Source: Lentilactobacillus sp. Marseille-Q4993
GTDB taxonomy: Bacteria > Bacillota > Bacilli > Lactobacillales > Lactobacillaceae
Assembly (NCBI RefSeq): GCF_951230165.1
Contig: NZ_CATNVB010000016.1
Location: 1 to 52,355 of the forward strand
Direction: 5' to 3'
DNA length: 52,355 nt
Made by a program: the position numbers and the translations under genes. Shown piece after piece: positions 1 through 52,355 of this stretch. The notes under the pieces are model-generated. The model searched no databases, had not been told where the DNA came from, and saw only the letters and a program-made list of their open reading frames with translations. Position 1 is the stretch's first letter, and every line of letters begins with the position of its first letter.

Positions 1-77
1 TCTTCCTTAACTTTAGTTATTTGTATATTTTTGTCTTTGATATCCAGTAAATCTAAGATAGAATTGTCTTGGGACAT
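1..77 (-). CDS. ISL3-family transposase, N-terminal fragment (cut by window edge)
   Basis: An open minus-strand frame starts with ATG at 77 and runs off the left edge after 25 codons. It reads MSQDNSILDLLDIKDKNIQ and continues ITKVKE. An SD-like GAGGTG lies about 7 nt upstream of the ATG. The short motif of MSxDNSI, then xxLLxIKDxNIxI, resembles the start of ISL3-family transposases of lactobacilli as I remember them. The fragment is too short to show the zinc-finger or DDE residues, so the family call rests on the N-terminal pattern only. An IS at the edge would explain why the sequence stops here. Confidence 0.55.
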   Translation of the reverse strand, partial: MSQDNSILDLLDIKDKNIQITKVKE

Positions 78-162
78 CACATACACCTCGCTTGTTTTTT
101 GTTTAGACGCTTAAATCTTAGCATATGTGACAGTGATGTCCTATTTGTTTTGGATAAAAAAA

Positions 163-191
163 CTGGCATTGATGATGTTCATCAATACCAG
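163..191 (-). terminator. 13-bp hairpin followed by a T run on the minus strand
   Basis: On the minus strand CTGGTATTGATGA and TCATCAATGCCAG pair (13 positions, one G-T) around a 3-nt loop and are followed by seven T residues (156-162 on the plus strand are A). This is the form of an intrinsic terminator reading towards the transposase at 1-77. No minus-strand gene lies upstream inside the window. It could be an IS-end hairpin that shields the transposase from outside transcription. Confidence 0.5.
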
Positions 192-245
192 AAAGTATAG
201 TTCCCTTTTTGTTTAGAGCAAAAAATAACGCTCTGAGTTAGTTAT

Positions 246-253
246 GGTAAAAT
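246..253 (+). promoter_or_regulatory. extended -10 promoter of gdpP
   Basis: TGGTAAAAT has the TGn extension in front of a TAAAAT hexamer, 33 nt upstream of the gdpP ATG. No good -35 hexamer stands at the right distance. This suggests gdpP-rplI can be transcribed independently of whatever lay to the left before the IS. Confidence 0.45.
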
Positions 254-286
254 AGTGGTACTAAAGCTATCTAAAGAGGAACAAAA

Positions 287-2299
287 ATGGATAAATCAAA
301 ACCACAGACAACTGGACAGTTGCCACCGTTTTTACACAACCGGCGGCTTAGGCGAATAATGACGTTTATTGCCATTATCGTCGTTTTTGGAGTGGTAGTG
401 TCATTTTTATTGAACCCAATCGTTGCGGTCGTTATGGTCACAATCAGTGTGGTTGGTTTGATATACACTATTTTTATGATGAACGAAATCAGTTCTGATA
501 CGAACCGGTATATTGAGGATCTGTCATACCGAATCCATCGGGGGGAACAAGAAGCATTACTCGAAATGCCAATTGGAGTGATGGTTCTCAACGATAGTCG
601 GATGATTGAGTGGGCCAACCCATTCTTATTGCAATACTTTGAAGGGGAAAATATCCTGGATAAGAAACTTGAGGATGTGGACGGCGATTTGAGTCAGCTG
701 TTGATGAAATACCAGGATGATAAAGAGTTTCACACGATTACTTGGCGGAATCGTAAATTTACCATGTTGGTTCAATCAGAATACAACACCGTTTATCTAC
801 TGGATATCACCCGATATGCGCAGTTAGAGGAACGATATCTTGACGAACAAATCTCAGTTGGGCAGATTTTCTTGGATAACTATGATGAGGTTACCCAATC
901 GATGACCGATCAGGAAATTTCAAACTTAAGTAATTACATTACCAACGAATTAGCATCTTGGTCACAACGTTACGGGATGTACCTTAAGCAAATTGATGAT
1001 GACCACTTCTTCTTAATGGCATATGCCAAGTCACTTGCGGCGGTAGAAAACGACAAGTTTAATATTCTTGATACTGTGCGGGAAAGTACTTCGAAGCAAA
1101 ACTTCCCACTGACCTTGAGTATTGGAATTTCCTATGGTGAAGAAGATTTGAACAGTCTTGCAGATCAGGCTCAAAGTAACTTGGACCTAGCCCTTGGTCG
1201 TGGTGGTGACCAAGTTGTTGTTAAGAGTTTGGAAGGGACTGCTCGGTTCTACGGTGGGAAGACCAACCCAATGGAGAAACGGACTAGGGTGCGGGCTAGA
1301 ATGATTTCTCAGGCCCTTAATGAATTGATGAAGGAATCGGACCAAGTATTCGTTCAAGGTCACGAACGGCCTGATATGGACTCGTTAGGAGCCTGTTTAG
1401 GGATTCGCCGAATTGCCCAGATGAACAATAAGCAGTGTTGGATCGTCCTCGATAAGGGGAATGTCCATTCTGACATTCAACGACTACTTGAAGAAATCAA
1501 GAACTACCCAGAAATAAATGATGCAATCATTTCACCAGAGGAAGCTCTAAGCAAGGCAACCGATAGTAGTCTGATGATTATGGTCGATCATTCAAAACCA
1601 TCGATTAGTATGGCTGAGAATGTGTATGATCGACTATCTAAACGGGTAGTGATTATTGATCACCATAGACGAGGCGAGGAGTTCCCAGAAAACCCAATGC
1701 TGGTTTACATCGAACCTTATGCATCATCAACCTGTGAGTTAATCACTGAAATGTTTGAGTACCAGTCACATGATGAGGAACCAATCAATAAGATTGAAGC
1801 GACGGCAATGCTGACGGGGATTTTTGTTGATACCCAAAGTTTCTCAATGAGAACTGGTACCAGAACATTTGATGCTGCTAGTTACCTCCGGTCGACCGGG
1901 GCAGACTCGAATGATATGCAGCAGTTGATGAAGGAGAACGTTGATAATTACCTTGAGCGAAATCACTTGATTTCAATGGTTGAATTCTTCAATAGTGATA
2001 TGGCCATGATTGTTGGTGAAGAGGATCGTGTTTATGATTCGGTTACGGCAGCTCAGGCTTGCGATTCGTTGTTGACGATGAATGGCGTTGATGCCTCGTT
2101 TATTATTACCAAACGGACTGATGGTTTGGTCGGGGTTTCAGCTCGAAGTACCGGTAAAATTAACGTGCAAATCATCATGGAACGGATGGGTGGCGGTGGT
2201 CACCTTTCGAGTGGTGCTACTCAGATTGGCGATAAAACCGTTGCCGAAGTTCGCGAATTACTGCTTGAAACAATTAATAATATCGATGATAATGAATAA
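287..2299 (+). CDS. gdpP: cyclic-di-AMP phosphodiesterase GdpP
   Basis: Membrane-bound phosphodiesterase that hydrolyses c-di-AMP to pApA, a signal linked to potassium, osmotic and cell-wall homeostasis. The 670 residues show two N-terminal membrane helices (about 22-42 and 44-65), a PAS-like region (about 85-175), a degenerate GGDEF-like region (about 175-305) lacking the GGDEF signature, and a DHH-DHHA1 catalytic module. Visible metal-binding motifs are H359 with D363/D365 in GHERPDMDS, VDHSK near 425, D458-H459-H460 in IIDHHRR, and GGGGHLSSG around H639. Length matches the family (about 655-675). The start is ATG with AAAGAGGA 6 nt upstream. The order gdpP-rplI-dnaB is the usual one in Firmicutes near the origin. 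All catalytic residues appear intact. Confidence 0.95.
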   Translation: MDKSKPQTTGQLPPFLHNRRLRRIMTFIAIIVVFGVVVSFLLNPIVAVVMVTISVVGLIYTIFMMNEISSDTNRYIEDLSYRIHRGEQEALLEMPIGVMVLNDSRMIEWANPFLLQYFEGENILDKKLEDVDGDLSQLLMKYQDDKEFHTITWRNRKFTMLVQSEYNTVYLLDITRYAQLEERYLDEQISVGQIFLDNYDEVTQSMTDQEISNLSNYITNELASWSQRYGMYLKQIDDDHFFLMAYAKSLAAVENDKFNILDTVRESTSKQNFPLTLSIGISYGEEDLNSLADQAQSNLDLALGRGGDQVVVKSLEGTARFYGGKTNPMEKRTRVRARMISQALNELMKESDQVFVQGHERPDMDSLGACLGIRRIAQMNNKQCWIVLDKGNVHSDIQRLLEEIKNYPEINDAIISPEEALSKATDSSLMIMVDHSKPSISMAENVYDRLSKRVVIIDHHRRGEEFPENPMLVYIEPYASSTCELITEMFEYQSHDEEPINKIEATAMLTGIFVDTQSFSMRTGTRTFDAASYLRSTGADSNDMQQLMKENVDNYLERNHLISMVEFFNSDMAMIVGEEDRVYDSVTAAQACDSLLTMNGVDASFIITKRTDGLVGVSARSTGKINVQIIMERMGGGGHLSSGATQIGDKTVAEVRELLLETINNIDDNE

Positions 2300-2338
2300 C
2301 AGGGTTCAAAATTTTGAGGATAGTAGGAGTGATCATTT

Positions 2339-2794
2339 ATGAAAATTATTTTTCTAGAGGATGTCCGTGGTAAGGGAAAACGTGGCGAAGTTAAGGAAGT
2401 ACCCGACGGCTATGCTCAAAATTTCTTAATTAAGAATGGTAAGGCGAAGGCCGCAACAGCTTCCGCAATGAGCCAATTGAAAGGTCAACAAAAGGCCGAA
2501 CAAAAAAAGGCTGAAGAAGAACTTGAGGAATCTAAGCAATTAAAGACTAAGTTGGAAAGTGACGATACTGTCGTTGAGATTTCTGCTAAGGCAGGAACTG
2601 ACGGCCGGTTATTCGGGTCAGTTCCAAGTAAGCAAATTGCTCAAGCTCTCAATAAGCAATATGGCCTCAAAATCGATAAGCGGAAGATCGAGTTGCCTGA
2701 ACCAATTAGAGTTGCAGGTTACACGAACGTGCCTGTTAAGCTCCATTCAGAAGTAACGGCTAAGATTAGGGTTCACGTAACGGAAACTAACTAA
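2339..2794 (+). CDS. rplI: 50S ribosomal protein L9
   Basis: Ribosomal protein bL9, which binds 23S rRNA at the base of the L1 stalk. The 151 residues begin [18 protein letters not shown], the typical bL9 start, and continue with the conserved [16 protein letters not shown], a long charged connecting helix (about residues 41-75) and a C-terminal domain with DGRLFGSV. Length is standard. It follows gdpP by 39 nt with an AGGAG site about 9-10 nt before the ATG, so the two genes are probably co-transcribed. Confidence 0.97.
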
Positions 2795-2817
2795 ATAGTT
2801 TGCTGGTAGTTGGAGTG

Positions 2818-2855
2818 TCAGGGATGATTTTGAAAGTATCCTTGATGCTCTTTTG
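2818..2855 (+). terminator. weak terminator-like hairpin after rplI
   Basis: TCAGGGAT and ATCCTTGA can pair (8 bp, one G-T) around an 11-nt loop and are followed by a broken T-rich stretch (GCTCTTTTGG). The U tract is poor, so read-through into dnaB is plausible. The 187-nt gap to dnaB also contains a TACTAT -10-like hexamer at 2943-2948. Confidence 0.3.
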
Positions 2856-2981
2856 GTTTGGGTGAGATTTTATTAGTTACTACTAGCAGTAACTCACACG
2901 TTTTCACAATTAAAGTAGCATTTTTTTCTAATCTTTATGTGCTACTATATAGTTAACATTTTAGAATTTCGGGGAATTTAA

Positions 2982-4370
2982 ATGAACAATGATGTAATGA
3001 ATGAACTACCACCCCAGAACATCGATGCCGAAAAGGCGGTGCTTGGGGCAATATTTTTAAGTACAGATGCCCTCATTGAGGCAATGGAATTCTTAGAACC
3101 CCGCGATTTTTACAAACGGGCTCATCAAATCATCTTTGAAGCCATGGTTAATTTAAATGACCGGGATGAGGCGATTGACGTTGTTACGGTCGCGGATCTT
3201 CTTACTAGTCAAAATAACTTTGATGACGTTGGTGGAATGGAATACATTGCTGAATTAGCTGGATCCGTGCCAACAAGTGCTAACGTTGCGTACTACGCCA
3301 AAATCGTTAAGGACAAGGCTGTGTTACGGCGATTGATCCAAACGGCGACCAACATTGCTACTGAAAGTTATAGCACTGATGATGACGTTGAGACGGTTTT
3401 AGATAACGCTGAACGTGATATCATGAACGTTGCTGAAAATCGAAACCAGTCTGGATTTAAGGCAATTAAAGATGTTCTTAATTCAGCCTTCAGTGAAATT
3501 GACCGTTTGTCTCAAGAAGACAGCAACGTTACCGGTTTATCGACGGGGTACCCTGAGTTGGATAAAATTACGACGGGGCTTCATGACGATGAATTGATAA
3601 TTTTGGCTGCCCGGCCAGCCGTTGGTAAAACCGCGTTTGCCTTGAATCTTGCTCAGAACGTAGGGACCAAGACGGACAAAGCCGTTGCCATTTTTAGTTT
3701 GGAAATGAGTGCTGAGTCATTGGTCAACCGGATGCTGTGTGCTGAAGGTAGTATCAACGCAAACCATTTGCGAACTGGAAACCTGACTGAGGATGAGTGG
3801 CAAAACCTCGTGGTGGCAATGGGAAGCCTTTCACGGGCTAACATTTATATTGATGATACGCCGGGAATCAAGATGTCTGAAATTCGGGCTAAATGTCGGC
3901 GGTTAGCTAAGGAAACTGATAATCTTGGGATGGTTGTTATCGATTATCTCCAACTGATTGAAGGTGGGAACCGAGAAAACCGGCAACAAGAAGTTTCCGA
4001 TATTTCGCGGCAGTTAAAGAAACTGGCTAAGGAACTCCATATTCCAGTTATTTCGTTGTCACAGCTGTCTCGTGGCGTTGAACAGCGTCAGGACAAGCGA
4101 CCTGTTTTGTCCGATATTCGGGAATCCGGATCAATCGAGCAGGATGCCGATATCGTTGCCTTCCTTTACCGTGATGACTATTATGAGCGGGAAGACGGCG
4201 ATGATGACGATAGCGGTGGTAGTGGTGATGATGACCAAAATGATGTTGGTGAAGTTGAAGTAATCATTGAGAAGAACCGGTCGGGTCCTCGTGGAACTGT
4301 CAAACTGTTGTTTGTTAAGTCATACAATAAGTTCTCATCAATTTCGTATGCTCCAGACCAAGCAAGTTAA
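2982..4370 (+). CDS. dnaB: replicative DNA helicase DnaB (DnaC in Bacillus naming)
   Basis: Hexameric 5'-3' helicase of the replisome. The 462 residues contain an N-terminal DnaB domain beginning PPQNIDAEKAVLGAIF, which binds primase and loader proteins, and a RecA-like C-terminal ATPase. Walker A is AARPAVGKTAFALNLA (about 207-222), then FSLEMSAESLVNRML, Walker B VVIDYLQLI (about 314-322), and the SDIRESGSIEQDAD motif. Between the last motif and the C-terminal EKNRSGPRGTVKLLF is an acidic insertion rich in Asp, Gly and Ser (about 403-423) that is longer than in most homologues I know. The gene has its own upstream gap and is followed by a strong terminator. Confidence 0.97.
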   Translation: MNNDVMNELPPQNIDAEKAVLGAIFLSTDALIEAMEFLEPRDFYKRAHQIIFEAMVNLNDRDEAIDVVTVADLLTSQNNFDDVGGMEYIAELAGSVPTSANVAYYAKIVKDKAVLRRLIQTATNIATESYSTDDDVETVLDNAERDIMNVAENRNQSGFKAIKDVLNSAFSEIDRLSQEDSNVTGLSTGYPELDKITTGLHDDELIILAARPAVGKTAFALNLAQNVGTKTDKAVAIFSLEMSAESLVNRMLCAEGSINANHLRTGNLTEDEWQNLVVAMGSLSRANIYIDDTPGIKMSEIRAKCRRLAKETDNLGMVVIDYLQLIEGGNRENRQQEVSDISRQLKKLAKELHIPVISLSQLSRGVEQRQDKRPVLSDIRESGSIEQDADIVAFLYRDDYYEREDGDDDDSGGSGDDDQNDVGEVEVIIEKNRSGPRGTVKLLFVKSYNKFSSISYAPDQAS

Positions 4371-4374
4371 TAAA

Positions 4375-4425
4375 AAGGTCGTCATTCTGGCTAATTAGAG
4401 CCAGAATTGGCGACCTTCTTTTTGG
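4375..4425 (+). terminator. intrinsic terminator after dnaB
   Basis: AAGGTCG(T)CATTCTGGCT pairs with AGCCAGAATTGGCGACCTT and is followed by CTTTTT. It begins 5 nt after the dnaB stop codon. Confidence 0.85.
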
Positions 4426-4471
4426 TTGGGCTGAAATTGGCCAAGAATTGAGGAATATGACCGTTAAAATC

Positions 4472-4526
4472 AAAATAGCACTAGTTAGCTACTTAATGGA
4501 GAAAAGCTAACTGGTGCTATTTTTTA
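4472..4526. terminator. second hairpin, possibly bidirectional terminator
   Basis: AAAATAGCACTAGTTAGCT pairs with AGCTAACTGGTGCTATTTTTT around a 14-nt loop. T tracts follow on both strands. It lies between the dnaB terminator and the terminator of the minus-strand tRNA gene, so no gene obviously needs it. Confidence 0.55.
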
Positions 4527-4561
4527 AGGCCTCAAACATCATTATGAATTATATTGAAGCC

Positions 4562-4603
4562 AAAAAAATAACAGACACGGCTCAGGCCGGCGTGTCTGTT
4601 ATT
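4562..4603 (-). terminator. terminator of the tRNA-Lys gene
   Basis: On the minus strand a perfect 13-bp stem (AATAACAGACACG with CGTGTCTGTTATT) closes an 11-nt loop and ends in seven T residues. It stands 15 nt downstream of the tRNA 3' end. Confidence 0.85.
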
Positions 4604-4618
4604 TAGTGATATGTATAA

Positions 4619-4691
4619 TGGGCAGTCAGGGGCTCGAACCCTGGACCCACGGATTAAGAGTCCGTTGCTCTACCAACTGAGCTAACTGCCC
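4619..4691 (-). tRNA. tRNA-Lys (anticodon CTT)
   Basis: The minus strand folds into a full cloverleaf: acceptor stem GGGCAGT/ACTGCCC, D arm GCTC-AGTTGGTA-GAGC, anticodon stem ACGGA/TCCGT with loop CTCTTAA, a 5-nt variable loop, and T arm CAGGG-TTCGAGC-CCCTG, then discriminator A. The anticodon CTT reads AAG lysine codons. CCA is not encoded. It has its own promoter and terminator. Confidence 0.95.
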
Positions 4692-4713
4692 ATGTCATTT
4701 ATCCGACTTAAAT

Positions 4714-4742
4714 ATAGTATCATGGAATTTTGACTTTGACAA
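4714..4742 (-). promoter_or_regulatory. promoter of the tRNA-Lys gene
   Basis: On the minus strand TTGTCA (4737-4742) is followed after exactly 17 nt by TACTAT (4714-4719), and the tRNA begins 23 nt beyond. This is a near-consensus vegetative promoter. Confidence 0.7.
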
Positions 4743-4807
4743 CATTATTTGTAAAAAAAGTTCAAAAAAGCGGAAAACCCATGTTTTTATTAACAATGAG
4801 GCGGCTG

Positions 4808-4816
4808 TGTTATAAT
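4808..4816 (+). promoter_or_regulatory. extended -10 promoter of the wal operon
   Basis: TGTTATAAT is a perfect TGn-TATAAT extended -10 element, 70 nt upstream of the walR ATG. The -35 region is not clear. It is the only good promoter seen before walR. Confidence 0.6.
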
Positions 4817-4885
4817 TTGAATGTGTAACATTCTACATTAAAGTAAAAAATAAAGCATTAGAATTCAACGTTAGGAGAATTGTTA

Positions 4886-5602
4886 ATGGCAAAGAAAATA
4901 TTAGTAGTTGACGATGAGAAGCCCATCGTTGATATTGAAAAGTTTAACCTAGAAAAGGAAGGGTATGAAGTCTCCGTTGCGTATGACGGCGAAGAAGCCC
5001 TTGAACAAGTGAATGATGTTGATCCAGATCTCATCATCCTTGATTTGATGTTGCCAAAAATGGATGGATTGGAAGTAGCTCGTGAAGTTAGAAAGACCAA
5101 AGATACGCCAATCATCATGGTTACGGCTAAGGACTCTGAATTAGACAAGGTTCTTGGATTGGAATTAGGAGCGGACGATTACGTTACTAAGCCATTCTCA
5201 AACCGAGAGTTAGTTGCGAGAGTTAAGGCTAACTTACGACGCCAAACTGCCAGTGTTAACAACACTGACCAGACTGAGGAAAACCAGGATATTACTATCG
5301 GTGATCTGGTTATTCATCCAGATGCTTATTCCGTTTCTAAACGGGGAGAAAACATCGAGTTAACTCACCGAGAGTTTGAATTACTCCATTACTTGGCTCA
5401 ACATATTGGTCAAGTTATGACGCGAGAGCATTTACTACAAACAGTTTGGGGCTACGATTACTTTGGTGACGTTAGAACTGTCGATGTTACCGTTCGGCGT
5501 TTGCGTGAAAAAGTCGAAGATAATCCAAGTCACCCAACCTGGCTTGTCACCCGTCGTGGGGTTGGTTATTACTTAAGAAACCCAGAAAACGACCAAGCAT
5601 AA
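4886..5602 (+). CDS. walR: response regulator WalR (YycF)
   Basis: OmpR-type response regulator of the essential WalRK system that adjusts peptidoglycan hydrolase expression. The 238 residues hold a receiver domain with acidic pocket D9-D10, phospho-acceptor D53, T80 and K102 (in VTKPF), then a winged-helix DNA-binding domain from about 130 containing [16 protein letters not shown] and [18 protein letters not shown] lies in frame at 4880, but TAGGAGA at 4872-4878 is correctly spaced for the ATG at 4886, so I use that start. It heads a five-gene operon. Confidence 0.96.
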
Positions 5603-5632
5603 CGATAATTATTGTAAGGGGTAAAACTGGTT

Positions 5633-7483
5633 GTGAACGAGCGAATCAAATTTTTTCAATCAATAAAATTTAAAATTGCCCTCGTCTTCGCCCTCGTATT
5701 GTTGATCACACTGGAAATCGTGGGGGCTGTTTTTGTGCGTCAATTAGAACGCCAGAATTTGCAGACTTTTAAGGACCAAGTGCAACTTCAAAGCTACGTT
5801 CAAAAGTCGTTAACGTCTGAATTAGCTAAATCAAACATAACTTTGGCTAACAGAAGAATCAAAACAATTCTTAACGATTCCGACAACACCAATCCTGCTC
5901 AGATTCAAGTAATCGACAAAAAGGGAACGATTCGGGGAACTAACCAGGTTAATAATCAAGCGGTAGTCGGTCAAAAAACAACCGACAACGGTGTTAAAAA
6001 TGCGCTGTATAACGGAAAATCGATTGAAAAAAACACTTACGATGCGGCAAGCAACAACCGTTACTATGTTTCAATCACCACTCTGATTAGGAGTACAGGT
6101 AATAGTAATCAAGTGGTTGGAGTTGTGTATACTAAGGCCAATCTTGATCAGGTTTATCGGCAAACAAACGGGGTTACTGGAATCTACTTATTTGCCTCAA
6201 CGGTTGCCATTGTATTGGGGTTAATTATCTCAATCGTGATTTCGAGAGCGTTCACCCGCCCGATTGAAGAAATGAAGCAACAGACTATGAGAATTGCTCG
6301 TGGTGATTACTCAGGTCAAGTTCACGTTTATGGAAACGATGAGCTTGGTCAACTTGCTAGTGCAGTTAATAACCTGTCAGTTAGGGTTGAGGAATCCCAT
6401 GAATCGACGGAGTCTGAGCGAAGGCGACTAGATTCAGTGTTAGCGAACATGACCGATGGAGTGCTTGCTACGGATCGCCGGGGGAATGTTATTATCATCA
6501 ATGATACCGCCGCTAGTTTTCTTGATACAAAGGACGATGTAATGGGAAAATCGATTTTAACCGTTCTTGGGATTCAAGATGATTACACATTGCGTGATTT
6601 GTTAGAGCAACCTGATGAGATTATTCTTGATTTTTCAAATGATGAACAAGACTTGATTTTGCACGCCCATTTCTCATTAATTCAGCGAGAATCAGGGTTT
6701 ATTAGCGGACTTGTCTGTGTGCTTCGAGATATTACTGAACAACAACGAATCGATCAGGATCGGAAACAATTTGTTTCTAATGTTTCCCACGAACTGCGAA
6801 CCCCACTTACTAGTGTGCGTTCTTACATTGAAGCGTTGTCGGATGGGGCTTGGCAGGATCCTAAGTTAGCTCCTAAGTTTTTGAAGGTAACTCAGGACGA
6901 AACTGACCGAATGATCAGAATGATTAATGATTTGCTGACACTATCAAGAATGGAATCGGGAACTCAGAAGATGGAAAGCGAGCTCGTTAATATCAACGAG
7001 TTGTTTAACTATATTCTGAATCGGTTCGATATGATCATTAAAAAGGATGACCATCCAGAAAAAACATACTCAATCAAACGCTACTTTACTAAACGAGATT
7101 TATGGGTCGAACTTGATACTGATCGGTTTACCCAGGTTCTCGATAATATTATGAATAATGCGATTAAATACTCACCAGATGGTGGGGTTATTACCTGTCG
7201 ACTTTATGAAACTAGAAATAAGGTTATTTTGAGCATCAGCGATCAAGGATTAGGAATTCCAAGAAAGGACCTACCTCATATATTTGACCGTTTTTATCGG
7301 GTCGATAAGGCTCGTTCCCGAAAACAGGGTGGTACTGGTCTGGGTCTTGCCATTTCTAAGGAAGTGGTTGAGGCGCTTGGTGGCCAATTATGGGCCGAAA
7401 GTATTGAGGGACGTGGTTCAACATTCTACATCGCCCTTCCATACGAGCCACTAGCAGAGGAGGATCTTTGGGATGAGGTTTAG
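5633..7483 (+). CDS. walK: sensor histidine kinase WalK (YycG)
   Basis: Membrane sensor kinase that phosphorylates WalR. The 616 residues contain TM1 (about 13-33), an extracellular sensor domain (about 34-180), TM2 (about 183-203), HAMP (about 204-256), a PAS domain (about 265-375), and HisKA with the phospho-acceptor in SNVSHELRTPLTS (H386). The ATPase domain has the N box NIMNNAIKYSP and the DQGLGIP, FDRFYRVD and GGTGLGLAI motifs. Start is GTG, 30 nt after walR, with TAAGGGG about 10 nt upstream. No part of the kinase looks damaged. Confidence 0.96.
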   Translation: MNERIKFFQSIKFKIALVFALVLLITLEIVGAVFVRQLERQNLQTFKDQVQLQSYVQKSLTSELAKSNITLANRRIKTILNDSDNTNPAQIQVIDKKGTIRGTNQVNNQAVVGQKTTDNGVKNALYNGKSIEKNTYDAASNNRYYVSITTLIRSTGNSNQVVGVVYTKANLDQVYRQTNGVTGIYLFASTVAIVLGLIISIVISRAFTRPIEEMKQQTMRIARGDYSGQVHVYGNDELGQLASAVNNLSVRVEESHESTESERRRLDSVLANMTDGVLATDRRGNVIIINDTAASFLDTKDDVMGKSILTVLGIQDDYTLRDLLEQPDEIILDFSNDEQDLILHAHFSLIQRESGFISGLVCVLRDITEQQRIDQDRKQFVSNVSHELRTPLTSVRSYIEALSDGAWQDPKLAPKFLKVTQDETDRMIRMINDLLTLSRMESGTQKMESELVNINELFNYILNRFDMIIKKDDHPEKTYSIKRYFTKRDLWVELDTDRFTQVLDNIMNNAIKYSPDGGVITCRLYETRNKVILSISDQGLGIPRKDLPHIFDRFYRVDKARSRKQGGTGLGLAISKEVVEALGGQLWAESIEGRGSTFYIALPYEPLAEEDLWDEV

Positions 7484-8777
7484 TAAATTTATTTTGCCTG
7501 TTGTATTGAGCCTTGCGGTGGTTGCTAGTTTGGTGCTATCGGTTATCCTCTGGATCAACCCAGCTAATTATCGAAATGACCAGAATTCAACCAGAAACAC
7601 TCAGAATTCTGAAATGATTAAACCACGGTCAGCGATTTACTCTCCTACCCAGGCGGTTGAAAATAATCGTGATGGCAGCCAAGATTTATTGGTAAACCGG
7701 TCAGTCAACATGATTGGTGAAATCAAGGATAGTATTGAAAATTACAAACCAACGGGTTATAAAACGATTAGTAAAAATTCACAAGACGAGTACTTTAAGA
7801 TTGCTAAGCGACCAAATTCAGTTATGCTTAATTATTCGAGTTCCGTAAATCTTAAGACGGTTGGCAGACTTTTTAAGCATAAGTTGAATAATTCGGCCAA
7901 CCCAATCGTTAACCGGGTGATTTTACCCCTAAATGACACATCAAGACTTTACCTTCTTGGTGATAGGGGATTCAAGGTCTATGAGGTCAAACTCGAGAAG
8001 CATAATCTTGAAAAGTTAAACAATGTTCTAAATTTGAAACTAAGACGGTTTCCGGTTGCTATCCGGTTAAATAACGATGTTCCAATGATGTACCTTGAGA
8101 GTTCAGTAGATATGCAACCGTATAAGTATCTCGTCAATCGTCAAACTGAAGACTACTACGTCAGCCGGTTACTGAATGATCAAGATTCAACTAACGTTTC
8201 CGTTAAGAAGAGACGAGGCACCACAACCTATAGTGATCAGAACTCACAGCAGTTGGACTTTAATAGTCGAACGAGGGCTGGCGAATTTATTGATTATCAA
8301 ATAAAGAACCAACCGCGAACCCTATACTCATCACTGACAAAGTCTTACAAGACAATTAGGGATCTTGGGGTTTCCATGGATAACGTTAAGTTTTACGGAT
8401 ACGATGTAAAAAATCGGGAAATTTCGTTTAGAACCTTTGTTGAAGGATTTCCTATTTTTAAGAATAATGGTTTTGGGGCAGTTTCAATTAGAAACCGTAA
8501 CGCTGGGGTTCAACGAACTAAGTTCCTGTTGGATACTCCCCAAGTGCCACTGCCAAGTAAGAGTGGTATGACCACTTTACCAAGTACGGATACAGTTATC
8601 TCTAGGCTAACCGGGCACGGTTATAATCGCCAAAAGATTGGTAAAATCAGATTAGGTTATACTTGGAATCAAAAGAAACCAAGCTCAATGCTGATAACTT
8701 TAACGCCTGACTGGTACGTTTTATATAACGGTAAGTGGTCAAGCTATACGGAGTTAATGCAGCAAAATAATCAATAA
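7473..8777 (+). CDS. walH: WalK regulatory membrane protein WalH (YycH)
   Basis: Single-pass membrane protein of the YycH family, known to interact with WalK and tune its activity. The 434 residues have an N-terminal membrane anchor (about 7-27) with the rest predicted outside the cell. I recognise it from position and overall form more than from sharp motifs, since the family is poorly conserved. It overlaps the end of walK by 11 nt, with AGAGGAGG 9 nt before its ATG, which indicates translational coupling. Confidence 0.9.
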   Translation: MRFSKFILPVVLSLAVVASLVLSVILWINPANYRNDQNSTRNTQNSEMIKPRSAIYSPTQAVENNRDGSQDLLVNRSVNMIGEIKDSIENYKPTGYKTISKNSQDEYFKIAKRPNSVMLNYSSSVNLKTVGRLFKHKLNNSANPIVNRVILPLNDTSRLYLLGDRGFKVYEVKLEKHNLEKLNNVLNLKLRRFPVAIRLNNDVPMMYLESSVDMQPYKYLVNRQTEDYYVSRLLNDQDSTNVSVKKRRGTTTYSDQNSQQLDFNSRTRAGEFIDYQIKNQPRTLYSSLTKSYKTIRDLGVSMDNVKFYGYDVKNREISFRTFVEGFPIFKNNGFGAVSIRNRNAGVQRTKFLLDTPQVPLPSKSGMTTLPSTDTVISRLTGHGYNRQKIGKIRLGYTWNQKKPSSMLITLTPDWYVLYNGKWSSYTELMQQNNQ

Positions 8778-8795
8778 CAGAAAGGAGGGGTCTAA

Positions 8796-9602
8796 GTGAA
8801 CTTCAAACGGATTCAAATTATTTTCTTAGTGACGTTTATTGCGATTGATGTGTTTTTGTTAGGAATGCTCCAACAAAATATGTATATGCAATCTGAGAAT
8901 GTTGCTCAAGGAGATTCGGATACCACCATTACCAAGGAAATGAAGAATGACGAGATCAAGTTTGATACATTCTCGAACAAAACTGACGATGGTTATTACA
9001 TTTCTGGAACGCAAACCGATGATTTGCGGCAACGGATGGGCCAACTGTTCAATCAGACCCCTCACTATGAAAACCATTCAATTGAGAGTGAATTTAAGCA
9101 ACCGATTAGTGTCGAAAAGAAAAACCCTGAAAAGACGATCAATAATTTGATTCAGGACCCAACCTTTGTTGCTTTTGGTAACCAATATACGTATAGCAAG
9201 GATCTTTCGACGGATCAGACGATTGTATACGTCCAAAAGGGGCCTGAACGGGGAATTTATTCTGATGAGGCCCAGATTCGGTTTAATTTAAACGCGAACC
9301 ACCAAATTGTTGGTTATACCCAGACTTACCTCAATGACATTAGAACTTTGAGAGAAAAATCGAGTACGATTTCTGAACGCCGGGCCTTGATTTGGCTTTA
9401 TCAGTATAATGAAATTCCAAATAATACCACTGTCGCCTGGACTAGATTAGTGTATACTAAGCTAATCACAGCTGACGAGGATCGGGTGTTTATTCCGACT
9501 TGGGTAATTGCGATTAGACCGCAAAACTCACCTCAAGTGCAGTTAAAGCGAATCAATGCCTTTACAGGTGGAATTATTAAGGAAACAAATCAGCAGGTTT
9601 AA
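8796..9602 (+). CDS. walI: two-component system regulatory protein WalI (YycI)
   Basis: YycI-family partner of WalH at the membrane. The 268 residues begin with a membrane helix (about 5-24, IQIIFLVTFIAIDVFLLGML) followed by an extracytoplasmic domain with the YycI-type features FNLNANHQIVGYTQTY and RRALIWLYQYNEIP. The start is GTG with a strong AAAGGAGGGG site 5 nt upstream, 18 nt after walH. It is part of the wal operon. Confidence 0.9.
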   Translation: MNFKRIQIIFLVTFIAIDVFLLGMLQQNMYMQSENVAQGDSDTTITKEMKNDEIKFDTFSNKTDDGYYISGTQTDDLRQRMGQLFNQTPHYENHSIESEFKQPISVEKKNPEKTINNLIQDPTFVAFGNQYTYSKDLSTDQTIVYVQKGPERGIYSDEAQIRFNLNANHQIVGYTQTYLNDIRTLREKSSTISERRALIWLYQYNEIPNNTTVAWTRLVYTKLITADEDRVFIPTWVIAIRPQNSPQVQLKRINAFTGGIIKETNQQV

Positions 9603-9624
9603 ATTACAAATTGGGAGCGTAAGT

Positions 9625-10428
9625 ATGGATAATGACGATATGAAAATTAGTGTTCTTGCCAGTGGTAGCACTGGTAACGTTACATACATTGAGACACCTC
9701 AGCACAAAGTTCTTTTGGATGCTGGTCTAAGTGGGAAAAAAATCGCAAACTTGATGGCTTCGATTGGTCGCGACATCAATGATGTTGATTCCCTATTAGT
9801 GACCCATGAGCATTCAGATCACAGACAAAGTGTTGGAGTCTTAGCTCGTAAGTACAACATGAATGTGTATGCTAACGAAGGAACTTGGAACGCAATGGAT
9901 GGGAAGATTGGCAAGGTTCCTGAGGACCAAATCAATATTTTTCCACCCGATACGGTTAAGGATTTTGGTGACCTAGATATCGAAAGTTTTTCAGTTTCCC
10001 ATGACGCTGCTGAGCCCCAATTTTATGTTTTTCACCATAACAATAAATCGTTTGTCGTATTAACTGATACAGGTTACGTTTCTGATAGGATGGAAGGCGT
10101 AATTAAGGACTCCGAAGGCTACTTACTTGAGTGTAATCACGATGTAGAAATGCTTAGAAACGGTGACTACGCTTGGTCATTGAAACAACGAATCATGTCT
10201 GACCGAGGCCATTTATCCAATGAGGATGGTGCTAACACCATGCTTGATATCATTGGGCACCGAACAAAGAAGGTATTCTTAGGTCACCGAAGTCAACACA
10301 ATAATATGAAAACTCTTGCTCATCTAACCGTGTCATCAATTTTAACTGATCATGATTTTGGAGTTGGTTCTGATTTCCAACTTTTTGATACCGATGCCGA
10401 GCAAGCTTCACCATTAACAATTATTTAA
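9625..10428 (+). CDS. walJ: MBL-fold metallohydrolase WalJ (YycJ)
   Basis: Cytoplasmic metallo-beta-lactamase-fold hydrolase of the YycJ/WalJ family; a 5'-exonuclease role has been reported for relatives. The 267 residues contain ISVLASGSTGN at the start, the metal motif THEHSDHRQSVGVL (HxHxDH, about 58-71), DTGYVSDRM, LLECNHD, and LGHRSQHNN near the C terminus. The frame is open further upstream to 9556, overlapping walI, but GGGAG at 9613-9617 fits the ATG at 9625. A second Met at 9640 has no SD. Last gene of the wal operon. Confidence 0.93.
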   Translation: MDNDDMKISVLASGSTGNVTYIETPQHKVLLDAGLSGKKIANLMASIGRDINDVDSLLVTHEHSDHRQSVGVLARKYNMNVYANEGTWNAMDGKIGKVPEDQINIFPPDTVKDFGDLDIESFSVSHDAAEPQFYVFHHNNKSFVVLTDTGYVSDRMEGVIKDSEGYLLECNHDVEMLRNGDYAWSLKQRIMSDRGHLSNEDGANTMLDIIGHRTKKVFLGHRSQHNNMKTLAHLTVSSILTDHDFGVGSDFQLFDTDAEQASPLTII

Positions 10429-10510
10429 GGTAATTATAAGCTTTGAATTCTACAATATAATAAAGAAATGTGTAAAATAGAATACAAAAGAGAATGAGGA
10501 GGAACCTTCA

Positions 10511-11749
10511 ATGGCAGGGAATGGTGGAATTAAACTAGTGGTGACGGCATTAGTTGCCGGTGCTTTAGGTGGAGCAGCAACCTATGGTGGAGTTTCATTG
10601 ATGCATAATAATGATTCTGGCACGCCCACGGAAATTTCAAACTCACAGGGAAGTGCCAAGGTCAGCAACGTTAAGGTCAACTTAAGTACCCAATCAGAAA
10701 AGGCGTTTAACTCAACTAAGAACGCTGTGGTTTCCGTTATTAATTTGCAGAAAGAAAGTAGTTCGAGTGATAGCCTTTCAGGTTTGCTTGGTGGCTTGTA
10801 CGGCGGTAATTCTGATTCTAGCAGTTCTAAGAAAAGCAGTGGTGAGCTAGAAGCTGCTAGTGAAGGATCAGGAGTTATTTACAAGAAGAGCGGTGATACC
10901 GCCTATATCGTAACTAATAATCACGTGGTTGAGGGTTCTAATTCATTAGAGATTATCCTCAATGATGGTACCAAAGTTGGTGCTGAGATTGTTGGTAAGG
11001 ACTCAATTACCGATTTAGCTGTATTGAAGGTTAAGTCTGATAAGATTACGCGGGTTGCCACGTTTGGTAACTCAGACAACATCAAAGTCGCCGAGCCGGT
11101 ATTAGCCATCGGGTCACCACTTGGATCACAGTACGCTACGTCCGTTACCCAGGGAATTATTTCTGCTAAGAAACGGGAAGTACCGCAAACTGATACTAAC
11201 GGTCAGGAAATTGGTAACGCAACGGTTATTCAAACTGATGCGGCAATCAACCCAGGTAACTCTGGTGGTCCTTTGATCAACATGAACGGTCAGGTTGTCG
11301 GGATCAACTCAATGAAGTTAGCCCAGGACCAATCCGGAACAAGTGTTGAAGGAATGGGCTTTGCAATTCCAAGTAACGAAGTGGTTAAAATCATTAACCA
11401 GTTGATCAAGAGTGGTAAGGTCGTGCGACCAGCGCTGGGAATTAGCTACGTTGATTTATCTAACGTTTCTGAAAAACAACAGAAGTCAGTATTGAAATTA
11501 CCTTCCAGTGTATCGACAGGAGTTGTTGTTCTTAAGGTAAGTGCCAATTCGCCAGCAAAACGAGCTGGACTTGCTAAGTATGACGTTATCACCAAGCTTG
11601 ATGGCAAGAAGATTACTGAACAGACTGCAATTAGAGATATTCTATACAAACACAACATTGGTGATAAGATCTCAGTCACTTACTATCACAACGGTAGTGA
11701 GAAAACATCATCGGTAACGTTGAATAAGAAAGCTGCAAACGTAAAATAA
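10511..11749 (+). CDS. htrA: trypsin-like serine protease HtrA (DegP family)
   Basis: Membrane-anchored surface quality-control protease. The 412 residues show an N-terminal membrane segment (about 9-30), a Ser/Gly-rich linker (about 75-110), the chymotrypsin-fold protease domain with catalytic triad H138 (VTNNHVVEG), D168 (TDLAVLKV) and S251 (NPGNSGGPLI), and one C-terminal PDZ domain (about 300-405). One PDZ domain is usual for Gram-positive HtrA. GAGGAGG precedes the ATG. An 82-nt gap separates it from walJ and contains a TATAAT at 10456-10461, so it may have its own promoter. It follows walJ in most lactobacilli. Confidence 0.96.
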   Translation: MAGNGGIKLVVTALVAGALGGAATYGGVSLMHNNDSGTPTEISNSQGSAKVSNVKVNLSTQSEKAFNSTKNAVVSVINLQKESSSSDSLSGLLGGLYGGNSDSSSSKKSSGELEAASEGSGVIYKKSGDTAYIVTNNHVVEGSNSLEIILNDGTKVGAEIVGKDSITDLAVLKVKSDKITRVATFGNSDNIKVAEPVLAIGSPLGSQYATSVTQGIISAKKREVPQTDTNGQEIGNATVIQTDAAINPGNSGGPLINMNGQVVGINSMKLAQDQSGTSVEGMGFAIPSNEVVKIINQLIKSGKVVRPALGISYVDLSNVSEKQQKSVLKLPSSVSTGVVVLKVSANSPAKRAGLAKYDVITKLDGKKITEQTAIRDILYKHNIGDKISVTYYHNGSEKTSSVTLNKKAANVK

Positions 11750-11766
11750 AAGTTAAAAGCTGAAGG

Positions 11767-11797
11767 TTTCCAGACAAATTGTCTGGGAACTTTTTGT
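11767..11797 (+). terminator. terminator after htrA
   Basis: TTCCAGACA and TGTCTGGGAA pair with one bulged G, followed by CTTTTTG. It stands 18 nt after the htrA stop. Confidence 0.65.
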
Positions 11798-11912
11798 TTG
11801 CCGAAGGTTTTTATTGATAATTGGAAAATTGTAGTAGCTAAGCAATTAAAATCCGAACGGGAAACGGAAGTTGAATTAGGATGATTCAGTACAAAATAAA
11901 ACAATGAGGAAT

Positions 11913-12226
11913 TGTGGACAATGTATGTGGATAAGTCTGTGAATAAGATTAAGTTTGTTGTGATTTGCTGATATATCAGCCTTAAAAAAGGAAACGCAAA
12001 CGGGGATAGTTATCCACAGGAGATTGTGGATAATTATTTTGGGGGATATTTTGCCAATTGTTCGGGCGTATAAATACTGATATAATAGGGTTTGCGATGA
12101 TAGATTGCGAACGCACGTTTTCCACAAAACTGTGGATAAAAAACTATATATTGACAATTTTAAAAAAAATGCATGAAATCAAAATTAGAGCTATTTAACC
12201 TTGCCTGTGGATAACTATGTGCATAA
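11913..12226. other. cluster of nine DnaA boxes in the htrA-rlmH gap
   Basis: The 533-nt gap between htrA and rlmH holds five exact copies of the DnaA box TTATCCACA or its complement, at 11926-11934, 12010-12018, 12025-12033, 12131-12139 and 12206-12214. Four further copies have one mismatch: 11913-11921 (TGTGGACAA), 11938-11946 (TGTGAATAA), 12118-12126 (TTTTCCACA) and 12218-12226 (TGTGCATAA). Boxes occur in both orientations. An AT-rich stretch at about 12139-12200 lies between the last groups. No protein-coding gene is convincing here. The density is that of an origin or DnaA-titration region. Confidence 0.85.
12058..12086 (+). promoter_or_regulatory. candidate promoter for rlmH inside the DnaA-box cluster
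   Basis: TTGTTC (12058-12063) is followed after 17 nt by a perfect TATAAT (12081-12086). DnaA boxes flank it on both sides. A second possibility is TTGACA at 12151-12156 with TGAAAT 17 nt later at 12174-12179. Confidence 0.5.
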
Positions 12227-12282
12227 GTTGTTCATATGTCGATAGTTTTACACACTGATTAACAAACTAGGAGGAAAAATCG

Positions 12283-12762
12283 TTGAATATTAAGTTGGTT
12301 GTTGTTGGGAAGCTAAAGGAAAAGTATTTTAAACAGGGGATTGCGGAATACGCAAAGCGGTTATCGCGCTTCTGTAAGTTTTCGATTGTCGAGGTTCCCG
12401 ATGAAAAGGCTCCAGAATCATTGAGCCAGGCCCAAATGGATGACGTGATGGAAAAGGAGGGAGAACGGATTCTCGAGAAGATCAAGGATAAGGAGTATGT
12501 TTTCGCACTGGCAATTTTGGGCAAGGAACGTTCCTCAGAGGAGTTTGCTAAGGAGATTCAGGATCTCACCACCTATGGCCACTCAGATATTACCTTTGTT
12601 ATTGGCGGCTCATTGGGAATGTCCCAAGATGTTTTGAAGCGGGCTAATACCCAAATTTCGTTTGGGCGGTTCACGTTACCACACCAGTTGATGAGACTGG
12701 TGTTGACGGAACAGATATACAGGGCGTTTATGATAAATGAGGGGAGTCCGTATCATAAATAA
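12283..12762 (+). CDS. rlmH: 23S rRNA (pseudouridine1915-N3)-methyltransferase RlmH
   Basis: SPOUT-class methyltransferase (OrfX) that uses SAM to methylate pseudouridine 1915 of 23S rRNA. The 159 residues match the family length and start [15 protein letters not shown]. The knot-forming C-terminal part shows [18 protein letters not shown], then [23 protein letters not shown], ending INEGSPYHK. The start is TTG at 12283, with AGGAGG 8 nt upstream and no better ATG. Its last codons form one copy of a direct repeat with 13505-13523 (see the separate entries). Confidence 0.95.
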
Positions 12763-12763
12763 T
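12745..12763 (+). repeat. att-like direct repeat, copy 1 (3' end of rlmH)
   Basis: AGTCCGTATCATAAATAAT encodes the last residues of RlmH (SPYHK) plus the stop codon. Copy 2 at 13505-13523 differs at one base. The rlmH 3' end, with the core TATCATAA, is also the attachment site of staphylococcal SCC elements. Confidence 0.75.
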
Positions 12764-12847
12764 GAGGTTTATTAAGACATACAACTCGATGGCCACTCAG
12801 TGTACATCTAGGTTTTGTTTTTAAAAGTTTACAATTATTGGAGGTGT

Positions 12848-12952
12848 AATTATCTTTCGGCTAAGAAGTATGGATACAATTTTTCAATATATAGAGATGA
12901 TGAGATTGGTAAAATGAAACGAGAACTTGTATTAAATATCAATAAGCAATAG
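12848..12952 (+). pseudogene. short unrecognised ORF remnant inside the putative insertion
   Basis: A frame without a proper start codon reads about 34 residues, including KKYGYNFSIYRDD and EIGKMKRELVLNINKQ, before a TAG stop. The charged, regular composition looks like the tail of a real protein rather than random sequence, but I do not recognise the family. No ATG with an SD exists in this frame, so if it is real it is a decayed fragment. Confidence 0.3.
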
Positions 12953-13026
12953 GTGTGAATAAAATCGGTTATATTGATTAGCGCAAGTATTAAAATAATA
13001 GGTAAAGCTAATTTCCATTTAAAAAT

Positions 13027-13056
13027 AAAACTACATCTCAAACGATGTAGTTTTTT
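13027..13056. terminator. bidirectional terminator below the DUF6176 gene
   Basis: AAAACTACATC and GATGTAGTTTT pair around a 6-nt loop, with T or A tracts on both sides. It overlaps the stop codon of the minus-strand gene ending at 13055. Confidence 0.75.
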
Positions 13057-13411
13057 AGTTCATATTATTCATTATTTTATCTGGGATCATAACTACTTTT
13101 GGGTCCAAATCAATAGGTTTTGTTGACTCATCAATACATTCATTCCAGTATTCAATGTGCTTTTTATCAATCCTACTGTCTGATGATTCTACGGATTGTC
13201 CCCCAGTTCCTTGAACTGAGAACCAGTACAAAAATTCGCCTTCGGCTTTCTGTTCTTTAAATATAACTTCTACATACATTTTTTCATTTTCAAGTGTTAA
13301 CAGGGTTTCGTGCATATTGTCGTTCAAAAATCTAAGCCATTCCTCAACCTTTGCTTCTTTACCCGCTTTTACTTTGAATCTTGTTAACTCAGTTTTAATC
13401 GTAATTAACAT
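13055..13411 (-). CDS. DUF6176 family protein
   Basis: A 118-residue cytoplasmic protein matching my memory of the DUF6176 family: TELTRFKVKAGKEAKVEEW, then MHETLLTLENEKMYVEVIF, FLYWFSVQGTGGQ and KKHIEYWNECID. Function unknown; the fold is probably ferredoxin-like (inference). The frame is open up to 13540, but that extension is not family-like. The ATG at 13411 gives the right N terminus, yet an AAGGAG directly abuts it (zero spacing), which is unusual. It is the only intact gene within the segment bounded by the rlmH-end repeats. Confidence 0.7.
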   Translation of the reverse strand: MLITIKTELTRFKVKAGKEAKVEEWLRFLNDNMHETLLTLENEKMYVEVIFKEQKAEGEFLYWFSVQGTGGQSVESSDSRIDKKHIEYWNECIDESTKPIDLDPKVVMIPDKIMNNMN

Positions 13412-13504
13412 CTCCTTAATTCGAAAATTCAATAGTCTTTTACATAAACAAGTATAAATTAAGTTTTTCAGGTTGAAAATACCAGCAGTATAAAATGATA
13501 CGCA

Positions 13505-13523
13505 AGTCCGTATCATAGATAAT
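13505..13523 (+). repeat. att-like direct repeat, copy 2 (duplicated rlmH 3' end)
   Basis: AGTCCGTATCATAGATAAT matches the rlmH 3' end at 18 of 19 positions and would encode SPYHR and stop. It is followed directly by a terminator hairpin, as would be expected of the original sequence downstream of rlmH. Confidence 0.75.
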
Positions 13524-13529
13524 CCCACC

Positions 13530-13559
13530 AAAAAAGACATCCTCCTTGGATGTCTTTTC
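13530..13559 (-). terminator. terminator of the DUF2075 gene
   Basis: AAAAGACATCC and GGATGTCTTTT form an 11-bp stem with a 5-nt loop; on the minus strand six T residues follow. Before the inferred insertion it would also have served rlmH from the other side. Confidence 0.8.
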
Positions 13560-13566
13560 GCTTACC

Positions 13567-14736
13567 TTATTTACCTGTCTTATACAGTTCCATCAATCTC
13601 TTTCTCAACGCACCGTCATACGCAGTTAAGTACATTCCGTACTTTCCCCGTTTCATCAGCACGTTCAAGACGTTAGCAATAAATGTCTTATATTCTTCCT
13701 TGCTAAACTTGATATCCTTACGTTTCTTGAAGATTTCCTTATGAGAGTACTTTTCTGGAATAATGGTCATTGTATCGGTGATTGGATCGTAACCAAATGA
13801 TGGTCCGATAATCATCCCCACGTAGTTGAGATCAAACCCTTGTAATGTGTAGATAGTTCCAACCTGGGTGATTGAACCTTCCCATTTTGCCCAGTGGGTT
13901 CTTTGAGGATCCCACTCATCCCAAGGCAGACTAAACGTATCCATTTCCACGTTGTGGCGGCCATCAATTCGAGGAAATCCAGATGTAGCAACGACCCGGC
14001 TCATGCCGACTTCCTTGTTCCGTTTCTTGATGTCTTCGAATAGCGCTCCGGCGGTATCGTAAACCTTAAATTCAAAGTCACTGTTGTCTGGAAATGGCTT
14101 CATTGGTTTTTCAGCGGTCAAATCATCCATCCAAGCAACTTGTTCGTCACTGGCAACCATTCGATACTGGAAGTTCATATCGAATAGCTTGTGGGGGTGG
14201 GAACCAATCGTTTTGTAAAGAAGGTCCTTATCCCAGTACATCTTGGATTGGAAAACTTGGTCGAAATCGTAAACCACAACGACTACCTTAGCCAAATTCA
14301 TTAAGTCGGTTAATTGGTTCTCACCGCGGTAATGGGCGTATGGTTCCGGTTTGGAATAAAGCAAGTGTGCTTCATCCACAAAGATAATATCGTACTTTTT
14401 ATGGTTCTTTTGAGCGTAGTTGATCAATGAAGTTGGTCTGCGAATCGAACTAACTTTCATGCCTGGAATCGACTCACCAAGGTCACGGTATGCCTTGTAT
14501 AGCTCAGGGTGGTTGACTACGAGGTATGTTTTGTAGTTTTTGTCAGTCATGTACTGGCGAACTAATTCCATTAACACTACTGATTTACCAGTTCCGGCGG
14601 CTCCTTCGATAATTGCAACCGAGTGCTGGTTACCGTTGAGTCCCTGTTGGATATAATCGTTAATGTTGGTAATGGTGGCCTTCTGGTCATCAGACAGGTC
14701 ATCCACAAAAAATTGTTCCTTTAATATTTCGTTCAT
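13567..14736 (-). CDS. DUF2075-family P-loop ATPase/helicase-like protein
   Basis: A predicted superfamily I helicase-like ATPase of unknown role. The protein of about 389 residues has Walker A in IIEGAAGTGKSVVLMEL (about 42-58), Walker B IIFVDEAHLLYSKP (about 116-129), an FQYRM motif, and a late GTIYTLQGFDLNYVGMIIGP segment similar to motifs V/VI of UvrD-like enzymes. Relatives often carry extra N-terminal nuclease domains; none is present here. Two tandem ATGs exist; the second (14736) is better spaced from TAGGAGT than the first (14739). It diverges from the hemH operon. Confidence 0.8.
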   Translation of the reverse strand: MNEILKEQFFVDDLSDDQKATITNINDYIQQGLNGNQHSVAIIEGAAGTGKSVVLMELVRQYMTDKNYKTYLVVNHPELYKAYRDLGESIPGMKVSSIRRPTSLINYAQKNHKKYDIIFVDEAHLLYSKPEPYAHYRGENQLTDLMNLAKVVVVVYDFDQVFQSKMYWDKDLLYKTIGSHPHKLFDMNFQYRMVASDEQVAWMDDLTAEKPMKPFPDNSDFEFKVYDTAGALFEDIKKRNKEVGMSRVVATSGFPRIDGRHNVEMDTFSLPWDEWDPQRTHWAKWEGSITQVGTIYTLQGFDLNYVGMIIGPSFGYDPITDTMTIIPEKYSHKEIFKKRKDIKFSKEEYKTFIANVLNVLMKRGKYGMYLTAYDGALRKRLMELYKTGK

Positions 14737-14892
14737 CATGTACTCCTATTTTGGTAGTGATTTTTGCAAACTAGTTTTTATGTCAGCTCACAAAAAAGCT
14801 ATTGTTATTATAGCAGGTTCAAAGTCACTGACTGAAAATAATTTGAAAGTTGGTGTATGATTATTGTATCGACAACGTTTGGGGGAGAGCTG

Positions 14893-15819
14893 ATGAAGAA
14901 GGGACTACTACTGGTTAATACAGGATCACCGAAAACGCCCACGACTGCTGATGTGAAAGCCTATTTAAAGGTGTTTTTAAGCGATCAAAACGTAATTGAA
15001 ATGCCCCGTTGGGTTTGGCAGCCGATTTTAAGAGGTTTTGTGTTGCCACTGAGGTCGTGGCGTTCCGCTACGTACTACCAACGAATCTGGACTAGGGCGG
15101 GCTCTCCTTTGGTTGCTTATACCCAAATAATGACCGCAAACGTCCAAGCTGAATTACCAGACTGGGATGTGCGGTTTGCGATGTCCTATAGTGAACCACG
15201 AATTGCTGATCAAATGCAGGATATGAAAGATAAAGGCTGCGATGAGATCAATGTTCTACCAATGTACCCTCAGTACACCCAAAGCACGCATAAAGCAATT
15301 TACGATCAAGCTGATGCTAGTGGAATTGAGTATCAAAAAATCGATAACTTTTACCGCGAACCTGAATATCAGCGAATTATGGCGGATAAAATAAGCCAAT
15401 ACATAGATAAGCAAGAATATGACGAAGTGCTGTTCAGTTACCACGGGATTCCAACGGCTATGGTCAAACATGGTGATCCGTACCAAAAAGAATGCGAAGA
15501 GACTACTGAGGGGATTCTTAGTCAAATTCCAGCAATCAAAGCCATCAGCAAGACCGTCTACCAGTCAAAGTTTGGTCCTGCCCCGTGGTTAAAACCATAT
15601 CTAAAAAATTATCTGACAGAGATGATTCAGATGGGAAAACGGCGAGTTCTAATCGTTGCCCCGTCATTCATTGTGGATGGTCTAGAAACACTTGAAGAAA
15701 ATGGGGTTCAGAACTATCAGACGTTCAAAGAAAACGGTGGTGACGTGTTCCACCTTGTTGAACCGTTAAATGGTGACAAACGGTTTGCTAAGTTTCTGGC
15801 TGATTTAGTAATGAAGTAA
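14893..15819 (+). CDS. hemH: ferrochelatase (coproporphyrin III type in Gram-positives)
   Basis: Inserts ferrous iron into a porphyrin at the end of haem synthesis. The 308 residues show KKGLLLVNTGSPKTP at the start, FSYHGIP with the metal-site histidine H184, and the acidic metal ligand E265 in VDGLETLEENG. Length is typical. The frame opens at 14857, but a GGGGGAG site precedes the ATG at 14893. No other haem-synthesis gene is in the window, so the porphyrin may be taken up or the enzyme may have another use, as in other lactobacilli with a lone hemH. First gene of a three-gene operon with mntH 21 nt downstream. Confidence 0.92.
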   Translation: MKKGLLLVNTGSPKTPTTADVKAYLKVFLSDQNVIEMPRWVWQPILRGFVLPLRSWRSATYYQRIWTRAGSPLVAYTQIMTANVQAELPDWDVRFAMSYSEPRIADQMQDMKDKGCDEINVLPMYPQYTQSTHKAIYDQADASGIEYQKIDNFYREPEYQRIMADKISQYIDKQEYDEVLFSYHGIPTAMVKHGDPYQKECEETTEGILSQIPAIKAISKTVYQSKFGPAPWLKPYLKNYLTEMIQMGKRRVLIVAPSFIVDGLETLEENGVQNYQTFKENGGDVFHLVEPLNGDKRFAKFLADLVMK

Positions 15820-15840
15820 TTGCCTTTTGGGGGAAAGAGC

Positions 15841-17175
15841 ATGGGAAATTCTGAAAACAACAAAAGTTTAGATGAAATCAATCAGAGTGTGACTGTACCC
15901 ACAGGTTATGACGTTTCATTCGTTCAAAAGTTTTTGGCATACAGTGGCCCGGGTGCCTTGGTTGCAGTTGGTTACATGGATCCAGGAAATTGGTTGACCT
16001 CTTTGTCTGGTGGCAGCCAGTACCGGTATGATTTGATATCAGTGCTATTGATGTCAATCCTAGTGGCGATGTTCATGCAGACCCTGGCTATTAACTTAGG
16101 AGTTGTCACCCAACTTGATTTAGCTCAGGCGATTGCTAGAGTTGTTCCCAAACCCGTTCGTTATGGGTTATGGTTGTTAAACGAAGTTGCGATGATGGCG
16201 ACTGACTTAACGGGAGTGGTTGGAACATCAATTGCGCTGAAGTTGTTATTTGGGTTACCGATTCTATATGGAATCTTACTAACGATTTTCGATGTGCTGA
16301 TTGTGTTGCTCTTTCTGCGATTCGGAATTCGCCGAATCGAGTTTGTGGTTTTCACCTCGATAATGGTGGTGGGAGTTATTTTTGGAATTGAGGTCATTAG
16401 AGCTGATCCTAACGTGGCATCAATTCTTTCAGGTGCGATTCCAACCGCTGATTTGCTTCAAAACCATCAGAAGCTGATTATTAGTCTAGGTATAATGGGG
16501 GCCACCATTATGCCCCATAACATCTATCTTCACTCCTCTTTGGCTCAGAGTCGCCGGTATGACTATCATGATCCGGTGCAAGTTAAAGAAGCGTTGCGCT
16601 TTGGTAAGTGGGATTCTAACGTCCATTTGTTTGCGGCTTTTATTATCAATGCTTTGTTGCTGGTGCTGGGTGGGACCTTGTTTTTCAACTCAAGTAATGA
16701 TTTTTCCACCTTTCAGGATGTTTTTGATGGGTTGAAGAACGCCAATCTTGTTGGTAGTTTAGCAAGTCCCGTAATGAGTTTCCTGTTTGCGTTTGCGCTG
16801 CTATTAACGGGATTGATTTCATCGATCACTAGTACGTTATCGGGGCAAATCGTAATGGAAGGGTACCTTCATATTCGGTTGCCATTGTGGCAACGGCGGC
16901 TCTTGACCCGATTTGTAACTCTGATTCCAATTTTGATAGTCGGTTACATGGTTGGGTTTGATGAAAAAGTGTTTGAAAATATGATCGTTTATGCTCAAAT
17001 CTCATTGAGTATTGCCCTACCACTAACGTTATTTCCAATGGTGGCAATTACTAGTAACAAACGAATCATGGGGGACCACGTTAATTCAAAACTGACGATG
17101 GTGGTTGGCTACCTGCTAACAACAATAATTACCGTGTTGAATTTACAATTAATTTTATCGGCACTATCAATCTAA
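15841..17175 (+). CDS. mntH: NRAMP divalent metal (Mn2+) importer MntH
   Basis: Proton-coupled manganese importer with about 11 membrane helices in 444 residues. The metal-binding TM1 motif is MDPGNW (in VAVGYMDPGNWLTSLSGG), and the TM6 signature IMPHNIYLHSSLAQSR is intact. The open frame could start at a TTG at 15820, but GGGGGA precedes the ATG at 15841. It sits between hemH and a UDG-like gene (10 nt to the next ATG), probably one transcript. No MntR site was recognised upstream. Confidence 0.94.
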   Translation: MGNSENNKSLDEINQSVTVPTGYDVSFVQKFLAYSGPGALVAVGYMDPGNWLTSLSGGSQYRYDLISVLLMSILVAMFMQTLAINLGVVTQLDLAQAIARVVPKPVRYGLWLLNEVAMMATDLTGVVGTSIALKLLFGLPILYGILLTIFDVLIVLLFLRFGIRRIEFVVFTSIMVVGVIFGIEVIRADPNVASILSGAIPTADLLQNHQKLIISLGIMGATIMPHNIYLHSSLAQSRRYDYHDPVQVKEALRFGKWDSNVHLFAAFIINALLLVLGGTLFFNSSNDFSTFQDVFDGLKNANLVGSLASPVMSFLFAFALLLTGLISSITSTLSGQIVMEGYLHIRLPLWQRRLLTRFVTLIPILIVGYMVGFDEKVFENMIVYAQISLSIALPLTLFPMVAITSNKRIMGDHVNSKLTMVVGYLLTTIITVLNLQLILSALSI

Positions 17176-17185
17176 GGTGAGTGGA

Positions 17186-17770
17186 ATGGATAAACTAACA
17201 GAAATCATCAATCAAATTGAAATGGATGATCAGAACCAAGAGTATACTGAGGCTGGAATCAAGCCCTTGTTTCACGTGGAACAGTCAGCAAAGATTTTGA
17301 TTATTAGTCAGGCACCTAGTAAAAAAGCCCAGGCATCGATGACGTTCTGGGATGATCCAAGTGGCGATAAGCTTCGCGATTGGATGGGAGTGTCGAGGGA
17401 TGAATTTTATCATTCAGGCAAACTGGGTGTGGTGCCGTTGGACTTTTATTTCCCTGGTAAGGGTAAACATGGCGACCTGCCACCACGGAAGGGGTTTGCG
17501 GAAAAATGGCACAAACAGGTATTGGAACTAATGCCAAACGTTGAGTTGACCCTGCTGATTGGCCAATATGCTCAGAAATACTATCTTGGTAGACAAAGAG
17601 AAGAGAATTTAACGGCAACCGTTAGGAATTACCAAAACTACTTACCTGATTTTTTTCCACTAGTTCATCCGTCACCGTTAAACTACGGGTGGCAGAAACG
17701 AAATCCGTGGTTTATGGATGAAGTTGTGCCAGAGTTGCGGGAAAGAATTAGAAAAATATACGATAAATAA
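17186..17770 (+). CDS. uracil-DNA glycosylase superfamily protein
   Basis: The 194 residues have the two halves of a UDG-fold active site: ILIISQAPSKKAQ near the N terminus (equivalent to the GQDPY/GxAPG motif) and PLVHPSPLNYGWQKRNPWF near the C terminus (HPSPLN motif). FYFPGKGKHGDLPPRKGFAEKWH lies between them. Probably excises uracil or a related damaged base from DNA; the exact substrate is not visible. The GTG at 17177 is in frame, but AAGGTG suits the ATG at 17186. Last gene of the hemH-mntH unit. Confidence 0.85.
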   Translation: MDKLTEIINQIEMDDQNQEYTEAGIKPLFHVEQSAKILIISQAPSKKAQASMTFWDDPSGDKLRDWMGVSRDEFYHSGKLGVVPLDFYFPGKGKHGDLPPRKGFAEKWHKQVLELMPNVELTLLIGQYAQKYYLGRQREENLTATVRNYQNYLPDFFPLVHPSPLNYGWQKRNPWFMDEVVPELRERIRKIYDK

Positions 17771-17838
17771 AAAACCACTTTAAGTGGGACAGAAAGATAA
17801 TTTATATTCTTTCATTGTCCTACCTAATAGTGGTTTTT
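17769..17838. terminator. large two-tier bidirectional terminator
   Basis: Outer arms AAAAACCACT and AGTGGTTTTT enclose an inner imperfect stem (GGGACA-GAAAGA with TCTTTCATTGTCC). Placed between convergent genes ending at 17770 and 17844, it can terminate both. Confidence 0.8.
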
Positions 17839-17843
17839 CTTAT

Positions 17844-18287
17844 CTAATGAATGTCTTTTTTCAATAATCTCATCGTCCGACCAAATTGATCTGGTTGTTC
17901 GTCAAACTGTTGGTAGCCGATTTTTTCGTATAAACCAGTATGGCCAGTAGCGATGTATATCGTGTGAAAACCAGCTTGACTAGCTTGCTTTTCAGCCAAT
18001 ACCACCAGCCTCTGACTAATGTGTCGGCCACGATAGTCTTCGCTCACAAAGACAGTGCTGATGAATGGTTCCACCCCAGTTCCCTTAACAATGTCTTCTT
18101 TCAGAAGGGCTGAAAATCCAACCAACTGATTATTATCTAAGATGACAAAGGCTTTCTGGTAACCGGTAAGTTCTCCCGTCATTAGCAGCTTGGCCAGGTA
18201 TTTGCCCGCTTTCCACGACACTGAACTAATTAGTTCGGTGTATTTTGACAGGTTTGCGGTATTTGAATCAATCGTAATTGTTTCCAT
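17844..18287 (-). CDS. GNAT family N-acetyltransferase
   Basis: Small acetyl-CoA-dependent acyltransferase of unknown substrate. The 147 residues contain the beta4-alpha3 acetyl-CoA site as FVSEDYRGRHISQRLVVLAEKQA (about 83-105), with RGRHIS in place of the usual Q/RxxGxG/A, and the later IYIATGHTGLYEKIGYQQF typical of GNATs. It starts 25 nt downstream of the aldo/keto reductase stop on the same strand, so the two are probably co-transcribed. Confidence 0.88.
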   Translation of the reverse strand: METITIDSNTANLSKYTELISSVSWKAGKYLAKLLMTGELTGYQKAFVILDNNQLVGFSALLKEDIVKGTGVEPFISTVFVSEDYRGRHISQRLVVLAEKQASQAGFHTIYIATGHTGLYEKIGYQQFDEQPDQFGRTMRLLKKDIH

Positions 18288-18312
18288 GACAGATGCTCCT
18301 AATCTGGGTCAG

Positions 18313-19278
18313 TTAAAGCGACTTACCGCTAGGATCCTTAAATCCCTTAAACGCGTTCTCGATGGTATTGTACTCGTCGGTTGAGAGGGTAATATTAAGA
18401 GCTTTTGCGTTGGCCTCGACCTGTTCAGGTTTTTTAGCCCCTGGGATTACCACACTGATAAGTGGGTTTTCAATGTACCAAGCTAAAATTACCTGGGCAA
18501 CAGTGGCGCTGTGAGCGTCAGCAATTGGTCGAACTTGGTCGATTGCTGAAAGGGCATTGCTGTAACGGGGTTCTTTGAAGTCAGCTATTTGGCTGCGGAT
18601 GTCATCGTCAGGGAAGGTCTGGTTATTGCTGTATTTACCAGTCAGAAGTCCAGATGCTAGTGGGAAGTAAGGGACAAACGAAATGTTGTTTTCTTTCAAG
18701 TATGGCATCATGTCTGAACCGTGATCCTGATGGAGCAAACTGAACTCGTCCTCAACGACGTCAACGTAGCCATCAGCATTCGCTTCCTTGATTTGGTCTA
18801 GGCTGAAGTTGGAAATTCCAATTGCTTTGATTTTTCCTTGTTCGCGCAGTCTTTGGAGAGCCCCAACTGCTTCTGCCTTAGGAGTGTCCTTATCTGGGAA
18901 GTGAATGTAGTAAATGTCGACATAGTCGGTACCTAAGCGTTTCAAACTATTATCGACCTGTTCAGTTAGGAACTTAGGATCATTTGAGATTACTTCACTG
19001 CCAGTTGAAAAGTCGTGAGCACCCTTAGTGGCAATCACAATATCTTCGCGTTTGAAATCCTTGATAGCTTGGCCGACCAATTCTTCTGAATGCCCAAGCC
19101 CATAAACGTAGGCAGTATCTAATAGGGTGATACCGCTATTGAGGGCAGTTTGAACGCTCTTCACCCCGGTCGCATCATCTAGGTTAGGAAACAAATTATA
19201 CCCGCCAACGGCGTTAGTTCCCATTCCAAGGGGGGTTGCGACAACATCAGACTTACCAATCGTTACTTGTTTACTCAT
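18313..19278 (-). CDS. aldo/keto reductase
   Basis: NADPH-dependent oxidoreductase with a TIM-barrel. The protein of about 321 residues has the catalytic tetrad segments DTAYVYGLGHSEELVG (Asp and Tyr), IVIATKGAHDF (Lys) and IYYIHFPD (His), plus the C-terminal cofactor region VAQVILAWYIENPLISVVIPGAKKPEQV. The substrate cannot be inferred. An ATG at 19287 is in frame, but AAAGGATG is better spaced for the ATG at 19278. It diverges from the metallophosphoesterase gene, with a 167-nt shared upstream region. Confidence 0.92.
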   Translation of the reverse strand: MSKQVTIGKSDVVATPLGMGTNAVGGYNLFPNLDDATGVKSVQTALNSGITLLDTAYVYGLGHSEELVGQAIKDFKREDIVIATKGAHDFSTGSEVISNDPKFLTEQVDNSLKRLGTDYVDIYYIHFPDKDTPKAEAVGALQRLREQGKIKAIGISNFSLDQIKEANADGYVDVVEDEFSLLHQDHGSDMMPYLKENNISFVPYFPLASGLLTGKYSNNQTFPDDDIRSQIADFKEPRYSNALSAIDQVRPIADAHSATVAQVILAWYIENPLISVVIPGAKKPEQVEANAKALNITLSTDEYNTIENAFKGFKDPSGKSL

Positions 19279-19445
19279 TTCATTCATCCTTTCTATTCTT
19301 AGCTATCATTAGTATAACGTATCTAGGTGGGGATTGAAGAAAGGTGAACTGGGGCTTTCAAATGTCAAAATTATGTAAATTTAATCCGGAGAGTTTGCAG
19401 AAGGCTAGCATTATCGCTAAACTAATATTGAAATGAGGTGGCAGA

Positions 19446-21038
19446 ATGGTTGATGAAAAACGGGAGTTGAGAAGTTCACTCGATCAGTATATGTTTCCCA
19501 TGAAACAATCGAGCTGGTTGCTGTTAAAACGGGAAGTATCCGTGTATACTCATCCTGATTTTCAGGAACGTTTTTTAACTGGGACTAAAATCAAAAAGTT
19601 AGAGAAGACGTATTACGTTGCTAAGGTGAAGGGCACGAACAATGAATACTTTTGGGCCAAACTAACCGATGGGAACTTTATCCCACTTTACCGGCCAAAA
19701 GACTTAAAAAAGGTTCGTAAACTTCCCCGACCAGGAAGGTACGAACGAGTTGGTAACGTAATCGATCAAAATACTGAACAACCGTTTGAAAACATCTGGC
19801 CGTATTCCGCAATTACCCGCGGGCTTAAGTTTAACGAAAATGGCAAAAAAACCGGCTTTTTCTTGGCTAATGTCACAACTTGGGAACGGCAAGACCCGCT
19901 AAAAGTTGAAGATATGAGTAAGCCATTTGTGCCAACTGATGAGCAAAAATTGGCGTTGGATATTCTGGATAAGCAGGTTCGGGATGGAATGGTCGATGGT
20001 GACATTGTTATCACCTATCTGACTGATTCCCACATTGATAGCTATCAAACTCCGGGAACGGCTGCGGTTGTCAACAGCATGCGGCTAATGAGCTACTATG
20101 CCAAGAATTACGGGGCTGATTTAGTGGTTCATGGCGGTGACCTTAATGATGGGGTCAAACCTAAGGAAATCTCCGAGCAGGATGTTGAAGTGGGGGTCCA
20201 AGCTATCAAGGAAAGTGGCAAACCGTTTATCATTCTGCAGGGAAACCACGATGATAACTCTGGCTATACTCGGGATAATGCTGGCTACCTTCTCGATCAG
20301 CTGATAACTAATGAAGAAGCCTGGCAGTTACGCCAAAGTGAATATCTCAATCTTCACGAAAACGCAAACCACGCGGTGTATGGAACATACGAAGTTCCCG
20401 ATTCCGATATTATGGTGGTTGTACTTGATGGGTTTGATCAACCCGATGTGGTTAAGGATGAGGATGGTCAGGTTCACTTTGGTAGTTTCCGTCACGGGTA
20501 CACTCACTATAGTGAGGAACAGATCAACTGGTTGAGGGATGAGGTGTTAGGCAAACGAGCGGCTGGCAAACAGCTACTATTTATCAATCATATTGCTCCA
20601 AACGGGGTCGATAATTGGGTCAACACAATTGATATGGCCGGCAAGCATCGCTCACAGCGAAGCTACTTAAAGACTCTATTTGAAAACAATACTTCTACCA
20701 ATAAAGCGGGAATCAATGAGAGTAACCAGATTTTTAAATTAATAAGTGAGTTTGAGCGGGAAACTGGCAATGTCATAGGTTACATTGCGGGGCATACCCA
20801 TACCGATAACTTTGCGTATAAAAACGGAATCTGGTTTGTGACCCAGACGTCGGCAATTGCTGATCGTGGGGATGGTGCTGAGCGGTTCAGAAACCAGCAA
20901 CACACCCGACGGAGTTTGGCAGGAATCAACAGTAATGCCTGGACGGTACTTAGAATCAGTCCTAAGAACCGAACGGTTAATCAGTATCGACTAGGATGGA
21001 AGAATGATGCGGCCTTTTTGAATGATTGGCGGTATTGA
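19446..21038 (+). CDS. calcineurin-like metallophosphoesterase with novel N-terminal region
   Basis: The 530 residues split into an N-terminal region (1-180) and a C-terminal metallophosphoesterase domain. The catalytic motifs are complete: TYLTDSHID (D194, H196), VVHGGDLNDG, ILQGNHDDN, FINHIAPNG and AGHTHTD, as needed for a dimetal centre. The N-terminal part looks like two small beta-rich modules (a stretch like SH3 at about 20-80, then PFENIWPYSAITRGLKF). There is no signal peptide or membrane helix, so it is predicted cytoplasmic. Substrate unknown. The SD is GAGGTGG before ATG. Confidence 0.85.
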   Translation: MVDEKRELRSSLDQYMFPMKQSSWLLLKREVSVYTHPDFQERFLTGTKIKKLEKTYYVAKVKGTNNEYFWAKLTDGNFIPLYRPKDLKKVRKLPRPGRYERVGNVIDQNTEQPFENIWPYSAITRGLKFNENGKKTGFFLANVTTWERQDPLKVEDMSKPFVPTDEQKLALDILDKQVRDGMVDGDIVITYLTDSHIDSYQTPGTAAVVNSMRLMSYYAKNYGADLVVHGGDLNDGVKPKEISEQDVEVGVQAIKESGKPFIILQGNHDDNSGYTRDNAGYLLDQLITNEEAWQLRQSEYLNLHENANHAVYGTYEVPDSDIMVVVLDGFDQPDVVKDEDGQVHFGSFRHGYTHYSEEQINWLRDEVLGKRAAGKQLLFINHIAPNGVDNWVNTIDMAGKHRSQRSYLKTLFENNTSTNKAGINESNQIFKLISEFERETGNVIGYIAGHTHTDNFAYKNGIWFVTQTSAIADRGDGAERFRNQQHTRRSLAGINSNAWTVLRISPKNRTVNQYRLGWKNDAAFLNDWRY

Positions 21039-21110
21039 TTAATGATGATTGCTTTTAACTAGGTAGAAAAAAGAAAACTGTCATGTTGGTTTTTGATTTT
21101 AAATATTAAG

Positions 21111-21145
21111 GCAGGCTTTCTAATTTTAGGAAGTCTGCTTTTTTG
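21111..21145 (+). terminator. terminator after the metallophosphoesterase gene
   Basis: GCAGGCTTTC and GGAAGTCTGC pair (one G-T and one mismatch) around TAATTTTA, followed by six T residues. Confidence 0.7.
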
Positions 21146-21221
21146 AGTACCTTTACTAATAAAGATTGTTCATATAGAGATTTTAAGTGAAGTATAGATA
21201 TTCTAAAATGAAAAATCCATT

Positions 21222-21917
21222 TTATTTTGTCAGTGCTGAAATATACTTTTGCTTATACATCTCCACGTTTTTAGAATTGTACTGAGTAATAAATCTTGGA
21301 TGTTCTAGTGGAATTATTTCTTTGAAAAAGCCACATGAATCGTTGATTTTAGATAAGAATTTATAATTATCACCGCTACCGATACAGTAACAAACTGATG
21401 TGTCGATTCCGAGGTTTAGTTGAGCCTCTAAAAAGGTTTTAATATAAGGTGTCAATAGTTCTCTTAGTTGTGAACTTTCATAAAAGTTGCAGTTTACTTC
21501 ATGATTGTTTGAATTAGTTCTGCTTATCCCTAATGGAAATACAAAGCTTAGATAAAAGTTTTGATAAAATTTTGGCTTTCCGCCATATTCGGTCATTATT
21601 GATTTTAGGAAGGATGATGAAGCTTTACTAATGTGAAAGCCAGCTGGTGAAAGTCCAGTTTCCTTTGCGATATCTTCAGCATCTTCAAATGGAATTTCTG
21701 TAATTGCAGTTCCTCTCCTAGCGGGTGAGGAACCAATAATTAATCGGCGTTTCCTGTTATCGTCGTAGTATTTCTTATAAAATATGGAGGATACTTGTTT
21801 AACTAGTATTTTATTAACCCCTGAATATGGATTAATCAATGTATAGCCTTTGGGGAGGCCAATTTTGAAGTTAGATAATTTTTCTTGAAAAGATAATACT
21901 TCATCTGCAAAGGTCAT
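21222..21917 (-). CDS. SMUG2-like DNA glycosylase (DUF4918 family)
   Basis: The 231 residues resemble the SMUG2/DUF4918 branch of the uracil-DNA glycosylase superfamily: active-site motif RLIIGSSPARRGTAITEIPFED (in place of GINPG-type), KFYQNFYLSFVFPLGIS, NCNFYESSQLRELLTPYI, then IGSGDNYKFLSKIN and IPLEHPRFITQY, where HPRF matches the HPS-type motif. Predicted to remove uracil or oxidised pyrimidines. First of the all-minus accessory block; codon use is richer in A/T than in the housekeeping genes. Its ATG has a GGAGGGC-like SD. Confidence 0.8.
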   Translation of the reverse strand: MTFADEVLSFQEKLSNFKIGLPKGYTLINPYSGVNKILVKQVSSIFYKKYYDDNRKRRLIIGSSPARRGTAITEIPFEDAEDIAKETGLSPAGFHISKASSSFLKSIMTEYGGKPKFYQNFYLSFVFPLGISRTNSNNHEVNCNFYESSQLRELLTPYIKTFLEAQLNLGIDTSVCYCIGSGDNYKFLSKINDSCGFFKEIIPLEHPRFITQYNSKNVEMYKQKYISALTK

Positions 21918-22009
21918 GATGCCCTCCTAACTAAACTTTCACACTAATTGTTTTAAACTAAATTTTTGCATATTAAAAAATACGTTGTTTTTTATTCACT
22001 TGTCGTTAC

Positions 22010-22975
22010 CTAATAAGAAATGGTTTTTTTCGTAGAATCAATTGTAACTTTTTTTCCAATTGGAATTGTAAAGATTGGTTGGGTATGACCAAAATTTACA
22101 TTATAGATCACAGGAATTTTTTTGAGTATTGGAAATAACTCTAAAACATATAAAAGCTTTTCCTCTGTCATTCCTGTGTCTGGTGGGAATCTTCCAATTA
22201 ATAATCCTTTAGGGTTATTAGCTATCTGGAGTAATGATGCTAGATTTCTTGAGTATTCATACCAGTCGGATCCATCTGAGAACTCAGTTAGTAATATATT
22301 GCCATCTAAATTTGGCTGAAAAGGAGTTCCTTGAAGAAGATAAAACGTGTTTAAATTACCGCCAACGGTTACTCCTTCGGCAATCCCAGGGGTGTATACT
22401 TTCCAAGCATTACTTTTTAGATTTGGGGATGCATCAGGATCAAACCAATTATAACTTTCCCAGTATTGAGATGAAGTTAAGGTCACGTGCTCATTTTTCA
22501 GAACTTTTTGCCAATAGGTGTCTTGATATTTACCAAGTTCGCCATTCATCTTTAAAGTTGCATATGCCGGCCCATAATATGTAATCAAACCAGTTTTTGA
22601 GGTGATGGCGTTGGCTAGGGCTGTAAAGTCTGAAAAGCCAACGATTATTTTTGGGTTTTCTTTTATCAAGTTAAAATCCAAGTAAGGTAGTAATTCGTTA
22701 GATGTTGCTCCTCCAATTACTGAAACAATAGCCTTTACATTTTTATCAGCGAAGGCGGCGTGAATATCTTCAACTCTAGATTTAATTGAAGATGAATCGC
22801 GAATGTCATTTTCAAGCACATGATCTCCAAAACTCACCTTATAGCCCCAAGACTCTAACTTTTTCTTAGATGATATGTTTGCCATCATACCGCCAACTCT
22901 TACTAGAGAGTCACTAGGTGCTATTATTCTAATCTCATCCCCAATAGATAATCTTGGTGGGGTAATAAATTTCAT
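22010..22975 (-). CDS. LD-carboxypeptidase / MccF-like S66 peptidase
   Basis: Serine peptidase of the S66 family. Members either trim muropeptides (LD-carboxypeptidase) or inactivate microcin C-type peptide-nucleotides (MccF). The 321 residues contain RIIAPSDSLVRVGG, VSVIGGATSNELLPYLD, the nucleophile elbow GFSDFTAL (S115), LTEFSDGSDWYEYSR with the Glu, and NVNFGHTQPIFTIPIG with the His. The catalytic Ser-Glu-His set therefore looks complete. No signal peptide, so cytoplasmic; this and the large middle insert favour the MccF-like side (inference). AGAGGTGAA precedes the ATG. Confidence 0.87.
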   Translation of the reverse strand: MKFITPPRLSIGDEIRIIAPSDSLVRVGGMMANISSKKKLESWGYKVSFGDHVLENDIRDSSSIKSRVEDIHAAFADKNVKAIVSVIGGATSNELLPYLDFNLIKENPKIIVGFSDFTALANAITSKTGLITYYGPAYATLKMNGELGKYQDTYWQKVLKNEHVTLTSSQYWESYNWFDPDASPNLKSNAWKVYTPGIAEGVTVGGNLNTFYLLQGTPFQPNLDGNILLTEFSDGSDWYEYSRNLASLLQIANNPKGLLIGRFPPDTGMTEEKLLYVLELFPILKKIPVIYNVNFGHTQPIFTIPIGKKVTIDSTKKTISY

Positions 22976-23068
22976 TTAGTTCACCTCTTATGTAATAACT
23001 ATAATAGTAATACGCCCGATACAAATTTGTTGTTTAATTTTAGGTATAGTGAATGTTTCAAAAAAAGG

Positions 23069-23182
23069 TAGCGTCAATAACCGGAGTGGTCAAAACAATT
23101 AGCTATTTGCGTACTTATCCAGTCTCAAACCCCCTGTCCAAAATTTAACCGAACATAGGCGGTTTGTTTCTGTATGACGCTA
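23069..23182. repeat. 114-bp stretch bounded by inverted repeats
   Basis: TAGCGTCA (23069-23076) and TGACGCTA (23175-23182) are exact inverted copies in the gap between the S66 peptidase and the broken ABC-F gene. The rest of the 235-nt gap holds no gene I can support. The stretch could be a remnant IS end or a miniature element; I see no target duplication. Confidence 0.3.
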
Positions 23183-23210
23183 AACTATCCAGGTAAATAA
23201 AGCTATTTAA

Positions 23211-24674
23211 CTAATCTACAGGTTTGCTTAGCTTAAGAAATTGATTACATGTCTCATTTATAAAATGCTCATCATGATCAATAAGAATTAATGATGTTTG
23301 CGATTCTTTGATAAGACTAATTAGCTGTTCACGGGCGCTAATATCTAGATAGTTTGTGGGCTCATCCCAGATTAATAAATCATATCTCTTCATTAACGTG
23401 TAAGCTAAGGCGGCTTTTTTAGCTTATCCCATACTCCATTCTGCTGGAGGTGAAAGCAGCCGGCTTCTGGAAACACCTAGTTGGTGCATAATATTCCAGA
23501 CGATGGTGCGCTCGCTTGAAGGACCGTTTGTAAAGAATGGGTCGTTACGAACAAATAATTCAAAATTTTGAGACATGTAGCCAATGTTGTTTGGTAACGT
23601 AACTAATTGGTAACCCTCATAGTCGAGTTTGACTTTATGGAGTAAGAAATTAATAAGAGTAGTTTTCCCAATCCCATTTGGTCCATAAATCGCAAGATGA
23701 TTATTCTCGTGAAAATCAACATTGATTGGTATGAAGAGGGGGGTGTGGTCTCGCTGAATACAGAAGGATCGTAGACTGAAAAATAGGTTGCTCCCTGTGC
23801 TAGTTTTGATGTTGGTACTTAAATGGCTAATTTCCTCAACATCATTTACCAAGCCTTCGCGATCTTGCTGGTCCTTTTCAGCTCGTCTCTTGAATGCTTT
23901 GACCCTCTTCATTAACTTCTTGGCAGTTTTCCGACTAGAAGCATCGTTACTTTCTCGTTCTTTCTTCTCAGCCCACCTCTGTTGTTGGTTTGCCCTGCTA
24001 CTAAGCTTTTTAATTGATTTTCTAAGCTGAGCGTTTTTTTCTATAGCTGTGTGGTCACGGATTTCCTTGCTTGTTTTCCAGTCTTCTATTGATCCACTAA
24101 TAAGATCAACGCTAGTCTGATTTAAAGACATGACGTGATCCACAAATGAATTGAGAAAGGATTCATCATGACTAACACAGATAAATCCAGATTTGCTACG
24201 TAAGTACTGACCGACAATTTTACGACCGCTTATATCAAGATGATTCGTGGGTTCGTCAATTAATGGAAACGCGCCACGAGTAATAAACCCCCGTGCAAGT
24301 AACACTCTAGTTTGTTCTCCACCACTAAGTGAGTTAAAGGAGCGCTGGTCAAAAGAGCTATCGATTCCTATCCGATCTAATTCGATTCTTGCTTGCCACG
24401 CTTCCCCCCCAGTACTTGTCATCAAATCTATTACGGTTTGAGTGGGGTCTGAGGGGAATTTAGGGAAATAGGTAAATTGGACATTTGTTGTAACAGAATT
24501 CTGATTATCTAGCTCTCCAAGTAGAAGCTTAAGAAAGGTTGTTTTCCCACGACCATTTCTGCCAATCAACCCTAGTTTCCAGTTATCATTGATGTCTACA
24601 GAAAGGTTTTTGAATATTGCCTTATCCGAGTCTAAGTATTGATACGTTAAATTTTTTACTTGTATAGTTCCCAT
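23211..24674 (-). pseudogene. ABC-F ATPase (antibiotic-resistance type), interrupted by an in-frame stop
   Basis: Reading the minus strand from ATG 24674 to the stop at 23211 gives one continuous frame of 487 codons, broken only by TAA at 23424-23426. Domains: ATPase 1 with Walker A GLIGRNGRGKTTFLK, signature SLSGGEQTRVLLARG and Walker B LIDEPTNHLDIS; a charged linker of about 85 residues (ribosome-reaching arm of ABC-F proteins); ATPase 2 with Walker A AIYGPNGIGKTTLINF and Walker B LLIWDEPTNYLDIS. The stop lies in the second signature, WSMG-stop-AKKAALAYTL, where Gln or Glu is expected. One base change (CAA or GAA to TAA) explains it. Length fits the Msr/Lsa/Vga resistance group. Confidence 0.85.
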
Positions 24675-24740
24675 GAATCCTAGGTCACCTTAATTCTAAT
24701 TTGCTGTTGTGAAGTGTAAAACGGGTGTTGAATTTTGCTT

Positions 24741-25154
24741 TTACTCGGTCCTATTTGATTTAATAATCCTAACCAATAAAACAAATGGGCCACATACAAT
24801 TAAAAATATTCGCAATCCAAGATTAGCCATAAAAATCATTCGATCATTAAATAATTGATAGTCAAAGATGACCAAATCGTATTGTGATCGGCTGTGAGTT
24901 CTCCATTTTAGTTTCTTAGCCGATGACTGTTTTGTCCGCATCTTTACCCCTTTTTGAATCAGTGTAGTATCTTGAAATAAGTGTTGGTGTTTAATTATGA
25001 TTGGTTGAATTACCAGAGAAACTAGTAACCATAAATTAAAACCGTTCAATTGAATGACAATATGATTTTGGGAATTGACGTTAACAAAAATAATGATTAA
25101 ACCACCAATAATTATTTGGATAATCAATCGGATAATATACTTAGTAGTCGTCAT
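24741..25154 (-). CDS. hypothetical small membrane protein
   Basis: The 137 residues contain three hydrophobic segments: about 6-26 (IIRLIIQIIIGGLIIIFVNV), 36-55 (LNGFNLWLLVSLVIQPIII) and 108-130 (MANLGLRIFLIVCGPFVLLV), with a basic loop MRTKQSSAKKLKWRTHSR between the second and third. I do not recognise a family. AAGGGG stands 9 nt before the ATG. It is upstream of the broken ABC-F gene on the same strand with a 66-nt gap, so co-transcription is possible. Confidence 0.6.
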   Translation of the reverse strand: MTTTKYIIRLIIQIIIGGLIIIFVNVNSQNHIVIQLNGFNLWLLVSLVIQPIIIKHQHLFQDTTLIQKGVKMRTKQSSAKKLKWRTHSRSQYDLVIFDYQLFNDRMIFMANLGLRIFLIVCGPFVLLVRIIKSNRTE

Positions 25155-25334
25155 TGGCGAGACCCCTTAATTTTTAAACAATGCATCTGTGATTCAACGT
25201 CTGGACTGGTTTGTTATAAATCTAATCATATGAGAACAATTTTAATCTTCGACCATAAAAAGTCAATGCTGTGATTAAGTTTCATAGTTCATTATTTGAT
25301 GTGGTGGGACATGCTTTTCTCTGCAATTTAAGTC

Positions 25335-25387
25335 AAAAAAAAGCCCCATAAAAGTTAGATTGATGGCTAACTTTTATGGGGTCTTTT
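25335..25387 (-). terminator. terminator of the TDT transporter gene
   Basis: On the minus strand CCCCATAAAAGTTAG pairs with CTAACTTTTATGGGG around an 8-nt loop, followed by GC and eight T residues. The stem is 15 bp. The rest of the 284-nt gap 25155-25438 holds no gene I can support. Confidence 0.85.
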
Positions 25388-25438
25388 CATGAGGCCGGAA
25401 CCATGAAAAGCATCTTCGTATGCTTTCTGGTCCACTCC

Positions 25439-26404
25439 CTAGTGACTTGTCTTCATTGTTTCCTTTTTCATTGAACCCGCAAATTTTTCCGTAAGAAAGA
25501 TGGTGTACTTTACGAGAACGAAGGCAACCATTGCAGATGCCAGTACCGTTTCCAGGATGACTGCACCGTGAAGGAAACTAGTTAGGCTGGCACTGAAGCT
25601 GAATTTTGAAACGAATAAGTTGAGAGCAGTTGCTGAAATTACTAGTGGGAAAGTGAAGGCTGCAAAACTTGGGTAGAATGATAGGCGCACGTACCGAACG
25701 ATTTTGGCAAGGGTCCCCCAGTAGAGAATCTGAGCCAAGACTACCATTACTAGTGCAAACCAGAAAGTTGGGTGAGTTACCATTGAAAGGTATCCGGTCA
25801 AGCAGAGGGATGCTGGGGCAGCCATAATTGTTAGTAAGGGTAATGTTGCTTCAAATGGTAGTTCTCTTCTGAGAAGTCTAACAATTACGATTGGTAATAG
25901 GATTGCGTAAAGAACCAGGGCAAGAATTAGTACTGGCATCCCGATAACTGGGATGAATTTAGTAGCAGTAACGGGAATTACGCCAATCCCAATGAAGGTT
26001 ACGAACCAGCTTGGGTAAACGTGATCTAGTTGAACAGAAGGTTTTAACATATGAATATAGACAAACAAACCAATGATTACAAATTGGAGAATTACCGCTG
26101 CGGTCCACCTGGTGGTCGCAATGATTGAACCAAACCATGTCTTAATAAATGTACTAAGAATCATGATTGCCATTGTGTAAGTTGGGGCAACTGACGCGAT
26201 GATTGGATCGTTGAGGTCGTTCAAGACGTGTTTGAAAGTAAATACAACTTTGCCAGTAACACCCGCAACGATTATCAAACCAATGATGCCACAAATAGTA
26301 CCAATGGTTGTTAGGTTAAACGCGTTGAGTAAATTACCTAACGATAAGATTCCTAGAGCTAAACCACAGATTGGTAATGGAATTTGTTTGAGTAAAGTTT
26401 TCAT
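25439..26404 (-). CDS. TDT/SLAC1-family transporter (tellurite resistance/dicarboxylate type)
   Basis: Integral membrane protein with about ten helices in 321 residues, of the family containing TehA, the malic-acid carrier MaeA of yeast and plant SLAC1 anion channels. Recognisable segments include PLPICGLALGILSLGNLL at the N terminus and YPSFAAFTFPLVISATAL near the C terminus. It probably moves an organic or inorganic anion; the substrate is not decided by sequence. It diverges from a LysR-type regulator across a 114-nt gap, the usual sign that the regulator controls it. Confidence 0.88.
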   Translation of the reverse strand: MKTLLKQIPLPICGLALGILSLGNLLNAFNLTTIGTICGIIGLIIVAGVTGKVVFTFKHVLNDLNDPIIASVAPTYTMAIMILSTFIKTWFGSIIATTRWTAAVILQFVIIGLFVYIHMLKPSVQLDHVYPSWFVTFIGIGVIPVTATKFIPVIGMPVLILALVLYAILLPIVIVRLLRRELPFEATLPLLTIMAAPASLCLTGYLSMVTHPTFWFALVMVVLAQILYWGTLAKIVRYVRLSFYPSFAAFTFPLVISATALNLFVSKFSFSASLTSFLHGAVILETVLASAMVAFVLVKYTIFLTEKFAGSMKKETMKTSH

Positions 26405-26518
26405 GATGTTCCTCCCTTATATTCTTTCTTTACTTAGAATTATAAAACAGATATCATAATAAGAAAAATTGATTATTTTTATTTTTAATATAGAGTAAAT
26501 TTATAACGGAGGAATTTC

Positions 26519-27337
26519 ATGTTTAAATTTTTAGAAACGTTTGTGGTGGTCTATGAGACCCGTAGTTTTTCGTTGGCTGCCCAACAGTTATTTATTACTC
26601 AACCGACGGTGTCTAATCAGATCAATCAACTAGAACGCCAATTTCAAATCGTATTATTCGAACGGGAAAACAAACGATTAGTGGTTCCCACCAAAGCAGC
26701 TGATATTTTATACAAACGGGCCAATAAAATGCTCAGTGAGTGGCGAGATATTTCAGAAGTGGTTCAGCAAGCTAATGAAGAAAAGCACCACCTTAATTTT
26801 GGAGTTTCCCAAACGATTGCCGAAATCTTTTTCGCCAAGATAGGTCAGAAATTCATTGAATCCATGCCTGAAGTTGAATTTAACGTAGCAGTGTCTAATT
26901 CGGAAACCGTAATGCGGCAACTGCAAACTAGAAAGATTGATGTTGGTTTAATTGAAAAGCCAATTGTCTTTGAAAATATTGAACGAATTTCGGTTGCCAG
27001 TGATCAACTTGATTTAGTTGGCCAAGAAACTGGTATCTGGATTACTAGGGAAGCTGGTTCCGGAATTGAATATTATACCAATGAATACTGGCGCCAGGAA
27101 GGCATTACTCCTAAAAAAACAATTCGGGTTAGTAGTATTGGGCTGATTAAACAAATGGTTGCTGCTGGGATGGGGCAAGCGATCTTATCTGAAAAAAGTA
27201 TTGATGAATCTATTAAACACAAGCGGCTTGATAATCGATTTATTCGTGATTTTTATTTAGTGGTTCAAAAGAGTGACATTAGTAGTAAACTGTATAAGGA
27301 AGTAATTGAATTAATAAAAGAGGTAATGGGTGGCTAA
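26519..27337 (+). CDS. LysR-family transcriptional regulator
   Basis: The 272 residues begin with the winged helix-turn-helix of LysR proteins (FKFLETFVVVYETRSFSLAA, then QQLFITQPTVSNQINQLERQ), followed by a type 2 periplasmic-binding-like effector domain (about 90-270) containing LNFGVSQTIAEIFF. It is a little shorter than the 290-300 typical of the family. Likely controls the divergent TDT transporter and itself. GGAGGAA lies before the ATG. Confidence 0.92.
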   Translation: MFKFLETFVVVYETRSFSLAAQQLFITQPTVSNQINQLERQFQIVLFERENKRLVVPTKAADILYKRANKMLSEWRDISEVVQQANEEKHHLNFGVSQTIAEIFFAKIGQKFIESMPEVEFNVAVSNSETVMRQLQTRKIDVGLIEKPIVFENIERISVASDQLDLVGQETGIWITREAGSGIEYYTNEYWRQEGITPKKTIRVSSIGLIKQMVAAGMGQAILSEKSIDESIKHKRLDNRFIRDFYLVVQKSDISSKLYKEVIELIKEVMGG

Positions 27338-27356
27338 AAAGCTGCTCAATAGCCAT

Positions 27357-27397
27357 TAGGGGGCTGCTAGATAATGACAGCCGCCCTATTTTTTTGC
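27357..27397 (+). terminator. terminator after the LysR gene
   Basis: TAGGGGGCTG and CAGCCGCCCTA pair around CTAGATAATGA, followed by seven T residues. Confidence 0.8.
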
Positions 27398-27417
27398 TAT
27401 TGTTTATTTTTAGACGG

Positions 27418-27446
27418 TTGTAAAAAATTGGACGACGTGGTAGAAT
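27418..27446 (+). promoter_or_regulatory. promoter of the TetR-MMPL operon
   Basis: TTGTAA (27418-27423), a 17-nt spacer, then TAGAAT (27441-27446) preceded by TGG (extended -10). It stands 44 nt before the regulator ATG. The regulator's operator probably overlaps it, but no clear palindrome is visible. Confidence 0.65.
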
Positions 27447-27490
27447 TTTGGCTGATAGAAATTTGAAATGGTTTTTGGGGTGGTGAGAAA

Positions 27491-28075
27491 ATGAAGTACG
27501 ACTTGTCTAAGAAGCCAACTCGGGGAGCAACTAGAACGTTGAAGGCATTTGCTGAAACGATGTTTGTACTGCTAACGGAAAAGGCATTTGAAGATATAAG
27601 TGTTAACGAAATATCACAAAGAAGTGAGTTTCCACGGGCAACTTTCTATAATTATTTTGATGATAAGGAAGACCTTTTGAACTACTGTTGGTATGTGTTA
27701 AGTAAGGAAATCAAGCTAGAGGACTACGAGTCAATGCCACCAACGGAAATCGTTGATGTCTACTTTGATCGAATTTATAACTTGTTGACCGAGCACCACA
27801 AACTTCTCCAGCAAATAATGGAGAATAATAAGCTTGAAGGTATGGCCATTGTTAGTTTTTTAAATTATTTCAAGGTTCAAGCTAGGAAAATCGTAATTCA
27901 GTTTTGTGATGAGATGCCACTTGATGTTCCCCCTGAGTTAGTTGCAGATCATTACTGCAACACAATTATGTTGGTTCTCGAGTGGGCGTTTCTACGAGGA
28001 AATGAAATTGACTTAAATACTGCCCACCAGTATCTGGATCGATTGATTCACGATGAAAGGAAGAGTGAGGGTTAA
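27491..28075 (+). CDS. TetR/AcrR-family transcriptional regulator
   Basis: The 194 residues have an N-terminal TetR helix-turn-helix: FEDISVNEISQRSEFPRATFYNYFDDKEDLLNYCW (about 37-71), including the typical TFYNYFxDKEDL. The C-terminal ligand domain is variable. Its stop is 4 nt before the next ATG, so it is the first gene of an operon with an MMPL exporter and very probably its repressor. Confidence 0.92.
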   Translation: MKYDLSKKPTRGATRTLKAFAETMFVLLTEKAFEDISVNEISQRSEFPRATFYNYFDDKEDLLNYCWYVLSKEIKLEDYESMPPTEIVDVYFDRIYNLLTEHHKLLQQIMENNKLEGMAIVSFLNYFKVQARKIVIQFCDEMPLDVPPELVADHYCNTIMLVLEWAFLRGNEIDLNTAHQYLDRLIHDERKSEG

Positions 28076-28079
28076 AAGA

Positions 28080-30767
28080 ATGAATAAGTTATCAAAGAGA
28101 TACGGCGCTATTTTGGTTGGATGGATAATTGCAATCGTATTGGCAGTTGTATTTATGCCAAACATTTCGAGTCTGCTAGCCGACAAGGGACAAACCAAGA
28201 TTCCAGCAACCGCCAAAAGTGAAGTTGCTAAGACGATGGACAAAGATTGGGGTCACGGTATCAGTGATACCCGCCAAGTAGTCGTGGTGTTTAACAACGG
28301 AAACCACAAACTTTCCGAATACCAAAAGGAAAACATCGAGGCAACCATTCGGGACCTTAAGCAGAACAAAGCTAAGTATGATATTAAAAAAATCACTGCT
28401 CCCGAAGATAGTGCTATGACCGAAAAGCAACTGATTTCTAAGGACAAATCAACTCAGTTGGTTCAACTGAACGTTTCCAAGAAGAAATCAGTACAGGCGA
28501 TGAATAACCAGCTAAAAGGGTTGGTTAAAACTGCTGGGGTAAAAACTTATGTTACCGGTAGTGATATCCTCAATGATGATTTCCGAGTAGCGACTGAGGA
28601 AGGGGTCAAGAAGACAGAAGCAATTGCGATCATCTTTATTCTGATTGTGTTGATTATCGTGTTTGCCTCACCAATTGTTCCGTTGATTTCCCTATTAACG
28701 GTGGGAACATCATTTCTGATTTCGCTAAGTATCACGATGAACTTAGCTGATAAGTTTGGACTAACTATTTCTAATTTTACGCAGGTATTTATGGTCGTGG
28801 TTCTGTTTGGAATCGGAACGGACTATAACATTCTGCTCTATAACCAGTTTAAAGGCGATTTAAAGGAAGGGATGAGTAGCGAGGAAGCTACTGCCCATTC
28901 AATGAAGGTTGCCGGAAAGACAATTCGTCACAGTGGCATTTCTGTTTTGATTGGGTTTGCAGCTTTAGGGCTTGCTAAGTTTTCGATTTACCAGTCAGCA
29001 TTTGGAGTGGCTATTGGAGTGCTAGTCCTATTGCTAGTGTTGTTGACAATGAATCCGTTTTTTATGGCTACTTTTGGCAAGATGCTGTTTTGGCCAAGTC
29101 AAAACAGAGTTAAGACTAGGGAAAGTATAATTTGGCGATTCCTATCCAAACACTCAGCCGCCCACCCAATTATTGCCATTATTATTGCTTTGATTCTGAC
29201 CGTACCGTTCTTAGCAACTTATAATGGTAATAAGCTGAACTACGATGACACAACGGAGCTTGCTAACAGTTTGCCATCAAAACAAGGGTATCAGGTTATT
29301 CAAAACCATTTCTCAAAGGGAATGGCGGAGCCAACTACGGTCTACATTAGAGCTAACCATAAGCTTGATAATGAGGCTGATTTAAAAACAATCGATAACG
29401 TTACGAAGCAACTCCAAAAGGAGCCTGGGGTTAAGACGGTCGCTTCTGTTACCCAACCAGGTGGTGAGCAAATCAGTCAGCTTTACGTTAACGATCAATT
29501 GAAGATCCTTAATTCAAAGATGAAAACGGTCCAAAAGGGACTGAAAACCATTCGCAAACAAAGTTCGCAAACAAAGTTTGATAAGTCGAGCTTGAAAGCA
29601 ATTGGAACCAGTGCCAAAACGATTGGTAGCGACTTGCAACAGCTTCAAGCTAAACAAGCATCATCATCTGCTCAGAGCGAGGTTGCCTCAATTCAGTCAG
29701 CAATGTCTCAAGCAGGCCATCCGCTGAATGCTACCCAACAGCAAATTATGAGTAGTGCAATGGCTAAGCAGCAGTCACAAATGAGCGAGGTTAGCTCAAC
29801 TCTACAGACCGTTGCCAGCGAAACGCAAACTATTGGTACCAACACTCAAGTTGTTGGTAATCAACTAAAGACAGTTCAGGCTTCATTAAAGCAAGCCAGT
29901 GCTGGACTACTTCAGATTGAGAAGGGAATTAAGGGAGCCTCAGAGTACCTTGCTGGTTTGCAAAAGTCCGCTGCCGCTAATACCTTCTATATTCAGGATA
30001 GTGTTTTGAAAAGTGGGACCTTCTCAGGTGCAACTAACGCTTATCTATCTTCAGACAAGAAGATTGCTAAGTTAACTGTAGTTCTAAATACTGATCCAAA
30101 TTCTAAGCAATCAATGAAACGAGTTGATGAGCTTAATGATCAAGTTAAGGCAGTTATCAAAGGGACATCTCTTAATAAGGCTGAGGTTGCCGTTGGTGGC
30201 CAAACCGCTACTATTTCCGACATAAAGGAAACCGCAAACCAAGACTTCCTGAGAACGGCAGTCATTATGTTGATTGGTATCACGGCTGCGTTGATGTTGA
30301 TGACGATGTCAGTTCTTCAACCGCTTTATATTATTGGCACGTTGGTGGTTTCTTACTTTAGTGCCCTAGCCATCACTAAGTTTATTAGCGCCCAGTTCTT
30401 AGGTCATGATTTATTAACGTGGAACACACCGTTCTTCACGTTTGTCATGCTGATTGCATTGGGAGTCGATTATAGTATCTTCTTGATGACTAAGTATCGT
30501 GAACTTGGAGTTGCATATGATATTCCAAGTAGGCGATTGACAAAGGCAGCCGCCATCATTGGTACAGTGGTGATTTCTGCCGCCATTATCCTTGGAGGGA
30601 CATTTGCCGCCTTGATTCCATCCGGTGTTCTAACCTTAATTCAGGTAGCAATTGGCGTTATCGTTGGGTTAGTGTTCTTGGTAATCTTAATTCCAATCGT
30701 GGTAAGTAGTTTTATTAGATTGACCTACCCAATTGACGATAAGTTGAAAGATAAAGATTCAGAATAA
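28080..30767 (+). CDS. MMPL-family (RND superfamily) exporter
   Basis: Large membrane exporter of lipids, drugs or peptides by analogy with MmpL and YdfJ; substrate unknown. The protein of about 895 residues begins with a membrane helix (LVGWIIAIVLAVVFMPNI), has two blocks of five to six helices (about 180-370 and 725-890), each preceded by an extracellular domain. The second extracellular domain contains a long Gln/Ser-rich coiled-coil stretch (about 480-650). The conserved FGIGTDYNILLYNQ and ALGVDYSIFLMTKY mark the MMPL proton-relay helices. The frame is open from 28053; the ATG at 28080 has GAGGG in front. Confidence 0.92.
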   Translation: MNKLSKRYGAILVGWIIAIVLAVVFMPNISSLLADKGQTKIPATAKSEVAKTMDKDWGHGISDTRQVVVVFNNGNHKLSEYQKENIEATIRDLKQNKAKYDIKKITAPEDSAMTEKQLISKDKSTQLVQLNVSKKKSVQAMNNQLKGLVKTAGVKTYVTGSDILNDDFRVATEEGVKKTEAIAIIFILIVLIIVFASPIVPLISLLTVGTSFLISLSITMNLADKFGLTISNFTQVFMVVVLFGIGTDYNILLYNQFKGDLKEGMSSEEATAHSMKVAGKTIRHSGISVLIGFAALGLAKFSIYQSAFGVAIGVLVLLLVLLTMNPFFMATFGKMLFWPSQNRVKTRESIIWRFLSKHSAAHPIIAIIIALILTVPFLATYNGNKLNYDDTTELANSLPSKQGYQVIQNHFSKGMAEPTTVYIRANHKLDNEADLKTIDNVTKQLQKEPGVKTVASVTQPGGEQISQLYVNDQLKILNSKMKTVQKGLKTIRKQSSQTKFDKSSLKAIGTSAKTIGSDLQQLQAKQASSSAQSEVASIQSAMSQAGHPLNATQQQIMSSAMAKQQSQMSEVSSTLQTVASETQTIGTNTQVVGNQLKTVQASLKQASAGLLQIEKGIKGASEYLAGLQKSAAANTFYIQDSVLKSGTFSGATNAYLSSDKKIAKLTVVLNTDPNSKQSMKRVDELNDQVKAVIKGTSLNKAEVAVGGQTATISDIKETANQDFLRTAVIMLIGITAALMLMTMSVLQPLYIIGTLVVSYFSALAITKFISAQFLGHDLLTWNTPFFTFVMLIALGVDYSIFLMTKYRELGVAYDIPSRRLTKAAAIIGTVVISAAIILGGTFAALIPSGVLTLIQVAIGVIVGLVFLVILIPIVVSSFIRLTYPIDDKLKDKDSE

Positions 30768-30779
30768 TTAGTTTTATTT

Positions 30780-30829
30780 GAACCAGGTTTTGTTTTCATG
30801 ATTTTATGAAAATGAGGCCTGGTTTTTTT
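30780..30829 (+). terminator. terminator after the MMPL gene
   Basis: AACCAGG and CCTGGTT form the outer stem, TTTTCAT and ATGAAAA the inner stem, followed by seven T residues. Confidence 0.75.
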
Positions 30830-30909
30830 AGTGTCGTTTATCAGTTTGTTTTTAGCAATTATTTGGTTACAATTAAAGGTAACACTTGGTTTACTAGGGG
30901 GGGAACAGA

Positions 30910-31671
30910 ATGAAGATACTAGGAATTTTAGGTTCGCATCTTGATACTGGGGTGACAGCGATGACGATGAATGAACTAATGAGTCATGTGCAGCAACCCA
31001 ATACATATGAAGTAGTCTACCTTGAAAACTATGATTTTAAACCAGATATATTCGGCAAGCAGGATCCAGTTTTAGATAAGTTAGAACAGAAGATGCTCGA
31101 AAGCGATGTTTGGGTAATCGGTGCCCCAACATACTGGGGAAATCTTGCCGGCCAAATGAAGGACTTTTTTGACTGTATGAGACAACGGCTGGTGCGGTTT
31201 GACCATACGGGAGGAACTCATCCTGATCGGTTCAAAGACAAGCACTATCTTAGTTTTACGAATTGTTACACTGGTGAATTTGAAAATTTTGTCACTGGAG
31301 TAACGGATCAAACGTTTAGAACCATCGATAAGGTAATGACTGCAGCGGGGGTTATCAAAATAGGCGAGTTTGTGGTTCCAGGAACTTATGGAATGAAGGA
31401 GCTCCCTGCTAAGAAGAAACGAATTTGTGAGAAGTACGGGAACAAACTAAATAACGTTAAGAAGAGAGATGACAGTACGATGAAGAGATACATTGAGCTA
31501 TTTGTAATGATTTGTGTGATGGCGTTGATAACGATGCTGATTCAACTGGGGTTAGGATTATTACCAAAGACTGACTTTTTTACGGTCTACATTTCGTTTG
31601 CCCTAATTTTCTTTATTTTGTTAGCATGTATCCTTCACTTTATGACTTTTGTCAAACACAGAAGGCGGTAG
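30910..31671 (+). CDS. flavodoxin-fold NAD(P)H oxidoreductase with C-terminal membrane hairpin
   Basis: The first 185 residues are a flavodoxin-like FMN domain of the NADPH-dependent reductase type: MKILGILGSHLDTGVTAMTM (phosphate loop), then WVIGAPTYWGNLAGQMKDFFDCM, the hallmark APxYWGxxxxxxKxFxD segment, and LSFTNCYTGEFENF. Unusually, two hydrophobic helices follow (about 195-216 and 223-245), with a basic end KHRRR, so the enzyme is predicted to be tethered to the inner face of the membrane. No stop or frameshift separates the parts. Electron acceptor and partner unknown. A run of G residues plus GGAACAG gives the SD. Confidence 0.82.
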   Translation: MKILGILGSHLDTGVTAMTMNELMSHVQQPNTYEVVYLENYDFKPDIFGKQDPVLDKLEQKMLESDVWVIGAPTYWGNLAGQMKDFFDCMRQRLVRFDHTGGTHPDRFKDKHYLSFTNCYTGEFENFVTGVTDQTFRTIDKVMTAAGVIKIGEFVVPGTYGMKELPAKKKRICEKYGNKLNNVKKRDDSTMKRYIELFVMICVMALITMLIQLGLGLLPKTDFFTVYISFALIFFILLACILHFMTFVKHRRR

Positions 31672-31722
31672 TAGCTGGTGTTTGGCATCTAAATGAAAAT
31701 ACGTTACTATAATATAAGTGTT

Positions 31723-31744
31723 GTTTACAAAATCTTCAGTAAAC
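31723..31744. promoter_or_regulatory. inverted repeat upstream of lacS, possible operator
   Basis: GTTTAC (31723-31728) and GTAAAC (31739-31744) are exact inverted copies with a 10-nt centre. A TATAAT at 31708-31713 lies 10 nt upstream, so a protein bound here would block early transcription. No LacI/GalR or AraC gene is in the neighbourhood. Confidence 0.4.
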
Positions 31745-31782
31745 TTTTAGTAATAAGAAGGCTTTTTGATTGCCTTTTTATA

Positions 31783-31796
31783 TGAAAGCGGTTACT
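31783..31796 (+). promoter_or_regulatory. catabolite-responsive element (cre) of lacS
   Basis: TGAAAGCGGTTACT matches the CcpA consensus TGWAANCGNTNWCA in 13 of 14 positions. It lies 45 nt upstream of the lacS ATG, downstream of the likely start of transcription, which fits glucose repression by road-block. Confidence 0.75.
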
Positions 31797-31840
31797 GTAA
31801 TTGTGTGCAATTATTTATATTATTTTAGGGAGATGTCAGT

Positions 31841-33754
31841 ATGGGGACAAAAACGCATAAGCTGACCTCAAGGCTATCATATACATTTGGTGCCTTTGGT
31901 CACGATATGTTTTACGCAACGTTGTCGACGTATTTTATCGTGTTTATCACTTCTCATTTGTTCGACAAAAGTAGTGGTGGAACAAATGCCAAGATGATTG
32001 GTTACATAACACTGATTATGACGGCGTTACGAATTGTTGAATTAGTTATCGATCCATTTATTGGTAATACAATCGATAATACGGATACAAAGTGGGGGCA
32101 CTTTAAACCATGGATCGTCTTTGGTGGGACCCTAGGTTCAATTATCCTAGCGATTCTGTTTACCGATCTTGGTGGTTTGAATACCTCTAATCCTTGGCTT
32201 TATTTAATCTTATTTGCCATTTTATATATCACAATGGATATTTTTTATTCGTTCAAGGATATTGGATTTTGGTCAATGATTCCTGCTTTGTCATTTGATT
32301 CGACTGAACGGGAAAAGATTGCGACGTTTGCGCGGGTTGGTTCTAATATCGGGCAGAACATTGTCGGGGTTATTGTTATGCCACTGGTTCTGTTCTTCTC
32401 GGTTAACTCTAACCATAACCAAGGTGACAAACATGGTTGGTTGATGTTTGCAATTATTATCGCCTTGATTGCTTGGATCTCAGCAATGGTTGTTGCTTTT
32501 GGGACGAAGGAAATTGATTCTGAATTACGTCAGAACAAGGAAAAGACGACCTTTAGGGGCGTTATCGGAGTTCTAATCCACAATGATCAGTTGATGTGGT
32601 TATCACTAACATACGGAATCTACACCACTGGAATGGCTATTACTAACTCACTTGAGTTGTACTACTTTACGTATATATTAGGAAAACCAACTGAGTTCAG
32701 TATTCTTGCCTCTTTGAACGCCGTTATTGGTGTTATTTCAGTTCTGTTGTTCCCTTCTTTGGCAAAGAAGTTCAAGCGGAAAAACGTGTTCTTCTTGGCA
32801 ATTTCAGTCATGTTTGTGGCATTGCTACTATTCGCATTTTCTGGCAAGTCACTGTTCATGGTTCTCTTCTCAGCCGTATTATTCTACATCCCACAACCAC
32901 TGATTTTCTTGGTTGTTCTTATGATTCTTACCGACTCAGTTGAGTATGGGCAGTTAAAATTGGGACACCGGGACGAATCATTGACTCTATCAGTTCGACC
33001 ATTGCTAGATAAGCTTGGTGGAGCCGTATCAAACGGGGTTGTTGGAATCACTGCCGTTATTGCCGGAATGACTGCTGGCGCATCAGCAAGTGACATTACC
33101 ACCGGTGGTCAAGTATCATTCAAACTAATGATGTTTGGAATTCCAGCCGTTATGTTCTTGATTGCATCACTGATTTTTGCGAAGAAAGTCACTTTGGATG
33201 AAAAGGAACATGCTGAAATTGTTGATGAACTTGAAAAGACTTGGGGTCAACATATCGATAGCGATGATTCAGAAACTCCAGCTGCTGTTAATGATGGTAA
33301 GGAGATCAGTTATGCTGCGCCAATCGATGGTACCTTGGTTGATTTATCGTCAGTTTCAGACGAGCGGTTTGCATCTGGCCAAATGGGTAAGGGATTTGCA
33401 ATCAAGCCAACTGATGGTAAAGTATACGCACCATTTGATGCTACGGTTGCTGCTATGTTCCCAACACGGCATGCAATCGGGTTAAAATCTGATGATGGTG
33501 TTCAGACCCTTATTCACATTGGTATTAATACCGTTACCATGCATGGAACTGGGTTTACCTCACGGGTTGCTCAGGGTCAGAAAGTTAAGAAGGGCGATGA
33601 GCTCCTTGAGTTCTGGGCTCCAGCTATTGAAAAGGCCGGGCTTGATGACACTGTGTTAGTTGTTATTAATAATGCTGATGAATTTAGTAGCATTGATGTT
33701 AAGGATAAGACAGAGGTTGTTCACGGTGATGAAGTGATGACCTTGAAGAAGTAA
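31841..33754 (+). CDS. lacS: lactose/galactoside permease LacS with fused IIA domain
   Basis: GPH-family cation symporter for lactose, also able to exchange lactose for galactose in known homologues. The 637 residues contain about 12 membrane helices (about 10-455, starting KLTSRLSYTFGAFGHDMFYA) and a C-terminal EIIA-glucose-like domain (about 490-637) with the phosphorylatable histidine H559 in LIHIGINTVTMHGTG. The IIA domain couples transport to PEP:PTS phosphorylation by HPr. It is separated from the lacLM genes by thrE and the Old Yellow Enzyme gene. A cre precedes it and a strong terminator follows. Confidence 0.93.
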   Translation: MGTKTHKLTSRLSYTFGAFGHDMFYATLSTYFIVFITSHLFDKSSGGTNAKMIGYITLIMTALRIVELVIDPFIGNTIDNTDTKWGHFKPWIVFGGTLGSIILAILFTDLGGLNTSNPWLYLILFAILYITMDIFYSFKDIGFWSMIPALSFDSTEREKIATFARVGSNIGQNIVGVIVMPLVLFFSVNSNHNQGDKHGWLMFAIIIALIAWISAMVVAFGTKEIDSELRQNKEKTTFRGVIGVLIHNDQLMWLSLTYGIYTTGMAITNSLELYYFTYILGKPTEFSILASLNAVIGVISVLLFPSLAKKFKRKNVFFLAISVMFVALLLFAFSGKSLFMVLFSAVLFYIPQPLIFLVVLMILTDSVEYGQLKLGHRDESLTLSVRPLLDKLGGAVSNGVVGITAVIAGMTAGASASDITTGGQVSFKLMMFGIPAVMFLIASLIFAKKVTLDEKEHAEIVDELEKTWGQHIDSDDSETPAAVNDGKEISYAAPIDGTLVDLSSVSDERFASGQMGKGFAIKPTDGKVYAPFDATVAAMFPTRHAIGLKSDDGVQTLIHIGINTVTMHGTGFTSRVAQGQKVKKGDELLEFWAPAIEKAGLDDTVLVVINNADEFSSIDVKDKTEVVHGDEVMTLKK

Positions 33755-33773
33755 TAATGTTGTTAGTTTAAAA

Positions 33774-33811
33774 AACGGAAACCAGTTGATGAAATTGGTT
33801 TCCGCTTTTTG
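33774..33811 (+). terminator. terminator after lacS
   Basis: AACGGAAACCA and TGGTTTCCG pair around a 12-nt loop, followed by CTTTTTG. Confidence 0.8.
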
Positions 33812-33894
33812 TATTCAGAAATAACTTTAATAATCTAACTGACTGCCGTAAAATTGGATGAAGAATATTCAAATTACGGGGAGGAACAACCGTC

Positions 33895-35160
33895 ATGGAA
33901 ATTAGCCATTCAAGCGGTATGCCAATTGAAAAACAAGTCTTAGTTGCTGCTGTCTTGGCAATGGGTAAAGGCCTAATCGAATTCGGCTCCGAAGTCAAGC
34001 GAGCTGAGGACACGATGAACCGAATTATCAATAATTCTAATTTTCTAACGGCAGATGAAAAGGATGCCACTTATGTGTATGTAACGATTAATTCTATCTT
34101 TTTTAGGAATGGTGGCCGTGACGTTGATTTTACCCAGATTATTGATCGGGATTTTAATCTAGACAAGGTAGCAAAACTCAATCAATTATCCCGAGATTAT
34201 GCGGATCAAAAAGTCACTATCCAAGAGCTACTTACTGAAATCAACCACGTATTGATCGAGAAAACTCCAAAGCAATTTTCTTGGTTAGCCTATAGTCTGC
34301 TTAGCGCTAGTATTACTTTGATTCTAAATGGGGACGCCGTTGAATGTGGGTTAGCTGCAATTATTGGTTTGGTGACAAGTCAGTCATATCCGTTTTTTAA
34401 GCGGTACTTAAATAATAAATTTTTACCGGAATTTCTGGCTGCTTTTATTGGTGGTTTAATGGCCACGGTTTTCTGCACGGTATTTAAGTATGATCCAACT
34501 TTACTATATACTGCAGCAATTATTCCAATGGTTCCAGGAATTGGGCTAACCAACGGAGTCCACGATACATTTGATGATTACTTTATTTCTGGGCCGGTAA
34601 TGATCCTTGAGAGTCTCACGACTTTAATTTCAATCTCCCTTGGAATCACCTTAGTTCAGGTGTTACCGTTTGGATTACATGCATCCGGAGAAATTAATGT
34701 GGTTTCCGTTTCATTTATTGCTCAGATTATCGGTAGTGCAATTTGTTCAGTTTCGTTTGCTTATATTATCAACGTTTCGCGAAGACTATTTGTGCCAGTT
34801 AGCATTGCGGGCGCAATTACCTGGTTAGTTTACGTCTGGGTAACCTATTTAGCTCATAGTAGTCTCCTCAATACTTTAATCAGTGTCGGCATGTTGACTT
34901 TGATCTCACAGTATTTTGCCAAACGGTATAAAGCCCCGATGACGATTTTCTTTATTCCATCGCTGGTAGCGTTGGTCCCCGGCATCACCATGTTTGTTGG
35001 GTTGAGCCAACTTGGAATTGGCCAGTCGACTCTGGCTGTAACCACGTTTGTTGGAGTAATCGCAAACCTATTAGGTTTGACGATTGGTAGTATTGCTGGA
35101 GACGAAGTGTATCGCATCTTTTTGCGACTGACTGGAAGATTAAAAGGTAGCAGTAATTAA
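33895..35160 (+). CDS. thrE: threonine/serine exporter family protein (ThrE type)
   Basis: Membrane exporter of the ThrE family. The 421 residues have an N-terminal soluble DUF1212-type domain (about 1-125, with LIEFGSEVKRAEDTMNRI) and about ten membrane helices from 140 on. It contains both the ThrE and the DUF3815-like halves in one chain, each with the repeated proline-glycine motif (IPMVPGIGLTNGVHD and PSLVALVPGITMF). Export of threonine or serine is known for the Corynebacterium homologue; the substrate here is inferred. The gene stands alone between terminators. GGGGAGGA-type SD before ATG. Confidence 0.88.
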   Translation: MEISHSSGMPIEKQVLVAAVLAMGKGLIEFGSEVKRAEDTMNRIINNSNFLTADEKDATYVYVTINSIFFRNGGRDVDFTQIIDRDFNLDKVAKLNQLSRDYADQKVTIQELLTEINHVLIEKTPKQFSWLAYSLLSASITLILNGDAVECGLAAIIGLVTSQSYPFFKRYLNNKFLPEFLAAFIGGLMATVFCTVFKYDPTLLYTAAIIPMVPGIGLTNGVHDTFDDYFISGPVMILESLTTLISISLGITLVQVLPFGLHASGEINVVSVSFIAQIIGSAICSVSFAYIINVSRRLFVPVSIAGAITWLVYVWVTYLAHSSLLNTLISVGMLTLISQYFAKRYKAPMTIFFIPSLVALVPGITMFVGLSQLGIGQSTLAVTTFVGVIANLLGLTIGSIAGDEVYRIFLRLTGRLKGSSN

Positions 35161-35205
35161 AAACCGAAACGGGTTCTCCAAATGGATTGCCCGTCTCGGT
35201 TTATT
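35161..35205. terminator. bidirectional terminator between thrE and the Old Yellow Enzyme gene
   Basis: AAACCGAAACGGG and CCCGTCTCGGTTT pair around a 16-nt loop, with A- and T-rich flanks. It separates convergent genes. Confidence 0.75.
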
Positions 35206-35219
35206 TATTGTTATGATAA

Positions 35220-36350
35220 TCATTTGCCAGTTAGTGGAACTCCCTTAGGACCGCCTGATACCATTTCAATCATTTCTAGGAAGCTAGGTTGAATGTTTAG
35301 CTCATCTAGCTCGTTGACATTGATTGAATACCGAATTGAGCCTTCGTTACCAGATGCGACTTTTGACACCCATTTTGGTTCGCGAATCATTTCGTGGCCA
35401 ATTGCTAGTAAGTCGTAATCATCAGCGGCTTTTTTGACTTGATCTGGGGTGGAAAGTGAACCAACGACAATAATTGGAAACGCACCGTCAACCCGGTCCT
35501 TGATGAGCTCGTTAACAATCCGGTCATCCTGTTTGTCACGAATTGAAGTCCGCCAAACGTTGCTTTGAGAAACGTGCAGATAATCTAAAGGTTTCTGTTT
35601 GAGGGCATCAACTAACTGCATCGTATCGTCGAGGGTGATTCCTGGTTCCTCTAATTCTTCTGGTGACAAACGATAGCCGACAATAAATGGTTCACTGGCG
35701 TATTTATCAACGGCAGCTTGGACCTTATCGATAACCGCCATTGGAAACCGCAATCGGTTTTCGATTGAACCACCCCAGTCATCAGTTCTTCTGTTTGAGT
35801 GAGGTGAGAAGAATTGTTGGATGAGATAGGTATTGGCACCGTGGATTTCAACTCCGTCAAAGCCAGCTTCAATTGCTCTTCTGGTTGCTTCACCAAAATC
35901 ATTGATGGTTTGAATGATTTCCATTTCGGTTAAAGCTCTTGGGGTTTCAGCTCCCATTCTAAGCGGAGCAACCGCACTAGCACTGACAGGTTCCTTACCA
36001 CGTAAAATTGAACTTGCGGACATTCTTCCCGCGCTAAATATTTGGATGATGGCCTTTGAACCACCAGTTTTCATTGTTGCAGCTAATTCTGATAATCTTG
36101 GGATGAACTTATCGTCATCAATGCTAAGTTCTCCTTCGAATCCCTTACCAAGGGGGTTAACGTTAGCGACTGCACTGATAAACATACCAGCCTGACCAGC
36201 GCATTGTTGGTAGTATGCCAGTTCGTCACGAGAAACGGTACCGTCTTCCATTGCCATTCTTTCGGTCATTGGGGGAATAACGATACGGTTTTTAAGGGTA
36301 ATTCCCTTTCTTTCAAGTGTAAATGGATTTAAAAAGTTATATCTTGCTAT
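35220..36350 (-). CDS. NADH:flavin oxidoreductase, Old Yellow Enzyme family, with ATA start
   Basis: FMN ene-reductase of the OYE/YqjM family. Visible features are NPFTLERKGITLKNRIVIPPMT at the start, the substrate-binding pair in VEIHGANTYLIQQFFSP (HxxN), the family signature SNRRTDDWGGSIENRLRF, and the C-terminal FMN phosphate segment IIVVGSLSTPDQ plus GHEMIREPKW. The natural N terminus (ARYNFLNPF) follows an ATA codon at 36348-36350, with GAAAGGA 8 nt upstream and a promoter behind it. The only upstream in-frame ATG (36482) sits inside the lacM terminator. No ATG, GTG or TTG fits. With ATA the protein has about 376 residues, normal for the family. Either ATA initiates, or a start mutation has silenced the gene. 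Confidence 0.85.
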   Translation of the reverse strand: MARYNFLNPFTLERKGITLKNRIVIPPMTERMAMEDGTVSRDELAYYQQCAGQAGMFISAVANVNPLGKGFEGELSIDDDKFIPRLSELAATMKTGGSKAIIQIFSAGRMSASSILRGKEPVSASAVAPLRMGAETPRALTEMEIIQTINDFGEATRRAIEAGFDGVEIHGANTYLIQQFFSPHSNRRTDDWGGSIENRLRFPMAVIDKVQAAVDKYASEPFIVGYRLSPEELEEPGITLDDTMQLVDALKQKPLDYLHVSQSNVWRTSIRDKQDDRIVNELIKDRVDGAFPIIVVGSLSTPDQVKKAADDYDLLAIGHEMIREPKWVSKVASGNEGSIRYSINVNELDELNIQPSFLEMIEMVSGGPKGVPLTGK

Positions 36351-36387
36351 GTTGATTGTCCTTTCGGTACCAAATTTATGCTTACTA

Positions 36388-36416
36388 ATTGTGCATCCAT
36401 TTGGAATGTTAGTCAA
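36388..36416 (-). promoter_or_regulatory. promoter of the Old Yellow Enzyme gene
   Basis: On the minus strand TTGACT (36411-36416) is followed after 17 nt by CACAAT (36388-36393). It lies 38 nt before the ATA start and downstream of the lacM terminator, so transcription starts after the in-frame ATG at 36482. Confidence 0.5.
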
Positions 36417-36423
36417 ACTGAAT

Positions 36424-36485
36424 AAAAAAAGAGCGTGGTTGGGAAGATGAAAGTATATCCTGATACTCCCATTCCCAGACACGCT
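36424..36485 (-). terminator. terminator of the lacLM operon
   Basis: On the minus strand AGCGTG-TC-TGGGAA pairs with TTCCCA-AC-CACGCT around a 22-nt centre, followed by CTTTTTTT. It lies 36 nt after the lacM stop. Confidence 0.8.
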
Positions 36486-36520
36486 ACATTTTTCAGTTTT
36501 TTGTGAATAGTTTCCGGAAA

Positions 36521-37483
36521 TTATTCAATTGGTACTACTTTAAAGTCAAAATGGATATTCTTCTCAGCAGAGATATGGTACTTATCCTCCACATCAGCTC
36601 CCCAACTATCAATTCCGCCAACACCACGAACAGCTCCAAACACACTTAATACCGTTCTTCTTGCTGGTGGCAATTCTTCAATGTGAGTAGCGTTTTCGAG
36701 CTCCTCCGCTGTGTATGGCAAGCAACTAAAGGCGAATGGTTTGTCGTTAGCTTTGAAGGTTAATTTGAACTCATTATCATCAGGATCAGCGTTATTCTGC
36801 GTTGAGTTTCTGGTAATTGTTACCTCGTTAGTATTCATGTGCATACCACAGTCCTGGGGCACCATATAAGGAGTAACTGGCAATCCAGTCACGTGATAAA
36901 CGCCTGGGATACCGCCATCTATCCGATCAGGGTAGGTTTCGCCAGATAGCCCATCATAGTCAAATGATTTTGCGGCTGTTGGCATGATGAAACGCAAGCC
37001 AAATACTGGTAGTTCTGGCAGGCCATTTTGGCCATTGTAATCAACGGCTATGGTTATCTCGCCCTTTGAATTAACGGTATAGCTAACACTAGTGGTTGTT
37101 GTGGGGATGGTGTTAGTTTCAAACTGGTAACTGATGGTAACCTGGTTTGCGGTTTCTGAATCTGAGTACTTATTATTTTCTGGGGCAATTGGTTTGGTGA
37201 TTTGTTGGCCATCGACTGAAACTGAAAAATCAGTTAGTTTGATGAACATATCGGTTCCTAGCCACATTGCCGATTTTTCGCTAAAGTGGTTACCACGATC
37301 ATTATCTGTAGTGGCTCGCCAGAAGGTTGGTTTAGGTGCTCGGTATATCCATTCTTTGCCATCGATAAGCAATGATTCGATACCGCCCTTTTCGTAGCTG
37401 AAAATGTATGAGAAGTGGTCACCCTTGGCGCCAAGACTACCGTCGCCAAAAACGAGGTTCAACTTAGTCTGAGTATTTTCCAT
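36521..37483 (-). CDS. lacM: beta-galactosidase small subunit LacM
   Basis: Small subunit of the heterodimeric GH2 beta-galactosidase, equal to the C-terminal domain (domain 5) of LacZ-type enzymes, needed to complete the active site. The 320 residues start [18 protein letters not shown] and contain [19 protein letters not shown], a hallmark of this subunit, and the C-terminal [16 protein letters not shown]. The frame is open to 37588, but family length and alignment favour the ATG at 37483, which overlaps the end of lacL by 20 nt. GGAGG lies 12 nt upstream of this ATG. Confidence 0.93.
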
Positions 37484-39356
37484 AGTAGTATTTAACCTCC
37501 TGCATTGCTGGTTTTTCAGTTCGGTCGGCAAACATGATTCCATCACCTGAGAACTCGTAGTCTGAATGCCGTTCATCAAAGTCACCACCGTAACGGATAA
37601 CTTGGTTTCCGGTTACCGGGTCAGTTACTTGAATGGCTTGGTCGATGTAGTCCCAAATGAACCCACCGCTGTAACCCTGATACTTATCGTATAGCTGCAT
37701 GTAGCTGTTTAAACCGCCCATTGAATTGCCCATGTCATGCATAAACTCACAGCTGAGAAATGGTTTCTTAGGATTGTTCTCCAGGTAATTAGCTACGTCC
37801 TTTGGTGGGAAGTACATCATACTTTCAACGTCGGAGATAGTGTCCTCGTACTTTCTATTGCGACAAACTCCTTCGTAATGGGTCAGTCGGTATGGATCCT
37901 GCTCTTTATAATAGTCATTCATGGCCTTGATATCGTCACCTGCGTATGACTCGTTTCCAAGTGACCAGAAGAGGATACTGGTGTGGTTTTTAAATGTTTC
38001 ATAGTTATTCTTAGCTCGGTCAAGAACGGCTCCTAACCAGTGTTTAGACGATCCGGGAACGTTGTACGATGGTTCGACAGCTCCCATTTTTTGCCAAGAA
38101 CCGTGAGATTCAAGGTTGTTTTCTGCCATCATGTAGATTCCGTTTTGGTCACATAGATAATACCAAGAAATCTGGTCTGGGTAGTGACATGTTCTGACGG
38201 CGTTAATATTATTCTTTTTGAACGTTTTAATGTCAGCAAGCATGTCCGCCATTGTAATTGCTCGGCCATTAGTTGCACTCCACTCGTGACGGTTAACTCC
38301 ATTTAAGCGGAGCCGTTCGTTATTAAGAAGGATAACTTTATCTTTAACTTCAATCTTTCTGAATCCAAACTGGTACGGAACCATCTCAATTAGATTATCA
38401 TCATTAGTTAAAACTGTAATCATTAAATTATATAGGTAATGGCCCTTGTGGTTCCAAGGATGGATATTTTTAAGGTTATTAAATTCGAATTCATTGGTTG
38501 TGGCTAAAGTAGCTGAATCTTCTGCAATTCGCCGACCATTAGATGAAATCACGGATAATTCGATCGTTGCCGCATTTTCTGGCAAATCGGAAACTTTAGT
38601 TATCACTTTTAGGTTTCCAGTTGTCAAATCATCACTAAGGGTTGGAATAATATGAAGGTCTTCAATGTGGCCCTTTGGTTTGGCAACGAGAGAGACATTT
38701 CGGAAGATACCGGAGAACCTAAACATATCTTGGTCTTCGAGAAAGGACGCGGTACTGTGTTTGAAAACCTCTACGGCCAATTTGTTTGTTCCGTCAACTA
38801 AGTATGGAGTAAGGTCATATTCAGAAGGAGTGAAGCTATCTTCACAGTAACCAAGAAAGTGGCCGTTTAGCCAGAGGAACATCGCCCGTTCAACGCCTTC
38901 AAACCGAACGACAATCTGATTTCCCTTTAGTTCAGGATCGACTTCGAATTCCCTGATATATGCACCAACTGTATTATCGGGAGCAGTACTAAACATACCG
39001 TGTTGGGGATTAGATTCGTCAGGAACATAGGCGGGTCGGCGATACTGGCGACCTTCCCACGGATATAGGGTGTTAATATATTGAATCTGGCCGTAATTAT
39101 TCAATTCAATATGTGAAGGTACTTTGATGGTATCAAAATCAGAATAGTCATAGTCAGACTTGAAAAAGCCTACCGGTCGTTTGCTTGGGTCTTTCGCAAA
39201 CTTAAATCTCCAGTTGCCGTTTAAACTTTGAACAAATTTTGATCTGCCATTCTGAAAATCTGTGTAATTACGATAGAAATGATGATCACTATGGGCCGGA
39301 ATTACCCCGACTCTAAAGGTTTCTGGATCATCAAGCCACTCAATTGATGGTTTCAT
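37464..39356 (-). CDS. lacL: beta-galactosidase large subunit LacL (GH2)
   Basis: Catalytic large subunit that hydrolyses lactose to glucose and galactose in the cytoplasm. The 630 residues cover the sugar-binding domain (about 40-210), the immunoglobulin-like domain and the TIM barrel. Acid/base Glu is about E469 in [11 protein letters not shown] and the nucleophile about E537 in [23 protein letters not shown] and RTCHYPD are also present. Length is the family norm. TAGGAGG precedes the ATG. It overlaps lacM by 20 nt, and a cre stands 45 nt upstream of its start. Confidence 0.95.
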
Positions 39357-39400
39357 ATTTCTAGCCTCCTAAGCTTTGCTATCTTCAATGTTACTATACC

Positions 39401-39414
39401 TGTAACCGCTGTCA
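39401..39414 (-). promoter_or_regulatory. cre of the lacLM operon
   Basis: On the minus strand TGACAGCGGTTACA fits the relaxed CcpA consensus TGWNANCGNTNWCA at all 14 positions. It lies just upstream of a TATAGT -10-like hexamer, so CcpA would compete with RNA polymerase. Confidence 0.75.
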
Positions 39415-39445
39415 ATTAAACGATATACTGGTTTACAACCTTAGA

Positions 39446-39473
39446 TTGCATTTTTTAGGACTTGTATTATAAT
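39446..39473 (+). promoter_or_regulatory. promoter of the Rrf2 gene
   Basis: TTGCAT (39446-39451), a 16-nt spacer, then TATAAT (39468-39473), 28 nt before the ATG. Confidence 0.5.
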
Positions 39474-39501
39474 AAGTAACAGATTAAACGGAGGCGTTTT
39501 T

Positions 39502-39942
39502 ATGGCAAATACAAAACTAAGCGATGCAACGCATATCTTGGCGTACATTGCGATAAATGAAAATAAGACTGAAATAAAGAGTACGACAATTGCCGAAAGC
39601 ATTAACACATCGCCAAGCCTCGTTCGGAGAATGATGAGTAGTTTAAAAAAGGCGGGATTACTTAATGCCATTCCGGGAGCAGCAACGCCATCACTTGCAA
39701 AGGATCCAAAGGATATTAGTTTGTTAGATGTTTACTTTGCGGTCTCGGGTGACCAAGAATTACTTAACGTCGATGAACACACTAACGCTAACTGTCCGGT
39801 TGGTTCAATAATTCCAGAAGTGTTAGTTCATTACTATGAGGAGATTCAGAATACTGCAGAAGCCAAAATGGCGAAAATCAACCTGCAGGAAATAATTGAC
39901 GATGTTTCGGTTCAGCAGGCAAAACAAGCAATTATAAAATAG
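39502..39942 (+). CDS. Rrf2-family transcriptional regulator
   Basis: The 146 residues have the Rrf2 winged helix: LSDATHILAYIAINENK, then IKSTTIAESINTSPSLVRRMMSSLKKAGLL. They also have the family's PSLAKDPKDISLLDVYFAV segment. There is a single cysteine (C98, in NANCPVGSI), not the three-cysteine set of iron-sulfur Rrf2 proteins. YwnA-like members with one cysteine may sense thiol or redox state (inference). It lies directly upstream of lox, whose promoter contains a palindrome it might bind. GGAGG precedes the ATG. Confidence 0.9.
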   Translation: MANTKLSDATHILAYIAINENKTEIKSTTIAESINTSPSLVRRMMSSLKKAGLLNAIPGAATPSLAKDPKDISLLDVYFAVSGDQELLNVDEHTNANCPVGSIIPEVLVHYYEEIQNTAEAKMAKINLQEIIDDVSVQQAKQAIIK

Positions 39943-39953
39943 TTAAGCGGATT

Positions 39954-39981
39954 AGCTCAGCCTTGTGGTTGGGCTTTTTTT
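39954..39981 (+). terminator. terminator after the Rrf2 gene
   Basis: GCTCAGCC and GGTTGGGC pair (with two G-T) around TTGT, followed by seven T residues. Confidence 0.75.
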
Positions 39982-40022
39982 GTTGAAATTAAAAAAATAA
40001 TTCCACTTATTTTTAATAAGTG

Positions 40023-40051
40023 TTGACAACTTTGGAAAGTTGAACTATCTT
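40023..40051 (+). promoter_or_regulatory. lox promoter with a central palindrome
   Basis: TTGACA (40023-40028), a 17-nt spacer, then TATCTT (40046-40051). CAACTTTGGAAAGTTG (40027-40042) consists of perfect 7-bp inverted arms around GG and fills the spacer, so a bound dimer would block the polymerase. The Rrf2 regulator just upstream is the obvious candidate ligand. Confidence 0.65.
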
Positions 40052-40088
40052 ATACATGTGCTTAAAAAAGTAACAGGAGATGGCGAGC

Positions 40089-40121
40089 ATGGAATTACAT
40101 ATGGAAATCCGGGTCTGTTGA
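40089..40121 (+). CDS. 10-codon leader ORF upstream of lox
   Basis: AGGAGA, then after 8 nt ATG, encodes MELHMEIRVC followed by TGA, in the roughly 130-nt leader of lox. Its good SD spacing suggests real translation. The terminal Arg-Val-Cys could make it responsive to cysteine or arginine supply, but I see no clear alternative terminator pair after it. No family is recognised. Confidence 0.4.
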   Translation: MELHMEIRVC

Positions 40122-40185
40122 TTCATTTTAGCAATGATGTTGCCCGATAAAAACTTATAAAACAATATTAGAGGAGATAATAACT

Positions 40186-41295
40186 ATGACTGTAGTAAAT
40201 GGATACGAACAAAGTGATCGCGAAGAAAAATTAAACATCTTGAACTTGCCTTCATTGGAAGCAGAAGCAAAGAAGATCATCCCAACTGGTGGTTTTGGTT
40301 ACATCGTTGGTGGTTCTGAAGATGAGTGGACGTTGCAGGAAAACACTAAGGCATTTAACCATGCTCAAATCGTTCCTCGAGCTCTAACAGATATGGAAAA
40401 TCCTTCAACGGAAACTGATGTTTTTGGTTTGCATTTGAAGACACCAATCATGATGGCCCCAACTGCAGCTCAAGGTTTGGCTCATTCGCGTGGTGAAGCT
40501 GCAACTGCTGAGGGTGTTGCCAAAGTTGGTGGTTTGATGGCTCAAAGTACCTACTCATCAACATCAATTACTGAAACAGCAGCTGCTGGAAACGGTGCAC
40601 CTCAATTCTTCCAACTTTACATGAGTAAGGATTGGGACTTTAACGAAAGCCTTCTTGATGAAGCCGTTAAAGCTGGAGTAAAGGCAATTATTTTAACTGT
40701 TGATGCAACTGTTGATGGTTACCGTGAAGAGGATATTATCAATAACTTCCAGTTCCCAATTCCAATGGCTAACTTAACTAAGTTCTCAGAAGGCGATGGT
40801 AAGGGCAAAGGAATTGAAGAAATTTATGCTTCAGCTGCCCAAAAGATCAGCCCAGATGATGTTCGTAGAATTGCTGATTACACAAAGTTACCAGTTATCG
40901 TTAAGGGAATTCAAACCCCTGAGGATGCATTGTTAGCTATCGGAGCTGGTGCAAGCGGAATCTACGTTTCAAATCATGGTGGTCGTCAATTGAATGGTGG
41001 CCCCGCAGCATTTGATACTTTGGCTGATATTGCTAAGGCTGTTGATCACCGCGTTCCAGTTATCTTTGATAGTGGTGTTCGTCGTGGTTCACATGTATTT
41101 AAGGCTCTAGCTAGTGGAGCTGACCTTGTTGCTATGGGTCGTCCAGTAATTTATGGCTTGGCTCTTGGTGGTGCTCAAGGAGTTCAATCAGTATTTGAGG
41201 CTCTTAACCACGAATTGTTGATCGATATGCAACTTGCTGGTACTAAAGATATTGAAGCTGTAAAGAAGGCAAAGTTGACTCACATTAATTACTAA
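40186..41295 (+). CDS. lox: L-lactate oxidase (FMN-dependent alpha-hydroxyacid oxidase family)
   Basis: Oxidises L-lactate with O2, giving pyruvate and H2O2. The 369 residues match the length of Aerococcus lactate oxidase (374). Features include PIMMAPTAAQGLAH, FFQLYMSKD, AIILTVDAT, the FMN lysine in LPVIVKGI, and the catalytic pair H264 and R267 in YVSNHGGRQLNGG, then FDSGVRRGSHVFKALASGADLVAMGRP. A related 2-hydroxyacid dehydrogenase cannot be fully excluded. Codons are of the highly biased, highly expressed type (GGT, GCT, CGT frequent), unlike most neighbours. GAGGAGATA gives the SD; a terminator follows. Confidence 0.88.
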   Translation: MTVVNGYEQSDREEKLNILNLPSLEAEAKKIIPTGGFGYIVGGSEDEWTLQENTKAFNHAQIVPRALTDMENPSTETDVFGLHLKTPIMMAPTAAQGLAHSRGEAATAEGVAKVGGLMAQSTYSSTSITETAAAGNGAPQFFQLYMSKDWDFNESLLDEAVKAGVKAIILTVDATVDGYREEDIINNFQFPIPMANLTKFSEGDGKGKGIEEIYASAAQKISPDDVRRIADYTKLPVIVKGIQTPEDALLAIGAGASGIYVSNHGGRQLNGGPAAFDTLADIAKAVDHRVPVIFDSGVRRGSHVFKALASGADLVAMGRPVIYGLALGGAQGVQSVFEALNHELLIDMQLAGTKDIEAVKKAKLTHINY

Positions 41296-41347
41296 TAGGA
41301 ACCTGTAATAACCTATCTAATCTGAATTTTATAATCTACTACAATTG

Positions 41348-41380
41348 AAAACGGGTGAGACGTAAGTCTTGCCCGTTTTT
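41348..41380 (+). terminator. terminator after lox
   Basis: AAAACGGGTGAGAC pairs with GTCTTGCCCGTTTTT (one G-T) around GTAA. Confidence 0.8.
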
Positions 41381-41543
41381 CATATTTATATGGAAAGTAA
41401 GCTGATGTTGAGACATTTGTTTGTGATAAATTTTTTGTTTAGTTACTGATAGAATCAAGATTCGAGTATAAACCTAGGTACCTATTTTTACTTTTTAACA
41501 ATCACTTTTACTTTTGAATTATTTTGAATTTTGGAGGTTATTA

Positions 41544-41663
41544 ATGGAAAGAATTTAGCTTTTAGCTCCAAAATATTGGGTAAAAGAGGACCAAAAAGCT
41601 TTAAAATGGGCAATTTATCAGATAATAATATTTGTTGTTGATTTATACGTACAAATAGGGTAA
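41544..41663 (+). other. short ORF with good SD, interrupted by an amber codon
   Basis: GGAGGT stands 7-8 nt before an ATG that encodes only MERI before TAG (41556-41558). The same frame then stays open for 34 more codons (LLAPKYWVKEDQKALKWAIY and a hydrophobic tail) to TAA at 41661. It may be a decayed small membrane-protein gene, or chance. Apart from this and the regulatory repeat at 41664-41734, I see no feature in the 536-nt gap between lox and the sugar porter. Confidence 0.25.
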
Positions 41664-41734
41664 TATAATTAACATAAAGTGTAAGCGTTACCTATATTTT
41701 TTTGGAGAAAAATAAAATCGCTTACATTTATGTT
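41664..41734 (+). promoter_or_regulatory. -10 element, cre-like site and long inverted repeat before the sugar porter
   Basis: TATAAT lies at 41664-41669. TGTAAGCGTTACCT (41680-41693) matches the CcpA consensus in 12 of 14 positions. AACATAAAGTGTAAGCG (41671-41687) and CGCTTACATTTATGTT (41719-41734) are inverted copies with one extra base. The repeat could be a two-site operator or an RNA hairpin in a 5' leader of about 150 nt. Confidence 0.5.
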
Positions 41735-41831
41735 AATTGTTTGGTATAAAAATATTATGGCCGTAATATTTTAAAGTTAAGTTGGAGAACTTAGTTTTTT
41801 AGATTAATTAGTTGATTAGGAGAAATTATTT

Positions 41832-43205
41832 ATGGAAAAAGAAAAAAAGATTCCTAGTGGATTCATATACTTCTTTGGATCATTCGGTGGAATTCTCTTT
41901 GGTTACGATATTGGTGTTATGACCGGTGCCTTGCCATTCCTTCAGATTGATTGGAGTTTGCAAAACAGTGCTGGAGTAGTTGGTTGGATCACATCAGCCG
42001 TTATGTTCGGTGCTATCTTTGGTGGAGCCCTAGCTGGTCAGCTTTCTGATAAGTTAGGTCGTCGTAAGATGATTTTGATTTCTGCTATTATTTTCATGAT
42101 TGGATCAGTTCTTTCAGGGGTTTCACCTCATAATGGTTCAATCTACTTGATTATCGTCCGGATTTTCTTAGGAACTGCCGTTGGTGCTGCATCAGCATTG
42201 GTTCCTGCATACATGTCAGAAATGGCTCCTGCAAAACTACGTGGGCAGTTATCTGGTCTTAACCAAACGATGATCGTTTCTGGAATGTTGCTTTCATACA
42301 TCGTTGACTTCTTATTGAAGGACTTGCCAGAACACTGGGCATGGAGATTGATGCTTGGTTTAGCTGCTATTCCTGCTTTGATTCTCTACGTTGGAGTTGC
42401 TAAACTTCCAGAATCACCTCGTTTCTTAGTTAAGAGCGGTAAGGAAGACGAAGCTCGTAAAGTTCTTACTTACATCCGTAAAGATGATAACGAAATTGAT
42501 CAAGAAATGGCTGATATTAAGGCCACTGCTCAAGACGAAACTAAGGCTGCTACTTCAACCTCATGGGGAACCCTCTTCAGTGGAAAGTATCGTTACTTAG
42601 TTATTGCTGGTATCGGAGTTGCTGCCTTCCAGCAATTCCAAGGTGCTAACGCCATCTTCTACTACATCCCATTGATCGTTGAAAAAGCTACTGGTAATGC
42701 TGCAAGTTCAGCACTTATGTGGCCAATCATTCAAGGGGTTATCCTAGTTATCGGTTCACTTGTTTATATTGCAATTGCTGATAAGTTTAACCGACGGACA
42801 CTTATTATGCTTGGTGGTACTGTCATGGGTCTTTCATTTATCCTCCCAGCTATCATCAACATGTTAATTCCAAACACGAACCCAATGATGATCGTTGTAT
42901 TCCTTTGTATCTACGTTGCCTTTTACTCATTCACATGGGCACCACTTACTTGGGTTATCGTTGGTGAAGTCTTCCCATTGGCCATCCGTGGTCGCGCATC
43001 AGGTTTAGCTTCATCATTCAACTGGATCGGTTCATTCTTGGTTGGTTTACTATTCCCAATCATGACTGCATCAATGTCACAAGAAGCAGTGTTCGCTATC
43101 TTCGGTATTATCTGTGTCCTCGGTGTTGTATTCACGAAATTCTGTGTTCCAGAAACTCGTGGTCGCTCACTTGAAGAGATTGAAGAAGAAGGAACAAACA
43201 AGTAA
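41832..43205 (+). CDS. MFS sugar porter (sugar:H+ symporter)
   Basis: Twelve-helix sugar transporter of the XylE/AraE/GLUT type. The 457 residues contain GGILFGYDIGVMTGALPF (TM1), the DKLGRRKMILIS loop, the PESPRFLVKSGKEDEARKVL central loop, QQFQGANAIFYYIPLI (QQxxGxNxxFYY, sugar site in TM7), and PETRGRSLEEIEEE at the end. It probably imports a pentose or hexose with protons; the exact sugar is not visible. Codon use is of the highly expressed type. The cre-like site suggests catabolite control. Confidence 0.92.
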   Translation: MEKEKKIPSGFIYFFGSFGGILFGYDIGVMTGALPFLQIDWSLQNSAGVVGWITSAVMFGAIFGGALAGQLSDKLGRRKMILISAIIFMIGSVLSGVSPHNGSIYLIIVRIFLGTAVGAASALVPAYMSEMAPAKLRGQLSGLNQTMIVSGMLLSYIVDFLLKDLPEHWAWRLMLGLAAIPALILYVGVAKLPESPRFLVKSGKEDEARKVLTYIRKDDNEIDQEMADIKATAQDETKAATSTSWGTLFSGKYRYLVIAGIGVAAFQQFQGANAIFYYIPLIVEKATGNAASSALMWPIIQGVILVIGSLVYIAIADKFNRRTLIMLGGTVMGLSFILPAIINMLIPNTNPMMIVVFLCIYVAFYSFTWAPLTWVIVGEVFPLAIRGRASGLASSFNWIGSFLVGLLFPIMTASMSQEAVFAIFGIICVLGVVFTKFCVPETRGRSLEEIEEEGTNK

Positions 43206-43229
43206 TATAATCACTATTTAAAATTAAAG

Positions 43230-43264
43230 TTCCCAATCAACTATTTAGTTGGTTGGGGATTTTT
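43230..43264 (+). terminator. terminator after the sugar porter
   Basis: TCCCAATCAAC and GTTGGTTGGGGA pair (with one bulge) around TATTTA, followed by five T residues. Confidence 0.8.
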
Positions 43265-43319
43265 GTTTGCTTCAAAATCGCGTTACAATTATGGCAAGAA
43301 CTTTGTAGGGAGGATAATC

Positions 43320-44168
43320 ATGCAAGAAAAGAATATTCCTAACGTGACGTTAAATGATGGTATTTTAATGCCTGCTATTGGCCTTGGAACCTATCAAATG
43401 CGTGGGGGTGAAGGCCTGAACCAGATTGTTGCGGCCATTAAAGATGGTTACACAGCAATTGATACCGCTACGAACTATGATAATGAGGGAGTTGTCGGTC
43501 GGGCAATTAAACGGTCAGGGGTCAACCGAGCTGATTTGTTTATTACTTCTAAACTACCAGGTAAGTATCATCGATATGATGATGCTACTCGGGCAATTCA
43601 GGAGTCAATTTACCGCTTGGGGCTAGATTATTTAGATTTGTTCTTGATTCATTGGCCTTTACCAAAGCGTGACCACTATGTGGAAGCATTCCAAGCAATG
43701 ATCGATGCTCAAAAACGGGGTTTGATTCGGTCAATTGGGGTTTCGAATTTTGAACCAGAACACCTGGACCGGTTGATCAAAGAAACTGGGGTTGCTCCAT
43801 CAGTTAACCAGGTTGAGATACACCCGTACTGGAATAACCAACGGATTGTTGAAGAAGATGCCAACCGGGGTGTGGTGACTGAGGCTTGGAGTCCACTAGG
43901 TCGAGGAAGTGCGGCCCTAAAAGAACCTGTTATTAAGGAGCTGGCCGATAAGTATGGCAAGAATGTTGGTCAAATTATCTTACGCTGGCATGAGCAGCGG
44001 GGAATTATTCCAATTCCAAAGTCATCTAGTCTTGAACATCAACGGCTGAATTTGGACACATTTGATTTTAGTTTGACAGCAGATGAAATGGATAAAATTA
44101 ATAGCCTTACTAAACCTAATGGTCGGGTCGATGGCCAAGATCCAAATGAGTACGAAGAATTTGAATAA
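43320..44168 (+). CDS. aldo/keto reductase (diketogluconate-reductase type)
   Basis: The 282 residues start QEKNIPNVTLNDGILMPAIGLGTYQM and show the catalytic segments DTATNYDNEGVVGRAI (Asp/Tyr), FITSKLPGKYH (Lys) and LFLIHWPLPKRDHY (His), with the C-terminal IPIPKSSSLEHQRLN for NADPH binding. It belongs to the AKR5-like group, distinct from the longer reductase at 18313-19278. Substrate unknown. The frame is open from 43263, but AGGGAGGA precedes the ATG at 43320. Confidence 0.92.
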   Translation: MQEKNIPNVTLNDGILMPAIGLGTYQMRGGEGLNQIVAAIKDGYTAIDTATNYDNEGVVGRAIKRSGVNRADLFITSKLPGKYHRYDDATRAIQESIYRLGLDYLDLFLIHWPLPKRDHYVEAFQAMIDAQKRGLIRSIGVSNFEPEHLDRLIKETGVAPSVNQVEIHPYWNNQRIVEEDANRGVVTEAWSPLGRGSAALKEPVIKELADKYGKNVGQIILRWHEQRGIIPIPKSSSLEHQRLNLDTFDFSLTADEMDKINSLTKPNGRVDGQDPNEYEEFE

Positions 44169-44178
44169 AGCTAGCAAA

Positions 44179-44216
44179 GACACCTAATTAGTTTTATACT
44201 AATCTGGTGTTTTTTA
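44179..44216 (+). terminator. terminator after the second aldo/keto reductase
   Basis: ACACC-TAATTAGT pairs with ACTAATCTGGTGT around TTTAT, followed by six T residues. Confidence 0.75.
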
Positions 44217-44234
44217 TTAAATGGGGGATGAACT

Positions 44235-44684
44235 ATGACTTTTTATACATATGATTACTTGAGTAACTCTCAGGATATGTGGCAGTACGTTCGACTGATT
44301 GTAATTAGTGGGTTGATTCTAGCCACGATTATTTTCTTCGGTTTGTACTTTCGAAATCGGTTTGAAATCAAGTACAAGGACCTTGGGGTTATCTTTGTAA
44401 CGTTACTGCTACTAGTACTGGCAATTCAGTACAACGACTATTTGAACATTAAAAGTAGTGAGCAACAGACTGGTCAGATAACGCAAACCATTAAGCAAGT
44501 TGCTCGGAAACTGGAAACTACGCCAAAAGAAATTAGCGTTAATTCTACGACAACTGGCAACAATTTAATTGCTAAGACACCAAGTGGTTACTATCGGATC
44601 GACTACAATAATGACGGGACGGAATTTGTACTCGAAAAACTTAAACTCTATAAGGTAAACGTCAAGATTCAGGGGGTAGATTAG
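44235..44684 (+). CDS. DUF3290 family membrane protein
   Basis: The 149 residues fit the DUF3290 family of lactic acid bacteria: FYTYDYLSNSQDMWQYVRL, then two membrane helices (about 21-42 and 52-68) and a small extracellular domain. Function unknown. The stop codon adjoins the start of the DUF421 gene, a pairing usual for this family, so the two proteins probably work together. Confidence 0.85.
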   Translation: MTFYTYDYLSNSQDMWQYVRLIVISGLILATIIFFGLYFRNRFEIKYKDLGVIFVTLLLLVLAIQYNDYLNIKSSEQQTGQITQTIKQVARKLETTPKEISVNSTTTGNNLIAKTPSGYYRIDYNNDGTEFVLEKLKLYKVNVKIQGVD

Positions 44685-45332
44685 ATGTTTAGTTATTATG
44701 ATATTGCAATTAAGCTGGTTATTGGTTTCCTGTTTATTACGGTTCTGATCAACCTTTCTGGGAAGGGTAATCTTGCGCCAACTTCAGCTTTGGACCAGCT
44801 TCAAAACTATGTTTTAGGTGGCATTATTGGCGGTGTTTTGTACAATCCGGCGATTACAATAGCTCAGTTTATTGTGGTAATGCTGATATGGTCGTTACTG
44901 ATTTTGGTTACTAGGTACGCAAAAATCCACCTTCACTGGTTTGGTAAGTTTGTCGATGGAGAACCGATAACGATTGTTAAAAACGGTCGGATTTTGGTTG
45001 AAAACTGTCTGCGGGCCAATTTGTCTGCTAAGGAAGTTGACTTCAAGTTGAGAACCGCGGGGGTGTATGAGCTGACCGATGTTAAGCGGGCAATTGTTGA
45101 ACAGAACGGAAGCCTAACGGTATTAAAACGGGGTGATGGCAGTATTCGTTATCCGGTAATTGTTGATGGCCAGATTGACTACGACGTCCTTGAAATAATG
45201 GATGAGGATGAAGAGTGGTTAATGAATGAGTTAAACGATGCTGGGGTCTCAACGATTAGGGATGTATATATGGCAACATATCGTCATGGCAATATGGAAG
45301 TTGTGAGGTATAGTGAGGCTAAAGGGAGATAA
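44685..45332 (+). CDS. DUF421 (YetF-like) membrane protein
   Basis: The 215 residues have two to three N-terminal helices (about 7-75) and a C-terminal cytoplasmic domain with FVDGEPITIVKNGRILVENCLRANLS and VDFKLRTAGVYELTDVKRAIVEQNGSLTV, both typical of DUF421. Relatives in Bacillus are linked to spores or stress; function is otherwise unknown. It begins directly after DUF3290 with no gap. GGGGGTAG serves as SD. Confidence 0.88.
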   Translation: MFSYYDIAIKLVIGFLFITVLINLSGKGNLAPTSALDQLQNYVLGGIIGGVLYNPAITIAQFIVVMLIWSLLILVTRYAKIHLHWFGKFVDGEPITIVKNGRILVENCLRANLSAKEVDFKLRTAGVYELTDVKRAIVEQNGSLTVLKRGDGSIRYPVIVDGQIDYDVLEIMDEDEEWLMNELNDAGVSTIRDVYMATYRHGNMEVVRYSEAKGR

Positions 45333-45421
45333 CTGTGCAAACCGTATCACTTTTCACATGTCACTATTACTAAAATTGAGTTACAATTGGTTCCGATAAT
45401 TGAAGTAGTTTGTATTTATAA

Positions 45422-45452
45422 TCCATCCTTTGTTAAAACTAGGATGGTTTTA
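45422..45452 (+). terminator. terminator-like hairpin after the DUF421 gene
   Basis: CCATCCT and AGGATGG pair around an 11-nt loop, followed by TTTTATTATT. A weaker U tract than its neighbours. Confidence 0.5.
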
Positions 45453-45534
45453 TTATTAATAAAGCTAATTACTTTATTTGATCGATTAATTATGTTGTTA
45501 ATAAAACGAAAAATTACATTAAGGTGGTTAGGAA

Positions 45535-46910
45535 TGAAATCTTTAACAAAAAGAAACAAGGGAATCTTTTTAACCGTTATGTTCATGTCGATTGTATCGA
45601 CCGTAATGGTAACGGCGCTGAGTACCGGGATTCCTGCGATTATGCGCGACTTCCACATTTCAGCCGGAATGGCTCAGTGGGTAACCAGTCTATATGCGTT
45701 GGTCAGTGGAATTATGATTTTGGTAACGGCATATATAATAAAGCGGTTTCCAACCAAACCTGTTTTCTTGATTGGAACTGGAATTTTTACTGTTGGGACA
45801 TTGATTGGGGCCCTTGCGCCATCTTACGTTCTACTTTTACTTGGTAGAATATTACAAGGTGCTGGTAACGGACTTGTACTCGCCCTTACTCAAGTTATTA
45901 TTTTGAAAATTTTCCCTGAAAATAAAAAGGGATATGGAATGGGATTATACGGATTAGCTGTCGGGTTAACTCCAGTTATTGCGCCATTTTTAGCAGGAGT
46001 TTTGATTGACTTCGGTGGTTGGCGACTAATTTTTTACGTTGTCTTAGCTTTCTGTGCTATTGATTTGATTGCTGGATTTATTTTCTTAGCTAATATTATT
46101 GATAGAGAAGAAAGCTCGTTTGATTTGGCCTCTGTTATTTTTGCGGCGATTGCTTTTTCAGGTATTCTTTACGGTCTCGGTAATATTGGAACATTCCCGG
46201 TACTTAGCATTCAAACCGGCGGTAGTATTATAGTAGGGTTGGTTTTTCTTGTGATTTTCTATCGGAAACAATTACATCTAAAAGCACCAATTTTGGATGT
46301 ATCGGCATTTAAGAACAAAGAATTTTCAATGTCAGTTTTGATTAGTTTTCTGTTGTATGCAATATTAAACGGAACAACTACTGTTTTGCCGATTTTTATT
46401 CAAACAATTCAGGGTAGATCAGCAACGAGTTATGGATTAGTAATGATGCCTGCTGCTTTGCTTATTGGATTTTTAAGTCCAATTGCCGGTAATATTTATG
46501 ATCGCTATGGGATTAGAGTTCTTGGGTTAGTCGGCTGTGCCGCAATCGTTGCGTTCACAGTGATGATTAGTTTTGTATCAGTCAAATCATCGATTCTTTA
46601 CGTAATCGTTGCAACTGTGCTCCAAGGTATTGGAGTTGCAGCTTTGCTAACTCCATCTATGACTTGGGGTCTAAAGGGCATCCCCGAAAAGTTAATAACT
46701 GATGGGACCGCACTTATAAACTGTTTGCGGACGATTGGTGGAGCGTTAGGAACGGCTGCTTTTGCCGCTGTTATTACTGTTGTTTCTCCAACTGCAAACA
46801 TTCAGGGAATTAAGTTTTCGTTTATGGCTATGGGAGCCGTTGCTGTCGTAATGTTCATTTTGTCGGTACTTTATGTTAAAAATAGTGAATCAAAAGATAC
46901 TACTAAATAG
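45535..46910 (+). CDS. MFS exporter, DHA2/LmrB-like
   Basis: Drug:H+ antiporter-type membrane protein. The 458 residues begin KSLTKRNKGIFLTVMFMSIV and show STGIPAIMRDFHISAGMAQWVTSLYAL, LLLLGRILQGAGNGLVLALTQ (motif B) and GLAVGLTPVIAPFLAGVLIDFGGWRLIF (motif C of exporters). About 13-14 helices. Typical of LmrB/EmrB-like proteins but without proof of any substrate. The frame is open to 45387, but AAGGTGG precedes the ATG at 45535. The hydrolase gene follows after 15 nt, so they form an operon. Confidence 0.88.
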
Positions 46911-46925
46911 GTGAGGTGGACAGCA

Positions 46926-47897
46926 ATGAAGAGTTTTCTGATTATTGTTTTGGTTATAGCAGTAGCTTTAGTGCTGTTTTTATTACTAAAGGCGCATAAA
47001 GAAAAGCGAAGTGCTTCTAGTATAATTTTGGAAAATATTTTTAAGTTAATTCCATTAACTGACCGACGAGTTGATGCTAACTTTCAAAAGGCTTTGGAAG
47101 CAAATAAAAAGCCATACGTCCTTCCTGACAAGGTGCGCAGTAAGTACAATATAAAAGAATATGATGGGTACTCAGATACTTTCATCATGGAGCCTGAAAC
47201 AAAGTCTAGTGATGAAGTTATTTTCTACTTACATGGTGGTGGGTACTGGTCACAACCGCTTTCGTTGCACTTTGTTTTTTTCAATAAGCTGATTAACAGA
47301 TTAGGAATATCGTTGGTTCTTCCTGTTTACCCAAAAGCACCAGCTTATACTGCCACTGATGCCCATAAAATGGTTATGGACCGTTATCTTCATCTGATCA
47401 ACGATAAGAAGATTCCCGCTGACAAAATTATTTTGATGGGTGAGTCTGCCGGAGCTGGGTTGGGGCTAGCTCTTTTGGAACGATTGAGGGATGAAAAAAT
47501 CCCAATGCCTAAGCAAGCTATTTTTATCTCCCCTTGGTTCGATGTAACAACGGAAAACGCATTAAAAAAGGAAATTCAACCACACGACCCATTGCTTGAT
47601 AATGACATTTTAAGTTTTAGTGGGATTACCTACGGTGGTGATTTGGGGCCTAAAAACCCATTAGTTAGCCCATTATTTGGCGATTTGGATAATCTACCTC
47701 CTATGACTGTCTTTACTGGTACTCACGATATCTTATACGCGGATGCTAAGAAAATTGAGGACATTGCTAAGGAGAAGAACTTAAATATCACAGTTCACAC
47801 GTACCTTAATATGAATCATGGATTTGTTGGCTTCCCTGTTATTCCGGAAGCAAAGCAATCTTTTGAGGTAGTTATAAAGACGATTGAAAATTCTTAA
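46926..47897 (+). CDS. alpha/beta hydrolase of the hormone-sensitive-lipase family, membrane-anchored
   Basis: The 323 residues have an N-terminal membrane helix (about 4-22) and an esterase domain. The oxyanion motif is FYLHGGGYW, the nucleophile elbow is GESAG, and the acid and base are in FTGTHDILYADA and LNMNHGFVGFP. It is a predicted carboxylesterase, probably facing the outside or held at the membrane. It follows the MFS exporter closely (AGGTGAGGTGG as SD), a pairing seen in lactobacilli, although its meaning is unknown. Confidence 0.88.
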   Translation: MKSFLIIVLVIAVALVLFLLLKAHKEKRSASSIILENIFKLIPLTDRRVDANFQKALEANKKPYVLPDKVRSKYNIKEYDGYSDTFIMEPETKSSDEVIFYLHGGGYWSQPLSLHFVFFNKLINRLGISLVLPVYPKAPAYTATDAHKMVMDRYLHLINDKKIPADKIILMGESAGAGLGLALLERLRDEKIPMPKQAIFISPWFDVTTENALKKEIQPHDPLLDNDILSFSGITYGGDLGPKNPLVSPLFGDLDNLPPMTVFTGTHDILYADAKKIEDIAKEKNLNITVHTYLNMNHGFVGFPVIPEAKQSFEVVIKTIENS

Positions 47898-47924
47898 TAT
47901 ATAAATTGAACAGGTTTAACAAAA

Positions 47925-47968
47925 AAACCTCCTGGTTCGCGTTTGGTTTGCGAACTAGGAGGCTTTTA
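47925..47968. terminator. bidirectional terminator between the hydrolase gene and nrdJ
   Basis: CCTCCTGGTTCGC and GCGAACTAGGAGG pair with one mismatch around GTTTGGTTT, with seven A residues on one side and TTTT on the other. Confidence 0.85.
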
Positions 47969-47990
47969 ATTTAGTTTAAAAATATGATAA

Positions 47991-50240
47991 TTATCTAATT
48001 GGGCAAGCGCCACCAGCACAGTCTGATTGATCAACTAACTCAAGGTTCTTAGCATCTTGGTTGTTGTTCATCTCAGCAAACTTCTCCTGAACGTTACCAG
48101 TCACGGCGTTATTGATTTGAACGTATCGTTCACTAGAAATTGGTTCCTTAGGAGCTTGTTTGAAGTCGCTACCACTATATGGAAGTAATGAAGTTGACTT
48201 AGTAATGTGACGGTATTGTCTCATCAATGGGGCGATTTGGTCGCCTTCTTCTGGTTGGAAGGTAACGGTACAACTAACAGCGTTATCTGACCAGTAAGTT
48301 TGTAAAAATGCTTGGGTTGCGAATTGTTCTGCAATCGAAACGCTACCGGCTGAGGCAAAGTTATCGTCAGTTGCGTGAGCTGACTTGATTGGGAATTCAA
48401 CAACCATTGTGTTCTTAGTGTAAACATCTGGTTCAACGTGGTAACCACATGCTTGAAGGGCTGGCAACAAAGGATCGTTATCTTGGAAACGAATTCTTTG
48501 AATTAAGTACTTAGCATAGTGGAAGTGCATTCCTTCTGAAACCCCAGCTAATTTAGCAACGGTTCCTGATGGCTTAACAGTTGTGTGCTTGATTGATGGG
48601 TTGCAGTGAAGTTGGTTTGAGTATTCAACATCTGATGCTACAACTGAGTCGTAAAGGTCGCTAACAGCCTTAACTGCTCGTTGATCGTAGATTGGCTTGT
48701 TGACTTCGGTACCATCTTCTTCGGTAACCTTTTGGAAACCAGTAACTACTCGGTTTCCGAATTCATCAAGGATCCAGTCTTGAACTCCTGACATTGAGAT
48801 TCCAATCCGACGGTTCTTTTGGATGGCGTTTCTTGAAACTTCCCAGTCATAATCACTGAAAGTAACCCGTTTTGTATAACGAGTTCCCAAACGGAAGGCT
48901 TCATTCAAGTCAAATCCTTCTTGGTTTGCAACGAATGGGAAAACCTCAAATAAGTTACATGGTTCACCATTACTTAATGAAATTTCACCACAAGGGTTAG
49001 TTCCTTCAACGGCTTCATCGACACCTGGTTGTTCGCCATCAACGATTCGACCAAAGTTCTTTGAAAGGCCCAAGTTAACGATTCCTGGTTCACCATTGTG
49101 GCGAATTGAGTCGGCAACGGGTTCGTAATCCTTAAAGTCTGAGTCTACTGCAACACTGTTGTTTGATGCCCAACGGTGGTGGTAGAGTTTGTCTTTATCT
49201 TGCTTCATAGTGATGAAGTCTTTGTCGTCAGAACTACCAAGAGCCAACTCGGCAGAACGACGAACGTTTCCGGCAACAACGGCCTTGCCGACCATGTTAC
49301 CCATGTCAGTACAATCAACTGAAGTTAGCTTGCGACCAACAGCGTTGTTTAATACGTCGTTGATATCGAATAACATTTCAATCAATGGAGCTGGACCAGA
49401 TGCGGTACCACCAAACCCATGAATTCTAGCACCCTTTTCACGGATATCAGAAACATCAAGGACAACTTCGTCAATGTCTTCTGGGTTAGTTGATGAGAAG
49501 TGGGCATCAATCATGTGGGCGTTACCGAGAACCCAGCCTTCACGAGTATCGGGAAGGTGATAGTAACGAACGTCATCAACGTTATGGTTTTCTAACCATT
49601 CGTCACGATCAATGGCACCAGCAGCAATGGCTTCGTCATATGACTTGCTGTCTTTAGCTGATAATACTGTAAGCTTAATCATGTCAGAAACTTCTGGAAG
49701 TTGAGCAACATTTTCCTTAGTTACTGAAAAACCAACACCGCCGCCCTTCATCAATTGATCAAACATAAATGAGTAAGGCATTGACACGGCCTTATCTTCT
49801 GGGTGAAGATAAGATGGTAAGATATGACTGTTACCATAAGGTTGTGGGCGAACTGCGATGAACCAACAGTTGTTTAGGGCGTCACCGTTTCTGTGTTGGT
49901 ATTCAGTTCCTGAAATCCAAAGGTTTCTTCCTGATGGAGTTGCTGCTAAGCCGTAAATCAACTTAAAAAGTTCTTGGGCTTCGTTTTGCAATTCTTCGTA
50001 AACGTCATCTGATACGTTGTCGCTATGTAATCTTGGATCAAGGTTAATGTTCCCCTCAACTACTCGCTTAACCGTTTCGTCCCATTCCTCAGTTCTGTTT
50101 TGGTCTTCAAGGAAACGGGCATAGGTTCTCTTGTAAGTGACCCAACCAAGTTCCCCCCAGTGTGGTTGAACAGTTTGTTTTACTTCATTTATAAAGTCGT
50201 TAGATAGAGTTATTTGTTGTTTTTTTGTAATTACATCCAT
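47991..50240 (-). CDS. nrdJ: adenosylcobalamin-dependent ribonucleoside-triphosphate reductase (class II)
   Basis: Monomeric class II reductase that makes dNTPs from NTPs with B12, as in Lactobacillus leichmannii (739 residues). The 749 residues show the active-site cysteine C125 (NNCWFIAVRP), the NPCGEISLSNGEPCNLFE motif with the thiyl-radical cysteine and its partner, and the swinging C-terminal pair C741/C746 in DCAGGACPIR. All redox cysteines are present. The frame is open from 50273, but GGGAG is 8-9 nt before the ATG at 50240 and the family starts there. Two NrdR boxes lie upstream. No B12 riboswitch is apparent. Confidence 0.95.
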   Translation of the reverse strand: MDVITKKQQITLSNDFINEVKQTVQPHWGELGWVTYKRTYARFLEDQNRTEEWDETVKRVVEGNINLDPRLHSDNVSDDVYEELQNEAQELFKLIYGLAATPSGRNLWISGTEYQHRNGDALNNCWFIAVRPQPYGNSHILPSYLHPEDKAVSMPYSFMFDQLMKGGGVGFSVTKENVAQLPEVSDMIKLTVLSAKDSKSYDEAIAAGAIDRDEWLENHNVDDVRYYHLPDTREGWVLGNAHMIDAHFSSTNPEDIDEVVLDVSDIREKGARIHGFGGTASGPAPLIEMLFDINDVLNNAVGRKLTSVDCTDMGNMVGKAVVAGNVRRSAELALGSSDDKDFITMKQDKDKLYHHRWASNNSVAVDSDFKDYEPVADSIRHNGEPGIVNLGLSKNFGRIVDGEQPGVDEAVEGTNPCGEISLSNGEPCNLFEVFPFVANQEGFDLNEAFRLGTRYTKRVTFSDYDWEVSRNAIQKNRRIGISMSGVQDWILDEFGNRVVTGFQKVTEEDGTEVNKPIYDQRAVKAVSDLYDSVVASDVEYSNQLHCNPSIKHTTVKPSGTVAKLAGVSEGMHFHYAKYLIQRIRFQDNDPLLPALQACGYHVEPDVYTKNTMVVEFPIKSAHATDDNFASAGSVSIAEQFATQAFLQTYWSDNAVSCTVTFQPEEGDQIAPLMRQYRHITKSTSLLPYSGSDFKQAPKEPISSERYVQINNAVTGNVQEKFAEMNNNQDAKNLELVDQSDCAGGACPIR

Positions 50241-50267
50241 ATTTTTTACTCCCTTCTCGTTTTGAGT

Positions 50268-50314
50268 ACACAATATATAGTATCACACAGTGACCGAAAC
50301 ACAACATATAGGTT
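50268..50314 (-). promoter_or_regulatory. paired NrdR boxes over the nrdJ promoter
   Basis: Box 1 ACACAATATATAGTAT (50268-50283) closely fits the NrdR consensus acaCwAtATaTwGtgt. Box 2 ACACAACATATAGGTT (50299-50314) is a weaker match. They are exactly 31 bp apart (start to start), the usual NrdR spacing of three helical turns. On the minus strand a TTGTGT (50299-50304) and TACTAT (50277-50282) with a 16-nt spacer overlap both boxes, so NrdR would repress by blocking polymerase. Confidence 0.8.
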
Positions 50315-50470
50315 TAAATCAATTAGGACGTATACAATCTATATCTGAACAGAATGCCGTTGTGTAAACGTTTAGTAAGGGTATTTTTTTAAAAAACTTT
50401 AGGTAAAATTCTTTTTTTAAACACAACACTATGTTAGATTTGAACTAACAATGAATGGAGGACAAATACT

Positions 50471-51016
50471 ATGATTATTGCACTAATAGTGATTGCGATT
50501 ATCGTGATCTTGGTAATTGTGATGTATAACGGCTTGGTCCGCCAACGAAACTTAGTTGACGAGGCTGAAAGCCAAATTGATGTTCAACTTCAACGACGGG
50601 CAGACTTGTTACCAAACTTGTTGGAAACGGTTAAGGGATATGCTACTCACGAAAAGGAAACCCTTGCTAAGGTAACTGAGATGAGAACCCAGATTTCAGA
50701 CCCTAATGCAAGTATTGCTGATAAGGTTAAGGCTGATAATCAATTGACAGATACCTTGAACCACTTGTTTGCGGTTTCCGAAAATTATCCTGATTTAAAG
50801 GCAAACCAAAACTTTCTTAGTTTGCAAGAGGAATTAACAAACACTGAGAATAAGATTTCATTCTCCCGCCAAAACTACAATGCTAATGTGATGGAACTAA
50901 ACAACAAGCTCCAATCATTTCCAAGTAATTTAGTTGCTAAGTTAGGTAACTTTAAGCAACGTGAGTTCTTACAAATTCCTGACAAGGCTCGAGAAGTTCC
51001 CCAAATGAAGTTCTAA
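50471..51016 (+). CDS. lemA: LemA family protein
   Basis: Membrane-anchored helical protein of unknown exact role, usually paired with HtpX. The 181 residues start with one membrane helix (about 2-21), then the LemA core with VRQRNLVDEAESQIDVQLQRRADLLPNLLETVKGYATHE and FSRQNYNANVMELNNKLQSFPSNLVAKLGNF. Length is typical. GGAGGA lies before ATG; htpX follows after 27 nt, so they are an operon. Confidence 0.95.
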   Translation: MIIALIVIAIIVILVIVMYNGLVRQRNLVDEAESQIDVQLQRRADLLPNLLETVKGYATHEKETLAKVTEMRTQISDPNASIADKVKADNQLTDTLNHLFAVSENYPDLKANQNFLSLQEELTNTENKISFSRQNYNANVMELNNKLQSFPSNLVAKLGNFKQREFLQIPDKAREVPQMKF

Positions 51017-51043
51017 TAATATAGAAGGAGATAGCGACGAACA

Positions 51044-52075
51044 ATGGAAACCATTAATAAACAAGTTTCTCAAAATAGAAGAAGAACCTGGTTTGTAATG
51101 GCAGCTTTCGTGGTGGTCGTAGCTATCATTGGTTTTCTGATCGGGTGTATTTTTGCTTCGCGCGAAGAAACGTTTGATATGCAAGTGGCACTATATACCA
51201 TGGCTGGATTTTTGACGGCAGCGGCAATCTATGCGGTCATTACCTATATGGGGGTAACTAATATTTTGATGCGAGGAAGTGGGGCGACTAAACTCCAGGA
51301 GTCTGATGATCCTCAACTGTTTAACATTATTAGTGACCTAGCAATGGCGGCTAATGTCCCAATGCCTGATGTTTACATGATCAATGAAGAGGCACCTAAT
51401 GCGTTCGCAACTGGGCGCGACCCTAAACACGCAGCGGTTGCGGTTACCGTAGGTTTGCGAAAGATGATGAATCGTGAGGAGTTGGAGGGAGTAATTGCCC
51501 ATGAAATTTCTCACATTAAAAACTATGATATTAGAGTTTCCTCGATTACCGTTGCACTGACGTCGTTCATTGCTGGAGCCGGAACATTCCTTATTATCGC
51601 GGGAATCGGTTTAATGAGAAATGCTAGTTGGATGAGCTTTGCGGATGACCGAGACAGTGATTCTAAAGGCTCATGGGCGTTTGTCATGGGAATGGTTGCT
51701 TTTGGAGCAATTATTTGGCTTGGTGGTTGGCTAGTAAGAATCATCGGGGTCCCGGTTGCCCAAGTCCTTCAGTTTGCGGTTTCCAGGGAACGTGAATCTC
51801 TCGCGGATGTTTCTGGGGTCAACCTGACTCGTGATCCTCAAGGGCTGATTGATGCCTTGACTGTATTGAAGAATGATTCTCAACCAATGAAGCACGCTAA
51901 TGCTTCGAGTGCTGCCCTTTATATTAATGAACCAAAAAACAAATCTGGGAAAACGCCGTTTGTTTTAAAGATGTTTGATACTCATCCACCTCTAGATGAA
52001 CGAATTGATCGGCTTAAAAAACTAATGGGTGATTATAGTGGGTCTGACGACCAGAATAATGATTTGAATCAATAA
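51044..52075 (+). CDS. htpX: membrane zinc metalloprotease HtpX
   Basis: M48-family membrane protease for quality control of membrane proteins. The 343 residues contain two N-terminal helices (about 16-38 and 48-70), the zinc motif HEISH (H153, H157) in LEGVIAHEISHIKNYD, two more helices (about 165-190 and 210-235), and the third zinc ligand region SRERESLADVSG. It is longer than the usual 290-300 residues because of an acidic loop (DDRDSDSKGS) and an acidic, Asn-rich C-terminal tail. AGAAGGAG precedes the ATG. Confidence 0.94.
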   Translation: METINKQVSQNRRRTWFVMAAFVVVVAIIGFLIGCIFASREETFDMQVALYTMAGFLTAAAIYAVITYMGVTNILMRGSGATKLQESDDPQLFNIISDLAMAANVPMPDVYMINEEAPNAFATGRDPKHAAVAVTVGLRKMMNREELEGVIAHEISHIKNYDIRVSSITVALTSFIAGAGTFLIIAGIGLMRNASWMSFADDRDSDSKGSWAFVMGMVAFGAIIWLGGWLVRIIGVPVAQVLQFAVSRERESLADVSGVNLTRDPQGLIDALTVLKNDSQPMKHANASSAALYINEPKNKSGKTPFVLKMFDTHPPLDERIDRLKKLMGDYSGSDDQNNDLNQ

Positions 52076-52084
52076 TAATTTAGT

Positions 52085-52126
52085 AGAGTTCCTTTCTAAG
52101 GTTGAATCTGGAAAGGACTCTTTTTT
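52085..52126 (+). terminator. terminator after htpX
   Basis: AGAGTTCCTTTC and GAAAGGACTCT pair with one bulge around a 14-nt loop, followed by six T residues. Confidence 0.85.
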
Positions 52127-52189
52127 CTACCAAAAATCAAGTTTCATGCCTAATTTAATACATGTAATTTGTGATTATTTCTGATGGCT

Positions 52190-52221
52190 GGACACACTCA
52201 AATAAGCCTTACGGCTTGTCC
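52190..52221 (-). ncRNA. hairpin in the 3' non-coding end of an IS110-type element, possible bridge-RNA part
   Basis: On the minus strand, downstream of the transposase stop, AAGCC-GTAA-GGCTT forms a 5-bp stem with a GNRA loop, inside outer arms GGAC and GTCC. In the IS1111 branch of IS110 elements the guide (bridge) RNA is encoded on the 3' side of the transposase. Only a small part of the element is visible, so this is a suggestion. Confidence 0.3.
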
Positions 52222-52252
52222 GTTTTTCAAGAAAATGATACCCTGTTTTTGA

Positions 52253-52355
52253 TTAATGCCGAGCTAAACAGGCAATGCCATAATCATATTTCTGGTTGTG
52301 GAGAACCAGATGAAAAATGGTAGATATTAACCGATCCATCGCACCGATAGCGATC
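52253..52355 (-). CDS. IS110-family transposase, C-terminal fragment (cut by window edge)
   Basis: Minus-strand frame entering from the right edge and ending at TAA 52253-52255. The 34 visible residues read IAIGAMDRLISTIFHLVL, then HNQKYDYGIACLARH. The pattern of a small-residue stretch, then xxRLIxxIFxLVxxNxxYD, is what the C terminus of IS110/IS116/IS902 transposases looks like. The catalytic parts lie outside the window. Family assigned by pattern only. Confidence 0.6.
   Translation of the reverse strand, partial: IAIGAMDRLISTIFHLVLHNQKYDYGIACLARH

Follow-up and report, generated by a model that had tools for sequence, protein, structure and literature searches.

A probable small cassette of the cassette-chromosome type, without its own recombinase genes, at the 3' end of rlmH in Lentilactobacillus sp. 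Marseille-Q4993

The segment from position 12763 to about 13523 of the DNA analysed here is very likely a small cassette of the cassette-chromosome type (SCC/ECC) that has entered the 3' end of rlmH, a gene for ribosome modification. In staphylococci, methicillin resistance is borne by cassette chromosomes. The window, i.e. the whole stretch of 52,355 nucleotides, is one complete contig of the genome of Lentilactobacillus sp. Marseille-Q4993 (G000, 2.28 Mb in 75 contigs). Since no ccr gene was found in the cassette and no CcrB-model match at E 0.001 was found in its genome, it is a recombinase-less or decayed cassette and not a full SCC or ECC. Relatives carry fuller versions with recombinase genes, and thus the cassette-chromosome kind appears to extend into lactobacilli. 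The initial annotation had proposed an SCC-like minimal or decayed element without a recombinase of its own, and this proposal is supported by the clustering of rlmH-tail copies, a model of the right end, ccr genes at the same site and a pair of Lentilactobacillus senioris genomes. The features of the locus are as follows.

12283..12762, plus strand: rlmH, 159 aa, TTG start (SPOUT_MTase, PF02590, E 3.1e-59)
12745..12763, plus strand: attL-like copy, AGTCCGTATCATAAATAAT, core TATCATAA, inside the 3' end of rlmH
12763..12778, plus strand: left inner end, TGAGGTTTATTAAGAC, resembling TGCGGTTTTT of other loci; agrees with TGCGGTT at 6 of 7 positions
12779..13026, no strand: AT-rich left part without a recognisable gene, containing ORF 12815-12952
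13027..13054, minus strand: terminator-like hairpin 3' of the DUF6176 gene
13055..13411, minus strand: DUF6176 gene, intact, 118 aa from the ATG at 13411 (PF19673, E 2.2e-45, 153.5 bits, cut-off 27)
13481..13504, plus strand: right inner end, ACCAGCAGTATAAAATGATACGCA
13495..13516, no strand: att-core inverted repeat, ATGATACG-caagtc-CGTATCAT, spanning the inner end and attR
13505..13523, plus strand: attR-like copy, AGTCCGTATCATAGATAAT, core TATCATAG, which differs by one change from TATCATAA
13567..14739, minus strand: DUF2075/SLFN-g3 helicase gene (PF09848, E 1.1e-99)

The last 19 bp of rlmH recur 760 bp downstream (start to start) with one mismatch, as had been noted before (12745-12763 against 13505-13523, 18 of 19 bp identical), and the second copy reads S-P-Y-H-R-stop, in agreement with the SPYH-x-stop predicted for it. 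The segment thus bounded is inserted at the 3' end of rlmH, which is the attachment site, and the gene stays intact; rlmH was present in all 60 genomes searched, its own genome among them. The direct repeats carry TATCATAA in attL and TATCATAG in attR. The attL core had been likened to that of SCCmec, and this is borne out by what PMC6222049 says on SCCmec and ECC. The C in the core that Wang et al. called essential, as quoted there, is retained in both window copies. The 18-mer from the rlmH end was found at these two places and nowhere else in the whole window when up to three mismatches were allowed. When the window was shuffled 100 times, the mean was 0.12 such matches and three shuffles gave two or more, and therefore the repeat alone is suggestive but short of conclusive.

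To place the repeat among relatives, we surveyed 80 named rlmH loci from lactobacilli, the best of 492 relatives, over up to 10 kb per side, using the 18-bp rlmH end of each locus as its own query with up to three mismatches (661 kb searched downstream, 767 kb upstream). Same-strand copies numbered 18 downstream (at 15 loci) and one upstream, while opposite-strand copies numbered none downstream and one upstream; eight of the 18 downstream copies carry three mismatches, the level at which chance matches are most to be expected. At 14 of the 80 loci, a copy lies at a distance of more than 300 bp, and 11 of these 14 are among the 63 loci with at least 5.5 kb downstream. In the genus of the window, 3 of 24 genomes (G000, G007, and G014) have a copy on the strand of rlmH no more than 20 kb from the gene, the contig ending soon after rlmH in several of the others. 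A pattern search of 397 family genomes gave G254, G346, G373, and G389 as examples among the matches listed.

The two inner ends of the segment also resemble those of other loci. The right-end model was a weight matrix built on the 24 bp that precede the second copy at 25 other sites, with the repeat and the window excluded, and it ranked the right end of the window first of 104,664 positions. A 16-bp matrix for the left end ranked the left end of the window 53rd of 104,680 positions. When the 25 training sites were left out in turn, four (right) and six (left) fell below the 0.96 percentile, and some of these sites come from related species and are not independent. The inverted motif GATACGG, at five or more of seven positions, precedes 21 of 33 second copies including that of the window (background 1.3%), and TGCGGTT, at the same threshold, follows the rlmH end in 22 of 27 second-copy loci including the window (background 1.5%); these counts mix named loci with loci picked for a repeat or a ccrB gene. 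TGCGGTT was also present in 19 of 63 named loci counted as without a second copy, and thus the motif alone is no proof of an occupied site; at one of these 63 loci (L127), the second copy lies beyond the stretch examined there. The inverted repeat at attR (13495-13516) was absent from the initial annotation and surfaced as a terminator-like stem in a hairpin scan. Its position is that of the inverted motif in other loci.

Between the repeats, the DUF6176 gene is the only evident cargo, and its presence there, noted earlier, holds. The "coding remnant" also reported (ORF 12815-12952, 45 aa) had no match in Pfam or in plasmids, nor at any of 127 rlmH loci, and cannot on this evidence be called a remnant. 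The segment is AT-rich as described (GC 0.27-0.34, against 0.40-0.47 in rlmH and the DUF2075 gene), but the DNA just before rlmH is likewise low in GC (0.33-0.35). A terminator had been placed before the DUF2075 gene; a hairpin at about 13535-13555 can be seen by eye, but it is absent from the list of the hairpin scan. Queries with the CcrA, CcrB, and Cch proteins of L. senioris gave no ccr trace in the segment, the best being a 10-residue match to Cch (E 1.9). The cassette is therefore an att-bounded segment at rlmH without ccr recombinase genes of its own. A duplicated piece of rlmH inside the cassette was also considered and rejected, the sole match being 12 bp exact (12789-12800 against the middle of rlmH, E 0.046), which is probably due to chance.

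Of 397 family genomes, 32 contain DUF6176. G000 alone represents its genus in this set, and at least 20 genus mates lack DUF6176 among the matches listed. Comparison of the window segment with 127 rlmH loci gave no DNA match. On these grounds an ancestral segment is rejected, and the situation that was said to speak against an insertion, namely that all relatives carry the segment, does not apply. The DUF6176 protein of the window shares 68% identity with a protein encoded on a 4.8-kb Macrococcoides plasmid, and its best match among the other DUF6176 proteins of the family is 58% (29 of the 31 others compared; two had no locus). Plasmid DNA matches the DUF6176 part of the segment at 69.5% at most, over half of the segment (two best of 13 plasmid records). 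The gene was probably acquired from outside the genus. DUF6176 was not found in viral contigs and had no sequence match in the PDB.

The DUF2075 gene is likely to be the native right neighbour of rlmH. In Paucilactobacillus, the two genes are 35 bp (P. wasatchensis, L130) and 78 bp (P. kaifaensis, L121) apart. The distance in the window is 808 bp, or 48 bp by the same measure when the 760-bp unit is taken out, and we infer the empty site of the window from these Paucilactobacillus junctions. Among 20 relatives in which DUF2075 follows rlmH (counted without duplicates and without a 41% paralogue, L139), 18 have 1.2-17 kb between the genes, and the other two are the Paucilactobacillus loci. A second tail copy with up to three mismatches was found in only two of the 18 (L129 and L134), so most of the variation between rlmH and DUF2075 is without a visible repeat.

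It had been suggested that larger insertions with ccr-type serine recombinases be looked for at this site, and they were found in L. senioris YQ005, which belongs to the same genus, and in other genera. CcrB-model matches at E 1e-60 were obtained in 7 of 397 family genomes (303-536 bits), and all seven CcrB-like genes share the strand of rlmH and begin or end 4.9-13.9 kb downstream of it. In five of the seven, a further tail copy is present beyond ccrB (up to three mismatches; both copies in G184 have three), while in G187 and G209 none was found within the 9.9 and 8.5 kb examined. The ccrB of G262 is in two pieces by tblastn. At the order level, 10 of 295 genomes gave CcrB-model matches. In six of them, ccrB follows rlmH on the same strand, 9-19 kb downstream, and the G508 gene contains an internal stop. 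G511 carries it on the opposite strand, 1.4-2.9 kb downstream of rlmH, and the matches of G058 and G510 (210-214 bits) are not close to rlmH. An additional, lower-scoring CcrB match is present on a different contig in G432. The curated CcrB cut-off of 900 bits was reached by none of the 397 family and none of the 295 order genomes. In G623, there is a second rlmH copy (C1:745437-745889) about 67 kb from the other, and a CcrB-like gene lies about 8 kb beyond the second copy.

Two L. senioris genomes were compared, YQ005 (G014, L052, and L127) and DSM 24302 (L129 and L054). After rlmH, YQ005 encodes a 595-aa Cch-like protein (7.5e-79; Cch1 model, 266 bits) that matches PDB 5dgk, which we take to be the SCCmec helicase, at 1.1e-63. 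It also encodes a 460-aa CcrA-like protein, for which the CcrA (1.6e-44, 152.8 bits) and CcrB (1.2e-42, 146.3 bits) models are nearly equal, and a 548-aa CcrB-like protein (9e-126, 420.7 bits against the cut-off of 900). A tail copy follows the ccrAB genes at +14158. DSM 24302 lacks this 14,158-bp ccrAB unit, and the agreement between the genomes beyond it begins inside the att copy. Because the border of the ccrAB unit falls inside att, the units of L. senioris, as far as two aligned genomes tell, are separable exactly at att. The genomes are not from close strains, as their DNA is 87.7% identical up to the rlmH end (80.1% next to rlmH) and 92-93% identical beyond the second unit. The recombinase-less unit that they share is 98.9% identical, and thus it was probably exchanged recently between L. 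senioris genomes. Just inside its right copy, this shared unit keeps a C-terminal piece of ccrB (residues 477-537, 55% identical). The ccrAB unit of YQ005 (L052) contains arsenic-type genes, recognised by eye, and stands in tandem with a thioredoxin unit.

Small units are found at other rlmH loci as well. At 14 of the 80 named loci, tail copies enclose units of 1.3-5.4 kb, and no complete recombinase was found in these units by tblastn with L. senioris CcrA, CcrB, and Cch or by a Pfam scan of 43 of the 46 ORFs of at least 70 aa (all but three short ORFs in L072 and L084). The sole recombinase domains belong to a fragment inside the L122 unit that lacks the catalytic resolvase domain. At least three of the same 80 loci bear ccr (L091, L092, and L127). 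In another genus, L059 has a 562-bp unit with one gene (ASCH), which ends in an rlmH 3' remnant and not in a standard right end. The cargo includes defence-type genes (SIR2 and HerA in L075 and L084, GajA in L134), AAA_13 proteins (L072 and L122), a protein kinase (L103), acetyltransferases, regulators, ABC and MMPL transporters, and thioredoxins. Ten proteins were submitted to PADLOC, and the matches were strong for SIR2 and HerA (L075) and GajA (L134) and weaker for the kinase and the AAA_13 proteins. Two loci encode a large protein on the minus strand directly after rlmH, and neither protein has a PADLOC match. One is a 1105-aa protein with SIR2_2 (L043:16060-19377) and the other a 1200-aa protein with a match to an nSTAND3-like NTPase (L051:15771-19373). 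It is possible that they are undescribed defence genes.

How the window cassette arose can be envisaged as follows. A circular molecule bearing an att core and an end with an inverted repeat would have recombined into the core in rlmH, catalysed by a CcrA/CcrB-like pair of large serine recombinases. The rlmH end would have been rebuilt at attL, and the second copy left as attR. We infer this event, as well as any mobility today, and the recombinase would have been supplied in trans or lost since. Since the cassette has no ccr gene of its own, it should not move by itself. If a larger ccrAB element lost its recombinase genes by internal deletion, only the ends and one gene would be left. This reading, to which we give close to an even chance, agrees with the ccrB piece kept in the shared L. 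senioris unit without a complete recombinase, with the recombinase fragment in the L122 unit, and with the left 250 bp of the window cassette, where no gene is recognisable, but the 10-residue Cch match is all that the segment itself offers. That a mini-cassette was moved in trans by another element of the cell that carries CcrAB falls a little short of an even chance. The small units without a complete recombinase at 14 of 80 loci, the ccr-bearing loci among the same 80, the one-gene unit of L059, and the nearly identical L. senioris unit between diverged flanks, which points to recent transfer, argue for it. However, the L. senioris transfer could be homologous recombination or could have occurred alongside a ccr unit, all the small units may be remnants, and L059 has its unusual end.

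Two readings dispense with a cassette altogether. The site might be an insertion hotspot, into which DUF6176 came by homologous or illegitimate recombination, the repeat being incidental or a duplicated rlmH end. The variation between rlmH and DUF2075 in relatives, mostly without a repeat, would fit, but we consider this improbable in view of the first rank of the right-end model, the clustering of tail copies by side and strand, and the ccr elements that occupy the rlmH site. A chance repeat without biological meaning could be reconciled with the three shuffles that gave two or more matches, but hardly with a single mismatch in a copy lying directly downstream on the same strand with an end motif present. 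It is rejected on the clustering of tail copies and the right-end rank, and we give it almost no weight. Returning to small cassettes, we tentatively suggest, while inclining somewhat against it, that rlmH in Lactobacillaceae hosts a gene-cassette economy, in which small cassette-ended units without a complete recombinase are moved in trans by rarer CcrAB elements. It is held more probable because the recombinase-less L. senioris unit is so much more alike than its flanks. If this is true, the units would hold one to a few genes in 0.5-6 kb, some of them for phage defence (SIR2-HerA, Gabija GajA), somewhat like integron cassettes that depend on a separate integrase, and the DUF6176 unit of the window would be among the smallest.

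Pseudo-SCC elements and SCC remnants of staphylococci are likewise cassette-type DNA located at rlmH that lacks a functional ccr complex, and by description they differ from the window cassette in host, cargo, and size. SCC and SCCmec of staphylococci share with the lactobacillus elements the site, the core, matches in the family to the CcrB model (303-536 bits), and the match of the L. senioris Cch-like protein to the Cch1 model. They differ in that the lactobacillus CcrB-like proteins are all below the curated cut-off, and in that the CcrA-like protein of L. senioris scores nearly alike on the CcrA and CcrB models. The closest published relative of the window cassette is the Enterococcus cassette chromosome (ECC), described in 2018 (PMC6222049). 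ECC is likewise inserted at the rlmH 3' end, with the TATCATAA core, inverted repeats in attR, and variable cargo, and full ECC carries ccrAB, as the fuller lactobacillus elements do; an ECC remnant lies between attL and attR in strain BM4105-RF (PMC6222049). By its description there, ECC has ccrAB-Ent by definition, whereas the window cassette has no ccr, and the ECC example measures 32 kb and needed no more than a helper plasmid to be named for its laboratory transfer, while the window cassette is 760 bp with one gene and is in Lactobacillaceae (PMC6222049). Among the papers listed in literature searches, no cassette chromosome in lactobacilli was found by title or abstract start (preprints and most subscription papers were outside the scope). 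If our reading is true, the same site, end motifs, and recombinase families are present in food lactobacilli, and the system extends to a third family. Small recombinase-less cassettes could then be tested in lactobacilli, which are harmless, and an rlmH tail copy with an inverted end would be a rule for cassettes that searches for ccr genes miss.

Other arrangements of att copies were also observed. In Levilactobacillus (L082, L102, L103, and G285), two att copies are 61-63 bp apart with a similar spacer that looks by eye like TGCGGTTTTTCTTGGGATTAATCGC. These double copies perhaps represent an empty cassette or a double attB native to the genus. Longer pieces left over from the 3' part of an rlmH, with 65-82% protein identity, are present in L072 (+5320-5385), L059 (+482-559), and G285 (+14041-14184), where they adjoin or lie beyond second att copies, as though elements had taken a piece of some other rlmH with them.
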